This document shows, in pieces, positions 1 to 64,000 of a stretch of DNA of 64,000 nucleotides. Position 1 is the first letter of the stretch; each line of letters starts with the position of its first letter. A program made the position numbers and the translations under genes. The stretch comes from Oscillospiraceae bacterium (GTDB lineage: Bacteria > Bacillota > Clostridia > UBA1212 > UBA1255): contig SVJB01000009.1 of the NCBI GenBank assembly GCA_015069185.1, positions 1-64,000 of the forward strand. The letters are read 5' to 3'. The notes under the pieces were generated by a model. That model did no database searches. It saw nothing but the letters and a program-made list of their open reading frames with translations, and had not been told where the DNA came from.

Positions 1-959
1 GCTCCTGCTCCATTATTATCGTAATTAATCTCAATAGTTGGATCAATTCTTATTGGATATTTTGTTTTTGGATCTTTTAGATATTCACTATCCACATGTA
101 TTGTTATTACGTATTCCTGATTAGGCGTGATAGTCTCATGTGTCATATCTCCAAAAGTATTATTTTTCTCATCTGCTGTGAAAATGATAATATCACCTAA
201 TGTTGCTTTAATATTCCCACTACTATCTTTTAAGAAATATGAGCCATACTCTTTTACTAATGTAAGACCATTTGTGTAGAGAGTAAATTCGTATTCCGTC
301 TGTCCTGTATATTCATTTACTACAATATCTTCCTTAAAGCCTGTGTATGTAAGTGAATACTCTATAGTTGTTTTATTATCATATACATACGATACTGTTT
401 TTTTGTCCTGAGATATTATGGCTTCAGATGTTTTATCTGTTGCAAGACGTATATTTACATTATTATGTGTTAATGTAATACCTTCTTTAAGTCTTTTAGA
501 AAAAGTTGTTTTTATACTATTTGCTTTCGTCTCAAAACTACCATTTTCGTTTACTTTAATATCTGTTGATATATCCTGTACATTGCCCTTTTCGTCAATA
601 TATTTTACAGGATAGCTATAAACTTTCATTGTCTGTGTACCGTCTTTGTTTTTAAACACAAATGTATTGAGATTCTTCTCTTTTGACTTGGCTCGTGATA
701 TATATTGAGAAGAGCCTGCTTCTTTTTTTACAATATCAGGAAGTCTTAACTCTTCAAATATTACATTATCTTTTTTATCCAAGTTTGTATTACCATTTAC
801 GTCTTGATTCAGTACGTTCTTGGCATCATTTGTTACAGTATCAGATATCTGATTAACATTTGCTTGTGCCTCAGCTATCACAGTACTATACCCAGCCATA
901 CTTGTACACATTAATACAAGTACCAATAATAGTGATAGTAATTTTTTTGTGACCTTCAT
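1..959 (-). CDS. Secreted DNRLRE/RHS-like surface protein, N-terminal part (runs off window)
   Basis: Open minus-strand frame of about 319 codons from ATG at 959 to the window edge. The ribosome site GAAAGGTG precedes the start. Residues 1-30 form a Sec signal peptide (MKVTKKLLSLLLVLVLMCTS, then a small-residue region). The rest is polar, Asn/Thr-rich beta-type sequence with phrases such as KVYSYPVKYIDEKGNV and YPIRIDPTIEINY. These resemble the N-terminal region of large Clostridial wall proteins that continue into DNRLRE and YD/RHS repeats. That assignment is a family-level inference; secretion is clear. The C-terminus lies outside the window, so total length is unknown. The IS3 element sits about 175 bp upstream of its start. 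Confidence 0.7.
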   Translation of the reverse strand, partial: MKVTKKLLSLLLVLVLMCTSMAGYSTVIAEAQANVNQISDTVTNDAKNVLNQDVNGNTNLDKKDNVIFEELRLPDIVKKEAGSSQYISRAKSKEKNLNTFVFKNKDGTQTMKVYSYPVKYIDEKGNVQDISTDIKVNENGSFETKANSIKTTFSKRLKEGITLTHNNVNIRLATDKTSEAIISQDKKTVSYVYDNKTTIEYSLTYTGFKEDIVVNEYTGQTEYEFTLYTNGLTLVKEYGSYFLKDSSGNIKATLGDIIIFTADEKNNTFGDMTHETITPNQEYVITIHVDSEYLKDPKTKYPIRIDPTIEINYDNNGAG

Positions 960-1133
960 AAGTTATCCACACCTTTCAAAAAAAAATCCTTACACTATAT
1001 ATAACTTTCAAAATTTCATTTTGTCTCAAAAAAACTTAGCAAAGCGAAAATTTAACATTTTATACATATTTAATTTACTCTTTGAGCTTACCTACCACAT
1101 TCATCCCCCTTTACTACTTATTTTTACGTTCTC

Positions 1134-1157
1134 TGGACCGGTCGCTAAAACGTTAGT
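1134..1157. repeat. Left terminal inverted repeat of the IS3 element
   Basis: Begins TGGACCGGT and contains AAAAC followed by GTTAGT. It matches the reverse complement of the other end with one gap and scattered mismatches. It lies downstream of the orfB stop. Confidence 0.7.
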
Positions 1158-1198
1158 GTTTTTTTATGTTATCATCATACTAAACACCTCTCTCAAAA

Positions 1199-2104
1199 TC
1201 AAGCACTTTTTCCTTTATTTGCTATTCTATACTCCACCGGACTCATATATCCTAACGTGCTATGCAGACGTTTTCTGTTATAAAATAGTTCTATATATTC
1301 AAACAGGTCTCTCTTAACTTCTTCTATTGTAGCATACTTCTTTCGTCTGGTACATTCTTTTTTCAGCCCCGCAAAGAAGCTCTCCATACACGAATTATCA
1401 TATGGACATCCAGGCGAACTCATACTGGATCTGATTCCTGAATCTTCCAAGTTTTTTTGATATCTTTTACTCGTATATTGGCTTCCTCTATCACTGTGAA
1501 ATATTATTCCATCCTGTTTTACACTTCTTGCTTTCGCTTTATCAAGTGCCCTTACCGTTAGTTCTGTGTTAATCTCTGTACTTAATTGATAGCCTATTAT
1601 CTCCCTGTTATATAAATCCATAACAGCTGCCAAATATACCCATCCCATATTTGTTGGGATATACGTAATATCTCCTGCCCATACGACTCCTATTTCGCTG
1701 ACATCAAACTGCCTGTTAAGTAGATTCTCACTATATTGATTATCTGTCTTTGATTTTCCTCTACTTGCCTTATATTTCTTTATACAAACTGAACACAAAC
1801 CGTTTTCTCTCATTATTTTGCGTATTTTCCACTCACTTACGTGAATTTCTTTATTTATTACCATGTATATCTTCTTATATCCATATACTTCCTTGCTATC
1901 CTTAAAAACTTTAACTATCTTTTCTACCAACTCTTGTTCTGCCTGGCGCCTGCGTTTTCGTCGCTCATTGGTTCAAATCCATCTATAGTATTGATTCTCA
2001 TATACCCCTAATGCTTTGCACATCTTACTCACCGGATATTCGGGGCTGTGCATATAGATTTCTTCACACTTCATCCTCATGCTTGCATAAAGATATGCAG
2101 AGAT
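1199..2104 (-). pseudogene. IS3-family transposase OrfB with internal stop codon
   Basis: Read from the A7 slip site, the -1 frame gives typical OrfB sequence (EEIYMHSPEYPVSKMCKALG, then ENQYYRWI) followed by TGA at 1973-1975. The frame then continues uninterrupted (TNERRKRRR...) to the normal C-terminus at 1199. The distal 243-codon part retains the whole integrase core. Counted from the TTG at 1930, the DD35E residues are D87 (AGDITYIPT), D147 (FHSDRGSQY) and E183 (MESFFAGLKKE). Without readthrough or re-initiation no full OrfAB fusion can form, so the element looks defective in cis. A sequencing error at this base is the main alternative. Confidence 0.8.
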
Positions 2105-2415
2105 TTTTTTAGTATTTCTACCTTCTCCTTTTCCTCTTGTAATTCTTTTTCCTTCTTTTTTAATGCTCGCTCAAGCTCCTTGATTTTAAGCTTCTGTTCA
2201 CTATCGCTTAGTTCCTTCGCCTTGACAATCCCTTTTTCTTCCGCATAGCTAGGCATTCCGTGTTTTCTTCTGTAATCTCTCACCCACCTACAGACGGTAT
2301 TTACATCTATTCCCAATTCCTCTGCCACTGATGTTGCAGATCTGCCATTTTCCAATATGAATTTGGCTGTTTCTTCTCTCATCTCTTGTGAATATTTACT
2401 GTTATTACTTGGCAT
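2077..2415 (-). CDS. IS3-family transposase OrfA (HTH protein)
   Basis: A 112-residue protein with an N-terminal helix-turn-helix (YSQEMREETAKFILENGRSA through WVRDYRRKHG) that in this family binds the element ends. A charged coiled-coil/leucine zipper follows (SEQKLKIKELERALKKKEKE...), the usual OrfA multimerisation region. It ends ILKKSLHIFMQA, the standard C-terminus of the IS150/IS3 groups, and overlaps orfB. The frame is intact. Its ribosome site is a purine run, GGAAAGGAAAGAAACC, just before ATG. Confidence 0.88.
   Translation of the reverse strand: MPSNNSKYSQEMREETAKFILENGRSATSVAEELGIDVNTVCRWVRDYRRKHGMPSYAEEKGIVKAKELSDSEQKLKIKELERALKKKEKELQEEKEKVEILKKSLHIFMQA
2104..2110 (-). promoter_or_regulatory. 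Programmed -1 frameshift site of IS3 orfA/orfB
   Basis: The A7 run on the minus strand reads A_AAA_AAA in the orfA frame (codons CTA AAA AAA). Slipping back one base enters the orfB frame exactly. This is the position and sequence expected for IS3-family translational frameshifting. Confidence 0.7.
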
Positions 2416-2462
2416 GGTTTCTTTCCTTTCCTTTTGTATGCATATGACTTATATTTTACATA

Positions 2463-2486
2463 CTAACACTTTTCCATACCAGTCCA
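2463..2486. repeat. Right terminal inverted repeat of the IS3 element
   Basis: Ends ATACCAGTCCA on the plus strand, preceded by CTAACACTTTTCC. It is nearly identical to the solo end remnant at 7901-7950. Confidence 0.75.
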
Positions 2487-2644
2487 ACATTTCAAAGGCG
2501 AAAAATGGCATTTTTTATTCTTTTATTTCTTTAGTTGCTTAAAGCGGAGGCCTATTGCATTGCAACTTACTATACTCTGTTTGACGCCATAGATTATTGA
2601 TAAAAAGTTATTAAGAAATACCGTAGAATCCCCGTGGATAAAAA

Positions 2645-2824
2645 AATATTTGTGGGTGGCATGGAATAACTAATGATTGGTATTTCACAGAAAATGGCTT
2701 AGAATTTATAAATATGAATTCTCCTAGTTATGCGGTAAGCGGACTGCTTAATTTCAGTCAGAGATTTTCGCGCCGGTTTTATGACGATAAATTGCAATAC
2801 ATACGCATCAAGACTGCTGCCTGA
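2645..2824 (+). pseudogene. Unrecognised gene remnant
   Basis: About 59 codons are open in one plus frame without a usable start (a TAA lies just upstream), ending at TGA 2822-2824. The peptide reads like real protein: GWHGITNDWYFTENGLEFI, then SPSYAVSGLLNFSQRF and DKLQYIRIK. I do not recognise the family. It lies in the 458-bp gap between the IS element and the propeller operon terminator. Probably debris of a gene disrupted around the IS insertion; the remainder of this gap shows nothing else. Confidence 0.35.
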
Positions 2825-2879
2825 TGAATGCTTTAACCAACAAGAAATACACACTCTTACTCTCGAGTATAATTTGGAT

Positions 2880-2938
2880 AAAAAACTGCTGACCGGAATC
2901 ATCAACAATGAAATTGTATCATGTATTCCGGTCAGCAG
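2880..2938 (-). terminator. Rho-independent terminator of the propeller operon
   Basis: Perfect 14-bp arms (CTGCTGACCGGAAT at 2886-2899 and its complement at 2925-2938), with a smaller ACAAT/ATTGT stem in the loop. On the minus strand the stem is followed by TTTTTT. It begins about 7 nt after the stop codon at 2945. Confidence 0.9.
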
Positions 2939-2944
2939 AGATGA

Positions 2945-4654
2945 TCACTTAACAGTAATCTTTACATCATATGAGAAGCTACCACAGGTAACTGTAACGA
3001 TTGCAGTACCTCTGCCCAGCGCCTCCACCATACCACGGGTATCCACTTTGAGCACAGATTCATCTGATGAGCGATATGCAATATCAAAGCGATAATGAAT
3101 CTGAGTCCAAAATCTGGCATTCAATCCTTGATTGTTAAAAAGCTCCATCCAATTTCTGTCATTAAATACGCCAAATGAACGAACTTGCAGCCTGTCTCGC
3201 TTGTTATCCAGCTCTATCTCCACACTGCCGTCTTTGTTTACGACAATAGGACCTGTACACGGATATATCAAGGCTGATGAGAACTTAACAATCTCCGGCT
3301 CCGGCAAATAAATCAATGCGTCATCCGGCAGGATTGACACTTTGAAAACGTGTCTGACGCCATCATATATAGCTGTTACATAAGTATCCCCATACTGTTT
3401 TGGGATACATTTGAGTCCATCAAAATCGATTATAGATTTATCGTATTCACAAAAACAGATCTTGCTACTATCAGTAATTAATTCTTCCCGATAATTTGTA
3501 TCAAACCAATATATTTCTATATCAAAGCTTCCCTGAGAGAGTTTCTTCTCAAAATGTTGGAAATCCTTGGTTGTCAAGCCAAGAGTCCATCTTCCGTCAT
3601 TTTCCCAACATTCAACATCTACCTTGCGATTATCATTATTAACATCAGATTTGTCAATTGTATCAGACAGAACAATTTTAAATTCGTGTATTCTGGTGCT
3701 CCATTTACCCCAGTCATTACTGATACCCCCATAGGCATATGCAAAATACAGCTTATCATTAAGATTGATATGCCCATTAGGGCGTCCCATCATACCGGGA
3801 TTATGTGCATGACAAATAATATTTGTTTTCACAAGATTAGTCGGGTGAAAAGTAATTCCATCATTTGATTCCCAGAATAGAATACCACTATTCTCGTTCA
3901 TTCTGTCATGAGCAGTAACAGCTAAGAATTTACCGTAATTCTCAACATATTTCACATCAGGAGAATCGATTCTGGGGCTTTCACTACGTTCCATGGCCAT
4001 ACCGCGATATTGAATGGTCTCCGGCCAATTGTCTATTGTAGCGTCTGCAGTAGCAACATATGTATACTGGTGGCCAGGCACCACCCATGTGTAATAAATA
4101 TACAATGTGCCATCTACCTCTACAAAAGACGGTTCTCCCGCGCCAAAGCCAGCCATATCATCTGTATAATAAACGATAGGTGCGGGATCACCTCCCCATC
4201 CTGTACCATCCCACTTTTCATATGGGCCATCAGGGTGACGCGATCTACCAACAAATAAGTTATTACCTACTCCACCGGAAAACACAGTTGAAGTATATCC
4301 CAGATAATAATATCCGCCAAAATATATACAGCTAGGATCGCATACAGACGGATAATCCATAGTATCCGGCGTAGGTTGCATTACAATCTTATCATGTCCC
4401 CATGTTTTGCCACCGTCATCAGAACTCTTATACGTAAAATAGTCCCATAATCCGGCAGAGCCGGGAGATGCAAACCATACATCCATACTGCCATCTGCGT
4501 AATTCATCATGGTGGGACCATAACGATATCCCCATGTCATGCCCTTCTCATATGCGTATATGTCATGTCCCTGATCTAAAACAGTAACATTCATATATTT
4601 TGACATGTCAGGCTTAATATTTTTTATTGTATCATTAAAATCAAATTTACTCAT
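2945..4654 (-). CDS. Five-bladed beta-propeller glycosidase-like protein (GH43/GH117-like), no signal peptide
   Basis: 569 residues starting MSKFDFND; AGGTG lies 6 nt upstream of this ATG, so I reject the GTG three codons earlier. Propeller blades span roughly residues 30-370, with motifs typical of GH43/GH117-type folds: YPSVCDPSCIYFGGYYYLGY, GAGEPSFVEVDGTLYIYYTW and GRPNGHINLNDKLYFAYAYG. A C-terminal bacterial Ig-like (BIG2-type) domain (SSDESVLKVDTRGMV..., ending CGSFSYDVKITVK) follows. It is a close full-length paralogue of the lipoprotein 21 bp upstream, but lacks the signal and linker, so it appears cytoplasmic. Substrate is unknown. Confidence 0.8.
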   Translation of the reverse strand: MSKFDFNDTIKNIKPDMSKYMNVTVLDQGHDIYAYEKGMTWGYRYGPTMMNYADGSMDVWFASPGSAGLWDYFTYKSSDDGGKTWGHDKIVMQPTPDTMDYPSVCDPSCIYFGGYYYLGYTSTVFSGGVGNNLFVGRSRHPDGPYEKWDGTGWGGDPAPIVYYTDDMAGFGAGEPSFVEVDGTLYIYYTWVVPGHQYTYVATADATIDNWPETIQYRGMAMERSESPRIDSPDVKYVENYGKFLAVTAHDRMNENSGILFWESNDGITFHPTNLVKTNIICHAHNPGMMGRPNGHINLNDKLYFAYAYGGISNDWGKWSTRIHEFKIVLSDTIDKSDVNNDNRKVDVECWENDGRWTLGLTTKDFQHFEKKLSQGSFDIEIYWFDTNYREELITDSSKICFCEYDKSIIDFDGLKCIPKQYGDTYVTAIYDGVRHVFKVSILPDDALIYLPEPEIVKFSSALIYPCTGPIVVNKDGSVEIELDNKRDRLQVRSFGVFNDRNWMELFNNQGLNARFWTQIHYRFDIAYRSSDESVLKVDTRGMVEALGRGTAIVTVTCGSFSYDVKITVK

Positions 4655-4675
4655 TCTTTTCACCTAAAAGCATAA

Positions 4676-6505
4676 TCACTGTACAACAATTTTCAGATCA
4701 TATGAGAACTCACCACATGTTACTGTCACAGTTGTAGTGCCAACGCCTCTTATTGTTACCATACCTGTATCTCTCACTATAACAACATTCTCATCGGCAG
4801 ATGAATATTTTATTTTATATTTATAATGTGTACCGTCCCAGAATCTGGCAGATAATCCCTGTTCATTAAACAACTCCATCCAGTTACCATCGTGAAATTT
4901 TGCCAAAGCACGTATTTGAATACGTTCTCTTCTGTTGTTGTTATCAAGTATGACAGTGCCGTCATCTGTTATTGTCACAAAACCTTCTGTAGGATATATA
5001 AACGCTGATTTAAAATCAACCATTTTAGGCATCTGTGAATTTACAATAGCATCATCCGGCAGGATTGATATTTTAAATCTATGAGTAGCACCCTTATAGC
5101 TTACTGTAACATATGTATCACCTATTTTCTTAGGTTTGCACATAATTCCATCAAAGCTGACAATGCTAGTATCGTAATCATAGAATCGCACTCCCTCACC
5201 GCTTGTGATCTGATATTCTTGATATGTGCTATCAAACCAAAGCAGATCTATCTGGAAGCTACCGCCTGATAAATATTTCTCGAAATGCTGGTTGCTTCTG
5301 GTAACAAGACCAAGTGTCCATACCTCATTATAATCCCATCCAACAACTGGTACTTTACGATTTTCATTTTCAGCATCAGAAGTATCAATACTATCACCAA
5401 GTGAGAGCTTAAATTCATGTAAGCGTGTACTCCACAGCCCCCAGCCATTAGTAGTACCACCATATGCGTACGCCAGATATAATTTGTCTTTTAAATTAAT
5501 ATGACCGTTAGGACGCCCCATCAGGCCTGCATTATGAGCACAGCAGATCACATTTGTCTTAAGCAAGGATGTTTTATAGAAGGTAATACCATCGTTTGAT
5601 TCCCAGAACTGAAGTCCGCTGTTGTCCGACATTCTATTTACTACGGTAATAGCCAGGAACTTGCCATAATCCTCAACATACTTTATATCTGCAGAATCCT
5701 CCATAGGTGTGATCGTTCTTTCCAGTGCAACTCCCTTAAACTCAATAGTTTCCGGCCAGTTTTCTTTAGTTGCATCTGCAACAGCAACTCTTGTTGATTG
5801 AGCAGAAGGAGTGGTCCATGTGTAATAAATGTACAGGGTACCGTCAACTTCTACAAAAGATGGTTCACCGGCTCCAAAGGCCGCAGCATCATCTGTGTAA
5901 TATATAATCGGCTCGGGTATATCTCCTCCCCAGCCAGAACCATTCCATTTTTCATAAGGACCATCAGGATATTTGGACCTGGCAACAAACACATTATTAG
6001 ACACACCACCTTGATACACAGTAGAAGTGTATCCAATATAATAATATCCTCCAAAATATACTACACCCGGATCACATACTGATGGATAATCCATGGTGTC
6101 TGCAATAGGTTGTAGCACAACCTTGTCCTGACCCCATGTAGCGCCACCGTCTGTGGAGGTCTTATAAGTAAAGAAATCCCACAAGCCTGCAGCTCCCGGA
6201 GATGCAAACCAGGCACCCATTGTGCCATCTCCATAAACCATCATTGACGGTCCATACCTGTATCCCCAACCTGCGCCGGTCTTATATGCATACAAGTCTG
6301 TACCCTCATCAACAAGAGATACATTCATGTATTTATTAGGATCTGCAACAACTCCTGTTACAGTATCATTAAAATCAGTAGTCGGTGTAGCGCCAACAAT
6401 AGGAGTACCCTCAGGATCTTCATCATTATTGTCGCCACATGCACATAAAGATATTAAGCAAATCAAAGCCAATAAAAACATTAAACTTCTTTTGAATAAT
6501 TTCAT
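4676..6505 (-). CDS. Five-bladed beta-propeller glycosidase-like lipoprotein (GH43/GH117-like)
   Basis: 609 residues. A lipoprotein signal peptide (MKLFKRSLMFLLALICLISL, then CAC; lipobox Leu-Cys-Ala-Cys) is followed by an acidic linker and a propeller with the same motifs as its neighbour (YPSVCDPGVVYFGGYYYIGY, GAGEPSFVEVDGTLYIYYTW). It ends in the same BIG2-like domain (YSSADENVVIVRDTGMV, then CGEFSYDLKIVVQ). First gene of a two-gene operon; AGGA lies 9 nt before ATG. It is probably anchored on the outer face of the membrane. A regulatory element shared with the ADP-ribosylglycohydrolase gene lies 78 bp upstream, next to a divergent AraC gene. Confidence 0.82.
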   Translation of the reverse strand: MKLFKRSLMFLLALICLISLCACGDNNDEDPEGTPIVGATPTTDFNDTVTGVVADPNKYMNVSLVDEGTDLYAYKTGAGWGYRYGPSMMVYGDGTMGAWFASPGAAGLWDFFTYKTSTDGGATWGQDKVVLQPIADTMDYPSVCDPGVVYFGGYYYIGYTSTVYQGGVSNNVFVARSKYPDGPYEKWNGSGWGGDIPEPIIYYTDDAAAFGAGEPSFVEVDGTLYIYYTWTTPSAQSTRVAVADATKENWPETIEFKGVALERTITPMEDSADIKYVEDYGKFLAITVVNRMSDNSGLQFWESNDGITFYKTSLLKTNVICCAHNAGLMGRPNGHINLKDKLYLAYAYGGTTNGWGLWSTRLHEFKLSLGDSIDTSDAENENRKVPVVGWDYNEVWTLGLVTRSNQHFEKYLSGGSFQIDLLWFDSTYQEYQITSGEGVRFYDYDTSIVSFDGIMCKPKKIGDTYVTVSYKGATHRFKISILPDDAIVNSQMPKMVDFKSAFIYPTEGFVTITDDGTVILDNNNRRERIQIRALAKFHDGNWMELFNEQGLSARFWDGTHYKYKIKYSSADENVVIVRDTGMVTIRGVGTTTVTVTCGEFSYDLKIVVQ

Positions 6506-6582
6506 TACATCACGTCCTATCGTTTTTTATTTTAATTAATAGTAACATATTTTCACGTAAAAAAAATGATACATAGTATTGA

Positions 6583-6603
6583 ATTTTATTGATTTTTTTT
6601 GCA
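6583..6603 (-). promoter_or_regulatory. Candidate AraC operator upstream of the propeller operon
   Basis: On the minus strand this reads TGCAAAAAAA, one variable base, then TCAATAAAAT. The same element, 20 of 21 bases identical, occurs at 10753-10773 upstream of the ADP-ribosylglycohydrolase gene. In both places a -10-like hexamer (TACTAT here, 6539-6544) begins 39-40 bp downstream. It sits in the divergent intergenic region with the AraC gene, which is the likely binding protein (inference). Confidence 0.6.
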
Positions 6604-6615
6604 ACTAAATTATGT

Positions 6616-6643
6616 TTGAAAATTGCAATATTTGCAGTATAAT
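6616..6643 (+). promoter_or_regulatory. Promoter of the AraC gene with internal inverted repeat
   Basis: TTGAAA (6616-6621), 16-bp spacer, TATAAT (6638-6643). The spacer contains the inverted repeat TGCAA-TAT-TTGCA (6624-6636). A further TTGCAA half-site lies at 6599-6604, overlapping the shared operator. The arrangement suggests autoregulation. Confidence 0.6.
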
Positions 6644-6669
6644 ATTCTAGAAAAGAGAGGTGACAAGTG

Positions 6670-7725
6670 ATGTCTTACGATAGTGCAGATTTGGATAAAT
6701 TATTTGAGACATATACTCCTGCTGAGATTTTTTACAAAAAATATTATGAAGCCAGCAAGGATAAGGATACGCTGAAGGTCTTTCTGGACAACCTAAACCC
6801 GGATTCATATGAAATGGAAAATTACTATATTCCGGAATTAAATTGTTGTAAATTTGATTATTTTGACGAAAATCACCTGTATACTTCTCTAAAAGATAAT
6901 ATTGCAGTAGAACGTCACTGCAGATACACGCCGCCTTTCCGACACGCACATTCATTCTTTGAGATGATATACGTTTATAAAGGCTCCTGTGAAAATACTG
7001 TTGAAGGCAATACCATAGTCATGAAACAAGGAGATATTTGCATTGTTGCCCCTGATGTTTATCACACAATCAGCGTATTTGATGATAGCGCAGTATTAAA
7101 TATTCTCATTAAGAAAACTACATTTAATGAGACTTTTTTCTCGATACTTGCAGACAATAACCCACTGTCATGTTTCTTCCAGAAAATTCTATACACAAAT
7201 AATGCTGATAATTACATCTTATTCCATACAGACGGTGATCAGGAATTAAAATACTTTCTTAATTGTTTTATAACAGAAGCATTAACCAAAGTAAAAGACT
7301 CTTATAGCAATATGCTACTTGAAAACATGCTTTGCGTTGCTTTTGGACATATACTGCGCGACCATATGAGCGACGTTGAGATATCTAACCAGAAGCATAC
7401 GAATGACAGTCACATTATTGACATTCTGCAATATATCACTGATAACTATAAGACTACTTCCCTGGAGGATGTGGCGCGCCATTACGGATATGCAGTGCCT
7501 TATCTGAGCAAGCTTATAAAAAACTCAACAGGAGCCTCTTACTCATCATTTATCGGAGATTTGCGTTATAAGAAAGCTTGTTCATTGTTAGCAAACTCTG
7601 ATATGCCTTTGTATGAAATATGCGAGCTGTCAGGATATGGAAGCATTGAACATTTTCACAGGATATTCAAACGTAAATCAGGTCAGACTCCTTTGGAATA
7701 CAGAAAAAATCATCGTGTTAATTAA
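6670..7725 (+). CDS. AraC-family transcriptional regulator with N-terminal cupin
   Basis: 351 residues from ATG 6670, which has the better spacing from GAGAGGTGA than the GTG one codon earlier. The middle is a cupin sensor domain (FRHAHSFFEMIYVYKGSCEN, then GDICIVAPDVYHTISV). The last ~100 residues are the double helix-turn-helix DNA-binding domain (TSLEDVARHYGYAVPYLSKLI, then ICELSGYGSIEHFHRIFKRK). It is divergent from the propeller operon. By position and by the shared upstream element it probably controls that operon and the ADP-ribosylglycohydrolase gene in response to a sugar ligand. Confidence 0.9.
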   Translation: MSYDSADLDKLFETYTPAEIFYKKYYEASKDKDTLKVFLDNLNPDSYEMENYYIPELNCCKFDYFDENHLYTSLKDNIAVERHCRYTPPFRHAHSFFEMIYVYKGSCENTVEGNTIVMKQGDICIVAPDVYHTISVFDDSAVLNILIKKTTFNETFFSILADNNPLSCFFQKILYTNNADNYILFHTDGDQELKYFLNCFITEALTKVKDSYSNMLLENMLCVAFGHILRDHMSDVEISNQKHTNDSHIIDILQYITDNYKTTSLEDVARHYGYAVPYLSKLIKNSTGASYSSFIGDLRYKKACSLLANSDMPLYEICELSGYGSIEHFHRIFKRKSGQTPLEYRKNHRVN

Positions 7726-7900
7726 AAAAACTTCCGATCTTATAATATCTTCTATTGTTCTTTTTTTCGATTGTTTTTGCAAAGCTACAAATAATTGCCA
7801 CAAAAAAAAGTGTATAACAAGCAAAAATCCAATCACTGACCAAACATGCCCCTTGTCCCATCGTATATTATCGTCTGTTCTCCATTTTCTTCTTTTCCTG
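7718..7900 (-). pseudogene. Remnant of a small membrane protein gene
   Basis: The minus frame from 7861 to the stop at 7718-7720 encodes a membrane-segment peptide (SDWIFACYTLFFVAIICSF, then KTIEKKNNRRYYKIGSFFN). The sequence just upstream continues protein-like (ENGEQTIIYDGTRGMFG) in a different frame, so a frameshift is likely. The fragment stops at the IS-end remnant beginning near 7901. It could be a truncated relative of the adjacent membrane protein, but the similarity is too weak to say. Confidence 0.4.
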
Positions 7901-7950
7901 TATACATATGACTTATATTTTGCTTACTAACACTTTTCCATACTAGTCCA
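7901..7950. mobile_element. Solo IS3 end remnant
   Basis: About 50 bp almost identical to the right end of the IS3 element at 2437-2486: both read TATG/ACATATGACTTATATTTT, then CTAACACTTTTCCATAC and AGTCCA. No transposase sequence adjoins it. It is the scar of an earlier insertion or incomplete deletion and shows this element family has been active here more than once. Confidence 0.75.
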
Positions 7951-7980
7951 CTCAAACGCGACGCTTGCTGGTATAGTTTA

Positions 7981-8442
7981 TCAAGGGCTTATATTTAATT
8001 CGCAAATATCAAAAATATACTTTGATTTTACTCCAAATTCAATTTTCACAGTATCCCCTTCATCAATATCTCTACTGATAATATCATCAGAATTTAAACT
8101 GCTATAAACCATTGTATATTCTGTATTGTCTATAATTAGATTTATGCGATCCTTGCCATCTTGCTCTATACTATTGATAACACCGATTTTTTCCTCGACA
8201 CTATTACGACTATATTCATAATAGGCCAAAGAAATCGGAAACAGATTCACATAAATAAAAAACCATATCCAGAAGCAAACAAGTACACCACTTATACCGA
8301 AGCGTAAAACTGTTTTTATCTTTTTACTTTCAATGTTTTTTGTATTTTTGAATGTTCCAACGATAGCTAAAAAACACCACAATCCTGAAAATGCTGCCAC
8401 AAAAGCATAGGCCGATAAACTACTTTTTATTAGTTCATACAT
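7981..8442 (-). CDS. Small membrane protein of unknown function (DUF3592-like layout)
   Basis: 153 residues; GGAGG precedes the ATG. Two transmembrane helices (residues ~8-30 and ~45-72) are followed by an extracytoplasmic region with a small beta-barrel pattern (EEKIGVINSIEQDGKDRINL, later DIDEGDTVKIEF). The arrangement resembles DUF3592-type envelope proteins, but I cannot confirm the family. It stands alone between the IS scar and the ADP-ribosylglycohydrolase gene. Confidence 0.6.
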   Translation of the reverse strand: MYELIKSSLSAYAFVAAFSGLWCFLAIVGTFKNTKNIESKKIKTVLRFGISGVLVCFWIWFFIYVNLFPISLAYYEYSRNSVEEKIGVINSIEQDGKDRINLIIDNTEYTMVYSSLNSDDIISRDIDEGDTVKIEFGVKSKYIFDICELNISP

Positions 8443-8576
8443 TGTACCTTTCCTCCAATTTTATAACTTCATATCTTTATACAAATATTCTATAAAGATA
8501 ATAAATATTATTTTCATACCATTTTTTTAACTAACTATATAAAACCATACCTAACACTCCATGTCAATATATTTTC

Positions 8577-8610
8577 AAAAAAATTCCGATAACCAAGCCG
8601 GCTATCGGAA
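8577..8610 (-). terminator. Rho-independent terminator of the ADP-ribosylglycohydrolase gene
   Basis: Arms TTCCGATA / TATCGGAA (8584-8591 and 8603-8610) with a GC-rich loop, followed by T7 on the minus strand. It lies about 70 nt past the stop codon. Confidence 0.85.
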
Positions 8611-8679
8611 GTGAATAAAACTTTCTCACTGTTCACTGTCAAGGAACAGGTCATAGTAATGCATCGCAACATTTACATG

Positions 8680-10647
8680 TTATTTCAAATTGTTTGTGCT
8701 ACCAAGACAATTAATCATTGTGGTACAAGCACCTTTTTCCGTAAATATAATACTTGTGTCTGACTTACCATTGGTACGAGCAAGCTTCACAACAAAATGG
8801 TTAGCACCTTTCTTAAGAGGTACATCGAGTTTGTGTATGTTTTCAGGAGTCCAGTTCTCTGTAGTCTCACTCTCGGTAAACAGCTGACCATTAATCCATA
8901 TTCTGATTTTATCTGAATGACCCACCTGAATACATAATGTCATATCCTCCGGCGCATAAACATCTCTTACCATGTATGTAACACAAGGAGCATTAAATGC
9001 AAAAATATCTTCAAGACTGAATTTATCCTCATAGATGGATACCGGGAATCCTACATATGCAGGATCGCGCTTCTGCTCATCATCAAGAGTCTTATCTCCC
9101 AAAAGTATATCTTCCATATAATCCTGTTCCCACTTAGCTTTCATATTGATATGGAACTGTCTCAGCTTTGTCAGACTCTCCTCCGCAGTCTTAGCGCCAC
9201 CAAGTCCGGCATAATATGATTCACCGGCACCTGGAGCAGCTACTTCTGTTACATTCTCCCAGAAAGGTCCGTAAACTGTCCACAGCTGAGCACCGGCAAG
9301 GCCAAAACGAAGCTTCTGAACTTCCTGGTCTGATACTACAACTGCAACATTGAATATATTCTTCTCCCACAGAACATCTACATTCTTATCTAAATGTACT
9401 GTGAAAATATATTCTTTTTCTTCATTTGTAGCATCAAACTCACAAACAGCGGGATCTACAGTAAATCCGTCAGGTGCTGTCACAATGAGTTTACCGGACA
9501 CAGGCGCATCAAAAGCAGAAATTTTTATAATAACTTTCTTTGTCTCGTCTAATGAAATAACAGGATAATCGTTTTCGTAAATCACCTGAGCGTTAATAGT
9601 CTTAACAGTAACATCACTGGGTGTGATATACATTTCCTCCGGTACATCTGTTATAACAAGATTCTGATTGAGTTCTGTAAACAACAAAGCAGCCTTAGCA
9701 GTGTCTTCTGCAAGGTCATACACTTTATCTGAGCGTCTTGTTGTGTTAACACTAAGCTTATAAGACTGTTCCTCAAACTTGTATTGATCCATCAGTGCTT
9801 TTCCACCAGCCAGAATACCTATAACTGATCCAACAGTAGCGCATGTACAGTCTGTATCAAAACCACAGTTGAGAGCCATCATAGTTGTATCAAGCATATC
9901 ATTATTGCCGAGAAGAAGTGACATTATTGTAATACCCATATTCTGGAACATATTAGTACAGTCAGAATGTCCATAACATCTCATAATCATGCCATATACT
10001 GTACGCCAATCTTTATATTCGTCACACCACTTCACAGTATCTCGTACCAGTTTCTGGTATCTGCAATCATCAGGAATATATGCAAGTGAATCCAGCACAA
10101 GAGTCTTCATATCGCCTTCCCAGGTAAAAGCCATAGCTTCCATTGCAGCCATATGACGCTCTGCAAATACAGACTCACCCCAGTGATCCATAATACCGTC
10201 TTTTTCAGAACAATCTGCAGCAAGTTGCGGATCTCCGGGAGCTATACAAGCCCAGATCTCAGATCTGATAGGACAACCCATTCCCTGTAAATAATAGTTA
10301 TTATTATACTTACCCGACAAAGGAGGCATGATTCCCAAAGCATAATTCTTTTTGAAAATAGCATATTCACCAGGTGAGTATGGACATTTTTCTGCAAAAA
10401 TATCAGCAAGATCCTCTGTCGTAAAGGCTGTACCTTTCTTTTCTAAAACTTCTAACCAAAGTATTTGAAGATCAAGGTCATCATTTGGTAACATATCCTT
10501 AATAAGGATCGGGTCATACTTGATACTCATCAGACCCTTGTAGCCTTCATAGGGTGCACCAATAGTACCCGATACACACTTACCAATCCAGCAGCCATAT
10601 ACTTTATCTAAAAAAGTATCCCATGTCATTTTTGTTTTATTTTCCAT
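8680..10647 (-). CDS. ADP-ribosylglycohydrolase-family protein with C-terminal beta-sandwich extension
   Basis: 655 residues from ATG 10647 (AAAGGA 8 nt upstream; the ATG two codons earlier is only 2 nt from it). Residues 8-320 have the ADP_ribosyl_GH pattern: VYGCWIGKCVSGTIGAPYEG at the N-terminus, NDDLDLQ at 55-61, and GFDTDCTCATVGSVIGILAG around 262. Canonical enzymes coordinate Mg2+ with a Thr-Asp-Asp and a GxDTD motif; GxDTD is kept, the first motif is altered. About 330 further residues look like beta-sandwich modules (IRIWINGQLFTE). No signal peptide. Cotranscription control with the propeller operon is inferred; a sugar-related hydrolase role is as likely as de-ADP-ribosylation. Confidence 0.82.
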   Translation of the reverse strand: MENKTKMTWDTFLDKVYGCWIGKCVSGTIGAPYEGYKGLMSIKYDPILIKDMLPNDDLDLQILWLEVLEKKGTAFTTEDLADIFAEKCPYSPGEYAIFKKNYALGIMPPLSGKYNNNYYLQGMGCPIRSEIWACIAPGDPQLAADCSEKDGIMDHWGESVFAERHMAAMEAMAFTWEGDMKTLVLDSLAYIPDDCRYQKLVRDTVKWCDEYKDWRTVYGMIMRCYGHSDCTNMFQNMGITIMSLLLGNNDMLDTTMMALNCGFDTDCTCATVGSVIGILAGGKALMDQYKFEEQSYKLSVNTTRRSDKVYDLAEDTAKAALLFTELNQNLVITDVPEEMYITPSDVTVKTINAQVIYENDYPVISLDETKKVIIKISAFDAPVSGKLIVTAPDGFTVDPAVCEFDATNEEKEYIFTVHLDKNVDVLWEKNIFNVAVVVSDQEVQKLRFGLAGAQLWTVYGPFWENVTEVAAPGAGESYYAGLGGAKTAEESLTKLRQFHINMKAKWEQDYMEDILLGDKTLDDEQKRDPAYVGFPVSIYEDKFSLEDIFAFNAPCVTYMVRDVYAPEDMTLCIQVGHSDKIRIWINGQLFTESETTENWTPENIHKLDVPLKKGANHFVVKLARTNGKSDTSIIFTEKGACTTMINCLGSTNNLK

Positions 10648-10752
10648 TTTCATTTTCCTTTCGTAAGAAAATCATCTTACACGAATAAAAGCTCGTATCA
10701 TTTCTGTATAATACCATAATATCTGCTTATATTCTACTGAGTATTTTAAATT

Positions 10753-10773
10753 ATTTTATTGACTTTTTTTGCA
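10753..10773 (-). promoter_or_regulatory. Second copy of the candidate AraC operator
   Basis: 20 of 21 bases match the element at 6583-6603, in the same orientation relative to its gene. A -10-like TATTAT (10708-10713) begins 40 bp downstream, the same spacing as at the propeller operon. It lies about 106 bp upstream of the start codon. Confidence 0.6.
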
Positions 10774-11018
10774 TCAATCATAACCAGATGTCGTTATATA
10801 AGAGATAAATACTCTGAAGTCCCGACTCCGCCTGATAAGAATGTTCTTTTTTTTCTTCTAAAATATCTAATAAATTTCTATTCGTTCCGGGAAGAAAATA
10901 TGACACATCAGGAATATATGTGTATCCCCTGTGTCTATCGATATCAGGCTTATTCACCGGACCGGTATTTTTCTGTCGCATATGATGTCGTTTGTTTGCA
11001 TACACAAGTATCACCCAT
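10774..11018. other. Intergenic stretch with ambiguous coding potential
   Basis: The 10654-11098 gap holds the operator and promoter above and the terminator at 11019. Between these, both strands stay open for 60-95 codons. The minus reading from ATG 10981 (IDRHRGYTYIPDVSYFLPG, later LLDILEEKKEHSY) has protein-like composition but no ribosome site, and I recognise nothing. I do not call a gene. Confidence 0.3.
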
Positions 11019-11056
11019 AAAAAAACTGACACTGTATTATACGTAACCAGTGTCAG
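11019..11056 (-). terminator. Rho-independent terminator of the C39 peptidase gene
   Basis: Perfect arms CTGACACTG / CAGTGTCAG (11026-11034 and 11048-11056) followed by T7 on the minus strand. Confidence 0.9.
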
Positions 11057-11098
11057 TAATTGTGTTTAGCTTTTCACAATTGTTACCGTATTATGGCA

Positions 11099-12094
11099 TT
11101 ATGAAAAACATGCTGTTTTGTAGAACTTAGGATAAGCCGAGTAAAACTCTGACAGAGTCTTACGAGATGCTGTTGCCGGGTCATGAATCATATAGCTTGA
11201 CGACTTAGTGATAGATCCTCCGTTGTAGCCTACAACAAGCACCCAATGCTGTCCTCCTGAATATGTCTTAGCGCCAACAAGTACAGGTTTTCCAGACTTA
11301 AGCTTGTTATAAATGCCCTTCAGACTTGAGCTCCAATCCTGAATGTAATTATCCGGCCAGTGCATATCACCGCTATATGTATATTTTAGCATTGATGCCA
11401 TTTTATCTGGATAGATAATCGTTCCTGTACGATAGCTCTCTGACATCGCTATACATGTAGTCAAACAACCTATATCCCCCAGAGTCTTACCACCTGCGCC
11501 AAGCTTAACAGATGCCCATCGGCTATCTCTCTGCTTAAACTCAGGTACGATCAAGGAGATCGGATCTGCCGTAGAAGACGACGAAGAGGATGATCCTGAA
11601 AATATACCTACATAGTTGCTGGATACATATCCTACCTTAGTGCCATCATACAATACCTTAGACCAACCGCCACTGCCCGAGAGTACAACAAACGACTCAT
11701 TGCGAGCTAGCTTTGATATAATGCTATATGATAGTCCTGCATCGCTTCTTACATTGAGACTGGTACTTACTGTGTTAGCATATCCTGCGTAGCTGGAATT
11801 AACAGCCTGTATGTAATCCTTAAAACAGTATCCGTATTTCGAGTCTCCGTATCTTACGTACCACCATGATCCTTTTTGTGATATCAACGTAACAAAGCTT
11901 CCTTTCGCCAGTTTACCAACCACACTACTGTCGGTGGATGCTTCTTTACGTATGTTTAATGCAGTGCTTTGAGTATTTACGATACCCGCCAGCGATTCAG
12001 AATAATTTACAGCATAAAATTTATTCGGTGAAATGCTTGCGATGGTAATAAATACCAAGACCAGTATTATTAGCTTATTAAATTGTGCTTTCAT
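11099..12094 (-). CDS. Secreted SH3-domain C39-family cysteine peptidase
   Basis: 331 residues; GGAGG precedes ATG. A signal peptide (1-29) is followed by two bacterial SH3 domains (~38-95, STALNIRKEASTDSSVVGKL; ~105-163, STSLNVRSDAGLSYSIISKL), a poly-Ser linker (167-175) and a papain-like C39_2 peptidase domain. Catalytic residues visible are C210 (GDIGCLTTC), H283 (GQHWVLVVGY) and D305 (HDPAT). Such proteins bind the cell wall through the SH3 pair and cut peptide bonds in wall peptides or secreted substrates. It stands as a single-gene unit with its own terminator. Confidence 0.88.
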   Translation of the reverse strand: MKAQFNKLIILVLVFITIASISPNKFYAVNYSESLAGIVNTQSTALNIRKEASTDSSVVGKLAKGSFVTLISQKGSWWYVRYGDSKYGYCFKDYIQAVNSSYAGYANTVSTSLNVRSDAGLSYSIISKLARNESFVVLSGSGGWSKVLYDGTKVGYVSSNYVGIFSGSSSSSSSTADPISLIVPEFKQRDSRWASVKLGAGGKTLGDIGCLTTCIAMSESYRTGTIIYPDKMASMLKYTYSGDMHWPDNYIQDWSSSLKGIYNKLKSGKPVLVGAKTYSGGQHWVLVVGYNGGSITKSSSYMIHDPATASRKTLSEFYSAYPKFYKTACFS

Positions 12095-12187
12095 CCCTGA
12101 ATCCTCCTTTTTTATTTACTGCCAGGAGAATAATAACATACTTATTACAATAAATAAATGGTAAGTTTTGTAAGGGATGGAATTATA

Positions 12188-14650
12188 TCATCTGATTATC
12201 TCACTTACCAGGGGCCCTATGGCGGTAAAACCTAATACAACACCTAATTGGGCCGGCATTAATGCTGTAGTTTTAAAAACCACTTGCATTGCAGGCATAT
12301 ATATTACAGCTACCATCATAAGCAAGGATACAGCAGTAGCCATAAGCAACCATTGATTCTTACGGATATCAATCTTAGACAAAGTTTTATTTTCGCTAAG
12401 GCATTCAAAAGAGTGGACAAGTTGTGTCATTACCAATGTCATGAATGCTGTAGTACGAGCTATCTCAAGACTTCCTGTGGCATGATTTACACATACAAAC
12501 GCTCCTAATGTGCACAATCCTATCAATATTCCTCTTATTATTATATGAAAAGGCATCTTTCCGCTGAATAATCCTTCTTTGGGTGAGATTGGCGGTCTTT
12601 GCATTATATCAGATTCACCTTTATCAAGACCAAGTGCGATTCCCGGCAATCCGTCTGTCACAAGATTCACCCACAATATCTGTATAGGAAGTAACGGCAG
12701 AGGTAACCCAAACAAGATACCGATAAACATTGTCACAACTTCCCCTAAATTGCACGCTAGCATATACCGAATGAATTTTCGTATATTACTATATATTACT
12801 CTTCCCTCGCGTACTGCATCTACAATTGTTGCAAAATTGTCATCGGTGAGTACCATAGAAGATGCCTCTCTTGTAACGTCCGTACCATTTATTCCCATTG
12901 CAATACCAATATCTGCTTCCTTTACCGCCGGGGCATCATTCACACCGTCGCCTGTCATAGCAACAACATTACCCAGACTTTTGTACGCCTTAACAATCCT
13001 CAACTTATGTGCAGGTGTGACTCTGGCAAAACAACTTGCTCTTTGTGCTGCCTGTTGTAGTTCAGAATCGCTCATTTTTTCAATATCATCGCCTGTAATC
13101 ACCTCTCCGCCGGAAATTCCCAATTCCTTTCCAATTGCCGCAGCAGTTAATTTATGATCTCCGGTTATCATCACAGTCCTTATGCCAGCTTGCCTACATA
13201 TATGTACACTTGAACGGACCTCAGGGCGCAGCGGATCAATAAGTCCTACAAATCCGCAGAAAATCATATTATCTTCTCTGATATCTGCCTTTTCACCATT
13301 TTGATCTAATTTTTTCCAGCTGATACCAAGCACACGTAAGCCCTGATTTGCCATATTGTTATTAGCCTCTTCCAGTTTGTGCCGCATTGTACTGTCCAAG
13401 CCGCGAAGTCTGTCTTTTATCATAACAGATGTACATTTATTCAATATAACATCGGCTCCACCCTTAGTGAAAATATATTTATCTCCATTCTTGTCACGCA
13501 CTACTACTGACATACATTTTCTGGTAGAATCAAATGGTTTTTCTTTTATACGGGTATAATGCGATCCTGTACCCAATTTAAGAAAATGACGTATTTTAAT
13601 AAGAGCTTTTTCTGTTGCGTCACTATTATTGTTGCATACACGGCATACATCAGCAAGTCTATTTAGTTCTTTGTTATCAATTGACATATTCAGTGCATCC
13701 ATAGCCGTCACCACTTTGCGAATACTCATTTTGTTTTGAGTAAGGGTACCTGTTTTATCAGAACAAATTACTGTTGTAGTACCGAGAGTCTCTACAGCAG
13801 GCAACTTGCGCACCAGAGCCCTGTTAGCAGCCATCCTCTGAACCCCAAGAGCCAGAGCAATTGTAACGATTGCAGGTAAACCCTCGGGTACCGCGGCAAC
13901 AGCTAAACTAATGCCGGCCATAAGCATTTCCATAAGCGGCTCTCCTTTGAGTACTCCTACCAATGTAACTAAAATACATACTACAACACAAATGGCAACA
14001 ATATATTTCCCTAACTTTGCCAGACGTTTTTGAAGTGGTGTAGCTTCTTTCTTAACATTAGAGATCATTTTCGATATTTCACCCATGCGAGTAGACATAC
14101 CGGTAGCTGTGACCTTTGCTATACAGCTGCCACCCACTACTAAAGTACCTGAATATATCATATCTTTACTTTCCTTATATACAGGCACGGATTCTCCTGT
14201 GAGCATGGATTCATCATTACATAATCCGGTAGATTTGAGTACAATAGCATCAGCAGATACAATATCTCCACTACGCAACATTATTATATCTCCCGGTACT
14301 ACGTAATCTCCGGCTATAACTTGTTCTGTTCCGTTTCGTATTACTTTTGTCTTGAGCGCTGTCATTTCTCTTAGCGCTTCTATAGTCTTCTCAGTTTTAT
14401 ATTCCTGAATAAACCCCAAAATTGCATTACATACAATTATTCCCATCATGACAAGGGCCTCTACCCAATCCTTCATAAAAAAAGATACGCCGGTGCAAAC
14501 GATCAGTATTATCGTCATTACATCGGCAAATTGTCTGAAAAAAAGAACAATCGCCGGTGTTTTTCTATGTTCTTCTAGTGAATTTTTTCCATATTTTGTA
14601 AGTAATTCTGTTGCCTGTGTATCAGAAAGTCCCGAATAAATATCCTCCAT
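12188..14650 (-). CDS. Cation-translocating P-type ATPase, Ca2+ (PMCA/SERCA) type
   Basis: 820 residues with all P2-type features: N-terminal cation ATPase domain, actuator loop TGES (151-154), the membrane motif PEGLPA (255-260) characteristic of Ca2+ pumps, phosphorylation site D298 in SDKTGTLTQ, KGGA in the nucleotide domain, MITGDH and MTGDGVNDAPA hinge, and four C-terminal transmembrane helices. It should export Ca2+ using ATP. The C-terminal M7-M10 region is present but compact. The start codon and GGAGG site sit in the loop of a perfect 16-bp hairpin (14628-14695). It lies 90 bp downstream of ftsH on the same strand. Confidence 0.92.
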   Translation of the reverse strand: MEDIYSGLSDTQATELLTKYGKNSLEEHRKTPAIVLFFRQFADVMTIILIVCTGVSFFMKDWVEALVMMGIIVCNAILGFIQEYKTEKTIEALREMTALKTKVIRNGTEQVIAGDYVVPGDIIMLRSGDIVSADAIVLKSTGLCNDESMLTGESVPVYKESKDMIYSGTLVVGGSCIAKVTATGMSTRMGEISKMISNVKKEATPLQKRLAKLGKYIVAICVVVCILVTLVGVLKGEPLMEMLMAGISLAVAAVPEGLPAIVTIALALGVQRMAANRALVRKLPAVETLGTTTVICSDKTGTLTQNKMSIRKVVTAMDALNMSIDNKELNRLADVCRVCNNNSDATEKALIKIRHFLKLGTGSHYTRIKEKPFDSTRKCMSVVVRDKNGDKYIFTKGGADVILNKCTSVMIKDRLRGLDSTMRHKLEEANNNMANQGLRVLGISWKKLDQNGEKADIREDNMIFCGFVGLIDPLRPEVRSSVHICRQAGIRTVMITGDHKLTAAAIGKELGISGGEVITGDDIEKMSDSELQQAAQRASCFARVTPAHKLRIVKAYKSLGNVVAMTGDGVNDAPAVKEADIGIAMGINGTDVTREASSMVLTDDNFATIVDAVREGRVIYSNIRKFIRYMLACNLGEVVTMFIGILFGLPLPLLPIQILWVNLVTDGLPGIALGLDKGESDIMQRPPISPKEGLFSGKMPFHIIIRGILIGLCTLGAFVCVNHATGSLEIARTTAFMTLVMTQLVHSFECLSENKTLSKIDIRKNQWLLMATAVSLLMMVAVIYMPAMQVVFKTTALMPAQLGVVLGFTAIGPLVSEIIR

Positions 14651-14695
14651 AGTCAGCCTCCAATTGCTTGTACTTGATAATATTTATTCGGGACT
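14628..14695 (-). promoter_or_regulatory. Hairpin enclosing the P-type ATPase translation start
   Basis: AGTCCCGAATAAATAT at 14628-14643 and its exact reverse complement at 14680-14695 form 16-bp arms. In the mRNA the 5' arm is in the leader and the 3' arm is codons 3-8. The 36-nt loop contains both GGAGG and the ATG. There is no U-run after it, so it is not a terminator. It could gate translation or be cut by RNase III. Confidence 0.65.
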
Positions 14696-14739
14696 CTTAA
14701 GTTTTATACTTTAAATTATTTTGTCTGCAGCCTTATAGT

Positions 14740-16617
14740 TCACACACCTTCATCTGCTTTTTTCAGTTCGAGATCCGGTTCACATTCAGACATAAGCTGT
14801 ATAAAATCACTACCTGTAAGATTTTCCTTTTCATATAGCACACCGGCAATTCTATCTAATGTTGCCTTATGTTCATTAAGTAACTGGTATGCTTTGTTAT
14901 AGCATTCAGTAATGACCTTCTGAATCTCATTATCAATGCGAGTCGCTGTTTCATCAGAACACTCAAGAGAAGAGCGTTCAATCAGATATTTATTGGTACG
15001 TTTCTCTCGATTTACAAAGCCAAACTCATCGTTCATTCCGTATACAGTAATCATCTTACGTGCTAATTCTGTTGCCTTCTCAATATCATTTGATGCTCCT
15101 GTTGTTATGGAATTAAACTCCAGTTTTTCAGATGCACGTCCTGCTGTAAGGATAGTAATTTCTTCTAACATCTCTTCTGTATTTAATAATACTTTTTCTT
15201 TCTTGGCAACCTGCATTACATAGCCAAGGGTACCTGAAGTACGAGGTATGATCGTAATTTTATGAACGGGTTCAGTATTAGTTAGTAGAGCAGTTACCAA
15301 AGCATGACCTGTCTCATGGTAAGACACGATACGCTTTTCCTTATCAGACATAACTCTATTTTTCTTTTCTTCTCCTGCAATAATAACTTCAATTGCTTCA
15401 TCCATTTCTCTCTGACTGACACGTGTTCTCTTGGCACGTACAGCACGCAAAGCAGCTTCGTTTACAATATTTGCAAGATCAGCACCTGATGCACCGGGAG
15501 TTGCTCTGGCTACTACATCAAAATCAACATCCGACTCCATAATAACATTTCTTGCATGTACCTTAAGTATATCAACTCTTCCCTGCTGATCCGGCAAGTC
15601 AACAATTATTCTTCTATCAAATCTACCCGGTCTGAGCAGAGCTTTATCAAGTACCTCCGGTCTGTTGGTCGCAGCCAGTATAACAACACCCTTAGATGAG
15701 TCAAAGCCATCCATCTCCGCAAGAAGCTGATTCAATGTCTGTTCTCTTTCGTCATTACCACCCATAACATTATCTCTTGACTTACCGATTGCATCGATCT
15801 CATCAATAAAAATGATACACGGTGCGTTATCAAGTGCCTGTTTGAAAAGATCTCTAACTCGTGAAGCACCCACGCCAACAAACATCTCTACAAATTCAGA
15901 GCCTGACAGTGAGAAGAACGGCACTTTTGCTTCCCCGGCAACCGCTTTAGCAAGTAAAGTCTTACCTGTTCCGGGAGGACCTATAAGCAGCGCTCCCTTA
16001 GGTAGTTTAGCACCGATTGCAGTATATTTACCCGGACTATTAAGAAAGTCAATAATCTCAACAAGAGACTGCTTAGCCTCTTCTTGTCCTGCAACATCAG
16101 CAAAAGTTTTGCCAGTATTTTTTTGTGCATATATTTTTCCTGTATTCTTACCAAATGACATAACTCCACTCATACGTTTATTCATTGAACGTATCATTAT
16201 AATGAAGAATACAACTGTAATTACCAAAGGTAACACATATGCGAGAAGAATCTCCCAGATAGCGGTGTTCTTGGGTATCGGTGTACTGTAATCAAGTCCA
16301 GCCTCTTTACAAGCATTGATTATGTCATATTCAAGATGATCATTACCAAATCGCCCTGTTTCATAATATGTGTTCGTTTCATCAAAATCCGCAGGTTTGA
16401 GTACATATCTTGAGCCCTCAAACTCTATATCTACCGCCTCACCATTCTCAATCATAGAAATAAATTCATTTAACTTTATTTCCTTATAATCAGGTGCAGT
16501 CAACATAGGCACCAGCATTTTACTTATAGTGATAACTATGAATATAAATATAATGTAGAAAACAAAAATCGGGATTTTTCTTTTTTTCGGCTGATTGTTA
16601 TTATTTATGTTCGCCAT
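14740..16617 (-). CDS. ftsH: ATP-dependent zinc metalloprotease FtsH
   Basis: 625 residues. Two transmembrane helices (~14-38 and ~120-142) bracket a periplasmic-type domain. An AAA+ module follows, with Walker A GPPGTGKT (213-220), Walker [12 protein letters not shown] and the second region of homology [20 protein letters not shown]. The C-terminal M41 protease carries HETGH as the zinc-binding HExxH (usually HEAGH). It degrades misassembled membrane proteins and short-lived regulators. Length and order are standard. It is followed by the P-type ATPase gene and preceded by the divergent tRNA-Lys. Confidence 0.97.
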
Positions 16618-16726
16618 ATATAACCTCTGTATTTCTTAATGATAGTCACAAACTCTAGTATATCACAAAGAAAAGAATACAGCAAAATATTTCATAAATC
16701 TTTCATAATTCTTTTTGTACAACCTG

Positions 16727-16754
16727 TTGACAAACCCTTTTTAAGTGATATAAT
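16727..16754 (+). promoter_or_regulatory. Promoter of tRNA-Lys
   Basis: Consensus TTGACA (16727-16732), 16-bp spacer, TATAAT (16749-16754), placing the start just ahead of the tRNA at 16767. Confidence 0.88.
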
Positions 16755-16766
16755 ACATCACGTTAT

Positions 16767-16839
16767 ACACCTTTAGCTCAGCTGGTAGAGCAATTGACTC
16801 TTAATCAATGGGCCCAGGGTTCGAGTCCCTGAAGGTGTA
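16767..16839 (+). tRNA. tRNA-Lys (anticodon CTT)
   Basis: 73-nt cloverleaf: acceptor ACACCTT/AAGGTGT, D-stem GCTC/GAGC, anticodon stem ATTGA/TCAAT with loop CTCTTAA, T-arm CAGGG-TTCGAGT-CCCTG, discriminator A. No encoded CCA; a T8 run follows immediately. Confidence 0.96.
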
Positions 16840-16860
16840 TTTTTTTTGCTCAAAAATAGT

Positions 16861-16897
16861 AAAATAAAACCGGCATGTATAATTGTTACATGCCGGT
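16861..16897 (-). terminator. Terminator downstream of gpsA
   Basis: Perfect 11-bp arms ACCGGCATGTA / TACATGCCGGT (16869-16879 and 16887-16897), followed by TTTATTTT on the minus strand, 14 nt past the gpsA stop. Confidence 0.88.
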
Positions 16898-16910
16898 CTG
16901 ACTTTTAAAA

Positions 16911-17873
16911 TTAAAATTCAAATTTATTTTCTCTGTCAAATAATGACTCTAATGCTTCGTGTGGATCACGATTCTTGAAAAGGATATCATTCACAACTTT
17001 AGAAATAGGAAGATCAACGCTGTATTTTTCACCAAGAACTACCATCGCAGTAGATGTATCTACTCCTTCTGCAAGTCTTTCCATCTTCTCTCCTCTTATG
17101 TATTTCTCACCATACATTCTATTATGACTGTATTCAGAAAACAAAGTAGCCTGATAGTCTCCGAGGTGAGCAAGTCCATATGCTGTAATTCCCTCTCCGC
17201 CCATAGCTTCTATAAGTCTGGCGACCTCTCTGGCGCCTCGTGCCATCAAAGCACCTTTGAGTCCGGGAAAGTCAAACCCATCAAGCATACCAGCCGCAAT
17301 GCCCATTACATTCTTTGCTGCTGCGCCTATCTCACAACCAATAAGGTCGTTTGAGTAATAAAATCTTATAAGCTTGCTATTGAATAGAGATACCAGATAT
17401 TTAGTAAGCTTAATATCATGGGATGCAATAATCATACAACTTGGTCTACCTGCGTAGTAATCCTGTACATGACCGGGGCCTACCCACACTGCAACCTTAT
17501 CCGAACCTGTCTCTTCTTCAAATATTTCCGTAAGTCTCTTTCCCGTAGCACTTTCCATGCCTTTCATACAGAGAATAAAAGTTTTATTAGATATATCGTG
17601 ATGTTTTACTAAATCTCTTAAAAACGTTCTGAAATTTTGCGCTCCAATTGAAACAATTACATAATCACTATGAGCCAGTGCCATTGCCTTATCATCAGTC
17701 AATACAATATTTTCCGGAAGTTTCAAAAAGTCATTTTCACGTGTAGCAGCTAATCTAATATAGTCAGGCGCGTCACTTTGTCCGCAAAGAACTACATCAT
17801 GACGAAGTACTGATGCACAATACCAAGCTATACAGCTTCCCCATCTTCCGGTACCTATAACAGTAATATTCAT
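16911..17873 (-). CDS. gpsA: NAD(P)+-dependent glycerol-3-phosphate dehydrogenase
   Basis: 320 residues. The N-terminal Rossmann motif is VIGTGRWGSCIA; the substrate-domain signature GCEIGAAAKNVMGIAAGMLDG contains the catalytic lysine in AAAKN. C-terminal helices follow, with GDYQATLFSEYSHNRMYG. It reduces dihydroxyacetone phosphate to sn-glycerol 3-phosphate for phospholipid synthesis. Length is near the family norm (about 330). A single-gene unit between two tRNA genes, with its own terminator. Confidence 0.93.
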   Translation of the reverse strand: MNITVIGTGRWGSCIAWYCASVLRHDVVLCGQSDAPDYIRLAATRENDFLKLPENIVLTDDKAMALAHSDYVIVSIGAQNFRTFLRDLVKHHDISNKTFILCMKGMESATGKRLTEIFEEETGSDKVAVWVGPGHVQDYYAGRPSCMIIASHDIKLTKYLVSLFNSKLIRFYYSNDLIGCEIGAAAKNVMGIAAGMLDGFDFPGLKGALMARGAREVARLIEAMGGEGITAYGLAHLGDYQATLFSEYSHNRMYGEKYIRGEKMERLAEGVDTSTAMVVLGEKYSVDLPISKVVNDILFKNRDPHEALESLFDRENKFEF

Positions 17874-17945
17874 ATCAAAATTACGCCTCCGTTTAAAATA
17901 TAACCTCCAAATATTTGTGAATGTCTATTTTTAGACATAAAAAAA

Positions 17946-18019
17946 TGGATCATCAGGGACTTGAACCCCGGACCGACCGGTTATGAGCCGGTTGCTCTAA
18001 CCAACTGAGCTAATGATCC
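17946..18019 (-). tRNA. tRNA-Met (anticodon CAT), elongator type
   Basis: 74-nt cloverleaf on the minus strand: acceptor GGATCAT/ATGATCC, D-stem GCTC/GAGC, anticodon stem ACCGG/CCGGT with loop CTCATAA, T-loop GTTCAAG, discriminator A, no encoded CCA. The paired first base and lack of the initiator GGG/CCC stem argue for elongator Met; a lysidine-modified Ile2 tRNA cannot be fully excluded. Confidence 0.93.
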
Positions 18020-18033
18020 AAACAACGGGGTTT

Positions 18034-18062
18034 AGTATACTCTAGTAAATTCACCCTGTCAA
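18034..18062 (-). promoter_or_regulatory. Promoter of tRNA-Met
   Basis: TTGACA (18057-18062), exactly 17-bp spacer, TATACT (18034-18039) on the minus strand, just upstream of the tRNA. Confidence 0.88.
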
Positions 18063-18094
18063 GGACTTTTTTTATTCAAAATCTCTTTTTGTAA

Positions 18095-18169
18095 GCCATT
18101 TATGATAATGCCCTACTAAACCACAAGGGAAAATGCCCCAACTGTGGTATCATACTTCCTTCTATATAG
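18095..18169 (+). pseudogene. Possible zinc-ribbon gene remnant
   Basis: A 24-codon open stretch bounded by TAA and TAG reads AIYDNALLNHKGKCPNCGII and ends LPSI. The CPNCG knuckle is typical of a zinc-ribbon tail, but there is no start or upstream frame. It may be the last piece of a lost gene or chance. Confidence 0.25.
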
Positions 18170-18229
18170 ATGGAGGCGAATTCGGATAGAAAATTATGAT
18201 GATTCTGTAGAAGGTACTGCTGTAGATAT

Positions 18230-18541
18230 TTACATCTCGATTAGTTCCAGAATTTGCCTCATCGGTTTGACTCCAACGGCCTTATTAACTACCTTACCAT
18301 CTTTAAAAACAAGCATAGTAGGAATACTCATTATATTAAATTCCTTTGCCAGATCTTCAGCCTCTTCAACATTTACTTTACATACTTTTATTTCAGGATG
18401 TGCGTCTGCTATTTCTTCAATAATAGGAGATAACATACGACACGGGGGACACCAACTTGCCCAAAAATCAATTAATACAGGTCTATTACTTTCTATAACT
18501 TCTTTGTGAAAATTCTCACTATTTAATACTAATACTGACAT
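18230..18541 (-). CDS. trxA: Thioredoxin
   Basis: 103 residues with the complete thioredoxin fold. The active site is WASWCPPC (C31, C34), so the usual WCGPC glycine is proline. The cis-proline segment IMSIPTMLVFKDGK is present. It acts as a cytosolic dithiol reductant. CPPC thioredoxins generally have a shifted redox potential compared with CGPC forms. Single-gene unit downstream of the pnp terminator. Confidence 0.92.
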   Translation of the reverse strand: MSVLVLNSENFHKEVIESNRPVLIDFWASWCPPCRMLSPIIEEIADAHPEIKVCKVNVEEAEDLAKEFNIMSIPTMLVFKDGKVVNKAVGVKPMRQILELIEM

Positions 18542-18599
18542 TTTTTATCCCCTTTCATCTTTTTATATCTATATTATAACCAAATTTTGTTTTTTGTAA

Positions 18600-18635
18600 A
18601 TAAAACAGAAGATCCGGCCTTATAGCGGCCGGATC
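18600..18635 (-). terminator. Terminator of the rpsO-pnp operon
   Basis: Perfect arms GATCCGGCC / GGCCGGATC (18611-18619 and 18627-18635) followed by a T-rich run (TTCTGTTTTATTT) on the minus strand, 30 nt after the pnp stop. Confidence 0.85.
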
Positions 18636-18664
18636 ATTAGTTTAATTGCTGCATGAATACATGA

Positions 18665-20758
18665 TTAGAATTGTTCAACATCCTTCATAGAAAGATCTGT
18701 TCTGCCTTGCTTATCAACTCCAATATATTTAACGCGGACTGTATCTCCCACGTTAACTATATCCTCAACGTTGTTTACTCTGTAGTTCGCAAGCTTTGAT
18801 ATGTGAACTAAAGCTTCTTTACCAGGTAAATATTCAACAAAAGCACCAATATTAGGAAGAATCTTAACAACCTTACCCTCAAATATATCACCGATCTCAA
18901 GTTCACCTGTGATACCCTGGATAATCTTCATAGCCTTGTCAGCACTCTCCTGTTCAACAGTTGAGATATAGATCGTACCGTCATCATTGATGTCAATCTT
19001 AACGCCTGTCTCATCAATAATCTTATTGATGACTTTACCGCCTGTACCGATAACATCTCTGATCTTATCAGGATCAATCTTCATAGTGAACATCTTAGGT
19101 GCATACTTAGAAACTGTTTCACGAGGCTTCTCGATACAAGGAAGTATGATTTCATTAATAATCTGCATTCTACCCTTCTTTGTCAGATCAAAAGCTTGTT
19201 TTATTACTTCATAAGAAAGACCCTGCACCTTAATGTCAACCTGAATGGCTGTGATACCCTTCTCTGTACCTGCTACCTTAAAGTCCATATCGCCGAAGAA
19301 GTCTTCAATACCCTGAATATCCATAAATGTAATGAAGTCGTCTTCGTCATCGGGATTTGTAACAAGACCTGCGGAGATACCTGCAACAGGTCTCTTAATC
19401 GGCACACCTGCGTCCATTAATGCAAGAGTTGATCCACACACACTACCTTGTGATGTAGAACCATTTGACATAAGTACTTCAGATACTAAACGCATAGCAT
19501 ATGGGAACTCTTCCTCTGATGGAATAACAGGCTCCAAAGCACGCTCTGCCAAAGCACCGTGACCAATCTCACGACGACCTGGGCCTCTTGATGTCTTAGC
19601 CTCACCTACACTGTAAGCAGGGAAATTGTAGTGATGCATATATCTCTTAGTATCTTCTGTATCGATACCATCAAGTTTCTGAATCTCTGACATAGAACCA
19701 AGTGTAGCAATTGTGAGTACCTGTGTCTGACCTCTTCTGAAGAGACCTGAACCATGTGTACGTGGCAGAATAGCAACCTCAGCGCTAAGAGGTCTGATTT
19801 CCTCTAAGCCTCTGCCGTCAACACGCTTGTGTTCCTTGAGCAGATATTCTCTGACAACTGATTTCTCAAGCTTGTGAATACCTTCTTTGATAACTGACTC
19901 GCGCTCAGGATACTTCTCAGCCAAAGCTTCTAATGTCTTTGCGGTAAGAGCATCTACTGCGTCATCACGAACAGTCTTATCCACTGCCAGGACAGCTTGT
20001 CTCATGTCATCATATGCAACTGCGCTAATATCAGCATAGAGCTCCTCCGGAATAGCGCATGACTTATACTCAAACTTAGGCTTACCAACCTCCGCGGCAA
20101 TCTCATTGATGAAGTCGCAAATTTTCTTAATTGTGCCATGACCCTTGATGATAGCTTTGAGCATAACATCTTCAGGAACTTCCTTAGCACCAGCCTCAAC
20201 CATTGTGATCTTTTCCTTGGTACCAGCAAGAGTTACATACATGTCACTCTTTGCTCTTTGCGCTTCATTTGGGTTAATAACAACCTCACCATCAACCAAA
20301 CCAAGTACTACTGCACCAATCGGTCCATTAAATGGAATATCTGAAATAGAAAGTGCTGCTGATGTACCGATCATAGCGGCAATCTCAGGTGAGTTATCCT
20401 GCTCTACAGAAAGAACTGTATTAATGATAACTACATCATTTCTCAAATCCTTAGGGAAAAGCGGTCTAATAGGTCTGTCAATAACTCTTGATGTAAGGAT
20501 CGCCTTTTCAGACGGTTTTCCTTCTCTTTTAATATATCCTCCGGGAATCTTACCTACTGCGTATAGCTTCTCTTCATAATCTACGCTAAGTGGGAAGAAA
20601 TCAATCCCTTCTTTTGGTTCTTTTGAAGCAGTTGCAGTAGAAATAACAACTGTATCACCGTATTTTACCAATACAGAACCATTCGCAAGCTGTGCCATCT
20701 TGCCTACCTCAATAGTAAGAGGACGGCCTGCTAATTGTGTTGAAAATGATTTAAACAT
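18665..20758 (-). CDS. pnp: Polyribonucleotide nucleotidyltransferase (PNPase)
   Basis: 697 residues with two RNase PH domains (the second containing RRGQTQVLT, the MSNGSTSQGSVCGSTLALMD catalytic region and FGDMDFKVAGT), then KH (IRDVIGTGGKVINKI) and S1 (GDIFEGKVVKILPNIGAFVE) domains. It degrades mRNA 3'-to-5' by phosphorolysis in the degradosome. Order and length are standard. It lies 10 bp downstream of rpsO in the conserved rpsO-pnp operon and ends at a strong terminator. Confidence 0.97.
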   Translation of the reverse strand: MFKSFSTQLAGRPLTIEVGKMAQLANGSVLVKYGDTVVISTATASKEPKEGIDFFPLSVDYEEKLYAVGKIPGGYIKREGKPSEKAILTSRVIDRPIRPLFPKDLRNDVVIINTVLSVEQDNSPEIAAMIGTSAALSISDIPFNGPIGAVVLGLVDGEVVINPNEAQRAKSDMYVTLAGTKEKITMVEAGAKEVPEDVMLKAIIKGHGTIKKICDFINEIAAEVGKPKFEYKSCAIPEELYADISAVAYDDMRQAVLAVDKTVRDDAVDALTAKTLEALAEKYPERESVIKEGIHKLEKSVVREYLLKEHKRVDGRGLEEIRPLSAEVAILPRTHGSGLFRRGQTQVLTIATLGSMSEIQKLDGIDTEDTKRYMHHYNFPAYSVGEAKTSRGPGRREIGHGALAERALEPVIPSEEEFPYAMRLVSEVLMSNGSTSQGSVCGSTLALMDAGVPIKRPVAGISAGLVTNPDDEDDFITFMDIQGIEDFFGDMDFKVAGTEKGITAIQVDIKVQGLSYEVIKQAFDLTKKGRMQIINEIILPCIEKPRETVSKYAPKMFTMKIDPDKIRDVIGTGGKVINKIIDETGVKIDINDDGTIYISTVEQESADKAMKIIQGITGELEIGDIFEGKVVKILPNIGAFVEYLPGKEALVHISKLANYRVNNVEDIVNVGDTVRVKYIGVDKQGRTDLSMKDVEQF

Positions 20759-20768
20759 TATTTACCTC

Positions 20769-21032
20769 TTATTTTCTTAATCCAAGTCTGGCAACCAATG
20801 AACGGTATCTCTCAATGTCAATCTTTGTAAGATAATTAAGCAATCCTCTTCTCTGACCAACTAAAATAAGAAGACCTCTTCTTGAGTGGTGATCTTTGTC
20901 ATGTGTCTTAAGATGTTCGTTTAAGTGATTAATTCTCTCTGTGAGAAGAGCTACCTGAACCTCAGGAGAACCTGTGTCGCCTTCGTGAATAGCATATTCA
21001 GCTATAATCTGTTGTTTTCTTTCCTTTGTCAT
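20769..21032 (-). CDS. rpsO: 30S ribosomal protein S15
   Basis: 87 residues, full length, with the family signature [20 protein letters not shown] and [16 protein letters not shown]. It binds 16S rRNA early in assembly of the 30S platform. It is the first gene of the rpsO-pnp operon, with AAAGGAGTG before the ATG and a leader of about 95 nt that may serve autoregulation. Confidence 0.98.
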
Positions 21033-21126
21033 TTTGGAACACTCCTTTAATATAATAATTTAGAACATACGGCGTAATCGCAGGTGCGGCCAAGAAGCTA
21101 ACGTCCTACATCCGCGAAACGTCATC
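21033..21126 (-). promoter_or_regulatory. rpsO leader, possible S15 autoregulatory RNA
   Basis: About 95 nt between the inferred start and the rpsO ATG. It can fold, with GCGG/CCGC pairing around the segment GCGGATGTAGGACG and GGCCGCACCTGCG. S15 represses its own mRNA in many bacteria by binding such leaders. The specific structure is inferred. Confidence 0.4.
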
Positions 21127-21132
21127 TGATGT

Positions 21133-21161
21133 ATGATACCACTTTACATTAGGTTTGTAAA
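21133..21161 (-). promoter_or_regulatory. Promoter of rpsO-pnp
   Basis: TTTACA (21156-21161), 17-bp spacer, TATCAT (21133-21138) on the minus strand. Confidence 0.7.
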
Positions 21162-21259
21162 GGATAATTATTCAGAAATATCACTCCTGCGTCATTGACT
21201 TTTTTATGGTATGGGATTAAAATCCCACTATCATTTTAATTATGAAAGGATTGTTTAAC

Positions 21260-21502
21260 ATGGATACTTTGAAAAAATATTTTCCATTGTCATTTGGAGC
21301 AAAAGACATAGCCAATCTTGTAATCAGAATAGTCATCTACGTTGTAATAGGTTTTGTTACAGGTCTTGCAATCGGTCTTTTGAATAACTTACACTTGCCT
21401 TTACTTGGCGTCTTGACCTCCATTGTAGGTTTTGTTGTAGAGTTGTACACAACAGGCGGTATTGTTCTGGCAATTCTTAGTTATGTTAAGGTTATTAAAT
21501 AA
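21260..21502 (+). CDS. Small two-helix membrane protein
   Basis: 80 residues from ATG 21260, which has AAAGGA 10 nt upstream; the in-frame ATG at 21242 has no ribosome site. After a short polar start (MDTLKKYFPLSFGAKDIANL) there are two hydrophobic, glycine-rich helices (VIRIVIYVVIGFVTGLAIGL and VLTSIVGFVVELYTTGGIVL). It ends KVIK. I do not recognise a named family. It is 31 bp upstream of the IMPase gene on the same strand and may be cotranscribed. Confidence 0.7.
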   Translation: MDTLKKYFPLSFGAKDIANLVIRIVIYVVIGFVTGLAIGLLNNLHLPLLGVLTSIVGFVVELYTTGGIVLAILSYVKVIK

Positions 21503-21533
21503 TCAAACATTTATAAGCAGTTAAGTAAATAAA

Positions 21534-22310
21534 ATGAATAATTATGGTAATGAATTAAGTTTTATAACTGGCGCTATAGTTGACGCTTATAATAAATACT
21601 GCAATATCAATATCAAACAGATTGATAAGGCCGATTTTGATATTGTCACTGAACTTGATTATAACATTGAGAAGGAAATATCTGCAAAGATTCTGGAGGC
21701 TTTTCCTGGAGATTTAATTCTGGGCGAAGAGCATTCATCAAACACTGAAGTTTGCGGACGCACATGGACTATTGATCCGATTGACGGAACTAACAACATG
21801 GCCAATAATCTGCCATTATTTGGTGTGCAATGTTCCCTGTTGGATGATGGGCAACCTGTAGTTGCTGCTATTTATCTTCCCTTTGCTGGTGAAATGTACA
21901 GCGCATCCTTGGGAGGTGGTGCATACCTAAACGGTGAGAAGATTACTGCAAAGAAAGTTGATTTGAAGCATACTGTAGTAAGTTTTGGTGACTTTTCACA
22001 CAAGAGACAGGAAGATCTGAAACAAGAATATAAAGTTATGGGCTATTTGGCAGATAAGGTAGCGCGAATAAGAATGTTTGGTGCAGCAAGTATTGATTAT
22101 GCGTATGTTGCTGCCGGCAGGACTCACGGGGTAGTTATATATACAAAGAATAAATGGGATATTGCACCCGGTATTTTGTTATGCCGAGAAGCCGGTGCGG
22201 AGACTTACTCGCTGCATACAAAAGACGGCGAATATAATTTCGATTCGCCGTCTGTAATAACTACTGCTACAAGAGAGTTATTTGATTGTATAAAGCAAGC
22301 TATTTTGTGA
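21534..22310 (+). CDS. Inositol monophosphatase family protein
   Basis: 258 residues with the three Mg2+-site motifs of the IMPase superfamily: the E-E pair (LILGEEHSS), WTIDPIDGTNNMANNLPLFG, and the C-terminal KWDIAPGILLCREAGAE. It removes phosphate from inositol phosphates or related sugar/nucleotide phosphates; exact substrate is unclear. The ribosome site before ATG is weak (GTTAAG). Its stop codon directly abuts the stop of the convergent transglutaminase gene with no intergenic base. Confidence 0.9.
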   Translation: MNNYGNELSFITGAIVDAYNKYCNINIKQIDKADFDIVTELDYNIEKEISAKILEAFPGDLILGEEHSSNTEVCGRTWTIDPIDGTNNMANNLPLFGVQCSLLDDGQPVVAAIYLPFAGEMYSASLGGGAYLNGEKITAKKVDLKHTVVSFGDFSHKRQEDLKQEYKVMGYLADKVARIRMFGAASIDYAYVAAGRTHGVVIYTKNKWDIAPGILLCREAGAETYSLHTKDGEYNFDSPSVITTATRELFDCIKQAIL

Positions 22311-23960
22311 TTACGTCGTCCTCAATATGAGTGTATATTCATTAGCAACTATGAGAATAGACGCCTTGGCTGAAGAAAAGCCAAGGTGTTTGCATATATT
22401 ACCAAGGTTGTTTTGTATCCACTCTATCACGTTTTCATTACCAATATACTCAAAATCACATACATACATAGTACCATATTGTTTTACAGTAGCTGTAACA
22501 GCTTCTATGCTTAGTTCTTCTAAAATCGCATCCTGTCTTGCATAATAATTATATTTTGTACTGGTACAAGTTGGTATTTCCGGTACTGGATAATCATATG
22601 TTTGAGGGATATGATCCTCATTCATTTCCTTGGTAGTCAAGTTGAAATATTTATAATGAATAGTTTCTCTTTCTGGTTCTCCGGCGTTATCCCACGTTAC
22701 ATCTACGAGACAATATGTGCCATCAAGGCAAACAAGATTCCATGCATGATTTTCATATTCTCCGGTTGAAGCATTTACTGAAGTACCTTCTACAATATAA
22801 GCCTGAATGCCTGCTAATCGACACAGATATTCAAAAGATTTGGAAAAGCCGTCACAGACTGCTGTTTTCTCTACAAGTGCACCATATGCTGTATGACAAA
22901 GATCAGTAAAATTGTATGTTACCTTTACAACTATCTCATCGTGAATAATCTTTTCCAGATCATACTGACTCATATTTCCATCTAATTTTTCTAATATTTC
23001 CTCTACTGCCTCATTAAAGCTGTTTTGTGCAACCTTCTTTTGGGATTCTGTCATATTGTATGAAAGATAGAATTTTACAACTTTTGTACCAATAGTTCCC
23101 CATCTGAGAGATGTATCAATCCAAAAGTGTTGCGGATAATCATTGCGATATACTTGCCATACTGTGTTAAGCTCTTGCGTTGTCACAGACAAATCAGAAA
23201 TGTCAGTTTCGTCTGCCATTGTTTCTGCTGATTCTATAAAACGTTCGTATAAGGCCAATAATTTCTTGCTATTGGACTGAGATGCAAGCCACTTTCTGCC
23301 AAAATAGTCCTTTTGCAAAATGGGAGTTAGCTCTTTTGGCGCTAATGTCGGGGTCGGTGTTGGCTTTTGGGTTGGTGTTGCCGTAGGCTTTTGGGTTGGT
23401 GTTGCCGTAGGCTTCTGAGTTGGTGTTGCCGTAGGCTTCTGGGTTGGTGTTGCCGTTGGCTTCTGAGTTGGTGTTGCCGTAGGCTTCTGAGTTGGTGTTG
23501 CAGTAGGCTTCTGGGTTGGTGTTGCCGTAGGCTTCTGAGTTGGTGTTGCCGCAGGCTTCTGAGTTGGTGTTGCCGTTGGCTTCTGGGTTGGGGTTGCCGT
23601 TGGCTTCTGGGTTGGAGCTATTGTTGGCTCCTGGGTTGGAGCTATTATTGGCTCCTGGGTTGGAGCTATTGTTGGCTCCTGGGTTGGAGCTATTGTTGGC
23701 TCCTGAGTTGGAGCTATTGTTGGCTCCTGAGTTGGAGCTATTGTTGGCTCCTGGGTCTGCATGTTGGTGCCTTCTGGAGAAGGTACAGTAGCTTCCGGGG
23801 TCTTCATTCCGGGCTGTATCGACTGTTCAATAACAGGAGCTTGAGTGTTATACAGATCTTTGCTTACGCCAATCTCACAACCACTTGCAAAAACAAGTAC
23901 GCAAACAATGATCAAAATCATCAACGAAGCAATCTTTCTATTTATTTTTTTCATACGCAT
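22311..23960 (-). CDS. Repeat-linker lipoprotein with transglutaminase-like domain
   Basis: 549 residues from ATG 23960 (AGAAGG 9 nt upstream; the longer reading adds 12 codons with no site). Lipoprotein signal with lipobox FASGC. A linker of 17 tandem 8-residue units follows: six TQEPTIAP-type, then eleven TQKPTATP-type. The C-terminal half has the transglutaminase-like core: AVCDGFSKSFEYLCRLAGI (nucleophile Cys), ENHAWNLVCLDG (His) and LVDVTWDN (Asp). Such proteins act at the cell surface as peptidases or cross-linkers. The repeat stalk probably lifts the domain through the wall. Confidence 0.88.
   Translation of the reverse strand: MRMKKINRKIASLMILIIVCVLVFASGCEIGVSKDLYNTQAPVIEQSIQPGMKTPEATVPSPEGTNMQTQEPTIAPTQEPTIAPTQEPTIAPTQEPTIAPTQEPIIAPTQEPTIAPTQKPTATPTQKPTATPTQKPAATPTQKPTATPTQKPTATPTQKPTATPTQKPTATPTQKPTATPTQKPTATPTQKPTATPTQKPTPTPTLAPKELTPILQKDYFGRKWLASQSNSKKLLALYERFIESAETMADETDISDLSVTTQELNTVWQVYRNDYPQHFWIDTSLRWGTIGTKVVKFYLSYNMTESQKKVAQNSFNEAVEEILEKLDGNMSQYDLEKIIHDEIVVKVTYNFTDLCHTAYGALVEKTAVCDGFSKSFEYLCRLAGIQAYIVEGTSVNASTGEYENHAWNLVCLDGTYCLVDVTWDNAGEPERETIHYKYFNLTTKEMNEDHIPQTYDYPVPEIPTCTSTKYNYYARQDAILEELSIEAVTATVKQYGTMYVCDFEYIGNENVIEWIQNNLGNICKHLGFSSAKASILIVANEYTLILRTT
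22361..22389 (+). terminator. Possible terminator hairpin for the IMPase transcript, inside the convergent gene
   Basis: Arms ACGCCTTGGCT (22361-22371) and AGCCAAGGTGT (22379-22389), 11 bp with one G-T pair and a 7-nt loop, about 50 nt past the IMPase stop and within the 3' end of the opposite gene. The following T-tract is weak (TTGC), so termination efficiency is uncertain. Confidence 0.4.
23349..23756 (-). repeat. 24-bp tandem repeats coding for the Thr/Pro linker
   Basis: Seventeen uninterrupted 24-bp units in two sub-families, in frame with the lipoprotein. Individual units differ by a few third-position changes and one Thr-to-Ala and one Thr-to-Ile replacement. Such arrays change length by slippage or recombination without breaking the frame. 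Confidence 0.92.
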
Positions 23961-24036
23961 AATAACAAGCCTTCTTTTGTTATATTTACAAACCAACTTT
24001 ATTATATAATATCAAATTCATAAAGTCCAATATTTC

Positions 24037-24903
24037 TTATCTGAACTCATCTCCACAAGCGAGCAATACTGTTATAATAAAATATCTTATGAGCGCAATC
24101 TGCAAATCCTTTTCACATGTGCAGTCACACTCTGTATAGATCTGCTCATACTGGCGGCTTTTAATAATCTCCGCGTTATATGATTTCAAAATATCAAGTT
24201 GCCATGATTCACAAGTATTGTGGCGTGAAAGATAATTTTCCAAAACCGAGCCGTCGTCCCAGCCATTTGCCCAATCATAAATACTCACATGCATTGCATT
24301 ATCGATCTGTGATATGTTAATACACCACTTAGAAAATCCATCATTTGGCAAATACTTCAAGCCCATAAATATTATATATGACTCGTCATTTTCTTTTGTT
24401 ACCTTAATTGTCTCATCAAAAGCCGTCTTTAGATCACCACAAGTCATATCAATATCGCATTCCGCATCAAATGCTTCCATAAGCTTCTCGTCAATCGTGT
24501 ATTCAATGGAATTTGCAAGACATTTTTCTGTACAAATAATATCCGCATAACAAACCAAGACTAGATCCTGTAAATAATCAAGCAGCGCCCTAACTAAATG
24601 CAATTTGTCACAAGTAAGTATCCGACCACAAGCCTTGTCGTCCTCGATCTGGAAAGTACCCTGTTTCCTATCACATACACAGTACGCGTATTGTTGCCAA
24701 TTATTACCATTATTGCCCAAACGTCTTTTCAAATACATGGTAGCAGCACCGAAGTCATGGAAGTAATAATAATCGTCATGGCTGCAAACTCTAAGTACAA
24801 GAGGCTTTGATATTTCAAAGAAAAAATCATCAATTACTAACAAAACTTCTGTTCCATTACGCTTGATTGCAAAAATATTATTTATACATTTCTTAATATC
24901 CAT
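24037..24903 (-). CDS. Hypothetical cytosolic protein (DUF1828-like N-terminus)
   Basis: 288 residues, no signal peptide or membrane segment. The N-terminal part (LVIDDFFFEISKPLVLRV, then YYFHDFGAATMYLKRRL) resembles DUF1828-type proteins, which are common in accessory and phage-linked loci. The assignment is tentative. The remainder is mixed alpha/beta and rich in Cys and Asp (CDCTCEKDLQ near the end). It stands alone; no operon partner suggests a function. Confidence 0.6.
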   Translation of the reverse strand: MDIKKCINNIFAIKRNGTEVLLVIDDFFFEISKPLVLRVCSHDDYYYFHDFGAATMYLKRRLGNNGNNWQQYAYCVCDRKQGTFQIEDDKACGRILTCDKLHLVRALLDYLQDLVLVCYADIICTEKCLANSIEYTIDEKLMEAFDAECDIDMTCGDLKTAFDETIKVTKENDESYIIFMGLKYLPNDGFSKWCINISQIDNAMHVSIYDWANGWDDGSVLENYLSRHNTCESWQLDILKSYNAEIIKSRQYEQIYTECDCTCEKDLQIALIRYFIITVLLACGDEFR

Positions 24904-24971
24904 AAGTAAATTCCTTTGTGATATGTTACAAAATACTTATAACATATTTTTCAAAAAAATAAAAGAGCAGA

Positions 24972-25010
24972 ATAGTTTTTGAATTTTCGGGTAGAATATT
25001 CAAAAACTAT
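24972..25010 (+). promoter_or_regulatory. Inverted repeat and sigma-F/G-like promoter before the DUF2383-like gene
   Basis: Perfect 13-bp arms ATAGTTTTTGAAT (24972-24984) and ATTCAAAAACTAT (24998-25010) lie directly before the ribosome site. The segment GGGTAGAATA (24989-24998) fits the GGnnAnAnTR -10 element of forespore sigma-F promoters, with GAATA about 14 bp upstream as an imperfect -35. No good sigma-A promoter is seen. Confidence 0.4.
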
Positions 25011-25026
25011 CAAAGAGGTGTTTCGT

Positions 25027-25461
25027 ATGGTACACGAGGATACTATTAAACTGCTACGTGAATGCGATGCAGGAATTAAAATGGGAACTAAATCAATAGA
25101 AGATGTAATTAAATATGTAGAAAATCCAGATTTTAAGAAAAAATTATCTGATTGTAAAAGTGAGCATGAAAAGCTTCAAGGTGAAGTAACAGCTTTACTT
25201 GGTAACTATCAAGATGATGGCAAAGAACCTAATCCAATGGCAAAGAGCATGTCTTGGATTAAAACTAATGTAAAATTAAGTTGGGATGACTCTGACAAGA
25301 CAGCAGCGGACCTTGTAACAGACGGTTGCAACATGGGTGTTAAATCACTGAACAGATATTTAAATCAATACAAGGCCGCAGAAGAAAGGGCCAAGGATAT
25401 TACAAAGCGCCTTATCAATTTAGAAGAACAATTAGCAATAGGAATACGCTGTTATTTATAA
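25027..25461 (+). CDS. Helical DUF2383-like (ferritin-like fold) protein
   Basis: 144 residues from ATG 25027 (AAAGAGGTG just upstream), not from the GTG/ATG reading 16 codons earlier that lacks a site. Almost entirely alpha-helical: HEDTIKLLRECDAGIKMG, IEDVIKYVENPDFKKKLSDC, then a central AKSMSWIKTNVKLSW and a last long helix. This four-helix pattern resembles DUF2383 proteins with a ferritin-like fold. Metal-binding ligands are not obvious. Function unknown; its promoter may be sporulation-specific. Confidence 0.7.
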   Translation: MVHEDTIKLLRECDAGIKMGTKSIEDVIKYVENPDFKKKLSDCKSEHEKLQGEVTALLGNYQDDGKEPNPMAKSMSWIKTNVKLSWDDSDKTAADLVTDGCNMGVKSLNRYLNQYKAAEERAKDITKRLINLEEQLAIGIRCYL

Positions 25462-25573
25462 TTTTTTTGTAAAATATCCTCCTTATGATTACAATACCAC
25501 AATATTACACTTCTCTTTTTTTTAAAAAAGGAGTATACTATTGTTTGAGAGTAATTATAAGGAGGTTTTGTTT

Positions 25574-26425
25574 ATGCGTATAGAAAAAATTAATGAAAAT
25601 GTAGTTAAAGTTTTTGTTGACAGCGAAGATTTAGCGAGCAGAAGCATAGAACTGTCGCAGCTAAGGAACAATCCTTCTGATTATGAAGATTTGATTCTTG
25701 ATATCGTCGAACATGCCGAGATCGAGCTAGGTACTGCGATCACGGAAGGACATCTTATGGTTGAATGTTTTACCGGAGAGAAGAATAATCTTATTGTTAC
25801 TATCACAAAGCGAGACAGCGAAGCTCCGGGACCTGACGGTTTTGATCCTGTAAACAAGAAAATTAATGAACATATTCATAACCTAACCAGCATGGGACTC
25901 AGAGAGTTGATGGCAAATAGACAACCCAGTCGTTTTTCCAGATTCAACCGACGTGTTAATCCACCGGTTAACCCGCAGGCAAATTCTATTACCGGTCAGC
26001 CTATGAATAACAACATGCATGTACATCCTCAGCCCGGAAATCTTTCGCAAGCAGAAAAGCCGGATCATACTTCCGGTGATAAAATTTCTGATTTATTAGG
26101 TGAAGATCTTTCTGTTAATTTAAAACACAACGATTATGATATTGTCTTGTTTCCAAAATCAGATGATCTACTGCATTTTGTAGCTGCCGCCCAATCTTTT
26201 ACAGGACTTACAACATCACTGTATACATTGCAGAAATCATTTTTCCTTGTTATTCGTGTCACAAAGAAAAATGTACCGCTTGTTAATAGGCTGGAAACCA
26301 AAATAGCAGACTATAACGCAACATACGTTCCATCTGATGTTTTTTATCCCCTACTTCAGGAAAAGGGCAAGAAACTGATTAGTAAGAATGCGATTGCAAC
26401 ACTCATTAATAATTTTGACCTGTAA
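25574..26425 (+). CDS. mecA: Adaptor protein MecA
   Basis: 283 residues from ATG 25574 with a strong AAGGAGG (25559-25565). The N-terminal MRIEKINENVVKVFVDSEDL is the classical MecA substrate-binding domain. A low-complexity linker with Asn/Pro-rich stretches follows, then the C-terminal Clp-binding domain (DYDIVLFPKSDDLLHFVAAA). It delivers substrates to the ClpC-ClpP protease and in Bacillus controls competence. Longer than Bacillus MecA (218 residues) because of the linker (residues ~110-180). Confidence 0.88.
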   Translation: MRIEKINENVVKVFVDSEDLASRSIELSQLRNNPSDYEDLILDIVEHAEIELGTAITEGHLMVECFTGEKNNLIVTITKRDSEAPGPDGFDPVNKKINEHIHNLTSMGLRELMANRQPSRFSRFNRRVNPPVNPQANSITGQPMNNNMHVHPQPGNLSQAEKPDHTSGDKISDLLGEDLSVNLKHNDYDIVLFPKSDDLLHFVAAAQSFTGLTTSLYTLQKSFFLVIRVTKKNVPLVNRLETKIADYNATYVPSDVFYPLLQEKGKKLISKNAIATLINNFDL

Positions 26426-26459
26426 GAAAATATAAAATGTGATAAGCATAAAATAAAAC

Positions 26460-26497
26460 ATCGCGCCTTACCAAACGGTATGGCGCGATTTCTTTTT
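26460..26497. terminator. Bidirectional terminator between mecA and pgi
   Basis: Arms ATCGCGCC...TACC and GGTA...GGCGCGAT (26460-26489) with an AAAC loop, followed by TTCTTTTT on the plus strand and TTTTATTTT a little further on the minus strand. It serves both convergent genes. Confidence 0.88.
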
Positions 26498-26511
26498 ACA
26501 GAATAAACAAA

Positions 26512-27807
26512 TCAATATCCGGGTTTGCCCAGGAGTCTGAACATATTCTTCTTATATGCCTCAACTCCAGGTTGATTAAACGGATTTACACCTAGCATAT
26601 ATCCACTGATGCCACATGCCTTCTCAAAGAAATAAACTAATTCTCCAAAGTTATAAGCATCCATTTTCTCAATTGTGACGAGAAGATTAGGAACTCCGCC
26701 ATCAATATGAGCCATCAATGTACCTTGCATAGCCTGCTTATTAACATAATCAATATCCATGCCGGCCAAGTAATTGAGTCCATCAAGATTTGCCTCATCG
26801 CTCTTGATGATAATAGATCTGCGTGGCTCCTCGACTGCAATAACAGTCTCAAATAACACTCGCTTACCGTCCTGAATATATTGTCCCATTGAGTGAAGAT
26901 CCGTGCTATTGTCCACGCCTGCGGGAAAAATACCCTTTTGATCCTTACCTTCGCTCTCACCATATAGCTGTTTCCACCACTCTGTCATATAATGCATCTG
27001 AGGCTCATAATTCACAAGTATCTCAATATACTTTCCTTTGGCATACAGACTGTTACGAACCATAGCATACAGATAACAGTCATTTGTCATTGGGTCTGGA
27101 TTTGAATATTTTTCATACGCAGCTAAGCTACCTGCCATCATAGCATCAATATCCACACCTGCAACACCTATCGGTAATAGTCCTACCGGAGTCAGAACTG
27201 AATACCTGCCACCAATATCATCAGGGATAACAAAAGTCTCGTAACCCTCTTGTGTAGCAAGCTGCCTTAAAGCTCCGCGTGCTTTGTCTGTTGTAGCATA
27301 TATCCTCTTTGCAGCCTCTTCAATACCATATTTATTTTCCATATATTCTTTGAAAATACGGAATGCAATGGCCGGTTCTGTAGTAGTACCTGACTTTGAA
27401 ATAACATTAACGGACAGGTCATAGCCCTTGCTATCGATCATATCAATCAAGTCTGCCAGATAATTTGAACTGATACTGTTACCCGCAAAGACAACCTGTA
27501 CCTTATTCTCTGCCGCAAAGTTAGGCGTCAGCATCTCAATTGCTGCTCTGGCACCCAGATAAGACCCGCCAATACCAATAACAATAAGTAGCTGGGAGTC
27601 ATTTCTGATTTTTTCGATGCACTTCTTCATACGAGCATATTCTTCTTTGTCATAATTAACGGGCCAGTCAACCCATCCGGTATAATCGCTACCTGCTCCT
27701 GTTTTATTAGTAAGCGTATTGTGAGCAGCCACAGCCTGATCCTTCAAAGATTCAATTTCGTGCTCACCCATAAACTTCAATGCATTCTCATAGCTAAATT
27801 TTATCAT
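26512..27807 (-). CDS. pgi: Glucose-6-phosphate isomerase
   Basis: 431 residues from ATG 27807 (GGAGG 7 nt upstream). Sugar-isomerase domains show [34 protein letters not shown] and [20 protein letters not shown] (containing the catalytic His). It interconverts glucose 6-phosphate and fructose 6-phosphate in glycolysis. The length is typical of the Firmicute form (about 430-450). It lies downstream of the GH1 gene, so glucose released there enters glycolysis by this step. Confidence 0.96.
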
Positions 27808-27922
27808 TATTTTTCCTCCAAAAATACAGATTCTCACCTGTTTATTTTATCATAAAACACTTTGGTATACAGTAAATTATATAAAACATACCGAATTATT
27901 ATTCATTTTCACAGACATATAT

Positions 27923-29260
27923 TTACTTTCTTTCAGCAATATAATTCTTGTAAAAATACGCGCTCTTCTTAGGCTTCAGCTCCATTGTCTGCGGATCTAC
28001 CTGTGTGATACCAAACTTATAGTTATATCCGGCAGACCATTCAAAATTATCCATAAGACTCCACAAATAATATCCTCTGATATCATAGCCATCTCTAATA
28101 GCCCTGTCCAGACTACTCAGGAAACCTGACACATATTTTATTCTGTCATTATCCTCCACCACACCATCTGTTCCTATCTGCTCCTCACCGATTGCATATG
28201 TTCCGTTTTCCGTAACATAAATCGGAACTTTTATATCGTAAAGATCATGTAACAGTTTCACTGCTTCATAAAGAGCTTCAGGATAGTACTCTGTCTTATT
28301 ATTCAAGAAGTTCCCCCCCTGTGAAAAGTCTGCCTTAGCCTGTTTGTTAACGGAAACAGGTACACGGTTATAAACATTCAATCCAAAGAAGTCAATAGGC
28401 AAAGAGGTAAGTTCGAAATCATGAGGCTCCATTTTCATCAAAGTGCCTTCGCTCGCTAGCTTTTCAAGAATATAATCAGAATAATGGCCTGCAAGTATAG
28501 GATCGCAGTAGAATTTCCAGTTACGCTCATCCTGATTCATAACTAAAGCTGCATCTTCAGATGAATCTGTAATTGCATAACGTTTCCATATGTCAATAAC
28601 AACACCAATCCGAGAATTTTTCAGATTATTTGCACGGAAAGCCTCTACACCTTTGCCGTGTGAGACCAGAATATTATGTCGCGCCTGATTGCCCCATGCC
28701 TCGTTTGTGTGTCCGGGAGCAAAGCCTCCATGTGCATATCCCACATATGTAGCAATAGGTTCATTTATAGTAGACCACATAGGAACAATATCACCATATT
28801 GTCTGAACATTTTATCGGCATATTCACCAAACCATTCTATGGAATCACGATTCACCCAGCCACCTTTATCCTCCAGAACTTGAGGCAAATCCCAATGGTA
28901 TAGTGTAACGTTAGGAGTAATGCCGGCCGTCAATAGTTTCTCAAAACAACTTCTGTAGTAGTCTACACCTGTGTGATTCAGTTTACCGATACCTTCGGGT
29001 AACACTCTGGACCATGAAATTGACATACGATAACTGTTTACTCCCAGAAATTTGAGCATGTCTACATCTCTGTCAAACCTGTGATAACTATCACAGGCAA
29101 CATCCGGCGTAGCTCCACCGTGAATCTTGCCGGATTTTGTTGCAAAAGTATCCCATATGCTTGGAGTCCTGCCTCCATCTTGCGCGCCACCTTCTATCTG
29201 ACTTGCACTGGTTGCAAGTCCCCATTTAAAACCATCTGGATAAATCTTTTCTTTTATCAT
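27923..29260 (-). CDS. bglA: GH1 family beta-glucosidase
   Basis: 445 residues, a complete (beta/alpha)8 GH1 enzyme: FKWGLATSASQIEGG at the N-terminus, acid/base E167 in TINEPIATY, nucleophile E351 in YVTENGT, and the substrate-site WSLMDNFEW. No signal peptide, so it acts in the cytosol on imported cellobiose-like disaccharides or aryl-glucosides. There is no 6-phospho-glucosidase signature I can be sure of. It is 115 bp upstream of pgi on the same strand and may be cotranscribed. Confidence 0.95.
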   Translation of the reverse strand: MIKEKIYPDGFKWGLATSASQIEGGAQDGGRTPSIWDTFATKSGKIHGGATPDVACDSYHRFDRDVDMLKFLGVNSYRMSISWSRVLPEGIGKLNHTGVDYYRSCFEKLLTAGITPNVTLYHWDLPQVLEDKGGWVNRDSIEWFGEYADKMFRQYGDIVPMWSTINEPIATYVGYAHGGFAPGHTNEAWGNQARHNILVSHGKGVEAFRANNLKNSRIGVVIDIWKRYAITDSSEDAALVMNQDERNWKFYCDPILAGHYSDYILEKLASEGTLMKMEPHDFELTSLPIDFFGLNVYNRVPVSVNKQAKADFSQGGNFLNNKTEYYPEALYEAVKLLHDLYDIKVPIYVTENGTYAIGEEQIGTDGVVEDNDRIKYVSGFLSSLDRAIRDGYDIRGYYLWSLMDNFEWSAGYNYKFGITQVDPQTMELKPKKSAYFYKNYIAERK

Positions 29261-29299
29261 AAATACACCTCTCCAAATTAATTATTGTATTAATAAATC

Positions 29300-29998
29300 T
29301 TATAGACTAAATACTCCGCTTCCATCGATAAACCATTCTATTTGTTGATAATATTTATCAAAACTGTCCGTTTTTGCCTCTATTGTGTATATATTAAAAC
29401 TAAACACCAGTACAGGATCTATCATCAACAAGCCCTTATACTTTTCACCGTCTTTGGTAAATGTATATCTACACATAAAAACTGTTCTCTCGGTAGGACT
29501 GGGCTCTTCTCCTTCATGATATGTATATCCACCTATAACTTTCATAAACTCTGTAGTATCGCTATGAGCTTCAATCTTTAAGTCATTTCGAATGCCATTT
29601 TTAACGAAAAGCTTATTGAAATAATAGTGAGCTCCTTTTTCTTCATATATAAATCGCTGATATATATCTTTTGATTTTAGGCCTTTTTCATCCGCATTAA
29701 CATAATCATCCAGCTGCCTTATACTGTATATATTTGCTTCTAAATCAGGGCACTGCTTCATCGTGAAAGTATTTATAAGTCCTGCTCTTTCCGTACCATC
29801 CAGTTCATATTTTATAATAAATTCGCTATCTTTTTCATTATTCTCTATATCCCACACGGATGAATCATACTGTTGAAAATATGAGTAGCGTGCGTTTGCA
29901 TAAAAAGCATCATATGTTGCATTTTCTTTCTTTTCATGGCAAGCAGAAAAAATAAAAACAAAACATAAAACAACAATAAACATTGATGTTTTTTTCAT
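29300..29998 (-). CDS. Lipoprotein of unknown function
   Basis: 232 residues from ATG 29998 (GGAGGT 6 nt upstream). Signal peptide MKKTSMFIVVLCFVFIFSAC with the lipid-attachment cysteine, then a soluble alpha/beta domain without recognised motifs (YDAFYANARYSYFQQYDSSV, later YRFTKDGEKYKG-like strands). It lies 39 bp upstream of bglA on the same strand. A link with sugar use is possible only by position. Confidence 0.65.
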   Translation of the reverse strand: MKKTSMFIVVLCFVFIFSACHEKKENATYDAFYANARYSYFQQYDSSVWDIENNEKDSEFIIKYELDGTERAGLINTFTMKQCPDLEANIYSIRQLDDYVNADEKGLKSKDIYQRFIYEEKGAHYYFNKLFVKNGIRNDLKIEAHSDTTEFMKVIGGYTYHEGEEPSPTERTVFMCRYTFTKDGEKYKGLLMIDPVLVFSFNIYTIEAKTDSFDKYYQQIEWFIDGSGVFSL

Positions 29999-30085
29999 TG
30001 TATTACCTCCGTTACGCATTTAATCGTTAAGATTATAGCATATAAATTATGTTATGAATAGTCAATTTCTCACATCTTTTAAATC

Positions 30086-30133
30086 AAACAAAAACAGCCA
30101 CTTCGTTTGCCGTAAACGGACTGGAAGTGGCTG
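30086..30133 (-). terminator. Terminator downstream of nifJ
   Basis: Perfect arms CAGCCACTTC / GAAGTGGCTG (30095-30104 and 30124-30133), inner GTTT/AAAC stem, followed by TTTTTGTTTGATTT on the minus strand. Confidence 0.88.
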
Positions 30134-30153
30134 TTAAAACTAACTAAGTCTTA

Positions 30154-33100
30154 TTAGTTATTATAAAGTTCTGCTTGCTTTACGAGATGTTCATACTTCT
30201 CTTTTGCATTGATCTGAGCAGCCTCGAAGAGCTCTTCAGCTCTCTCAGGGAATGCCTGTACGAGACGGCTGTAACGTGTCTCGCTTAAGATGAAGTCCTT
30301 GTAGCTCTCGGTTGGAGCCTTGCAGTCAATTGTAAGAGGATTCTTACCCTCTGCCTTAGCTTGAGGATTGAATCTGAATGTCTGCCAGTAACCACAAGCA
30401 ACAGCTTTCTTCATCTCTGCCTGACAGTTGGACATACCACCCTTAACACCGTGCATCTCACATGGAGCGTAACCGATGATAAGTGAAGGTCCATTGTAAG
30501 CTTCTGCTTCTTGGAGAGCCTTGATTGTCTGGTTCATATCAGCACCCATAGCAATCTGTGCTACGTATACATAACCGTATGACATAGCAATCTGAGCTAA
30601 GTTCTTCTTGCCAATCGCTTTACCTGCAGCAGCAAACTGTGCTACCTGACCGATCTGGCTTGCTTTAGAAGCCTGACCACCTGTATTAGAGTAAACCTCT
30701 GTATCAAATACCATGATGTTAATATTTTCACCGGAAGCAAGTACATGGTCTAGGCCACCAAATCCGATATCATAAGCCCATCCGTCACCACCAAAGATCC
30801 ATACAGACTTCTTCGAGAGATATTTCTTCTCTGCGAGAATCTTATTCTTAAGATCGTAGCAAGGACACTCAGCTGTACATTCACAGTTCTCAAGCATCTC
30901 AACGAGAGCTTTTGTTGCCTTTTCGTTAGCAGCACCATCGTCAATTGTATCAAGATAAGCTTGAGCAATTGCTTTCTTATCATCGCTTGAAAGCTTCTCA
31001 ACCAGTTCCTTTACATAACCGATGAGACGGTTTCTGATTGTTTTCTGACCAAGATACATACCAAGACCATGCTCTGCATTATCTTCGAACAAGCTGTTAG
31101 CCCATGCAGGACCACGGCCTGAATCACGGTTAACTGTATAAGGTGTTGCAGGAGCAGAACCACCCCAGATTGATGAACAACCTGTTGCATTTGAAATATA
31201 CATTCTCTCACCGAAGAGCTGTGTAATAAGACGTGCATAAGAAGTCTCTGCACAACCTGCACAAGAACCTGAGAATTCGAGGAGTGGCTGGTTGAACTGG
31301 CTACCCTTAACTGAGAAGTCTGAGAATGATGTAGGCTTCTTTGTTACGTTTGCAACTGCGTAATCAAATGCTGCTTGCTGATCAAGCTGTGATTCCTGAG
31401 GAACCATCTTGAGAGCCTTAGTCTTAGAAGGACATACATTTACACAAAGGTTACATCCCATACAGTCAAGAGGACTGATAGACATTGTAAATTGATATTC
31501 TTCACAACCTTTACCCTTCATCTGAACCATCTTAGTAGAAGCCGGTGCGTTAGCTGCTTCTTCACTATTCATAGCGAAAGGACGGATTGTAGCATGAGGA
31601 CAAACGTATGCACACTGGTTACACTGGATACAGTTTTCAGGAATCCACTCAGGAACGTCAACTGCAACGCCACGTTTTTCGTATGCAGCAGAACCTTGTG
31701 GGAACTGACCGTCTACATAATCTGTGAATGCTGATACAGGAAGTGAATCGCCGTTCATAGCGGAAACAGGTCTGAGAACTGTCTTTACGAATTTTACTAA
31801 GTCTTCGCGCTTACCTTCGATAACCTCTTCAGCCTTAGTGTCTGTTGCATCTTTCCAGCTTGCAGGAACATCAATCTTAACGATAGCGTCAACACCTGCA
31901 TCGATAGCCTTGTAGTTCATTTCAACAACAGCTTCACCTTTCTTCATGTATGACTTCTTTGCAGCAGCCTTCATGTATGAAATTGCTTCGTCGATAGGAA
32001 GAATGTTTGCCAAAGCAAAGAATGCAGATTGGAGAATTGTATTTGTTCTCTTACCCATACCAATCTCTCTAGCCTTATCAATAGCGTTAACTACGTAGAA
32101 CTGAACATTGTTTTCAGCAATGTAACGCTTAGCTTCAGCAGGCATATGTTCTTCAATTTCTTCAGGTGTCCACTGACAGTTGAGGAGGAAGATACCGCCC
32201 GGCTTAACGTCATTTACAATCTTGTATCCCTTAACGAGATATGAAGGATTGTGGCATGCTACGAAGTTAGCTTTTGTTACATAGTAAGAAGACTTAATTG
32301 GTGCATCACCAAAACGAAGGTGTGATATTGTAATACCACCTGTCTTCTTTGAGTCATACTGGAAGTATGCCTGAATAAATTTATCTGTGTGGTCACCGAT
32401 AATCTTAATGGAGTTCTTGTTAGCACCAACTGTACCGTCGCCGCCAAGACCCCAGAATTTACAGCTGATAGTGCCTGCAGGTGATGTATCAACCTTAACA
32501 TTTTCTTCAAGTGATAAGTTAGTTACGTCATCTACGATACCAATTGTAAAGCTGTTCTTAGGTTGTTCTGCCTTAAGATTTTCATATACAGCAAATACGC
32601 TTTGTGGTGGAGTATCTTTTGAACCAAGACCGTAACGACCACCAACAACCTTAACATTGATACCATTTGTTGCAAGAGCTGTTACAACATCAAGGTAAAG
32701 AGGTTCGCCAAGAGAGCCAGGCTCTTTTGTTCTATCAAGAACTGCAATTTTCTTACATGTAGCAGGAATTGCTTCGATGAGCTTGTCTGCACGGAAAGGA
32801 CGATAAAGACGAACTTTAACGAGACCAACCTTCTCACCGTTTGCGTTCATGTAGTCAATAACTTCTTCGATTACATCACAGATACTGCCCATTGCAACGA
32901 TTACTCTATCAGCATCAGGAGCACCATAATAGTTGAAAAGTTTGTAGTTAGTACCAATCTTAGCGTTAACTTTGTCCATATATTCTTCAACAATTGCAGG
33001 AAGTGCATCATAATACTTGTTGCAAGCTTCTCTATGCTGGAAGAATATATCTCCGTTTTCTGCACTACCGCGAAGTGCAGGAGATTCAGGATTGAGCGCG

Positions 33101-33717
33101 TGCTTTCTGAAGTCAGCCAAAGCATCCTGGTCAATCATTTCTTTAAGATCCTCATAATCCCAAGCTTCGATCTTGGAAATCTCATGTGAGGTACGGAAAC
33201 CATCGAAGAAGTTAAGGAAAGGAACCTTACCCTTGATAGCAGATAAGTGTGCTACTGCACCTAAATCCATAACTTCCTGAGCGTTAGTATTTGCCATCAT
33301 AGCAAAACCTGTCTGACGGCAAGCATATACGTCTGAGTGATCACCGAAAATATTAAGTGCGTGAGATGCAACACAACGAGCTGATACGTGAATTACGCAA
33401 GGAAGTAATTCACCAGCAATTTTGTACATATTAGGAATCATAAGGAGCAAACCTTGTGATGCTGTGTATGTTGTTGTAAGAGCACCTGCAGCTAAGCTTC
33501 CGTGAACTGTACCGGCTGCGCCTGCTTCTGACTGCATTTCGATAACTTTAACTTCGTCACCGAAAATATTCTTAAGACCTGTAGCTGACCATGAGTCTGT
33601 AAGCTCGGCCATAACACTCGAAGGTGTGATCGGGTAAATACTTGCTACTTCTGTGAAAGCATAACTCACGTGTGCGGCAGCGGTATTACCGTCCATTGAA
33701 ATCTTTTTACGTGCCAT
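30154..33717 (-). CDS. nifJ: Pyruvate:ferredoxin (flavodoxin) oxidoreductase
   Basis: 1187 residues, the full single-chain homodimeric form. Domains in order: pyruvate-binding domain I (YPITPSSVMAELTDSW), domain II, the gamma/domain III region (FWGLGGDGTVGANKNSIKII), an insert with two [4Fe-4S] ferredoxin motifs (CIQCNQCAYVCPHATIRP and CMGCNLCVNVCPSKTKAL), and the C-terminal TPP domain (GCAETSYARL; IFGGDGWAYDIGFGGLDHVL). It oxidises pyruvate to acetyl-CoA and CO2 with ferredoxin reduction, the central step of anaerobic fermentation. Last gene of the rpiB-transketolase-nifJ cluster; only 4 bp follow the preceding stop. Confidence 0.97.
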   Translation of the reverse strand: MARKKISMDGNTAAAHVSYAFTEVASIYPITPSSVMAELTDSWSATGLKNIFGDEVKVIEMQSEAGAAGTVHGSLAAGALTTTYTASQGLLLMIPNMYKIAGELLPCVIHVSARCVASHALNIFGDHSDVYACRQTGFAMMANTNAQEVMDLGAVAHLSAIKGKVPFLNFFDGFRTSHEISKIEAWDYEDLKEMIDQDALADFRKHALNPESPALRGSAENGDIFFQHREACNKYYDALPAIVEEYMDKVNAKIGTNYKLFNYYGAPDADRVIVAMGSICDVIEEVIDYMNANGEKVGLVKVRLYRPFRADKLIEAIPATCKKIAVLDRTKEPGSLGEPLYLDVVTALATNGINVKVVGGRYGLGSKDTPPQSVFAVYENLKAEQPKNSFTIGIVDDVTNLSLEENVKVDTSPAGTISCKFWGLGGDGTVGANKNSIKIIGDHTDKFIQAYFQYDSKKTGGITISHLRFGDAPIKSSYYVTKANFVACHNPSYLVKGYKIVNDVKPGGIFLLNCQWTPEEIEEHMPAEAKRYIAENNVQFYVVNAIDKAREIGMGKRTNTILQSAFFALANILPIDEAISYMKAAAKKSYMKKGEAVVEMNYKAIDAGVDAIVKIDVPASWKDATDTKAEEVIEGKREDLVKFVKTVLRPVSAMNGDSLPVSAFTDYVDGQFPQGSAAYEKRGVAVDVPEWIPENCIQCNQCAYVCPHATIRPFAMNSEEAANAPASTKMVQMKGKGCEEYQFTMSISPLDCMGCNLCVNVCPSKTKALKMVPQESQLDQQAAFDYAVANVTKKPTSFSDFSVKGSQFNQPLLEFSGSCAGCAETSYARLITQLFGERMYISNATGCSSIWGGSAPATPYTVNRDSGRGPAWANSLFEDNAEHGLGMYLGQKTIRNRLIGYVKELVEKLSSDDKKAIAQAYLDTIDDGAANEKATKALVEMLENCECTAECPCYDLKNKILAEKKYLSKKSVWIFGGDGWAYDIGFGGLDHVLASGENINIMVFDTEVYSNTGGQASKASQIGQVAQFAAAGKAIGKKNLAQIAMSYGYVYVAQIAMGADMNQTIKALQEAEAYNGPSLIIGYAPCEMHGVKGGMSNCQAEMKKAVACGYWQTFRFNPQAKAEGKNPLTIDCKAPTESYKDFILSETRYSRLVQAFPERAEELFEAAQINAKEKYEHLVKQAELYNN

Positions 33718-33721
33718 TTAA

Positions 33722-34657
33722 TTACTCTCCTTTATATGCTGCTGTAATTTTATCACAAATAGCCTGCGCTGTCAGACCATATTTCTCAAGTAATGCTGCA
33801 GGAGTACCTGACTTACCGAATTTATCTTCTACACCGATACGAAGTACTTTGCATGGTGCTGTAGCACAAATAGCTTCGCAAACTGCACCACCAAGGCCAC
33901 CAATAACATTGTGTTCCTCTACAGTAACGATAAAACCAGTTTCCTTTGAAGCCTTAGCAAGAATATCAGCATCGATAGGTTTAATTGTATGCATATCAAT
34001 AACTCTTGCATTGATACCATTTGCTGCAAGAAGTTCTGCTGCCTTCAAAGACTCCTGTACCATAAGACCTGTAGCTACGATTGTAAGATCATTACCTTCC
34101 TTAACCTGTACGCCTTTACCTAATTCAAATTTGAAGTTTTCTGCATCATGAACTGCCTCAACAGCAAGTCTGCCAAGTCTGATATATACAGGACCATCAT
34201 GGTCAATAGCTGCCTTAATCGCCTGATTTGTCTCAACTTCATCACAAGGACTAAGAACTACCATGTTAGGAAGAGCTCTCATAACGGCTAGATCCTCAAC
34301 ACACTGGTGAGAAGCACCGTCTTCACCAACTGTAAGACCTGCATGTGTAGCACCGATCTTAACATTGAGTTTTGGATAACAAATAGAGTTTCTGATCTGT
34401 TCACAAGCTCTCTCTGATGCAAACATAGCAAATGTGCTGGCAAATACTGTCTTACCTGTTGAAGCAAGACCTGCAGCTACGCTCATCATGTTACCTTCTG
34501 CAATACCCATATTGAAATGTCTCTCAGGATATACTTTCTTAAATGTATCTGTCTTTGTTGATTTTGATAAGTCAGCGTCTAAAACGATAACCTTTGTATC
34601 TGCGCCATACTGAGCAAGTGCTGCTCCGTAAGCTTCTCTTGTTGCTACTTTACCCAT
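33722..34657 (-). CDS. Transketolase, C-terminal subunit
   Basis: 311 residues covering the pyrimidine-binding and C-terminal domains of transketolase: DADLSKSTKTDTF, RHFNMGIAEGNMMSVAAGLA (catalytic Glu), TVEEHNVIGGLGGAVCEAIC. The first domain is the separate upstream gene, 3 bp away. Split transketolases of this kind are normal in many Clostridia and archaea, so this is not a frameshift. Together the subunits move two-carbon units between pentose-phosphate sugars. Confidence 0.94.
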   Translation of the reverse strand: MGKVATREAYGAALAQYGADTKVIVLDADLSKSTKTDTFKKVYPERHFNMGIAEGNMMSVAAGLASTGKTVFASTFAMFASERACEQIRNSICYPKLNVKIGATHAGLTVGEDGASHQCVEDLAVMRALPNMVVLSPCDEVETNQAIKAAIDHDGPVYIRLGRLAVEAVHDAENFKFELGKGVQVKEGNDLTIVATGLMVQESLKAAELLAANGINARVIDMHTIKPIDADILAKASKETGFIVTVEEHNVIGGLGGAVCEAICATAPCKVLRIGVEDKFGKSGTPAALLEKYGLTAQAICDKITAAYKGE

Positions 34658-34660
34658 GAC

Positions 34661-35521
34661 TTACGCCTCCTTTGCGATCTCTGCTTCAATTGTAGCAAGC
34701 TTAGCATCAAGCTCGCTTATAGCCTGGTCTCTCTGCTCCTGGTTAGGTGCAGTACCATGCCAACTATATTGATTCTCCATGAAAGAAACATCTTTACCTT
34801 TGATACATCTGCAAACAACCATTGTAGGTTTGCCCTTAACAGTCTTAGCAGCCTCGATAGCTTCCTTGATCTGTGCGTGGTTATGTCCGTCTACTACGAT
34901 AACATTCCAACCAAAAGCTATGAACTTATCAGCAATCGGCTCTGGGTTCATTACGTCTGTAATATTTCCGTCAATCTGAAGACCGTTGTAGTCAACAAAA
35001 GCTGTAAGATTATCCAGTTTATAATGAGCTGCTGCCATTGCTGCCTCCCAAACCTGACCTTCTTCAAGCTCACCGTCACCAAGGATTGAATATACACGGT
35101 AGTCTTTGTTGTCAATTTTACCAGACAAAGCCATACCAACTGCTGTTGAGATACCCTGGCCTAAAGAACCTGTTGACATGTCAACACCCGGAACATATGT
35201 CATATTAGGATGTCCCTCTAAGTAGCTGTCTGCCTTACGGAATGTATATAAGTCCTGCTCGGGGAAGAATCCTCTTACTGCAAGTGTTGCATATAAAGCA
35301 GGAGCACAATGTCCTTTAGAAAGAACAAAACGGTCTCTGTCTGCCCACTTAGGATTCTTGGGATCAACATTCATTTCTTCAAAGTACAGTGTTGTGAAAA
35401 TATCTGTACATGAAAGTGATCCGCCGGGATGACCTGATTTTGCAGAAAATACTTCTTCGATAATGTATTTTCTGATGATTGTAGCTGTTTTCTGAAGCTC
35501 TAAAGCTCTAAGCTTATCCAT
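34661..35521 (-). CDS. Transketolase, N-terminal (TPP-binding) subunit
   Basis: 286 residues corresponding to the PP domain: SGHPGGSLSCTDIFTTLYF, FVLSKGHCAPALYATLA, and the TPP motif GDGELEEGQVWEAAMAAAHY ending NLTAFVDYNG. It forms the holoenzyme with the adjacent C-terminal subunit. It is 27 bp downstream of rpiB, so ribose-5-phosphate isomerisation and transketolase are made from one transcript. Confidence 0.95.
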   Translation of the reverse strand: MDKLRALELQKTATIIRKYIIEEVFSAKSGHPGGSLSCTDIFTTLYFEEMNVDPKNPKWADRDRFVLSKGHCAPALYATLAVRGFFPEQDLYTFRKADSYLEGHPNMTYVPGVDMSTGSLGQGISTAVGMALSGKIDNKDYRVYSILGDGELEEGQVWEAAMAAAHYKLDNLTAFVDYNGLQIDGNITDVMNPEPIADKFIAFGWNVIVVDGHNHAQIKEAIEAAKTVKGKPTMVVCRCIKGKDVSFMENQYSWHGTAPNQEQRDQAISELDAKLATIEAEIAKEA

Positions 35522-35548
35522 AAATAAATCTCCTTCCAGTCTTCTGAT

Positions 35549-35989
35549 TTAGTTTCTTGACTCTATTTGTGAAATGGTCTCAACACGAGGCGTATGTCTA
35601 CCGCCTTCAAATTCTGCATTGTACCACTCATCTACTATCATTTTAGCAAGTTCTTGACCTACTACTCTGGCACCAAAGCACAAAATATTTGTGTTATTGT
35701 GCTGTTTAGACAACTTTGCTGAGAAAGGCTCTGAACAACAAACTGCTCTGATACCCTTGACTTTATTTGCGGCGATTGAGATGCCGACTCCTGTACCACA
35801 AATCAGGATTCCTCTCTCGCACTCACCACTCACAATACTATTTGCAACTTCCTCTGCTTTAAGCGCATAATTGCTGGAGCCGGTATCATTTGTACCAAAG
35901 TCCTTAACGACCTCTCCCTTGCTCTCAAGATGCGCTTTGATAATGTTCTTAAGCTCAACAGCTGTATGATCATTACCTATTGCGTACAT
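35549..35989 (-). CDS. rpiB: Ribose-5-phosphate isomerase B
   Basis: 146 residues, typical RpiB/LacAB length. Key features are GNDHTAVELKNIIKAHL (usual form is S/G-DHAG, here Thr for Ala), the phosphate/active loop GILICGTGVGISIAANK with the catalytic cysteine, and KQHNNTNILCFGARVVG. It interconverts ribose 5-phosphate and ribulose 5-phosphate. First gene of the operon with transketolase and nifJ; an operator-like repeat covers its transcription start. Confidence 0.94.
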   Translation of the reverse strand: MYAIGNDHTAVELKNIIKAHLESKGEVVKDFGTNDTGSSNYALKAEEVANSIVSGECERGILICGTGVGISIAANKVKGIRAVCCSEPFSAKLSKQHNNTNILCFGARVVGQELAKMIVDEWYNAEFEGGRHTPRVETISQIESRN

Positions 35990-36035
35990 GGACGTTCCCT
36001 ACCTTCTATCATTTATTTTTTTACATGAAAAACTT

Positions 36036-36065
36036 GTGGCACTTGGCCACCAATTCACTATTATA
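36036..36065 (-). promoter_or_regulatory. Promoter region with operator-like repeat before rpiB
   Basis: A TATAAT -10 (36060-36065, minus strand) with a poor -35. Just downstream, where the start and first transcribed bases fall, is GTGGCCAAGTGCCAC (36036-36050), 5-bp perfect arms that extend imperfectly to about 10 bp. The position suits a repressor site. Confidence 0.5.
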
Positions 36066-36158
36066 CACTTTAGACACAAAAAAATCTACTAATAATTTAA
36101 GATTTACAGTCAATAATACTAAAGAAAACGTAAATAATTAATGAATGGAGCAAAAATA

Positions 36159-36359
36159 ATGAAACCATCTAATAAAAAGCCATACAATAATAAATATCCC
36201 TGTGAAAATGCCTTCTTAACAAACCCGGTAGCCTCGGTAAATGATGTTACGGGATATGTTCAAAGAATGCCTGATAATTCTGATGCTGCAGAAAATTATG
36301 CAACATTGTTTGACGTGCCGGTCAGTGGAGAGGAAGACGATGGCGTCAAAAAAAAATAA
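36159..36359 (+). CDS. Small acidic hypothetical protein
   Basis: 66 residues from ATG 36159 (GGAG 9 nt upstream), rather than the ATG six codons earlier. It is polar and probably disordered: PSNKKPYNNKYPCENAFLTN, later YATLFDVPVSGEEDDG, ending in four lysines. No recognised family or membrane segment. Divergent from rpiB. The good ribosome site and protein-like composition support a real gene, but expression is unproven. Confidence 0.5.
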   Translation: MKPSNKKPYNNKYPCENAFLTNPVASVNDVTGYVQRMPDNSDAAENYATLFDVPVSGEEDDGVKKK

Positions 36360-36363
36360 TTAA

Positions 36364-36787
36364 TCAACTATTCAAAAAGCACTGCGAGATAATACTATTT
36401 CCAAAAGTATTTCTGGTCTGTATATAAATTGTCTTTCCCTGCCAATCATCGAGAATCTCAATTCCATCAGCAATGTTGTAGTACGTCCACTCGCCCATGT
36501 TATCTTCTGACAGAGATACTCTAAACTCAGTAGGAAAACCTTTTAAATCTATAAATAACTTATCCTTTTCACAGGAAATAACTGTTGGTGCTTCCGGTGC
36601 ATTTTGTTTCCAGTAATTAAGCTTGTATAGATTAAGCTTAACATTATCAAAGATCTCAAATCCCAGATCAACATTAGGTTCGATATGAGAGCTCTGATAT
36701 AGAGACAGACCTACTTTTATTTTTTGCAGTAAATGGACAATTTGCTATTGTTTTTGCATATTCTGGTTGTACATTATTTGCGATAAC
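36364..36787 (-). pseudogene. C-terminal remnant of a beta-sandwich protein gene
   Basis: One minus frame codes without a break for about 125 residues down to TGA at 36364-36366 (KVGLSLYQSSHIEPNVDLGF, later ISCEKDKLFIDLKGFPTEF and GEWTYYNIADGIEILDDWQG). It has no start codon. Upstream the coding sense continues (NNVQPEYAKTIANCPFTAK) in another frame, indicating a one-base frameshift near 36712, and then runs into the SGNH hydrolase stop. It looks like the tail of a secreted or glycan-binding protein; family not recognised. Confidence 0.6.
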
Positions 36788-37557
36788 TAAATCTTACACG
36801 CATCTTTCAGTAGCAATGACGACAGCACTAATGCTCCGGATGCAAGATATTTGTCACATGATTGATAATAATTATTAACAAAACCACATATTGTTTCGCC
36901 TATGATTTTATGACCAATCTTTGACGGATGTATGCCGTCGTCACAGATCATATTCTTGTAATTATGATTAACAAGAAATGGTGTACGGATATCAATAATA
37001 TTAACATTCTTCATCAATGCTGTTCTCTCTGCCATTCTATTATAAGATTCCTGCCATCTGTATAAAATATCCTCATCCCCGAGCCATTGTAAAATATTAT
37101 CGCGGGATAATCCTTGTGATATCCAATTCATATATTTTTCAGCGCAAAGAGGCACCAGATTACAGCACGCTACATGCGCGCCAAGACTCTGTACATAATC
37201 AATCATACGGCAATACGTGTTGATAAAATCAGTTTGATTTGTCATTGGCAAGTGCTCAGCCTGAGGGAGCGCAGATATTTCTTTCCATTTATGATCACTG
37301 TCATTACCACCAAACTCCAAAATAACAAGTGTATTCTCATCACAATTATTCCGGTTTAATTTTGATAACATTTGCTCAAAACCACATATGACTGTATATC
37401 CCATATGTGAATAATTAGTGACTGTAATGCCTCTTTGAGTAACAGGCGTGAAACGTTCTTCTCTGTATGTTATATACCTTGAACGTTCTGTGTTGTACAT
37501 CACACCTTTGAGTATTGAATCACCAAAAATGTATATTTTATTAATTTGATTTTTCAT
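36787..37557 (-). CDS. SGNH/GDSL-family hydrolase
   Basis: 256 residues from ATG 37557 (GGAGG 11 nt upstream; the longer reading overlaps this site). Block I is IYIFGDSILKGVMY (nucleophile Ser in GDS), block III EFGGNDSDHKW, and block V DDGIHPSKIGHKII (Asp-His pair). Such enzymes deacetylate or de-esterify carbohydrates and lipids. No signal peptide, so it is cytosolic. It is followed by the remnant of another carbohydrate-type gene. Confidence 0.85.
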   Translation of the reverse strand: MKNQINKIYIFGDSILKGVMYNTERSRYITYREERFTPVTQRGITVTNYSHMGYTVICGFEQMLSKLNRNNCDENTLVILEFGGNDSDHKWKEISALPQAEHLPMTNQTDFINTYCRMIDYVQSLGAHVACCNLVPLCAEKYMNWISQGLSRDNILQWLGDEDILYRWQESYNRMAERTALMKNVNIIDIRTPFLVNHNYKNMICDDGIHPSKIGHKIIGETICGFVNNYYQSCDKYLASGALVLSSLLLKDACKI

Positions 37558-37806
37558 AGGCCTGACCTCCGCGATTTCTTTCATCGGATATTATTGCCTT
37601 CTTATAATCGTTTTACTACCTACAACAGCAGATTATATGTAAACAGATTTTTTGCACTACTCTACGGAACATCATTTACTCTTCTACACCCATACTTCCG
37701 GCTCTCTACAATCTGTAAAAAAGCACCTCTACTCATGGTAGAACAGCCACAAAACAATGTTTTTAGCTTGCGTTTTATTGTCTTTTATGGTACTCTATGA
37801 GTATAT

Positions 37807-37815
37807 TGATATAAT
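37807..37815 (+). promoter_or_regulatory. Extended -10 promoter of the Usp-like gene
   Basis: TGATATAAT is an exact extended -10 (TGnTATAAT) with no good -35. The start would fall only a few bases before GGAG at 37826, giving a very short leader. Confidence 0.55.
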
Positions 37816-37837
37816 AATTCGGATCGGAGCGATAGTT

Positions 37838-38257
37838 TTGGATAACATCACACAATTGCGCCGAGGCGACCGCACGGTTATTGCATGGGTTACTAATCCG
37901 TATGCTTCCCGTTCTATCGTCCAGTGCGCACGCAGAATCGCGGATGAAAATAAAGCAGAACTGATTATAATAAGTATACAGAATTCAATAAAAGATAACT
38001 GGGTATCAACTATGAAAGACCTTGAGGTATTGGTAGATGCTGCTCACAGCGCAAATGCAGAGTTGACAGTTATGTACTCTGATAATAAAATGGAGACGGC
38101 TTTTAAGACTATGTGTTCAGTAAAGCCTGCTGCAATGGTCATGGGTGTACCTGACTCCACAGGTAAAAACGATTTTGTAGATTTACTTGTAAACTATGAT
38201 AAGAATGTTTTTGTGTATACGGTGGATTCACACGGCAACGCATTGAAGCTAGCCTGA
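37838..38257 (+). CDS. Universal-stress/KdpD-type nucleotide-binding domain protein
   Basis: 139 residues from TTG 37838, chosen because GGAG lies 8 nt upstream; the 27 codons before it are hydrophobic with no ribosome site and overlap the promoter. The fold is UspA-like: RTVIAWVTNPYASRSIVQCA (first strand and helix), ENKAELIIISI, then PAAMVMGVPDSTGKNDFVDL (a G-x-S/T-type nucleotide loop). It resembles the Usp domain found in KdpD sensors. It sits 33 bp upstream of the thymidylate-kinase-like gene. Confidence 0.7.
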   Translation: MDNITQLRRGDRTVIAWVTNPYASRSIVQCARRIADENKAELIIISIQNSIKDNWVSTMKDLEVLVDAAHSANAELTVMYSDNKMETAFKTMCSVKPAAMVMGVPDSTGKNDFVDLLVNYDKNVFVYTVDSHGNALKLA

Positions 38258-38290
38258 ATTTTTTATAATTACAATAATAGGAGATAACAT

Positions 38291-38974
38291 ATGAGCTACA
38301 TAACAATCGCATTTGAAGGAATCGACGGCAGCGGAAAAGGAGTACAATTTACCAGACTCAAAGAAAAATTCGAATCAATGGGACTTAAAGTTGGCACAAT
38401 GGACTTTCCACAATACGATTCATTTTTTGGAAATGAGATTGGTATTCTTCTATCCGGAAAAAACAAAACTACAGCTGCAACTGTTGATCCTAAATCTATG
38501 GCTCTGTGGTATGCTATGGATCGTTTTATGGCATACAGAGATAATCCTCCTGCAAATGATTGCGATGTAGTCTTGCTTAATCGTTCTTCCCTGGCAAATG
38601 CTGCTTATCAAGGCACGCGAATAGATGACGAAGAACGAAATGTTTTTTTAAAATGGATTTTTGACTTAGAATTTGTACAGCTCAATATCCCAAAGCCTGA
38701 TTTATTTTTCCTGTTTGACATTCCGATAGAAACATCAATTAACAACGTAGCAAAGAAAGGCCACCGCGATTACGTTGGTGATAATGCTGATGTATACGAA
38801 AAAGATCTGAAATATCTTGATTCTGTTCGTAAGTCCTATCTTGCTTGCGCAGAAATTATGGATAATATTATAAAAATTGACTGTACCGACGGTACAGTCA
38901 ATATGAGAAGTATTGAAGATATACACAATACTGTATTAAATACTATATTAGAAAAGTTTCCGAATCTTTGTTAA
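38291..38974 (+). CDS. tmk: Thymidylate-kinase-like protein with atypical P-loop
   Basis: 227 residues; AGGAG precedes ATG. The start ITIAFEGIDGSGKGVQF has the dTMP kinase layout, but the P-loop is GxxxxGKG as in adenylate kinase instead of GKS/T. The usual DRY-xxSxxAYQG motif is here LLNRSSLANAAYQG, with Asp replaced by Asn and Tyr by Ser. The lid region KKGHRDYVGDNADVYEKDLK is retained. It would phosphorylate dTMP to dTDP, but the changed residues leave room for another nucleotide. A terminator for the opposite-strand operon is embedded in its 3' end. Confidence 0.8.
   Translation: MSYITIAFEGIDGSGKGVQFTRLKEKFESMGLKVGTMDFPQYDSFFGNEIGILLSGKNKTTAATVDPKSMALWYAMDRFMAYRDNPPANDCDVVLLNRSSLANAAYQGTRIDDEERNVFLKWIFDLEFVQLNIPKPDLFFLFDIPIETSINNVAKKGHRDYVGDNADVYEKDLKYLDSVRKSYLACAEIMDNIIKIDCTDGTVNMRSIEDIHNTVLNTILEKFPNLC
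38872..38902 (-). terminator. Terminator of the VTC operon, embedded in tmk
   Basis: Perfect 12-bp arms ATTGACTGTACC / GGTACAGTCAAT (38876-38887 and 38891-38902) with a 3-nt loop, followed by TTTTTATAAT on the minus strand. It lies 78 nt past the stop of the minus-strand lipoprotein and within tmk codons (IDCTDGTVN). Confidence 0.82.
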
Positions 38975-38979
38975 ACAAA

Positions 38980-40392
38980 CTAGAGAATAGACCATAACTC
39001 ATTACAGTATGTTTCAAGCCGTACAAATTCATCATATAGTGCGGCATTTCCGTTCATAACATTTGATATTATCTTTGGCATTGTATCTTCAATATTTGAT
39101 GCAATGATATAAGGCAGTCTGCAAACAACCTGCCCTATTATATATTCAGAAGATTGTTCCTGATATATAAAAGCATCCCAATTCTTATCCGTCCAGTCAG
39201 CTTCATCCGGATATTTCCATACATCAGTATTCTGTATAGACTTAATTGTCGGCACAGATCCACCGGGTTGGCCATTGAAGGCTAGTTGACCATCTTCAGT
39301 ATATAAATGCAAAGCAAAAACAGCTGCTGTATCCGGATTATGTGTTCTGTTATATACACCAAATCCTGATGATGAGCAAGAAATAATATGGTTATTATCA
39401 GCCTGACTAAGACCTGGAAAAGCTACAAAATCCCACATAACACCTTTTGAATCATACTCTTTGCTAATCTCCATCACCTGGCCATGCCTAATAATCTTAA
39501 ACACAGGCTGTCCGACGGTCTTTGACGCTATTCCTGGATTTATATACCCAGACATTGCTGCTACAATGCAGTCTTCGATAAGTCTGAGATTATTTCCCAT
39601 GAAGTCCGCAAAAGTTATTTTTCTACCCTCCATGTCGCACCATGTTCCATTAGAAGAGATCTCCAATAATGCTGTGTATATAGGTGAATATGTAAGATCA
39701 ATATCAGCACCATAATACGGACTGCCACTATCAGCAGTAAACTCCGTTACTGACTTTGCGATATTATGCAAAGTACTCCAGGACCAATTATTGTCTACAA
39801 GTAAATCTAGTCCCAAGCTGCTTAACACTGACTTATTATAAGAAAAACAAAGTTGATTATATTCACTTGCTACATAGTAAATGTGATTATTCACTTTGCC
39901 GCTTTTATAAATAACCTCCGGGATTTCTGTTGTATCCATTTGCAGAGAGGCTATATATCCATCAAGAGGCATGAGACTATTATATGTCACAGCATATTTA
40001 TACACCTCTGCATCCTCCATATAAAATATATCTCCTATTGTACCGGAAAGGATACGTGCCGGCGAAACAGCAGAACTATCCAGCGATACTTTTGCATCCG
40101 GATATTTGTTTTCGAATGATTTAATAAGGGATGCAGCAGCTCTTTTCTGAAAAGCGTTACTTGTATTAAATGTCCATATAACCTCGCCACTGACGTTTGG
40201 TTCATACGGATTGCCAATAACGGTCTCTGATATTATTGGAGTAGTCTCAGGAGTTGCAGTGGGAGCCTGAGCTGTAGGAGATGTTAATTCCGGTGAGAAT
40301 GATGGGCCTACGCTAAAATAACCTTCACAGCCTGTAAGCAACGATAAAAAAACGACACAAATCAAAACGTACGTACAAATTCTTTTAAACAT
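38980..40392 (-). CDS. Extracellular solute-binding lipoprotein (family 1)
   Basis: 470 residues from ATG 40392; AAGGAG 9 nt upstream decides against the ATG ten codons earlier. Lipoprotein signal (FKRICTYVLICVVFLSLLTG then Cys), a Thr/Pro linker, and an SBP_bac_1 fold: ASLIKSFENKYPDAKVSLD, DGYIASLQMDTTEIPE, NQLCFSYNKSVLSSLGLDL, SCSSSGFGVYNRTHNPDTAA. Such proteins bind sugars for ABC importers, but no permease gene is nearby. Last gene of the VTC/DUF4956/NahK operon, so it may act as a sensor or deliver to a permease elsewhere. Confidence 0.85.
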   Translation of the reverse strand: MFKRICTYVLICVVFLSLLTGCEGYFSVGPSFSPELTSPTAQAPTATPETTPIISETVIGNPYEPNVSGEVIWTFNTSNAFQKRAAASLIKSFENKYPDAKVSLDSSAVSPARILSGTIGDIFYMEDAEVYKYAVTYNSLMPLDGYIASLQMDTTEIPEVIYKSGKVNNHIYYVASEYNQLCFSYNKSVLSSLGLDLLVDNNWSWSTLHNIAKSVTEFTADSGSPYYGADIDLTYSPIYTALLEISSNGTWCDMEGRKITFADFMGNNLRLIEDCIVAAMSGYINPGIASKTVGQPVFKIIRHGQVMEISKEYDSKGVMWDFVAFPGLSQADNNHIISCSSSGFGVYNRTHNPDTAAVFALHLYTEDGQLAFNGQPGGSVPTIKSIQNTDVWKYPDEADWTDKNWDAFIYQEQSSEYIIGQVVCRLPYIIASNIEDTMPKIISNVMNGNAALYDEFVRLETYCNELWSIL

Positions 40393-40418
40393 ACCTCTTC
40401 GCTCCTTATTATAAAATT

Positions 40419-41519
40419 TCATAAGATGGATGTCACTATTCTTTTCATTTCATTCAATTTTCTTTCCATGTCCCACACCAATTTCAGTTGGGTACGGGCT
40501 CTATCTAAATTTTGTTCAGGATATTGAACATCAAAATATATATCGCCTGCAATATAATCACTTAGGAATCTCATACCGCATTCTAAAGTAAGCAATATAC
40601 ATGACTCAGGAATTAATTCTATTTCCATAGGTGTCAGCACATCTGACATACGACTCAAATATCCACTGGCATATGCCTCGAAATATTCAAGTCTCATCCA
40701 TACCTTATCAAGATCTTTTTCGTCTTCTGCAGCCGAGCTTGCAGCAAAACGTATACTATCACCAAAATCATAAAGTCGACTTCCCGGCATAACTGTGTCT
40801 AAATCAATAAAACATAAAATTTCGTCTGTATTACTATCCATCAGGATATTATTAAATTTAGTATCGTTATGGGTCACACAAAGAGGCACACTGCCGTCTT
40901 TTATTCGTTCAACAATTATTCCGCAAAAATCTTTTCTGTCCTTAACAAACTCTATTTCATCAATTACATTCTGCGCTCTACCAGAGCCATTAGTCTTTAC
41001 TGCTTGTTCAAAATCGTTGAATCTTGATACCGTATTGTGAAAATTCACAATAGTCTCATTAAGAGTCTCTGCCGGATAATCAGCTAAAATCTGTTGAAAT
41101 TCTCCAAGGGCATTACCCGCCTTATACATCAACTCAGCACTTGATGCTGTATCATATGAACTGCTACCTTCGATGTAGTCATAAGCTCTCCAACATTCAC
41201 CATTACTATCAAAGTAGTAAATGTCACCATTTTTCACAGGAATAATATTCAATGTGGATCTAGCAGCATCTTTACCTGTAGCCAATACGGCATTCCTTAT
41301 ATATTCCGTAACACCGCGTACATTTTCCATAAGGCCAACAGGGTCCTTGAAAACACTTGTATTAATCCTTTGTAAAATATATCTAACAGCTTTGTTGTCG
41401 ATTTTATTGGTGATAATATAAGTCCGGTTAATATGACCTCTTCTCAGAACCTCAACAGAAATGTTCTCACCTTTAAAATCAAAAACATGAATCAACTGCA
41501 TCAATTCAATGTCTGCCAT
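40419..41519 (-). CDS. NahK-like sugar 1-kinase (phosphotransferase/APH fold)
   Basis: 366 residues of the APH/choline-kinase fold. The start RGHINRTYIITN and RYILQRINTSVFKDPVGLMEN is the pattern of N-acetylhexosamine 1-kinase (NahK). The catalytic loop is VTHNDTKFNNILMD and the metal segment IDLDTVMPGSRLYDFGDSIR. NahK phosphorylates GlcNAc/GalNAc at C1 in the lacto-N-biose pathway. Substrate here is inferred from family only. It is 3 bp downstream of the DUF4956 gene and upstream of the solute-binding lipoprotein. Confidence 0.82.
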   Translation of the reverse strand: MADIELMQLIHVFDFKGENISVEVLRRGHINRTYIITNKIDNKAVRYILQRINTSVFKDPVGLMENVRGVTEYIRNAVLATGKDAARSTLNIIPVKNGDIYYFDSNGECWRAYDYIEGSSSYDTASSAELMYKAGNALGEFQQILADYPAETLNETIVNFHNTVSRFNDFEQAVKTNGSGRAQNVIDEIEFVKDRKDFCGIIVERIKDGSVPLCVTHNDTKFNNILMDSNTDEILCFIDLDTVMPGSRLYDFGDSIRFAASSAAEDEKDLDKVWMRLEYFEAYASGYLSRMSDVLTPMEIELIPESCILLTLECGMRFLSDYIAGDIYFDVQYPEQNLDRARTQLKLVWDMERKLNEMKRIVTSIL

Positions 41520-41522
41520 TGA

Positions 41523-42221
41523 TTATAGCTCCTCAGTAGGAACATATTGAGTTAGTTTGATTTTAAAATTACCATTGAGCACTCGAAGCTCGTCCATAAA
41601 TGCCTTTACATTCAAATCAGATGGAACCTTTACATAGTAAGTAAGCTCTGTCAGAGTACCTCCTCCTGTTACTCTAACACCTGCAAGTGAATATGCCGTT
41701 ACATATTTCTTCAAAGTATCGTCAAGCAATCCATCATAATTAATACTCTCAGGGATAGCAATAACAAGGGTTTTCTTTACAGGAGCACTTTTCTTGTTGC
41801 CTATAGCAGTGAAAATAACAATGAAAGCACAAGTAATCAATACGAATAACAACGCCGGTATAAACAACCCTGTACCCGTAATAAATCCGGCACCCATACC
41901 AAAGAAAATAAATGCAATGTTTCTTGGTTTTATTATTGAACTCCTATAGCGGATAATTGATAATGCACCGGCTAAGCTGAAAGCTCTGGCAATATTTGTT
42001 CCAATAACAGAAAGCAGCAGCGCTACTACTACAGGAATTATAATCAGGGTCAATCCCAACTCTCTATCAAAAGAAAACTCCTGAGTCGTTATCTTATAAG
42101 TAAAATAAATAATCAAGCCCAAAACAAAAGCTACAAAGATTGCTGCTAACATGTTAATTATGTTTGACAAACTATTGATAGCAATCACATTATTCAAAAA
42201 AGTTGTTAATCTACTAAGCAT
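41523..42221 (-). CDS. DUF4956 membrane protein
   Basis: 232 residues. The N-terminal half has four or so transmembrane helices (INMLAAIFVAFVLGLIIYFT, VVALLLSVIGTNIARAFSLA, FGMGAGFITGTGLFIPALLF). A cytosolic alpha/beta domain follows, ending QYVPTEEL, with a ferredoxin-like pattern. DUF4956 proteins are regular partners of VTC-domain polyphosphate polymerases. Its start overlaps the VTC stop by 8 nt, so the two are translationally coupled. It may channel or anchor the polymerase product. Confidence 0.88.
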   Translation of the reverse strand: MLSRLTTFLNNVIAINSLSNIINMLAAIFVAFVLGLIIYFTYKITTQEFSFDRELGLTLIIIPVVVALLLSVIGTNIARAFSLAGALSIIRYRSSIIKPRNIAFIFFGMGAGFITGTGLFIPALLFVLITCAFIVIFTAIGNKKSAPVKKTLVIAIPESINYDGLLDDTLKKYVTAYSLAGVRVTGGGTLTELTYYVKVPSDLNVKAFMDELRVLNGNFKIKLTQYVPTEEL

Positions 42222-43041
42222 CGATTTCCTCTCCTGTATGCTGTAATTTTATATATTCGCCGTAAAGCGTTTCATTCTCATTCATAAGCATTCTCACATA
42301 GTGTGAGCAGTATTTTGAAAATGTCTGATTACGATATCCATATTTTGATACGATTTGTACAAGCCACAAAGGCAGCTTCTCTCCGGTCTTCAGTTCAAGC
42401 ACCGCAACGCGAGGAGGATTGACTTCTTCTCCGTAACTACCGTGTGCAAGGTCAAGGTCCATCCAACGTGTACGTATATTAAAATCAAATGTTATACGAA
42501 GTTCCGGTGAATCCTTGGCAAACAATGCAACACGCTCATAGCTTACCACATTCTTTGCCTTAAGCTTCTTTGTTAAGATGGTGTATTGGAGTTCCTTGAG
42601 AATCTGCGGATTAGAAGCATGAAAAGATTCTATCCACTTCTGATTCTCTTCGGTGAAAATATAATTCTTGTCCATACCTGCATCTATTTGTTTTTCTGTT
42701 TCCTTAAGAAAATCCATAGCCTCCGTCAAAGGAAGCACCGCACGTCTTTTAATAACAAGTCCATTATATTTTGATTTAAGTTCAAAAAAAGACTTTTCTG
42801 TATTGGTTCCGTAAATTCTGAGCCGTACCTTCTGTCTATAATCAATGCCGTTCATTGTCTCGGCAAAACAATCCAGCTCCTCATTTTCAAGATATATACT
42901 ACTGATAGTATAGCAGCCATTTTCATCTGCGTGACTATCTATAGACACATAGGGGTCAAGATCTGCCATCATCTGTTCCATAACATCAAACGTAACAGGA
43001 TATTTAAACTCATACCTACTAAAATTCTCTATAACTGCCAT
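42214..43041 (-). CDS. VTC-domain polyphosphate polymerase
   Basis: 275 residues from ATG 43041 (GGTGG about 7 nt upstream; the longer reading adds 13 codons). The VTC tunnel fold is visible: FSRYEFKYPVTFDVMEQMM, YTISSIYLENEELDCFAETM, YRQKVRLRIYG, KSFFELKSKYNGLVIKRRAV, RVAVLELKTGEKLPLWLVQI. The Arg/Lys/Glu pattern (RxRIYG, ELK, KRR, ELKTG) lines the catalytic tunnel in yeast Vtc4, which makes polyphosphate from ATP. First gene of a four-gene operon. Confidence 0.88.
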   Translation of the reverse strand: MAVIENFSRYEFKYPVTFDVMEQMMADLDPYVSIDSHADENGCYTISSIYLENEELDCFAETMNGIDYRQKVRLRIYGTNTEKSFFELKSKYNGLVIKRRAVLPLTEAMDFLKETEKQIDAGMDKNYIFTEENQKWIESFHASNPQILKELQYTILTKKLKAKNVVSYERVALFAKDSPELRITFDFNIRTRWMDLDLAHGSYGEEVNPPRVAVLELKTGEKLPLWLVQIVSKYGYRNQTFSKYCSHYVRMLMNENETLYGEYIKLQHTGEEIDA

Positions 43042-43117
43042 ACTCTCACCACCTATGTTATTTATAGTCAGTCGATACATCCTTATCCGTCTATTTTATC
43101 TTGAAAATGGATATCTG

Positions 43118-44398
43118 TCAATTATTAATACTCTCATTTCTGGCGCTGGTCCTGCCATGTGCCTTAATATCTCCTGCCTTTGTCAGCGCGATCTTAGTCA
43201 GGAATGGACCAACGATTTCGTAAATCAACACGGCAAACAACGTAATATTACGTACGATAGCTCCATCCGGTCCCAGTTCTGTTGCCTTTATCGCCATGCC
43301 AAGCGCAACTCCTGCCTGCGGCAAGAGAGTAATACCTAAATATTTTACTATGTTTGGTTCACATTTAACAAGGCGCGAACTAATACCTGCTCCAAAATAC
43401 TTACCGCATGAACGGGCAGCAATATATACAACACCTATAATAACAACTGCTAACTCAGTAAATACAGACAGCTCCAGCTCCGCACCACTGATAACAAAGA
43501 ACAAAATCAAAATAGGCGCAGTCCAGCGGTCTGCTCTTTCCATCAGCTCCTCAGATACATCACAAATATTGCAAAATACAGTGCCTAACATCATGCATGC
43601 AAGTAAAGAAGAAAAGCCTACATGAATATTACCTATTTGAAATTTCAAGCAAGAAATTCCTACTGTAAGCATAACAAATGTAACGGATACTGCCATACGT
43701 TTTGAGCGCGAGTGAAAATATTTTTCACACAATGTAAACAGCAAACCCATAACAAAGCCCAGTGCAAGAGATAAAATAACCTCTAAAAGTGGCTCTAATA
43801 TTATTGAAAGAATGCTGACAGATGATACACTCAGAGATCTTGCAATACCAAAAGATATAGCAAATACAACAAGTCCTACTGCATCATCAAGAGCTACAAC
43901 AGGAAGTAACAAGCTTGTCAAAGGTCCCTTTGCCTTGTATTGCTTAACAACCATCAAAGTAGCAGCCGGAGCCGTTGCAGTCGCCACAGCGCCCAGCACG
44001 AGAGCAGCAGACAAACTCAATTTATCCGGAATGGCAAGATGTAATAAAACAAGGACAATATCAACCACAAGAGTGGTAAATACTGCCTGAAGCACACCAA
44101 TAACAGCGGCCTGTTTACCAATTTTCTTCAGTTGAGCAACTCTGAACTCATTTCCCATAGAGAAAGCGATAAAACCAAGAGCAACATCACAAATAATACC
44201 AAAACTGGATACTTGCTCTTTTGAGATGCCAATATATGGTAAATGAACTGCTCCGAGCATAAAAGGACCTACAAGCACACCGGCAACCAGGTATGCCGTA
44301 ACTGCAGGAAGATTAACCTTCTTAGCCAGACGTGATAACAACAGACCTGCAAGTAGTGCTACAGAGAGACTGATTAAAATGTTCGCTGTGGATAACAT
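43118..44398 (-). CDS. Cation:proton antiporter (CPA2/Kef type)
   Basis: 426 residues, about 12 transmembrane helices, Na_H_Exchanger family: PAVTAYLVAGVLVGPFMLG, GIICDVALGFIAFSMGNEF, ALVLGAVATATAPAATLMVV, and the ion-binding helix LLPVVALDDAVGLVVFAI with its Asp pair. It exchanges Na+ or K+ for protons. The C-terminal TrkA-N domain of Kef proteins is absent. It lies upstream of the VTC operon on the same strand with a 76-bp gap. Confidence 0.9.
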   Translation of the reverse strand: MLSTANILISLSVALLAGLLLSRLAKKVNLPAVTAYLVAGVLVGPFMLGAVHLPYIGISKEQVSSFGIICDVALGFIAFSMGNEFRVAQLKKIGKQAAVIGVLQAVFTTLVVDIVLVLLHLAIPDKLSLSAALVLGAVATATAPAATLMVVKQYKAKGPLTSLLLPVVALDDAVGLVVFAISFGIARSLSVSSVSILSIILEPLLEVILSLALGFVMGLLFTLCEKYFHSRSKRMAVSVTFVMLTVGISCLKFQIGNIHVGFSSLLACMMLGTVFCNICDVSEELMERADRWTAPILILFFVISGAELELSVFTELAVVIIGVVYIAARSCGKYFGAGISSRLVKCEPNIVKYLGITLLPQAGVALGMAIKATELGPDGAIVRNITLFAVLIYEIVGPFLTKIALTKAGDIKAHGRTSARNESINN

Positions 44399-44506
44399 TG
44401 TATGTAAAAGCCTTCTTTCTTCGAAAAAACATTATATTATTTTATCCAGCCAATTGTTTTACCACAATATACTTTAATAATCAAGTACTTCAGAATAATA
44501 ATTTTC

Positions 44507-46351
44507 TTATCTATCAGACCACTCTATTTTCTTTTCGCTGTATACGTAATTTAATCTGCCATATGGCGCACTGTCTCCATCTGTATAAAACGACCAAATA
44601 TCATTCCAAATAAAATTATCAGCCCACTTAAACTGTATATCAAGTAAATCATTATCAATAATTGCCAACTCTATACGTGGAATACAAAGCATTAGCTTAT
44701 TTACTTCCACTTTGACAGATAAACCACATACATCTACCCAAGTGCCTTTCTGTGTACAACGCTTCAAAGTGCAATCTTTATCACCTGTTATAACGACAAC
44801 ATAATCATATCCATACCAACGTGAGCTATCTTTTTTTCCTGTATTCAGGAACAAAGCCAAATCGCCGTTATTGCCATCTAAAATCAATGGTTCTTTAGAA
44901 TCCATGTAAAAATAAAGGTTTTGCTGATTCTGAGCCACTTTCATGTTAACAATATCATTACGACCGGTCTGATTTATATACTCTATTTTACCGTAGCCAT
45001 CCGAGTCGCGTGCTATTATATCATTGGCACAATCAAGATATTTTGCAGTTATTTTATTTGAATCCCACTGACTGAAATCACCATTAACATCAATATTCAC
45101 AGGCTCTCCTATGTACACACGCGGTTCTGTTCCTTTGTATTTTTGAATATAATAACACATCTGCATGTAATAGTTATCGCCAAATCCACCTTTCATAGGT
45201 TCAATATCTCTACTGTATTCTGGAGTAGCAGTATCCACGAAACAAATAGGTTCTTTTTCACGACCAAGATCCATTCTTCCTGCAGCCCATTCATTCCACT
45301 GAGTAATGAAAATCGTTTCTGTATCCTGTGCTATAGCCCACTCAAATTGTTCAGCAAAATTATATCCATATAATACAGAATCCTGTGTAATCTCATTTTT
45401 TCCGTTGTGAAAACTCCTTGATTGGTTATATCCTCCGTAAAAAGCACTAGTACTCATCAAATTGAAGCTATGTTGACATGGTGAAACACTGACTATTTCT
45501 TTCCTGCCATTAATGCCGTACACCGCATCCGCAGTAAGATTCCTGTCAAATTCAATCCAGGGCCAACCATCGGGATTTTTCTTTTCATTTGGCCATTGAC
45601 TGGCTTTAATACGGAAAGTCTCCTTAACTATTTCACTTGCTTCAGCTTCTTTACCAATCATCAATGGCTTACCATCCCACTGAAACCAAAGATAATGATA
45701 TTCAGGATAAGAGGAATATATTTTATTATATATTGCATCCATTGTCTCCCCTGATTTTGCATTTGTGTAATAAGCTATTTGCGGGACATCGTAACCCTGA
45801 CTTGCATAATCATCAAGAATCTCAAGGAGTAATCTGCTTTGGCGCGTATATATATGAGGATTACCGTTTGTTGTATCCAAGATCATATAATCTATATCTG
45901 CATCTGCTAACATTTGAACATGTTTACGTACAACCCATTCATCAGTTTGTAAATAATATCCAAACAGAGGCTCTGACCAAAAATGATTTGTATTTACTGA
46001 GCCACCGCCCGCGGCAATCCATGCCTCATCTGATACAAACGCCCGAGGATCTTTTTTCAATATTTTACTTATATCATACGGACCCTTTGTACTGTGTGCG
46101 CCGGCACATAAAAAATAAAAAATACCAACTGTTTTATTTTGTTTTGTTTTGCCCGCCTCTATATCCGTAAGCAAAGTTCTGCCCAAATCATCTACGCCTC
46201 CAAATGCTCCATTAACTTCAGAATACGGTCCGTTATATTTAGTGATTGTATATGTTCGTTCAGATTCATCTTGACAGCCTAAAACAATAATTAACAGAAT
46301 TAGTGATGTTATTAGAAAAATTGCTTTTTTTAATAAAAGAAAATACTTCAA
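44507..46351 (-). CDS. GH99/GH71-like glycosidase lipoprotein
   Basis: 614 residues from TTG 46351 (AAGGAAGGTG 6 nt upstream). Lipoprotein signal with IIVLGC. The catalytic part resembles GH99/GH71-type alpha-glycanases: VGIFYFLCAGAHSTKGP, DIDYMILDTTNGNPHIYTRQ, YHYLWFQWDGKPLMIG, FITQWNEWAAGRMD, where the Glu in WNEW is the expected catalytic region. The last ~150 residues are a beta-rich module (NLYFYMDSKEPLILDGNNGD). Surface-anchored glycan processing is likely; the substrate is not determined. A divergent AraC gene is probably its regulator. Confidence 0.8.
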   Translation of the reverse strand: MKYFLLLKKAIFLITSLILLIIVLGCQDESERTYTITKYNGPYSEVNGAFGGVDDLGRTLLTDIEAGKTKQNKTVGIFYFLCAGAHSTKGPYDISKILKKDPRAFVSDEAWIAAGGGSVNTNHFWSEPLFGYYLQTDEWVVRKHVQMLADADIDYMILDTTNGNPHIYTRQSRLLLEILDDYASQGYDVPQIAYYTNAKSGETMDAIYNKIYSSYPEYHYLWFQWDGKPLMIGKEAEASEIVKETFRIKASQWPNEKKNPDGWPWIEFDRNLTADAVYGINGRKEIVSVSPCQHSFNLMSTSAFYGGYNQSRSFHNGKNEITQDSVLYGYNFAEQFEWAIAQDTETIFITQWNEWAAGRMDLGREKEPICFVDTATPEYSRDIEPMKGGFGDNYYMQMCYYIQKYKGTEPRVYIGEPVNIDVNGDFSQWDSNKITAKYLDCANDIIARDSDGYGKIEYINQTGRNDIVNMKVAQNQQNLYFYMDSKEPLILDGNNGDLALFLNTGKKDSSRWYGYDYVVVITGDKDCTLKRCTQKGTWVDVCGLSVKVEVNKLMLCIPRIELAIIDNDLLDIQFKWADNFIWNDIWSFYTDGDSAPYGRLNYVYSEKKIEWSDR

Positions 46352-46432
46352 TTTGACACCTTCCTTAACATAATTATTGTGTTGATTTTAGCATTTATAA
46401 CTATGCATGTATATGTACTCCTTTAATAATTC

Positions 46433-46461
46433 TTGACATTTTTAACTTAAAATTATATATT
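46433..46461 (+). promoter_or_regulatory. Promoter of the second AraC gene
   Basis: TTGACA (46433-46438), 17-bp spacer, TATATT (46456-46461), with ATG at 46486. Confidence 0.75.
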
Positions 46462-46485
46462 CTTTTTTTATGAAAGAGGTGCAAA

Positions 46486-47280
46486 ATGATTCCAATTGAA
46501 ATATATTCAACGTGTAAACTTCGATTTGCGCATACATATAAAGCAGATAATTATTATAATAACTTGCGTTCAGAAAAAAATTTTATGGAAATTTCATATA
46601 TTTCTGATGGTCATGCTGTGTTTGAAACACAAGACGGACTTTATCCTGTACAGAAAGGCGATGTCATATGCCTGCTTGAGAATGCAAAAATCACTGCAAA
46701 CAGTTTTCACGCGCATCACACAGTCCGAGTAAGTGTTGATTGGGATTATACGGATAATCCGCAATGTCTTTTCCTGCCATTTATTACGAAAAAAGATTAT
46801 CAAACCGATAATATTATTTCCCTTATTGACGATATTATATTTTACTCCTCTTTATATGAATCATCACAGGCCAAGTGCACTAAAAAATTCCTTGAAATTC
46901 TCTGTGAAATCGATAATTGCAATCGTTTATCAAATAATATTAAGTTGTCAGAACCAACACTATATGCTGAAAAAGCAAAAAAATATATTGATAAAAACAT
47001 TCATAAAGCTTTGACTCAAAAGGAGATTGCAAACCATCTTTGTATAACACCTGAATATTTATGTAACATTTTCAAAGCATCACAAAACATTACAATCATG
47101 AAATATATTAATAAAACAAAGTTAGAAAATATAGCAAACCTTATTGAATCAGAGCACATACCACTATATAAAGCAGCTGCAATGTACGGCTTTTCTGATG
47201 CAAATTACGTAAGTCGTCTCTATAAAAAAATCTTCGGCCACAATATTACTAAAAAATCAACGAATCACACTTTGCAATAA
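46486..47280 (+). CDS. AraC-family transcriptional regulator
   Basis: 264 residues; GAAAGAGGTG precedes ATG. Short cupin-like sensor (EISYISDGHAVFETQDGLYP, KGDVICLLENAKITA) and a C-terminal double HTH (LTQKEIANHLCITPEYLCNI, YKAAAMYGFSDANYVSRLYK). Very Lys/Asn-rich compared with the first AraC protein here. Divergent from the GH99-like lipoprotein and likely its regulator. Its stop codon lies in the loop of a hairpin. Confidence 0.88.
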   Translation: MIPIEIYSTCKLRFAHTYKADNYYNNLRSEKNFMEISYISDGHAVFETQDGLYPVQKGDVICLLENAKITANSFHAHHTVRVSVDWDYTDNPQCLFLPFITKKDYQTDNIISLIDDIIFYSSLYESSQAKCTKKFLEILCEIDNCNRLSNNIKLSEPTLYAEKAKKYIDKNIHKALTQKEIANHLCITPEYLCNIFKASQNITIMKYINKTKLENIANLIESEHIPLYKAAAMYGFSDANYVSRLYKKIFGHNITKKSTNHTLQ

Positions 47281-47289
47281 AGTGTGATT
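47263..47289. terminator. Hairpin spanning the AraC stop codon
   Basis: Perfect 11-bp arms AATCACACTTT / AAAGTGTGATT (47263-47273 and 47279-47289) with a 5-nt loop. On the minus strand TTTTTT follows after about 6 nt, so it may terminate pdxA; on the plus strand no T-run follows. It lies between two convergent genes only 15 bp apart. Confidence 0.5.
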
Positions 47290-47295
47290 CAATAA

Positions 47296-48258
47296 TCAAT
47301 GTTCATATTTACACGCAAGTACTACCGCTTCATGCATACTGACAGAGCTTGCCATATTCTTCCATGCGATATCAAAAGCAGTGCCATGGTCTACAGAAGT
47401 ACGCAGGAAAGGCAGTCCGTGAGTAATTGATATCGTTCTCTCAAAATCAAGTGTCTTTGCAGCAATATGACCTTGGTCGTGGTAAAGAGACAGTACAGCG
47501 CTGTATCTTCCCTTGTGAGCCAGATGAAAAACAGAATCTGCCGCAACCGGTCCTGTAACTGTGCTATTAGCAAATTTTTTTTCCAGAATCTTCTTGGCTT
47601 TCTCTATCGCAGGCTCAATTATCCTCCCCTCTTCATCACCAAACAATCCGTGTTCGCCATTATGTGGATTGAGTCCTGCCACGGCCATTACGCCTTGCTG
47701 AACACCAATCCTGTTCAGCGCCTCGGTACATCTGACAATATAATCAATAAGTCTTTCTTCGGATAAGGCATCTATACTGTTTCGTAAGCTAAGATGACGC
47801 GTCAGAAAGAAAATACGAAGTCCATCAGTCTCAAACATAGTAAGAGGATCTTTAGTGTCAGTCAATCCTGCGTATATTTCAGTATGTCCAATATAAGGCA
47901 CATTAGCAGCCTTCAACGATTCTTTATTTATGGGAGCGGTAGCTACTGCCTGGCACTCTCCTGACATACACAAATCTACTGATTTTCTAATATATTCAAA
48001 AGCCGCTCTGCCTCCTGCTTCAGTGACGGTGCCCGGTGTGATCTGATCTAAGCCTGTATCAACATGATATACGTATTGACTGTACTTCTGTAAAAAATCC
48101 TTGACACCACAAACATTTGCAGCTTCTTGAAGTACATCTTTATTTCCAATAACCACAGGAAAACATTGATCATACGGAAAACTATCTGCTAGCATTTTAA
48201 CTATTATTTCCGGACCAATACCATTTGGGTCACCCATTGTAATTGCTATTCTCTTCAT
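47296..48258 (-). CDS. pdxA: 4-hydroxythreonine-4-phosphate dehydrogenase family protein (PdxA)
   Basis: 320 residues; GGAGG lies before ATG. Family motifs: [57 protein letters not shown], and [17 protein letters not shown] with metal-binding His residues. PdxA makes the pyridoxal precursor from 4-phosphohydroxythreonine; related PdxA2 proteins act on threonate phosphate. No other pyridoxine gene is near, so the PdxA2-type role is possible. It overlaps the end of spoVB by 29 bp in another frame. Confidence 0.9.
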
Positions 48259-49786
48259 GTAAAGACCTCCGCTTCCCCACAGAAAGTTCCGAACTTTCCG
48301 TGTTATTGCTCATTGTAGCAAGCAAACACAAGGCGGTCAAGCAACTTACGCTAACTGAAAATAAAAATCCAAATGTGCCTGAACCAAATCGGCTTTGGGA
48401 CATAATCTTGCCACTAACGCAGACAGCTGTAAAAATGGCTACAGGCTTTAGTATCCAGTTCTTAAAATCGAAGTTGATTCTTGTATATTTTATTATCAAG
48501 ATAAAACTAATTACCGTAGTAATGAACATACTGATTATGGTGCCTGTTATGTAACCATCTACGCCGCGAGCCGGTACAGCAAACCAGATAAATCCTATTC
48601 TGATACCACAGCCAAGCAATGATATTATCAGATGCGTAGTTTGTTTCTCTAATCCGTGCAAAACTCCGGATAAAACCTGCTGCAGATATATAAATATGCA
48701 GCAGCTGCTCATAGCACACAGAAGTGGTCCCACTCGCTGCCCGTAATACAGAAAATCACCAATTTGCTCTCCATATATTAAGAAAACTGCAAAGAATCCA
48801 GCACCCATAATCAAACTCATTGATACAGATGTATTTACTTTACGTTTTGTGCTACGTATGTCGTTATTTTGTATAGATTGTGCAATTGCGGGTACTAAAG
48901 TTGTGGCTAGCGATGATGTAACAAGCGTTGGGAAAGTTATAAGTGGCATACACATACCGGATATACGTCCAAGCATTTCAAGGGAACTTGTGGTATCAAG
49001 TCCTCCTGCTGTAAAACGCAGCGGGAGCAGCACCGACTCAACAGCACCTACAAGAGATACTATTAAACGGTTTAGAGATACAGGCAGTGAGGCTTTTCCA
49101 ATCTCTACCATACTTTGTTTATATGTAACCATTGCTGTTTGCCTACGACTCTTTACCATGTCATGTAAGAAAGCAATGCCGACCACTGCCAGATTTGCCA
49201 TCTCTCCTATTGCGGCTGACACAGTTGCAATAGCACAAGCCATCTCAAGACTTTCATTAATAACTTTGGGCGCCACAATAAATATCACAGCAATCCGAAC
49301 AATTTGCTCCACAATCTGGGATATTGCAGTCGCAGTTACTCTCATTGTCCCATAAAAATATCCCTTAATAGCACTGGCAGATGCTACTATCGGTATGCAC
49401 GGGCAAAGCATTATAAGGGAGTATCTTACTCTAATATCATGCAAAACATATTCTGAAATCTGCTCAGCAAAACCACCAAGTACCAATGCCAAAACACTTC
49501 CCGACACCAACAAAAGCATAAAAGCCGACTTTGTTATTTTAATAGCATTAGCTTTATTTCCTTTAGCCATTTCACGAGCACACATACCGGATACCGTAAC
49601 AGACACACCGGCAGTCAGAGTAAGTATAATAAGTGAATATACAGGTGATGACAGCTGAAAAAGTCCCATCCCCTCTGCACCTAATAAATTAGACATATAT
49701 ATCCTGTTAACAAAGCCAAAAATCCGTACAATAAAGCCGGCTACCATAAGTTTTACGGCACCGGTTTTATAACTTTCTGTTCTCAA
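48230..49786 (-). CDS. SpoVB-like flippase (MOP/MATE superfamily)
   Basis: 518 residues, about 14 transmembrane helices. The N-terminus ([20 protein letters not shown], then [20 protein letters not shown]) matches stage V sporulation protein B/polysaccharide flippases. In Bacillus, SpoVB is needed for spore cortex formation and probably flips lipid-linked precursors. Its 3' end overlaps pdxA. Assignment to SpoVB rather than a general polysaccharide flippase rests on the N-terminal pattern. Confidence 0.85.
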
Positions 49787-49805
49787 TTATCATTACCGCC
49801 CGTAT

Positions 49806-50954
49806 TTAAGACGCTTCTTTAGAATTTATGTGATGTTTTCTGATTTTATACATAAGGAACGCAATAAAGAATCCTGCACCAAATCCGCCAAAATGTCCGT
49901 AGTTATCTATTCCGGTCTGAATAAGTCCATAGAAAAGATTATAAACTACCATAAAAGCCAGCATAAGATAATTGCCTGTCTGGCGGAAACTCTTTGCATG
50001 TGCGCCAAAAAACATTCTGTAAATAAGCACTCCTCCAAGACCCATAATAGCACCCGACGCACCCAGAGAGAAGCTATTTGTCAGGAAGAAGAACGACAGT
50101 ATGCTGCCAAACAAGCCGGAGCATAAATATATAATCATAAATTCAAGATCTGTATAGTACCTTCTGACAACTCCGCCCAGATACAGGAGAGCTATCATAT
50201 TACCCGCAAGATGTGCAATATCTGCATGAAGGAACATCGATGTAAACAATCTCCATACATCGCCCTCAATTATCAGTGTTGTATTTTGTATGCCAAACGC
50301 TTCCAATGGCTTATAGCCATATCGTGCAGACAGTATTATATCAAGAATGAATATACTGACATTTATTATAATTAATATCCACACAGGGTTAAACGGATTT
50401 GTATGTCTTATCGGTCTGAGTTGCTGATACACGGTCTTTCTCTGTTGTCTTTTCTGTTCCAGTACCTGCGCCCTTGTATACGTATCCATACCGGCATATG
50501 GCCTTACATCTTCTAATGTATCTCTAACGGTTTTATGCACCTTTCTTCCGGAAATAGTCGTGAAAATACCCGGGAACAAGTCGTATACAATCAGATCCAC
50601 AAGTAGCCCTTGTTGATCCATTTCCTTCTGGCGCTCCCTGAGCACCGGAGCCAGGAACGGTGAAAAGTCAGCATAGTTGTCAAATACATAAATAATGCTC
50701 ATCGTAGCAGAATGATTATTACTGCCTTGTTGAGCAAAACTTCGTACCCTACTAAGGGAATTATTTATATTGTTGATTATCTTGTCAGGACTATCTCCGT
50801 TTGCTATAACACACATAACCATAGCAAACGAAACCGCACCAAGATCACGCTTGGCGAGGCATCCGCCTCCGGCCACCGGAGAAAAACCTGAATCATGTAT
50901 AAGGGAGAAAGCTAATAAATCAGCGAAACTCTTGCTATTAGCCCCTTCTGACAT
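49806..50954 (-). CDS. Rhomboid-family intramembrane serine protease
   Basis: 382 residues from ATG 50954 (GGCGGA just upstream, inside the end of the S1 gene); a start 8 codons earlier is possible. A ~170-residue cytosolic N-terminal domain precedes the rhomboid core: RLFTSMFLHADIAHLAGNMI, SFSLGASGAIMGLGG (catalytic Ser in GxSG) and NYGHFGGFGAGFFIAF (catalytic His). It cleaves membrane-protein substrates. It overlaps the S1-protein gene by 17 bp, implying coupled translation. Confidence 0.9.
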   Translation of the reverse strand: MSEGANSKSFADLLAFSLIHDSGFSPVAGGGCLAKRDLGAVSFAMVMCVIANGDSPDKIINNINNSLSRVRSFAQQGSNNHSATMSIIYVFDNYADFSPFLAPVLRERQKEMDQQGLLVDLIVYDLFPGIFTTISGRKVHKTVRDTLEDVRPYAGMDTYTRAQVLEQKRQQRKTVYQQLRPIRHTNPFNPVWILIIINVSIFILDIILSARYGYKPLEAFGIQNTTLIIEGDVWRLFTSMFLHADIAHLAGNMIALLYLGGVVRRYYTDLEFMIIYLCSGLFGSILSFFFLTNSFSLGASGAIMGLGGVLIYRMFFGAHAKSFRQTGNYLMLAFMVVYNLFYGLIQTGIDNYGHFGGFGAGFFIAFLMYKIRKHHINSKEAS

Positions 50955-51483
50955 ATCCGCCGCCTCGCTTATTTTCATTTTGGCGCTTCATATCAATAAG
51001 ACGCTCGTCACTTTCCTTTATGTAACGTGCCAACTTATCTTCAAATGCAGTAGCTGTATCTGCTGTAAGATCATCATAAAGCGGTGGAGGCTCTGTGAAC
51101 AATAGATTAGGATTAGGATTAGCACGAGCTGCCTTAATCTTCTCCTGACGATTCTGTCTCTTCTGCTTCTGTTCTCTGAGAACATTATCCTTCTGCTCTT
51201 TGGTCAGATCCTTTACCTGAGGCTCCTGTGCCAAGCCACCCTCAATAAGGATATCATCTGCCTTTTTTATAGACAGACGTTTCTTTCCATCATGCTCTGT
51301 AGCCATAGCAACAACACGTACAACCTGGCCTACATAAAGGAAATCATTAATGTCTTTAACAAAATTCTTTGAAATTTCTGAAATATGAACTAATCCCGAG
51401 GAACCATCCTCTAACTGAATAAACGCGCCAAAATTCATTAGCGCACACACTTTACCGGTTAATATACTGTCTAAATCCGACAT
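50938..51483 (-). CDS. S1 RNA-binding domain protein (YabR/general stress protein 13 type)
   Basis: 181 residues. Residues 1-75 form one S1 domain (GKVCALMNFGAFIQLEDGSS, GLVHISEISKNFVKDINDFL). A basic, Gln/Lys-rich tail follows (KEQKDNVLREQKQKRQNRQE), ending in an Arg/Gly-rich RGGGYVRRG, suited to RNA contact. Single-S1 proteins next to divIC are common in Firmicutes and associate with ribosomes or RNA. It is 39 bp downstream of the divIC-like gene. Confidence 0.9.
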   Translation of the reverse strand: MSDLDSILTGKVCALMNFGAFIQLEDGSSGLVHISEISKNFVKDINDFLYVGQVVRVVAMATEHDGKKRLSIKKADDILIEGGLAQEPQVKDLTKEQKDNVLREQKQKRQNRQEKIKAARANPNPNLLFTEPPPLYDDLTADTATAFEDKLARYIKESDERLIDMKRQNENKRGGGYVRRG

Positions 51484-51522
51484 ATAAAAATAAATTCCAT
51501 CCCTTCAAACTGGCTACATATC

Positions 51523-51795
51523 TTACTCATCTGATCGTATATATACAGTCTCGTCGTCCTTGACATAACCAAGAAGTTCTCTTGCTTTACGTTCAACATA
51601 CTCGTCGGTACCGATTAGCTCTTGTTCTTCCTCAAGGGATCTAAGCTCCTGCTTAGCTGCGTTGATTTTCTCCTGTAACTCATCGTTCTTATTCATATTA
51701 CGGGTAAGTACGCTTTGCTGTGATATTAGCAACGCAAGCAGACCGGCTAATACAATTAAAAATAAAAGGTTCTGTAAATTAAAAATCCTGCGCAT
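51523..51795 (-). CDS. Septum formation initiator (DivIC/FtsB-like)
   Basis: 90 residues from ATG 51795 (GAGAG upstream; the longer reading starts at a TTG without a site). Short cytosolic start, one transmembrane helix (NLLFLIVLAGLLALLISQQS), a coiled coil (KNDELQEKINAAKQELRSLE) and the conserved tail YVERKARELLGYVKDDETVY. DivIC acts in the cell-division complex with FtsL and DivIB. The neighbouring S1 gene matches the usual Firmicute order. Confidence 0.92.
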   Translation of the reverse strand: MRRIFNLQNLLFLIVLAGLLALLISQQSVLTRNMNKNDELQEKINAAKQELRSLEEEQELIGTDEYVERKARELLGYVKDDETVYIRSDE

Positions 51796-51933
51796 GTTTA
51801 TCTCTCGCTTTATCTTTAGTAATACACTGCTCAATTATATACTGTTATTTTCTTTTCGTAAAGTATTTTTTTACAAAAAGTTTAAAATTTATTATATATA
51901 CATATTATTTAGAGACATTTTCGCTAATAGTTG

Positions 51934-52707
51934 TTAACAGGAAATCTCACCAACATTTTCAAGTACTAATCTAGGTCTATACGGATATTTATGAAGATTT
52001 TCCTTAGTTGTTACTCCGGTTAACACCAATACAGTATCAAGTCCACTCTCAATACCGGCAATAATGTCCGTATCCATTCTGTCACCGATAATTGCAGCAT
52101 CTTGTGAATGAACGCCGAGCATTTGAAGGCCTGTACGCATCATAAGCGGATTAGGTTTACCTACATAATACGCGGATACTCCTGTAGCCTGCTCGATCGG
52201 TGCCAGTAATGCTCTGCATGCCGGTACTATACCTGCTTCGGTAGGTGCTGTCAGATCAGTATTGGTACCTATAAGCTTAGCACCATTAAATACGTGGTGT
52301 ACAGCTTTACAAATACTGTCATAATTATAGTTATTTGTCTCTCCGACTATTACATAATCCGGATCTACATTGTTTATAGTAATACCCACATCATGAAGCG
52401 CGTTGAAAAGGCCAGGCTCGCCTATAACATAGGCGGTTGCCATAGGATGCTGAGAACTGACAAACTTTGCAGTAGCCAAAGCACTTGTATAAAAATGACT
52501 TTCATCAACATCAAGTCCCATTCTCTTGAGACGAAGTTGTAGCTCCTTAGGAGAATACCCGCTGCCATTTGTCAAAAATAAGAATTTCTTATTCTCCTTA
52601 TAAAGCCATTCAACAAATTCCTTAACACCCGGTAGTATATGGTTGCCGTGATATATAACGCCATCCATATCGCAAATAAAACCTTGTTTTTCTCTTAATC
52701 TTTCCAT
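51934..52707 (-). CDS. HAD-IIA family phosphatase (NagD/AraL type)
   Basis: 257 residues. HAD motif I is GFICDMDGVIYHGN, motif II FLTNGSGYSPKEL, motif III region KPNPLMMRTGLQMLGV, and motif IV AAIIGDRMDTDIIAGIESGL. The type IIA cap (HALATAKFVSS-like region with VIGEPGLFNAL) is present. Such enzymes dephosphorylate small phosphosugars or nucleotides; the substrate is not predictable. Divergent from tRNA-Arg with an unusual shared promoter region. Confidence 0.92.
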   Translation of the reverse strand: MERLREKQGFICDMDGVIYHGNHILPGVKEFVEWLYKENKKFLFLTNGSGYSPKELQLRLKRMGLDVDESHFYTSALATAKFVSSQHPMATAYVIGEPGLFNALHDVGITINNVDPDYVIVGETNNYNYDSICKAVHHVFNGAKLIGTNTDLTAPTEAGIVPACRALLAPIEQATGVSAYYVGKPNPLMMRTGLQMLGVHSQDAAIIGDRMDTDIIAGIESGLDTVLVLTGVTTKENLHKYPYRPRLVLENVGEISC

Positions 52708-52751
52708 CTATTTCTCACACCTTCTAAATGTAATATGTGTCGTCTCATGTT

Positions 52752-52827
52752 ACTATACGAAAAAAACAAAAAACCGCAATATTTGTTTCAAAAAAATATT
52801 GCGGTTTTTTCTCTTCAGTGTTAACAT
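52752..52827. promoter_or_regulatory. Divergent promoters built on an inverted repeat
   Basis: The repeat AAACCGCAATATT...AATATTGCGGTTT (52771-52783 and 52795-52807) has TTGCGG at both outer edges. Outward on the plus strand TTGCGG (52799-52804) is 17 bp from TAACAT (52822-52827), before tRNA-Arg. On the minus strand TTGCGG (52774-52779) is 16 bp from TATAGT (52752-52757), before the HAD gene. It also has the form of a bidirectional terminator. Confidence 0.55.
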
Positions 52828-52854
52828 AGCGGAGCGACATTTTGAATGTGGCAT

Positions 52855-52928
<74 letters not shown>

Positions 52929-52986
52929 TTTTTTTATGTCTTTTTATATTTATTCAGTCCACAGTCTACAGGCGGGAGTGTTTTAA

Positions 52987-54036
52987 ATGTCTGCAAACGA
53001 TTATTATGATATTATCGTTATCGGAGCCGGACCTGCCGGTTCTACTTTCTGCCGTCTAATCAGCGATAAATATAAAGTACTTTTAATAAGCAAACCCGGT
53101 TCTAAGCCTTGCGGTGGTCTCTTATCCCCTGACGCGCAGCGAGCACTATCAAAATATAATCTGACACTGCCAAAGGACATTTTGGTGGACCCCCAGATAT
53201 TTGCAGTAAAAACAATTGATTTAAGTACCGGACGACAAAGATATTATCAACGTTCTTATCTTAATCTTGATAGAAATAAATTTGATAATTGGCTACTTAG
53301 CCTGGTACCTGACAATGTGACTATTATAAACGCAGTGTGTACTGATATATATAAAGACGGTGAAAAATATACTATAACCTATAATGCAGGCAACACCAGT
53401 CACTTTGTCAAATGTAATTATCTGATAGATGCCGGCGGGGCTGGTTCTATAATCAGAAGAAAAATTTTCAAAAAGAGAATACGAAAATATATTGCTATTC
53501 AACAAGAATTTGAAGATACAGTTCAAAGTCCTTTTTACTCATGCATTTTCAATAAAGAAACAACAGACTGTTGTTCGTGGACGATATCTAAAGATAATCG
53601 CATGATATATGGCGGTGCCTTTCCTATAAATGGAGGGCGGAAAAGATTCGAATTGCAAAAGGATAAAATGATAAAACAAGGTTTTATTTTTGGTAAAGAA
53701 ATAAAGTTTGAAGCATGTGTTGTATACAGGCCAAGTACACTTTTTCAGTTTGCACTGTACAAAGATAATGTTTTTGCCATAGGAGAAGCGGCAGGGTTTA
53801 TAAGCCCCAGCTCTCTTGAAGGCATAAGCTATGCTATGGAAACAGCAAGGCTTCTTGCGTGTGCTTTTAATAAAAATAATAACGCAAAAAAAATTGCATC
53901 AATTTACAAACGTAAAACATTTTCACACAGAGTCAAAATAATGTTAAAATTATTAAAGTGTCCTTTTATGTACAACCAGTTTCTTAGGAATTGCGTACTT
54001 AAATCAGGAATCACATCAATTAAAATCGAAAAGTGA
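52987..54036 (+). CDS. FAD-dependent oxidoreductase, geranylgeranyl reductase-like
   Basis: 349 residues; GGGAG precedes ATG. N-terminal FAD dinucleotide motif IIVIGAGPAGSTFCRLIS, then KPCGGLLSPDAQRAL, the second nucleotide segment YLIDAGGAGSIIRRKIF, and the flavin-contact DNVFAIGEAAGFISPSSLEG. This is the geranylgeranyl-reductase/CbrA-like branch of the p-hydroxybenzoate hydroxylase superfamily. It may reduce isoprenoid chains or act on another substrate. It is 10 bp upstream of trmL on the same strand. Confidence 0.85.
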   Translation: MSANDYYDIIVIGAGPAGSTFCRLISDKYKVLLISKPGSKPCGGLLSPDAQRALSKYNLTLPKDILVDPQIFAVKTIDLSTGRQRYYQRSYLNLDRNKFDNWLLSLVPDNVTIINAVCTDIYKDGEKYTITYNAGNTSHFVKCNYLIDAGGAGSIIRRKIFKKRIRKYIAIQQEFEDTVQSPFYSCIFNKETTDCCSWTISKDNRMIYGGAFPINGGRKRFELQKDKMIKQGFIFGKEIKFEACVVYRPSTLFQFALYKDNVFAIGEAAGFISPSSLEGISYAMETARLLACAFNKNNNAKKIASIYKRKTFSHRVKIMLKLLKCPFMYNQFLRNCVLKSGITSIKIEK

Positions 54037-54046
54037 GGAAAAATAT

Positions 54047-54538
54047 ATGGGATTAAATATTGTTTTGGTTGAACCGGAAATACCACAGAATACAGGCAAT
54101 ATTGTGCGTACATGTGCGGCAATGAATGCAAAGCTCCATTTGATAAGACCTCTTGGATTCTCAGTCGAGGATCGTTATCTGAAGCGTGCCGGGCTTGATT
54201 ATTGGCATTTTGTGGATATAAGGTATTACGATAGTTTTCAGGAAATGAAAGAAAAGCAAGGTCCTGATGCCCGCTTTTTCTTCGCATCTACAAAGTCAAA
54301 GCAATCATACACAGATATTACATACAAAGATGAAGATTATATTGTTTTTGGTAAGGAAACAAAAGGCCTCCCGGAAGATCTCCTGAAGGCCAATTACGAT
54401 CATTGTATCCGTATTCCTATGCGAGATGAATATAGATCTCTTAATTTGTCTAATTCTGTAGCGATTATCGCTTACGAAGCTATGCGTCAATTAGGTTTTC
54501 CAGATATGTCTGCTGACGGAGCGTTAACCCAATATTAA
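54047..54538 (+). CDS. trmL: tRNA (cytidine(34)-2'-O)-methyltransferase
   Basis: 163 residues, a minimal SPOUT methyltransferase: NIVLVEPEIPQNTGNIVRTC, HLIRPLGFSVEDRYLKRAGL, YIVFGKETKGLPEDLL, and the knot end IPMRDEYRSLNLSNSVAIIA binding S-adenosylmethionine. It methylates the wobble nucleotide of tRNA-Leu isoacceptors. Complete length. GAGGAAAA lies before ATG. Confidence 0.95.
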   Translation: MGLNIVLVEPEIPQNTGNIVRTCAAMNAKLHLIRPLGFSVEDRYLKRAGLDYWHFVDIRYYDSFQEMKEKQGPDARFFFASTKSKQSYTDITYKDEDYIVFGKETKGLPEDLLKANYDHCIRIPMRDEYRSLNLSNSVAIIAYEAMRQLGFPDMSADGALTQY

Positions 54539-54545
54539 GCTATAT

Positions 54546-57500
54546 TTATTTAAACTGAGCAGCTCCCAGCGTCAGCTTGCTCAATCGCTCAGAAGCGATT
54601 CCGGTACCGGATATAGCACTTGTATTCTTGCCCCATATTACGATATCCCCGTCGGCTTCTAACATAACGCTGAACCATGCTCCGGCACCTGCCTCTATAA
54701 TATCAGAACCTAATAAGTATGGATTTGTTTGGATTGCAGTGCTTCCGGGTGCAGTCTGACTATATGTGTTCAATCCCCAACCGTAGCATTTATTATCCAT
54801 CGTCACTATGAGTGCATGATCCTCTTGCATACTTACAGATTTGACATTGGACATTATCTTATGCAATTTACCGTCTCCGGCACCTGAATTGAAGTTAGAT
54901 ACATTTCTCCAACCAATATAATACAAGTCGTTATTATTATCTATAATAAATGATGAATGTTCCCCTGCAATAACAGCTCTTGCATTACTGTGCATCTCAA
55001 CAGGTGTAGAATAATACGCAGTTGAAGTAGCTGCTAATTTATACCATCTGTTATCACCCAATCCATACGCTTTGCCATTTGAGATAAATAATGTATGGCG
55101 TCTTGCTGCTGACATTGTAGTAACATTATCCGCGATTTTCACAAATGAACTCAAATGTGAGCCTACATTCTTTGGTCCAAGCTGTCCGTATGTATTATTA
55201 CCAACTCCATACAGTTCACCATTCTCAAACAAAATCAAAGTATGATCAAGACCACAGCTAACAGCCTTAACCTTTGAATTCACATCAGGTAATACCACAG
55301 GCAACATTACGTTTGGATCACCGCTACGACCAAGTTGACCGTATGAATTGCTGCCAAAAGAATACACCGTGCCATCATCGGTTAATATTAATACGTACGG
55401 CTCAGCAGAGCTATTGCCACCCTGAGAAGTAGCTACATCTATTACGTTTGATGCGATCAAGGCCTTTTTCAATATAGAATTAGTAACCATACCACTCTGA
55501 TACTTACTATTATCTCCCCAAGCATACAGGTTGCCATTTGCAGTAAGATAATATACATTTTTAGGACCTGTTACAATCTTTGGAGTTGTTGTTAAATTTT
55601 TCTTCTTAGCAAGCACAGTTATTGTTGTTCTTGATACAGGCGATAAAGTTATTGTAGTATCTGTATATAACTTCTGAGCGCCATCTGCAGTAGTCACTCC
55701 TATACCAACAAATGAATAGCCGGATTTAATTCCCACCGTAATCTTTATCTTCTCCCCTGTATCAAAAGTGGTGGTAAAGCCACTCTCGATTTTCTCGCCA
55801 TTAAAGCTTACAGTACCTATATTTTCCTGATAATTGACTGTAATTTCCTTTGTAGAGATATTTAAGTAAGTACGCATATGTGTCTTAACGTATGCTCCTC
55901 TTTGACGTACAAAGCTACGCAATCCCTCTACTCCCGAATTAAAGTTTGAAGTAGATAATCCACCACCACTCCATCTTTGAGCAGTAATGGCAATACCTGA
56001 TTTGCGTTCTGCTGCCATAGAATCAATAATAGAAATTAATTTTTCTTCTGTATATATATTATCAAGTACATACATAAATCTGTCATAGAAATCCTGTTTG
56101 AACTGCGGATTCTTAAGGCAAGCATTGAAAAGTCTGACAACAACCGCACCAGCCGATGAGGCAAGAGTGTGGCGGAACATATCAGTAGAAACACTGGCAC
56201 CAAAACCACAGCCATAATCCATATCCTGAATCAGGAATCTCCATTTGGTATCAAAGCCACTGGGATCATTTTCATTCTTATTACGCCATACCTTCACATT
56301 ATTTCCAGGCCAATCTGTATTAGCAAAATACATATTAGCAATAAAATGATCCACTAAACTATCCAGGTCAACTTGTGATGCTACATAATCAAAATATTCC
56401 TGTATAGCAAGATTATGCGATGTAGCATATTTAATCAACTCTTCCCATGGCTTTTCATCGCCGGGATTTCCTTCATTAACTTCATATTTACCATTATTTG
56501 GTTTAAGCGGAGTAGGTGCTTCCAATATAGCTATATTATCTTCTAAAATTCCATAGTGTGCATTAAAGTATTTGTCATCATATCTCTCACGGGCGTTATA
56601 CATTCCCCAGAACTCGCCATTTACAAATACAAGCACAGGGCGTGCTTCCAGATAATCTACATTCATAGATGCACTGGCCTTCTGCATAAACGCATCGCGT
56701 ATCATTGTATGTGGACAGTCATTGCCTGAATTTCTTAACAATATACGATCAAACGAATCTATAATATTACCATATGTATCTCTGGCTGCGCCCTGAAAAA
56801 TATCGTATTTTAATTTTCCGGGATTGCCGTCAACGGAAGGATCTGCATCTTTCTTAAAATATAATCGCATGGATTTCATATGGTTGGCCAAGGACCCATT
56901 ACCATTCATTGATATCTGAATATATTGTCCCGTTTGTTTCGTGCCTGTCTCATCAAAGAACTCAACATATCCAACAATACGCTCCTTTGTGTCATATGGA
57001 TTCTGCATTACGGTAACATATATACCTGTCTTTGTTGTGAAGTCTTCTTTTTTGGTGCTTATTGATACAATTGGCATATCATATGTAGCCACTAAAGAAG
57101 AGCTTACAAAATACGAATTAGTTACAACAGGAGTCTTTAAATTACCTTTGACAGCATATGCTTTGACTACTGTACCAATTATCTGAGAAGACGGTACGGG
57201 GAAACCAAGAGCAGAACTGGTCGCAACAGTCAAAGGACCTGCATGTTGTCCCATACTCTGTGAAATGGTAATAGCAGATGTGTAGGTTTTCTTGGTCGTA
57301 CTTGTTCTTGGGTCAGAACCGTCAGTTGTATAGTAAATGGTGTATCCATTGTCAGCAGTAAGTGTTAAATCAAACCTGGTTTTATAGACACCGCCATTCT
57401 TTGAAAATGTAACTGTGGGATCCTTGCTTACTGGTGTCGGTGTAGGTTTAGCTGTAGGTTTGGGTGTAGGCTTAGGGGTTGGAGTAGGAGTAGACATACC

Positions 57501-57758
57501 GGTATTACCTGGTGTACTTTGAGTATTGTCTGTACCTTTCGGAATATTTTCTGTTGGTGTAGCCGCTCCTGTTGGCCCCACAGACGAATTATCAGGAGTA
57601 CCATCCAAGCCTGTATCAACAGGAGATGTAATCTCAGGTGTAGTGTCTAATACATCAGGAGTCTGTTTATTACTATCACTCTGTACAGTACATGCCACTA
57701 CAGTAGATAGAACAAATATAATTATAGAGATCAATACCGAAATAAATACTTTTTTCAC
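54546..57758 (-). CDS. CotH kinase-RCC1 fusion lipoprotein
   Basis: 1070 residues from GTG 57758 (GGCGGTG upstream). Lipoprotein signal (FVLSTVVAC), Thr/Pro-rich linker to ~112, a chitobiase C-terminal-like domain (~113-225, GYTIYYTTDGSDPRTSTTKK), a CotH-type atypical kinase (~225-640: MNGNGSLANHMKSMRLYFKK, MIRDAFMQKASASMNVDYLE, FVNGEFWGMYNARERYDDKY, FLIQDMDYGCGFG), and five or more RCC1 repeats (~730-1070, e.g. TVYSFGSNSYGQLGRSG). CotH phosphorylates spore-coat or surface proteins. The RCC1 propeller presumably binds partners. It is cell-surface anchored. Confidence 0.9.
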   Translation of the reverse strand: MKKVFISVLISIIIFVLSTVVACTVQSDSNKQTPDVLDTTPEITSPVDTGLDGTPDNSSVGPTGAATPTENIPKGTDNTQSTPGNTGMSTPTPTPKPTPKPTAKPTPTPVSKDPTVTFSKNGGVYKTRFDLTLTADNGYTIYYTTDGSDPRTSTTKKTYTSAITISQSMGQHAGPLTVATSSALGFPVPSSQIIGTVVKAYAVKGNLKTPVVTNSYFVSSSLVATYDMPIVSISTKKEDFTTKTGIYVTVMQNPYDTKERIVGYVEFFDETGTKQTGQYIQISMNGNGSLANHMKSMRLYFKKDADPSVDGNPGKLKYDIFQGAARDTYGNIIDSFDRILLRNSGNDCPHTMIRDAFMQKASASMNVDYLEARPVLVFVNGEFWGMYNARERYDDKYFNAHYGILEDNIAILEAPTPLKPNNGKYEVNEGNPGDEKPWEELIKYATSHNLAIQEYFDYVASQVDLDSLVDHFIANMYFANTDWPGNNVKVWRNKNENDPSGFDTKWRFLIQDMDYGCGFGASVSTDMFRHTLASSAGAVVVRLFNACLKNPQFKQDFYDRFMYVLDNIYTEEKLISIIDSMAAERKSGIAITAQRWSGGGLSTSNFNSGVEGLRSFVRQRGAYVKTHMRTYLNISTKEITVNYQENIGTVSFNGEKIESGFTTTFDTGEKIKITVGIKSGYSFVGIGVTTADGAQKLYTDTTITLSPVSRTTITVLAKKKNLTTTPKIVTGPKNVYYLTANGNLYAWGDNSKYQSGMVTNSILKKALIASNVIDVATSQGGNSSAEPYVLILTDDGTVYSFGSNSYGQLGRSGDPNVMLPVVLPDVNSKVKAVSCGLDHTLILFENGELYGVGNNTYGQLGPKNVGSHLSSFVKIADNVTTMSAARRHTLFISNGKAYGLGDNRWYKLAATSTAYYSTPVEMHSNARAVIAGEHSSFIIDNNNDLYYIGWRNVSNFNSGAGDGKLHKIMSNVKSVSMQEDHALIVTMDNKCYGWGLNTYSQTAPGSTAIQTNPYLLGSDIIEAGAGAWFSVMLEADGDIVIWGKNTSAISGTGIASERLSKLTLGAAQFK

Positions 57759-57847
57759 AGTTCACACCGCCTTTTTGTTATTATATCGTAAAAAAACAAT
57801 GTAAAAAATGTATTATTCCTATGCATATTTGTGCAAAACCGATATTT

Positions 57848-60088
57848 TTACTGTCTACTCATTTTAGACATCTGTCTTTGTGCCATTACCAGTCCGTAGT
57901 AGATGCCTTTTTGTCTCATAAGCTCCTCATGGGTACCAACCTCAGCCACTGTTTTTTCATCAAGAACAATAATTCTATTGGCATTTCTCAGTGTAGACAA
58001 ACGATGGGCAATGGCAATGGTTGTACGATTATGAGTAAGCTTCTGTAAAGAATCCTGAATTTGTTTTTCTATTTCTGTATCTAAAGAAGCAGTAGCCTCA
58101 TCAAGAATAAGAATGCGAGGATCACGTAGTAGTGCTCTTGCGATAGCAACTCTTTGGCGCTCTCCACCTGAAAGAGTATGACCCTTCTCTCCTATTATAG
58201 TGTTGTATCCATCAGGGAGTTTCATAATAAATTCATGTGCACCTGCAATCTTTGCAGCATTTATAATCTCATCACGTGTAGCATCGGCCTTTGCATATAA
58301 CAAATTATCATATACAGAGCCGGAAAACAGTATTGTTTCCTGTAATACAACACCAATCTGGCTTCTGAGAGAATGCTGAGAAATATCTCTTATATCTGTG
58401 CCGTCTATGCATATTGAGCCATCGTTTACATCATATAGCCTCATCACAAGGTTGATCAAGGTAGATTTGCCCACACCCGACTTACCTACTAACCCTACCA
58501 TCTCACCGGGATTAATTTTGATATTCACACCTTTAAGAACATCTGTGATGCCATCATAGCTAAACGTAACATTTTTAAACTCAATCTCACCATTTATTGC
58601 CAGGTCCAGAGATTTTTCAGAATCATTCATATCTGATTTCTCATCAATAATATCAAATATTCTGGCAATAGATGTGAATACACGATTAAGAGCATTCGGG
58701 ATATTAGTAAGCCAATTAATAGGGCCATACACCATAGCCACATAAGCAGTCAACATAGAAGCCTCACCTATTGTCATAAAGCCATCTAACATTTTCACGC
58801 CGGTATAGTACAGCACCATGAAATTTCCAATCAGTAAGCCAAATCGTATGAATGGTACCAGCAATGCATAGCGAGTTTCATTTCTAATCGACAGATCCCT
58901 CAGCCGGCCTGCAGCCTGATCATAACGTTCTGTTTCTTTTTCTTCTGTACCAAAGGCCTTAACAACGCGGATTCCGGAAAAAATATCATGGAGAATTGTG
59001 TTACATTTTGAGGAAGCCTGCCACTGTCGAGAATAAATCTTTCTGGTAAACCTGTGAAAAATTCTCATAGGTATTATCGTAAGTGGCAAGGGTAATAAAA
59101 ATATAACAAGTAATTTCCAATCGTACCATATCAATAAGCCGCTAACACCGATAAGTTGTAGTATTAATCCAAGTACATTAGGAATCTGCGAATTAATAAA
59201 ATTCTGTATCTCTTGAGTATCCGAGATAACACGCTGAGTCAATTCTCCTGTTGTTTTCTTTGAGATGCCTGACATTGACAGCATTTGTATTTTGTTGAAA
59301 ACCATCTTTCGCAAATCCACAATCGTTCTGGCGCCAACATGCATCATAATAAGATTACGGGCAAGGTTTATAAGGTAGCCAATAACAGATGCAGCTACAG
59401 TAAGCAGCAGTGCGAGTACAAAACCTATAAAAACCTTTCCTCTGTCATCAGCAATAAGAGACTGTATATCCGGATTGTTTACATATGAGTCTACCAATAT
59501 CTTATTTATGTACGGATTGATAAGGCTTATGAGCAACGAAAATATAAAGAATAGCGACCCTGCCAATAATAACCACTTATGCGGCCGAATTATCTCCCAT
59601 AATCTGATAAAAAGCTTTTTCTTACTAACGCAGTTAGTACATATCCTGCCACGGCCCTTCTTATATGGGGTGCCACATACAGGACATACGTCAGAAGGCG
59701 AAGTGCCTTCGTCTTCAAAATATTCTTTCTTTTCCAGATATAGGTTGTATTTGCTGACCATATGTCCAAGTAACTTACTGTGGTCCATAGTAGCGCGACA
59801 CAAAGCCACAGTCTGGCCGGACTTAGTCTCACATTCAACGCCCACAGAGCCTACATCATGGCGGAAAATAAACTTATCAATCTCGCTAAGTGCCATGGAT
59901 ATTTGCTTTGTACCATTTGTAATAATCATAAAACAGGTTGCAGTTAACACCGCAAAGCCCTGTACAGGCGACATATCTTTATCCATATTATACGAAAACA
60001 GGCTGACAACATCTTCATCTGTAAAGGAAAACCCCCAAGAAGATAATGTCTTCAACAATTGTTGCCTGTAGTAAGTTGTATTTTCCAT
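57848..60088 (-). CDS. ABC exporter half-transporter with N-terminal zinc ribbon
   Basis: 746 residues from the ATG at 60088 (AGAAAGG upstream), not the tandem ATG nine codons earlier. Residues 1-130 form a novel-looking PH/beta domain (MDKDMSPVQGFAVLTATCFM). A zinc ribbon follows with C135, C138, C150, C153 (CPVCGTPY...CTNC). Then six transmembrane helices and the nucleotide-binding domain: Walker A VGLVGKSGVGKSTLINL, signature LSGGERQRVAIARALL, Walker B ILILDEATASLD, switch His in AHRLSTL. It is the third gene of an operon with a DUF1854 protein and a second half-transporter. Confidence 0.92.
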   Translation of the reverse strand: MENTTYYRQQLLKTLSSWGFSFTDEDVVSLFSYNMDKDMSPVQGFAVLTATCFMIITNGTKQISMALSEIDKFIFRHDVGSVGVECETKSGQTVALCRATMDHSKLLGHMVSKYNLYLEKKEYFEDEGTSPSDVCPVCGTPYKKGRGRICTNCVSKKKLFIRLWEIIRPHKWLLLAGSLFFIFSLLISLINPYINKILVDSYVNNPDIQSLIADDRGKVFIGFVLALLLTVAASVIGYLINLARNLIMMHVGARTIVDLRKMVFNKIQMLSMSGISKKTTGELTQRVISDTQEIQNFINSQIPNVLGLILQLIGVSGLLIWYDWKLLVIFLLPLPLTIIPMRIFHRFTRKIYSRQWQASSKCNTILHDIFSGIRVVKAFGTEEKETERYDQAAGRLRDLSIRNETRYALLVPFIRFGLLIGNFMVLYYTGVKMLDGFMTIGEASMLTAYVAMVYGPINWLTNIPNALNRVFTSIARIFDIIDEKSDMNDSEKSLDLAINGEIEFKNVTFSYDGITDVLKGVNIKINPGEMVGLVGKSGVGKSTLINLVMRLYDVNDGSICIDGTDIRDISQHSLRSQIGVVLQETILFSGSVYDNLLYAKADATRDEIINAAKIAGAHEFIMKLPDGYNTIIGEKGHTLSGGERQRVAIARALLRDPRILILDEATASLDTEIEKQIQDSLQKLTHNRTTIAIAHRLSTLRNANRIIVLDEKTVAEVGTHEELMRQKGIYYGLVMAQRQMSKMSRQ

Positions 60089-60117
60089 ATTTCGGTGATG
60101 CCTTTCTGTCATCATTA

Positions 60118-60603
60118 TTACAGATATAACTCTATTTTCTTATAGCTGGCTTTATCTAATCCTGCTACACTTTGTATCAGGTACCTATTGCCATCCATAT
60201 CCACAATCATTAGTCTGTCATCACTTATTTTCACAATATTTCTGTGTGTATCCTGCATTGTGAAGCTGGCGCTACCTGCTGTAGTAGTTACATCCCAGTA
60301 CGTAAAACCATATCTGTCTTTGAGTTTATCTACCGAAACAATAGTCTGCATAAAATATTTGCGTTCCAGTTCTTTCTTTAGAATATCCTGCACATTTTCA
60401 TCGAAGATAGCCAAATCTGTTATAATGCCGATTTCTTTTTTATCTTTATCAAGTACGCTGATATAGCACCATGGCTCCTCAAATGGAAAACAGCGATGCA
60501 GGAATACCCGATTACCTTCCAGAAGCAGGAATCCTCCTCCATCTGTGAAAAGTCCATCTTCTTTTGTAAAATATTTAGTATCTGTTATTATATCTAATCC
60601 CAT
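60118..60603 (-). CDS. DUF1854 domain protein
   Basis: 161 residues, whole protein equals the domain: VFLHRCFPFEEPWCYISVLD, DKKEIGIITDLAIFDENVQD, YGFTYWDVTTTAGSASFTMQ, MIVDMDGNRYLIQSVAGLDK. No signal peptide or helix anchor. In proteobacteria DUF1854 genes occur next to ABC transporters, including cyanophycin-linked loci, where the protein is thought to assist the transporter. Here it lies between the two half-transporter genes (11 bp after the first; the second begins 29 bp after its stop), so a regulatory or adaptor role is likely. Confidence 0.88.
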   Translation of the reverse strand: MGLDIITDTKYFTKEDGLFTDGGGFLLLEGNRVFLHRCFPFEEPWCYISVLDKDKKEIGIITDLAIFDENVQDILKKELERKYFMQTIVSVDKLKDRYGFTYWDVTTTAGSASFTMQDTHRNIVKISDDRLMIVDMDGNRYLIQSVAGLDKASYKKIELYL

Positions 60604-60614
60604 TTCTTACCTCT

Positions 60615-62897
60615 TTATTCTGCCACACCTACATTTTTCAGAGCTTCTAACTGTAACATATACAGTTTGTAGTAAATGCCCTTCTGCCTGATAAGTTCTC
60701 CGTGAGTGCCGGCCTCAGGCATCTTTCCATTCTCTATAACAATCAATTTATCTGCATCTCTTAAAGTCGATAATCTATGTGCAATTACGATAGTTGTCTT
60801 GCCTACAATCAGTTTCTCAAGAGCATTCTGTATCTTCCGTTCCGTTTCTGTATCCATTGCCGCGGTGGCTTCATCAAGAATAAGGATCTTTGGATTCATC
60901 AGTACAGCCCTGGCAATTGATATTCTCTGTCTCTCTCCGCCGGATAAGTCCTTATATCCCAGACCTATCTGTGTATCATACCCATCAGGCAGTTTTATAA
61001 TAAAATCATGCGCGCCGGCAATTTTAGCAGCTTGTATAATTTCCTCTTTGGTAGCATCAGGCTTGGCATAACGTATATTCTCAAGGATAGAGCCTATGAA
61101 AAGGTATGTTTCCTGTGACACGATAGCAATATTACGCCTCAAGGTCTCAAAAGAGTAGTCCTTAACATCAATACCATCTATAGTTATCTGTCCCTCTCCT
61201 ACATCATACAAACGTATAAGCAGATTTGCCAGGGTACTCTTGCCCGCACCTGAGTGTCCCACAATTCCCATCATCTGCCCCGGCTCAACCTCAAAAGAAA
61301 CATCGTCAATTATTTTCCTGTTCTTGTCATATGAAAACATAACATTTTTAAACTCCACATGGCCTTTCAGCCTGTCTTTGCTTACAGGATTTTCCTTCTC
61401 CATAACTTCCGGCTCTGCATCGTAAATCTCAAATAGTCTCTGTACACCGTTCATACAATGAGAAAAGAAATGTGTCATATCTACAAACATAAACAATGGT
61501 GAGTTAATCATGCTTACATACGAAAGGAACAGAACAAGAGTACCATACGTCATATTTCCATTCATTACGAGCCAGCCACCAACCAGCCAAACAATGGTAT
61601 TACTCAAAGACATTATCTGGTTTGCAATTGGATATGCTGTATTGTTATACACAGTAATCTGTTTGTACATATCTGTAGTTTTCTGAACATATTTTCCAAA
61701 ACGGACACTTTCTTCCTTCTCACGTGCAAAAGCTTTGACTACTCTCATGCCTGACAAAACATCGGCAAGTACACTGTTCATAGCTCTGTTACAGGAATAA
61801 TTCTTCATATGCAAATGGCCTGAGTGTCTGTAAAGTCTCGTTATCATAAAGATAAACACAGGCACCACTGACATACACAGCACAGCCAGCAGTGGGTTGA
61901 TTGTCAACATTACCACAAACACAGCGATTACCTGAACGATGTTTATCAAAAAGTACGGAAGGCCGTCAACAAAAAACCAATAAATAGATGTGGCATCCTG
62001 ATCAATCTGAGTCATCAAACCGCCTGTTTGTCTTCCTGTAAAAAAGCTTAGCGACAGCCGCTTGATAGAATCAAATATTGTCCTCTTCATATCGTAAACA
62101 AGCGTACCGGCCACCTTGGCAGTTATAACATTAGACAGAATATTGATGCCTATGCTAATCAGATTAATAACAATAATAATTGCCAGCATGAACAGCAATT
62201 GCCCATAAAACGGACTACCCTCATCAAGAATTTTATCATAAAAAAACTTTGATGAGAAATACGGTGCGATAACACCAAGTGCACTTACCATAACTAAGGC
62301 AAAGAGAACGAGTAGTATTTGTTTTATGTATTTTCGTACAAATATCCACATTCTTTTCACCAATTTGCCTCTATCCATACATTTAGGACAAATTTTTCTA
62401 TTAGGATCTGGGTATCTGCTGTGACATTTCGGGCAGAAATTATCTTTCTTAAAATCATCCTCGTCCTTCTCTATCTTGCCGTCTTGTTGAAACATTTTAA
62501 GATATTTCACAAAGAGCCTTATATCAGCTTTGCACGCATTTGTAAACATAGCAATACAGACAGTCTCATCGCCCTTCTGAGCGATAAGCCTGCCTGTTGA
62601 TATTAGTTCCTCTATGGCAAAGTTACTGTACTGATCAAGTTCGTAACTCCGAGTAGTTTTATGTTGATATTTTAAATTAAGTCTGTCGCGTTTAACACTA
62701 AAACCTGTCTGGCCTTCAATCGTCACAAGGCCTTCTAAAACAATAAGTAAATCCTTAGTTATGAAGAGGTATGTATCAGACTTAAGTAAGTCCTTATCCA
62801 TATCGCTATGAACAAAGAGCAAAATATCTTCTGTGGTCAACTTCAGATTGTCCAGTATGCTGTTTATTTCCGAGAAATATTGTGTTATTTCCAGCAT
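60615..62897 (-). CDS. ABC exporter half-transporter with N-terminal zinc ribbon
   Basis: 760 residues. Residues 1-150 match the N-terminal domain of the partner (HSDMDKDLLKSDTYLFITKD); the zinc ribbon has C155, C158, C170, C173 (CPKCHSRY...CPKC). Six transmembrane helices and an NBD follow: Walker A GIVGHSGAGKSTLANLL, signature DLSGGERQRISIARAVL, Walker B ILILDEATAAMDTE, AHRLSTL. Both NBDs look catalytically complete, unlike the usual degenerate heterodimers. First gene of the operon. Substrate unknown. Confidence 0.92.
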   Translation of the reverse strand: MLEITQYFSEINSILDNLKLTTEDILLFVHSDMDKDLLKSDTYLFITKDLLIVLEGLVTIEGQTGFSVKRDRLNLKYQHKTTRSYELDQYSNFAIEELISTGRLIAQKGDETVCIAMFTNACKADIRLFVKYLKMFQQDGKIEKDEDDFKKDNFCPKCHSRYPDPNRKICPKCMDRGKLVKRMWIFVRKYIKQILLVLFALVMVSALGVIAPYFSSKFFYDKILDEGSPFYGQLLFMLAIIIVINLISIGINILSNVITAKVAGTLVYDMKRTIFDSIKRLSLSFFTGRQTGGLMTQIDQDATSIYWFFVDGLPYFLINIVQVIAVFVVMLTINPLLAVLCMSVVPVFIFMITRLYRHSGHLHMKNYSCNRAMNSVLADVLSGMRVVKAFAREKEESVRFGKYVQKTTDMYKQITVYNNTAYPIANQIMSLSNTIVWLVGGWLVMNGNMTYGTLVLFLSYVSMINSPLFMFVDMTHFFSHCMNGVQRLFEIYDAEPEVMEKENPVSKDRLKGHVEFKNVMFSYDKNRKIIDDVSFEVEPGQMMGIVGHSGAGKSTLANLLIRLYDVGEGQITIDGIDVKDYSFETLRRNIAIVSQETYLFIGSILENIRYAKPDATKEEIIQAAKIAGAHDFIIKLPDGYDTQIGLGYKDLSGGERQRISIARAVLMNPKILILDEATAAMDTETERKIQNALEKLIVGKTTIVIAHRLSTLRDADKLIVIENGKMPEAGTHGELIRQKGIYYKLYMLQLEALKNVGVAE

Positions 62898-63035
62898 GTA
62901 ATCCTCCTATACCTCTTAGTGCGCAAAACAAAATATCTGCAGAGATATTTCTTAAATTAATATCTTGTTCATTGGGTTAATTTAAGCCGATTATAACATA
63001 CAGCAATACGAGACACAATCGTAGTTTATTCATTT

Positions 63036-64000
63036 TTATTTATAAATATTTCCGATTTCTTCCTGCACAACATTATTCTCACTATCATAATATCTTATGT
63101 AATAGTCCCCATTTCCGAGATTAATTACCTGTTCTGTATAGCTGCTGTCCTCAGGATTATACGTATATATGCGCTTAAAGCCGTCATCGTTATGATATAT
63201 TTCTTTTAATTTGTTACCTTCCTTATCAAACTCAACTTCAGAAACCAGATTATTCTCACCATCATATGTAACATATTTGATTGTATTTCCTTCTGCATCA
63301 TTCGTATAATCTGTTTTAATAAACAATTCATTTCCTATGTAATATTCATATCTGATCTGGAAACCCTGGCTGTCATATTCATATTTCTCAAAAGAAGTAA
63401 CCTGACCATTTTCATACTGTTCTTCAAGAACACGTTTGTCATTTTCATAATAAACCACAACTGCCAGCTCGCCATTGTCGTTATAATATGATTCAGTTCT
63501 CTTAGATGCTTCACCTGTGGAATTATACTCATACTCAATGTGAGTGGTAATAATTCCATTGTTGTAGTTCTCATACATGGTAACTTTACCATTTGTGAAA
63601 ATTTCCTTGTACTTGAGAATACCATTCTCATAATCATATTTATAAAGTTGAACTCCATCTGAATCAAACTTCTCTTCTCTTGACACCTGATCGCCTCTGT
63701 ATTCTTTTCTAATACACTCACCAGTAACAGCATCTACTTCTTCAGATGAAACAAGACCCTCTTGAGTATATACATAAAATTTTATTCTGATATTATCTGA
63801 AGTGTATTCAGAAACTTCTTTGGATATTAAGTCACCAAGAACATAGTGTTCACTTAATATTTCATTGTTATTTGTATCATATTCCCACTTCTCATTTTCC
63901 TGAAGTTCCCCATTCTGATATCTGTTAGAAGCAATAAGATTACCTCTGTTATCGTATCCATAAGTAGTATTACTTGTAACATTTCCTTGATCATCAAAAC
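63036..64000 (-). CDS. YD/RHS-repeat protein, C-terminal part (runs off window)
   Basis: Open minus frame of ~321 codons from the window edge to TAA at 63036. The whole visible part is irregular YD-type repeats rich in Tyr, Asn, Asp and Glu: FDDQGNVTSNTTYGYDNRGN, LEEQYENGQVTSFEKYEYDS, FDKEGNKLKEIYHNDDGFKR. This is the RHS/YwqK repeat style that builds beta-cages or long stalks. It ends abruptly (EEIGNIYK) without an RHS core box or toxin domain. The N-terminus lies beyond the window. It is upstream of the ABC operon on the same strand. Confidence 0.8.
   Translation of the reverse strand, partial: FDDQGNVTSNTTYGYDNRGNLIASNRYQNGELQENEKWEYDTNNNEILSEHYVLGDLISKEVSEYTSDNIRIKFYVYTQEGLVSSEEVDAVTGECIRKEYRGDQVSREEKFDSDGVQLYKYDYENGILKYKEIFTNGKVTMYENYNNGIITTHIEYEYNSTGEASKRTESYYNDNGELAVVVYYENDKRVLEEQYENGQVTSFEKYEYDSQGFQIRYEYYIGNELFIKTDYTNDAEGNTIKYVTYDGENNLVSEVEFDKEGNKLKEIYHNDDGFKRIYTYNPEDSSYTEQVINLGNGDYYIRYYDSENNVVQEEIGNIYK

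Follow-up and report, generated by a model that had tools for sequence, protein, structure and literature searches.

A hairpin enclosing the start of a predicted Ca2+-ATPase gene overlaps a putative sporulation promoter and may silence read-through RNA

Locus organization

We analysed a window comprising one whole 64,000-nt stretch of DNA from the genome under study (G000), in which a gene for an 820-aa protein lies directly downstream of ftsH on the same strand. The product matches the P-type ATPase family profile (type IIA) and has relatives among Ca2+-ATPases, while its score falls below the equivalog cut-offs for PMR1-type and SERCA-type pumps. On sequence grounds we assign it to the P-type Ca2+-ATPases (type IIA), with the transported ion being a prediction. 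The gap between the two genes was searched for a terminator-like site, and none was found. The genes and the structural elements at the start of the ATPase gene are as follows.

14740..16617, minus strand: ftsH, co-directional upstream neighbour, ending 89 nt before the ATPase start
12188..14650, minus strand: P-type Ca2+-ATPase gene, 820 aa; nearest solved relative Listeria LMCA1 (lmo0841)
14680..14695, minus strand: 5′ arm of the perfect hairpin, AGTCCCGAATAAATAT, overlapping the putative −10 element described below
14628..14643, minus strand: 3′ arm of the perfect hairpin, within codons 3-8 (D-I-Y-S-G-L)
14676..14697, minus strand: 5′ arm of the extended stem, 21/22 positions paired, G-U counted
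14626..14647, minus strand: 3′ arm of the extended stem, pairing with 14676..14697
14657..14661, minus strand: Shine-Dalgarno (SD) sequence GGAGG, inside the hairpin loop

The perfect arms are 16 nt each, 100% complementary and spaced 36 nt apart, and the loop between them holds both GGAGG and the ATPase ATG, which the main stem leaves unpaired. With G-U pairs and one mismatch allowed, the stem grows to 21 pairs in 22 positions and reaches into the open reading frame from nucleotide 4 onward. The first-pass annotation of this DNA had described just such a hairpin, with its 3′ arm in codons 3-8 and the ribosome-binding signals in its loop, and had denied it a terminator function because no U-run follows; our measurements agree on each point. 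An intrinsic terminator was likewise rejected here, given the missing U-run and the 36-nt loop.

Elsewhere in the window, positions 2886-2938 form a perfect inverted repeat (CTGCTGACCGGAAT / ATTCCGGTCAGCAG) with 14-bp arms around a 25-nt loop and without a U-run. A long imperfect repeat (49 nt, 73%) is located at 25471-25572 upstream of a MecA-like gene, where the anti-SD sequence CCTCCTTATGAT pairs with the SD of that gene.

Rarity of the start-region hairpin

To rank start regions, we computed an ungapped stem score around the start codon of 1321 genes in 1.66 Mb of G000. The ATPase stem scored 41.0 and ranked second (mean 17.3, sd 3.3), and its score was matched by 0 of 5000 shuffled leaders, in keeping with the earlier judgement that such a stem is improbable by chance. 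The folding z of the start-region hairpin was −5.6 against 200 shuffles, and 327 kb of the genome contained just 4 perfect inverted repeats with arms of 16 bp or longer and loops no longer than 80 nt. RNAduplex energies were swamped by large gapped pairings and overlooked the stem of the same-genus relative G001; ungapped stem scores and opening energies were used instead.

The 161-bp hairpin region occurs once in G000, and a genome-wide repeat was accordingly rejected. A search of the region with Rfam covariance models returned no riboswitch or thermometer family, only a chance-level miRNA match.

Because of its position, the hairpin might belong to the end of the ftsH message, as an RNase III cleavage site or a stabilising 3′ hairpin: its distance from the ftsH stop codon is ~42 nt, and RNA would have to carry the ftsH 3′ end for it to form. 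We consider this reading quite improbable, since the stem has a 36-nt loop and lacks a U-run, half of it lies within the next coding region, and the same layout recurs at spoIIIAA (see below) where ftsH is not upstream.

Promoter-like element in the 5′ arm

The 5′ arm coincides with part of a putative sigma-E promoter, whose elements are positioned as follows.

14703..14709, minus strand: putative sigma-E −35 element GTATAAA, with ATA-N16 spacing as in PMC3789822
14681..14688, minus strand: putative sigma-E −10 element AATAAATA, inside the hairpin 5′ arm
14672..14677, minus strand: predicted transcription start zone, from promoter geometry ~6-8 nt past the −10 element, at the 3′ limit of the 5′ arm or immediately after it

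The pattern (G/T)(A/C/T)ATA-N16-(A/C)ATA (KHATA-N16-MATA) precedes 14 of 16 orthologues, always at one spacing; its chance occurrence per leader is 0.2-6%, for a pattern picked out after inspection of the sequences. The spacing reads ATA-N16-AATA in G000 and ATA-N16-CATA in the relatives G003 and G006. The G000 −10 element has A for C at its first position, and both elements are weak matches to the sigma-E consensus. GGACAA, conserved in the spacer elsewhere, is replaced in this genus; we take it to be a SpoIIID-like sequence.

A motif near GGACAATCC(C/T)GAATAAA is shared by most orthologue start regions, which nevertheless have no hairpin. Across 31 genomes of the order, GGACAAWCYYGAATA has 7 exact matches, 6 of them directly upstream of ATPase orthologues, against 0 for the reversed control. 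A regulon-wide motif was thus rejected, the exact motif being nearly restricted to the ATPase gene in these 31 genomes. Among them, the sole GGACAATCCTGAATA copy away from an ATPase gene lies at G029:C25:3580-3594 (L123).

In Clostridioides difficile, the sigma-E-dependent promoter of spoIIID reads ATA-N16-CATATATA, and the sigma-E targets include CD2833, which encodes a putative Ca2+-ATPase and has both an assigned sigma-E promoter and a putative SpoIIID site (PMC3789822). The Bacillus subtilis Ca2+-ATPase YloB is described as expressed in sporulation (Raeymaekers et al. 2002, as cited in PMC4155585). The present protein resembles both as a P-type Ca2+-ATPase of a spore former, a likeness of type. 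To our knowledge, no such hairpin is known at CD2833 or yloB. Among genomes of the order, 14 of 15 with spoIVA and 1 of 14 lacking it have an orthologue above ~50% identity, counts drawn from kindred genomes and hence not independent events. In one relative (G002:C1:3574-6432), the ATPase orthologue is convergent with a neighbouring spoIIID.

Judged from the conserved pattern, it is very likely that the leader arm forms the −10 end of a promoter of the sigma-E type, while sigma-E dependence of the ATPase gene is suggested only by analogy with CD2833. Because the pattern overlaps the arm and is conserved in families without the hairpin, mRNA from this promoter would lack the 5′ arm. This bears directly on the idea of a translational switch in the gene's own mRNA, responsive to temperature, Ca2+ or another ligand, along the lines of the thermo- or ion-responsive switch proposed in the first-pass annotation. 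A strong stem around the start is what such a switch would need, but its 5′ arm overlaps the putative −10 element, orthologues retain promoter and protein with no hairpin, and Rfam offers no match. We regard a switch of this kind as improbable, and nothing in the analysis supports a thermo- or Ca2+-responsive one.

Covariation within the genus

In G001 (76% protein identity), the ATPase gene likewise lies behind ftsH, and 19 of the 21 stem pairs are kept. The two internal differences on the leader side are each matched by a coding-side change, giving two double compensatory substitutions (C-G to U-A at codon 6, U-A to C-G at codon 2), both Watson-Crick. The covariation between arms for which the first-pass annotation had advised looking is therefore present, in one comparison between two genomes of the genus. 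At the outer stem end, a G-U pair has changed to A-U and an end pair has disappeared; of the coding-side changes, two disrupt pairs and two improve them.

These matched changes could also be explained by template switching between the arms, and fortuitous or copied complementarity is possible. On such an account, the promoter sequence TCC(C/T)GAATA is complementary to the Y-S-G-L codons by chance, and template switching extended and homogenised the arms, which have no function. The parts are indeed predisposed to pair: with leader and protein held, stem scores of at least 31 arise in 5% of random codon choices. Template-switch repair would likewise yield matched changes in both arms, and the stem is confined to one genus. 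The full stem, however, requires codon choices reached in only 0.12% (G000) and 0.57% (G001) of random synonymous recodings under the same constraint, and the two species keep the pairing with different sequences. An unrelated hairpin in a sister genus and a second sigma-E operon of this genus with the same layout (spoIIIA), both described below, also speak against a neutral origin, which we judge unlikely though well worth keeping in mind.

Orthologues outside the genus

In the sister genus (G009), the ATPase gene also sits behind a co-directional neighbour without a terminator. A perfect 11-bp stem of unrelated sequence (CCGCGTCCTCC / GGAGGACGCGG) covers the SD there; its 5′ arm precedes the promoter pattern, and its score is reached by 0.1% of leader shuffles (p 0.001). 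Background stems were found where the co-directional neighbour ends in a strong terminator (G019, G021, G028) and where the neighbour is divergent (G004, G011, G018, G029, G002, G020, G049). G003 has a long-looped terminator-like repeat, identified by eye, and no comparable ungapped stem. Comparable hairpins are absent from G006, which has a co-directional neighbour with a weak terminator-like site only, and from G016, with a co-directional neighbour, a 51-nt gap and no promoter pattern. This distribution is suggestive of a tie between hairpin and neighbour context, an incomplete one given G006 and G016.

The ATPase leaders of G006 (L010) and G003 (L011) contain a terminator-like hairpin (CAGGCAGT..ACTGCCTG) followed by a T-rich stretch between the promoter pattern and the SD, which could be an attenuator.

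The first-pass annotation had made its reading depend on whether relatives keep the protein without the leader arm, and here the outcome is divided: outside the genus, protein and promoter are kept and the hairpin is absent, whereas G001 retains the stem. The hairpin-free relatives argue against an ancient riboswitch or thermosensor.

A DNA-level operator with two inverted half-sites for a regulator would accord with arm centres 52 bp apart, or about five helical turns, and inverted half-sites are a common form of operator. Conservation of the promoter side but not of the 3′ arm outside the genus, together with an exact 16-bp match that exceeds what a half-site requires, makes this highly improbable.

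Other start stems in the genome

spoIIIAA, a sigma-E target in C. difficile (PMC3789822), carries the eighth-ranked start stem of G000 (shuffle p 0.001). In both G000 and G001, the same promoter pattern as at the ATPase gene, here ACATAAC-N14-AATATATT, falls within the 5′ arm of its hairpin, and the 3′ arm, with 6-7 T after it, covers the SD (G000 C14 L162:609-653; G001 C1 L192). With this T run, the hairpin may also terminate read-through RNA.

The top start stem of the genome (score 42; L228:6843-6924, G000 C50) precedes the gene for a 184-aa FapR-like protein, for which a Pfam search gave no match, and is possibly an operator. At L177:18530-18578 (G000 C29), the SD of a GDPD-family gene lies in a 21-position stem (AATAAATCCCTCTAAATATAA / TTATATTAGGAGGGATTTATT) whose 5′ arm seems to be overlapped by promoter-like sequence; no clear orthologue of this gene was found in four relatives. 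A perfect 16-bp long-range stem lies over the SD of a tyrosine recombinase gene (L163:3871-3978, G000 C15), just downstream of a co-directional gene whose product has a lysyl-tRNA synthetase-like C-terminus, and perhaps reflects read-through silencing of a mobile element.

Predicted opening of the ribosome-binding site

Opening positions −18 to +16 is predicted to cost 20.9 kcal/mol when the RNA reads through from ftsH, and 6.5 kcal/mol when it begins at the predicted start. Set against 900 genes put through the same calculation (mean 2.0, sd 3.1), the difference of 14.4 kcal/mol ranks within the top 1%.

Discussion

The best explanation of this locus, and one in which we place moderate confidence, is a silencer of read-through RNA that overlaps a sigma-E-type sporulation promoter. 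The 5′ arm would be the −10 end of such a promoter, serving a sporulation Ca2+ pump. RNA made in the mother cell from the gene's own promoter would begin just past this arm, could not form the hairpin and would be translated. With no recognisable terminator after ftsH, a housekeeping gene, and a start past the arm, only ftsH read-through RNA could form the hairpin; carrying both arms, it would close the ribosome-binding site in a loop behind ~20 bp and would be poorly translated. As the SD and AUG lie in the loop and not in the main stem, we propose that translation is blocked by enclosure of the ribosome site. The hairpin thus probably silences only stray messages from ftsH. The earlier interpretation is partly supported, as a structure that encloses the start and would affect it, with covarying arms, is present; on the best reading, the mRNA made from the gene's own promoter contains no such switch.

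Arrangements of this type have been described. In phage T4, the folding of long early gene e transcripts cuts lysozyme synthesis 100-fold, whereas RNA from late promoters, which lie in the 5′-strand region, is free of the structure and translated; soc, 49 and I-TevI are related cases (PMC3014915). For B. subtilis sigG (spoIIIG), a hairpin of 20+ bp has been proposed to block translation of spoIIGA-sigE read-through RNA; transcripts from the sigG promoter are unable to fold into it (PMC5942855, citing Sun et al. 1991 and Masuda et al. 1988). By anatomy, the ATPase start is a candidate member of this T4 e/sigG type: its stem encloses the start, with SD and AUG in the loop, and the co-directional upstream gene without a terminator is ftsH, across an 89-nt gap.

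Like sigG, the ATPase gene would be expressed in sporulation from a late promoter of its own, lie behind a co-directional operon, and bear a hairpin confined to read-through RNA. It differs from sigG in gene and sigma factor, in the overlap of the 5′ arm with the putative −10 element, in a 3′ arm within codons 2-9, and in having SD and AUG in the loop. Like T4 gene e, it would combine a promoter within the 5′-strand region with a long RNA that folds over the start; the phage case, unlike ours, is experimentally proven and pairs the SD and/or AUG within the helix, whereas ours involves loop enclosure deduced from sequence. The type of mechanism is already known, and the ATPase start is probably a new place for it.

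More tentatively, and at somewhat less than even confidence, we suggest that in this clostridial lineage, which is uncultured, sigma-E operons behind co-directional genes (Ca2+-ATPase, spoIIIA) are insulated by hairpins and not by ordinary terminators. The 5′ arm would be the promoter's −10 region, such that one stretch of DNA would act as mother-cell promoter and as lock on stray RNA, and a comparable arrangement would have arisen independently for the ATPase gene in the sister genus.

Few promoter-spanning read-through hairpins are documented, phage T4 and B. subtilis sigG being examples. A start-codon stem is not necessarily a riboswitch, and the position of the transcription start is the first question to ask of it. 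If our reading is true, codon choice at the start of a gene can be constrained by a hairpin, and such a hairpin can evolve fast once a gene lands behind an active neighbour. Clostridial sporulation would then use these hairpins repeatedly, keeping mother-cell genes silent in growing cells.
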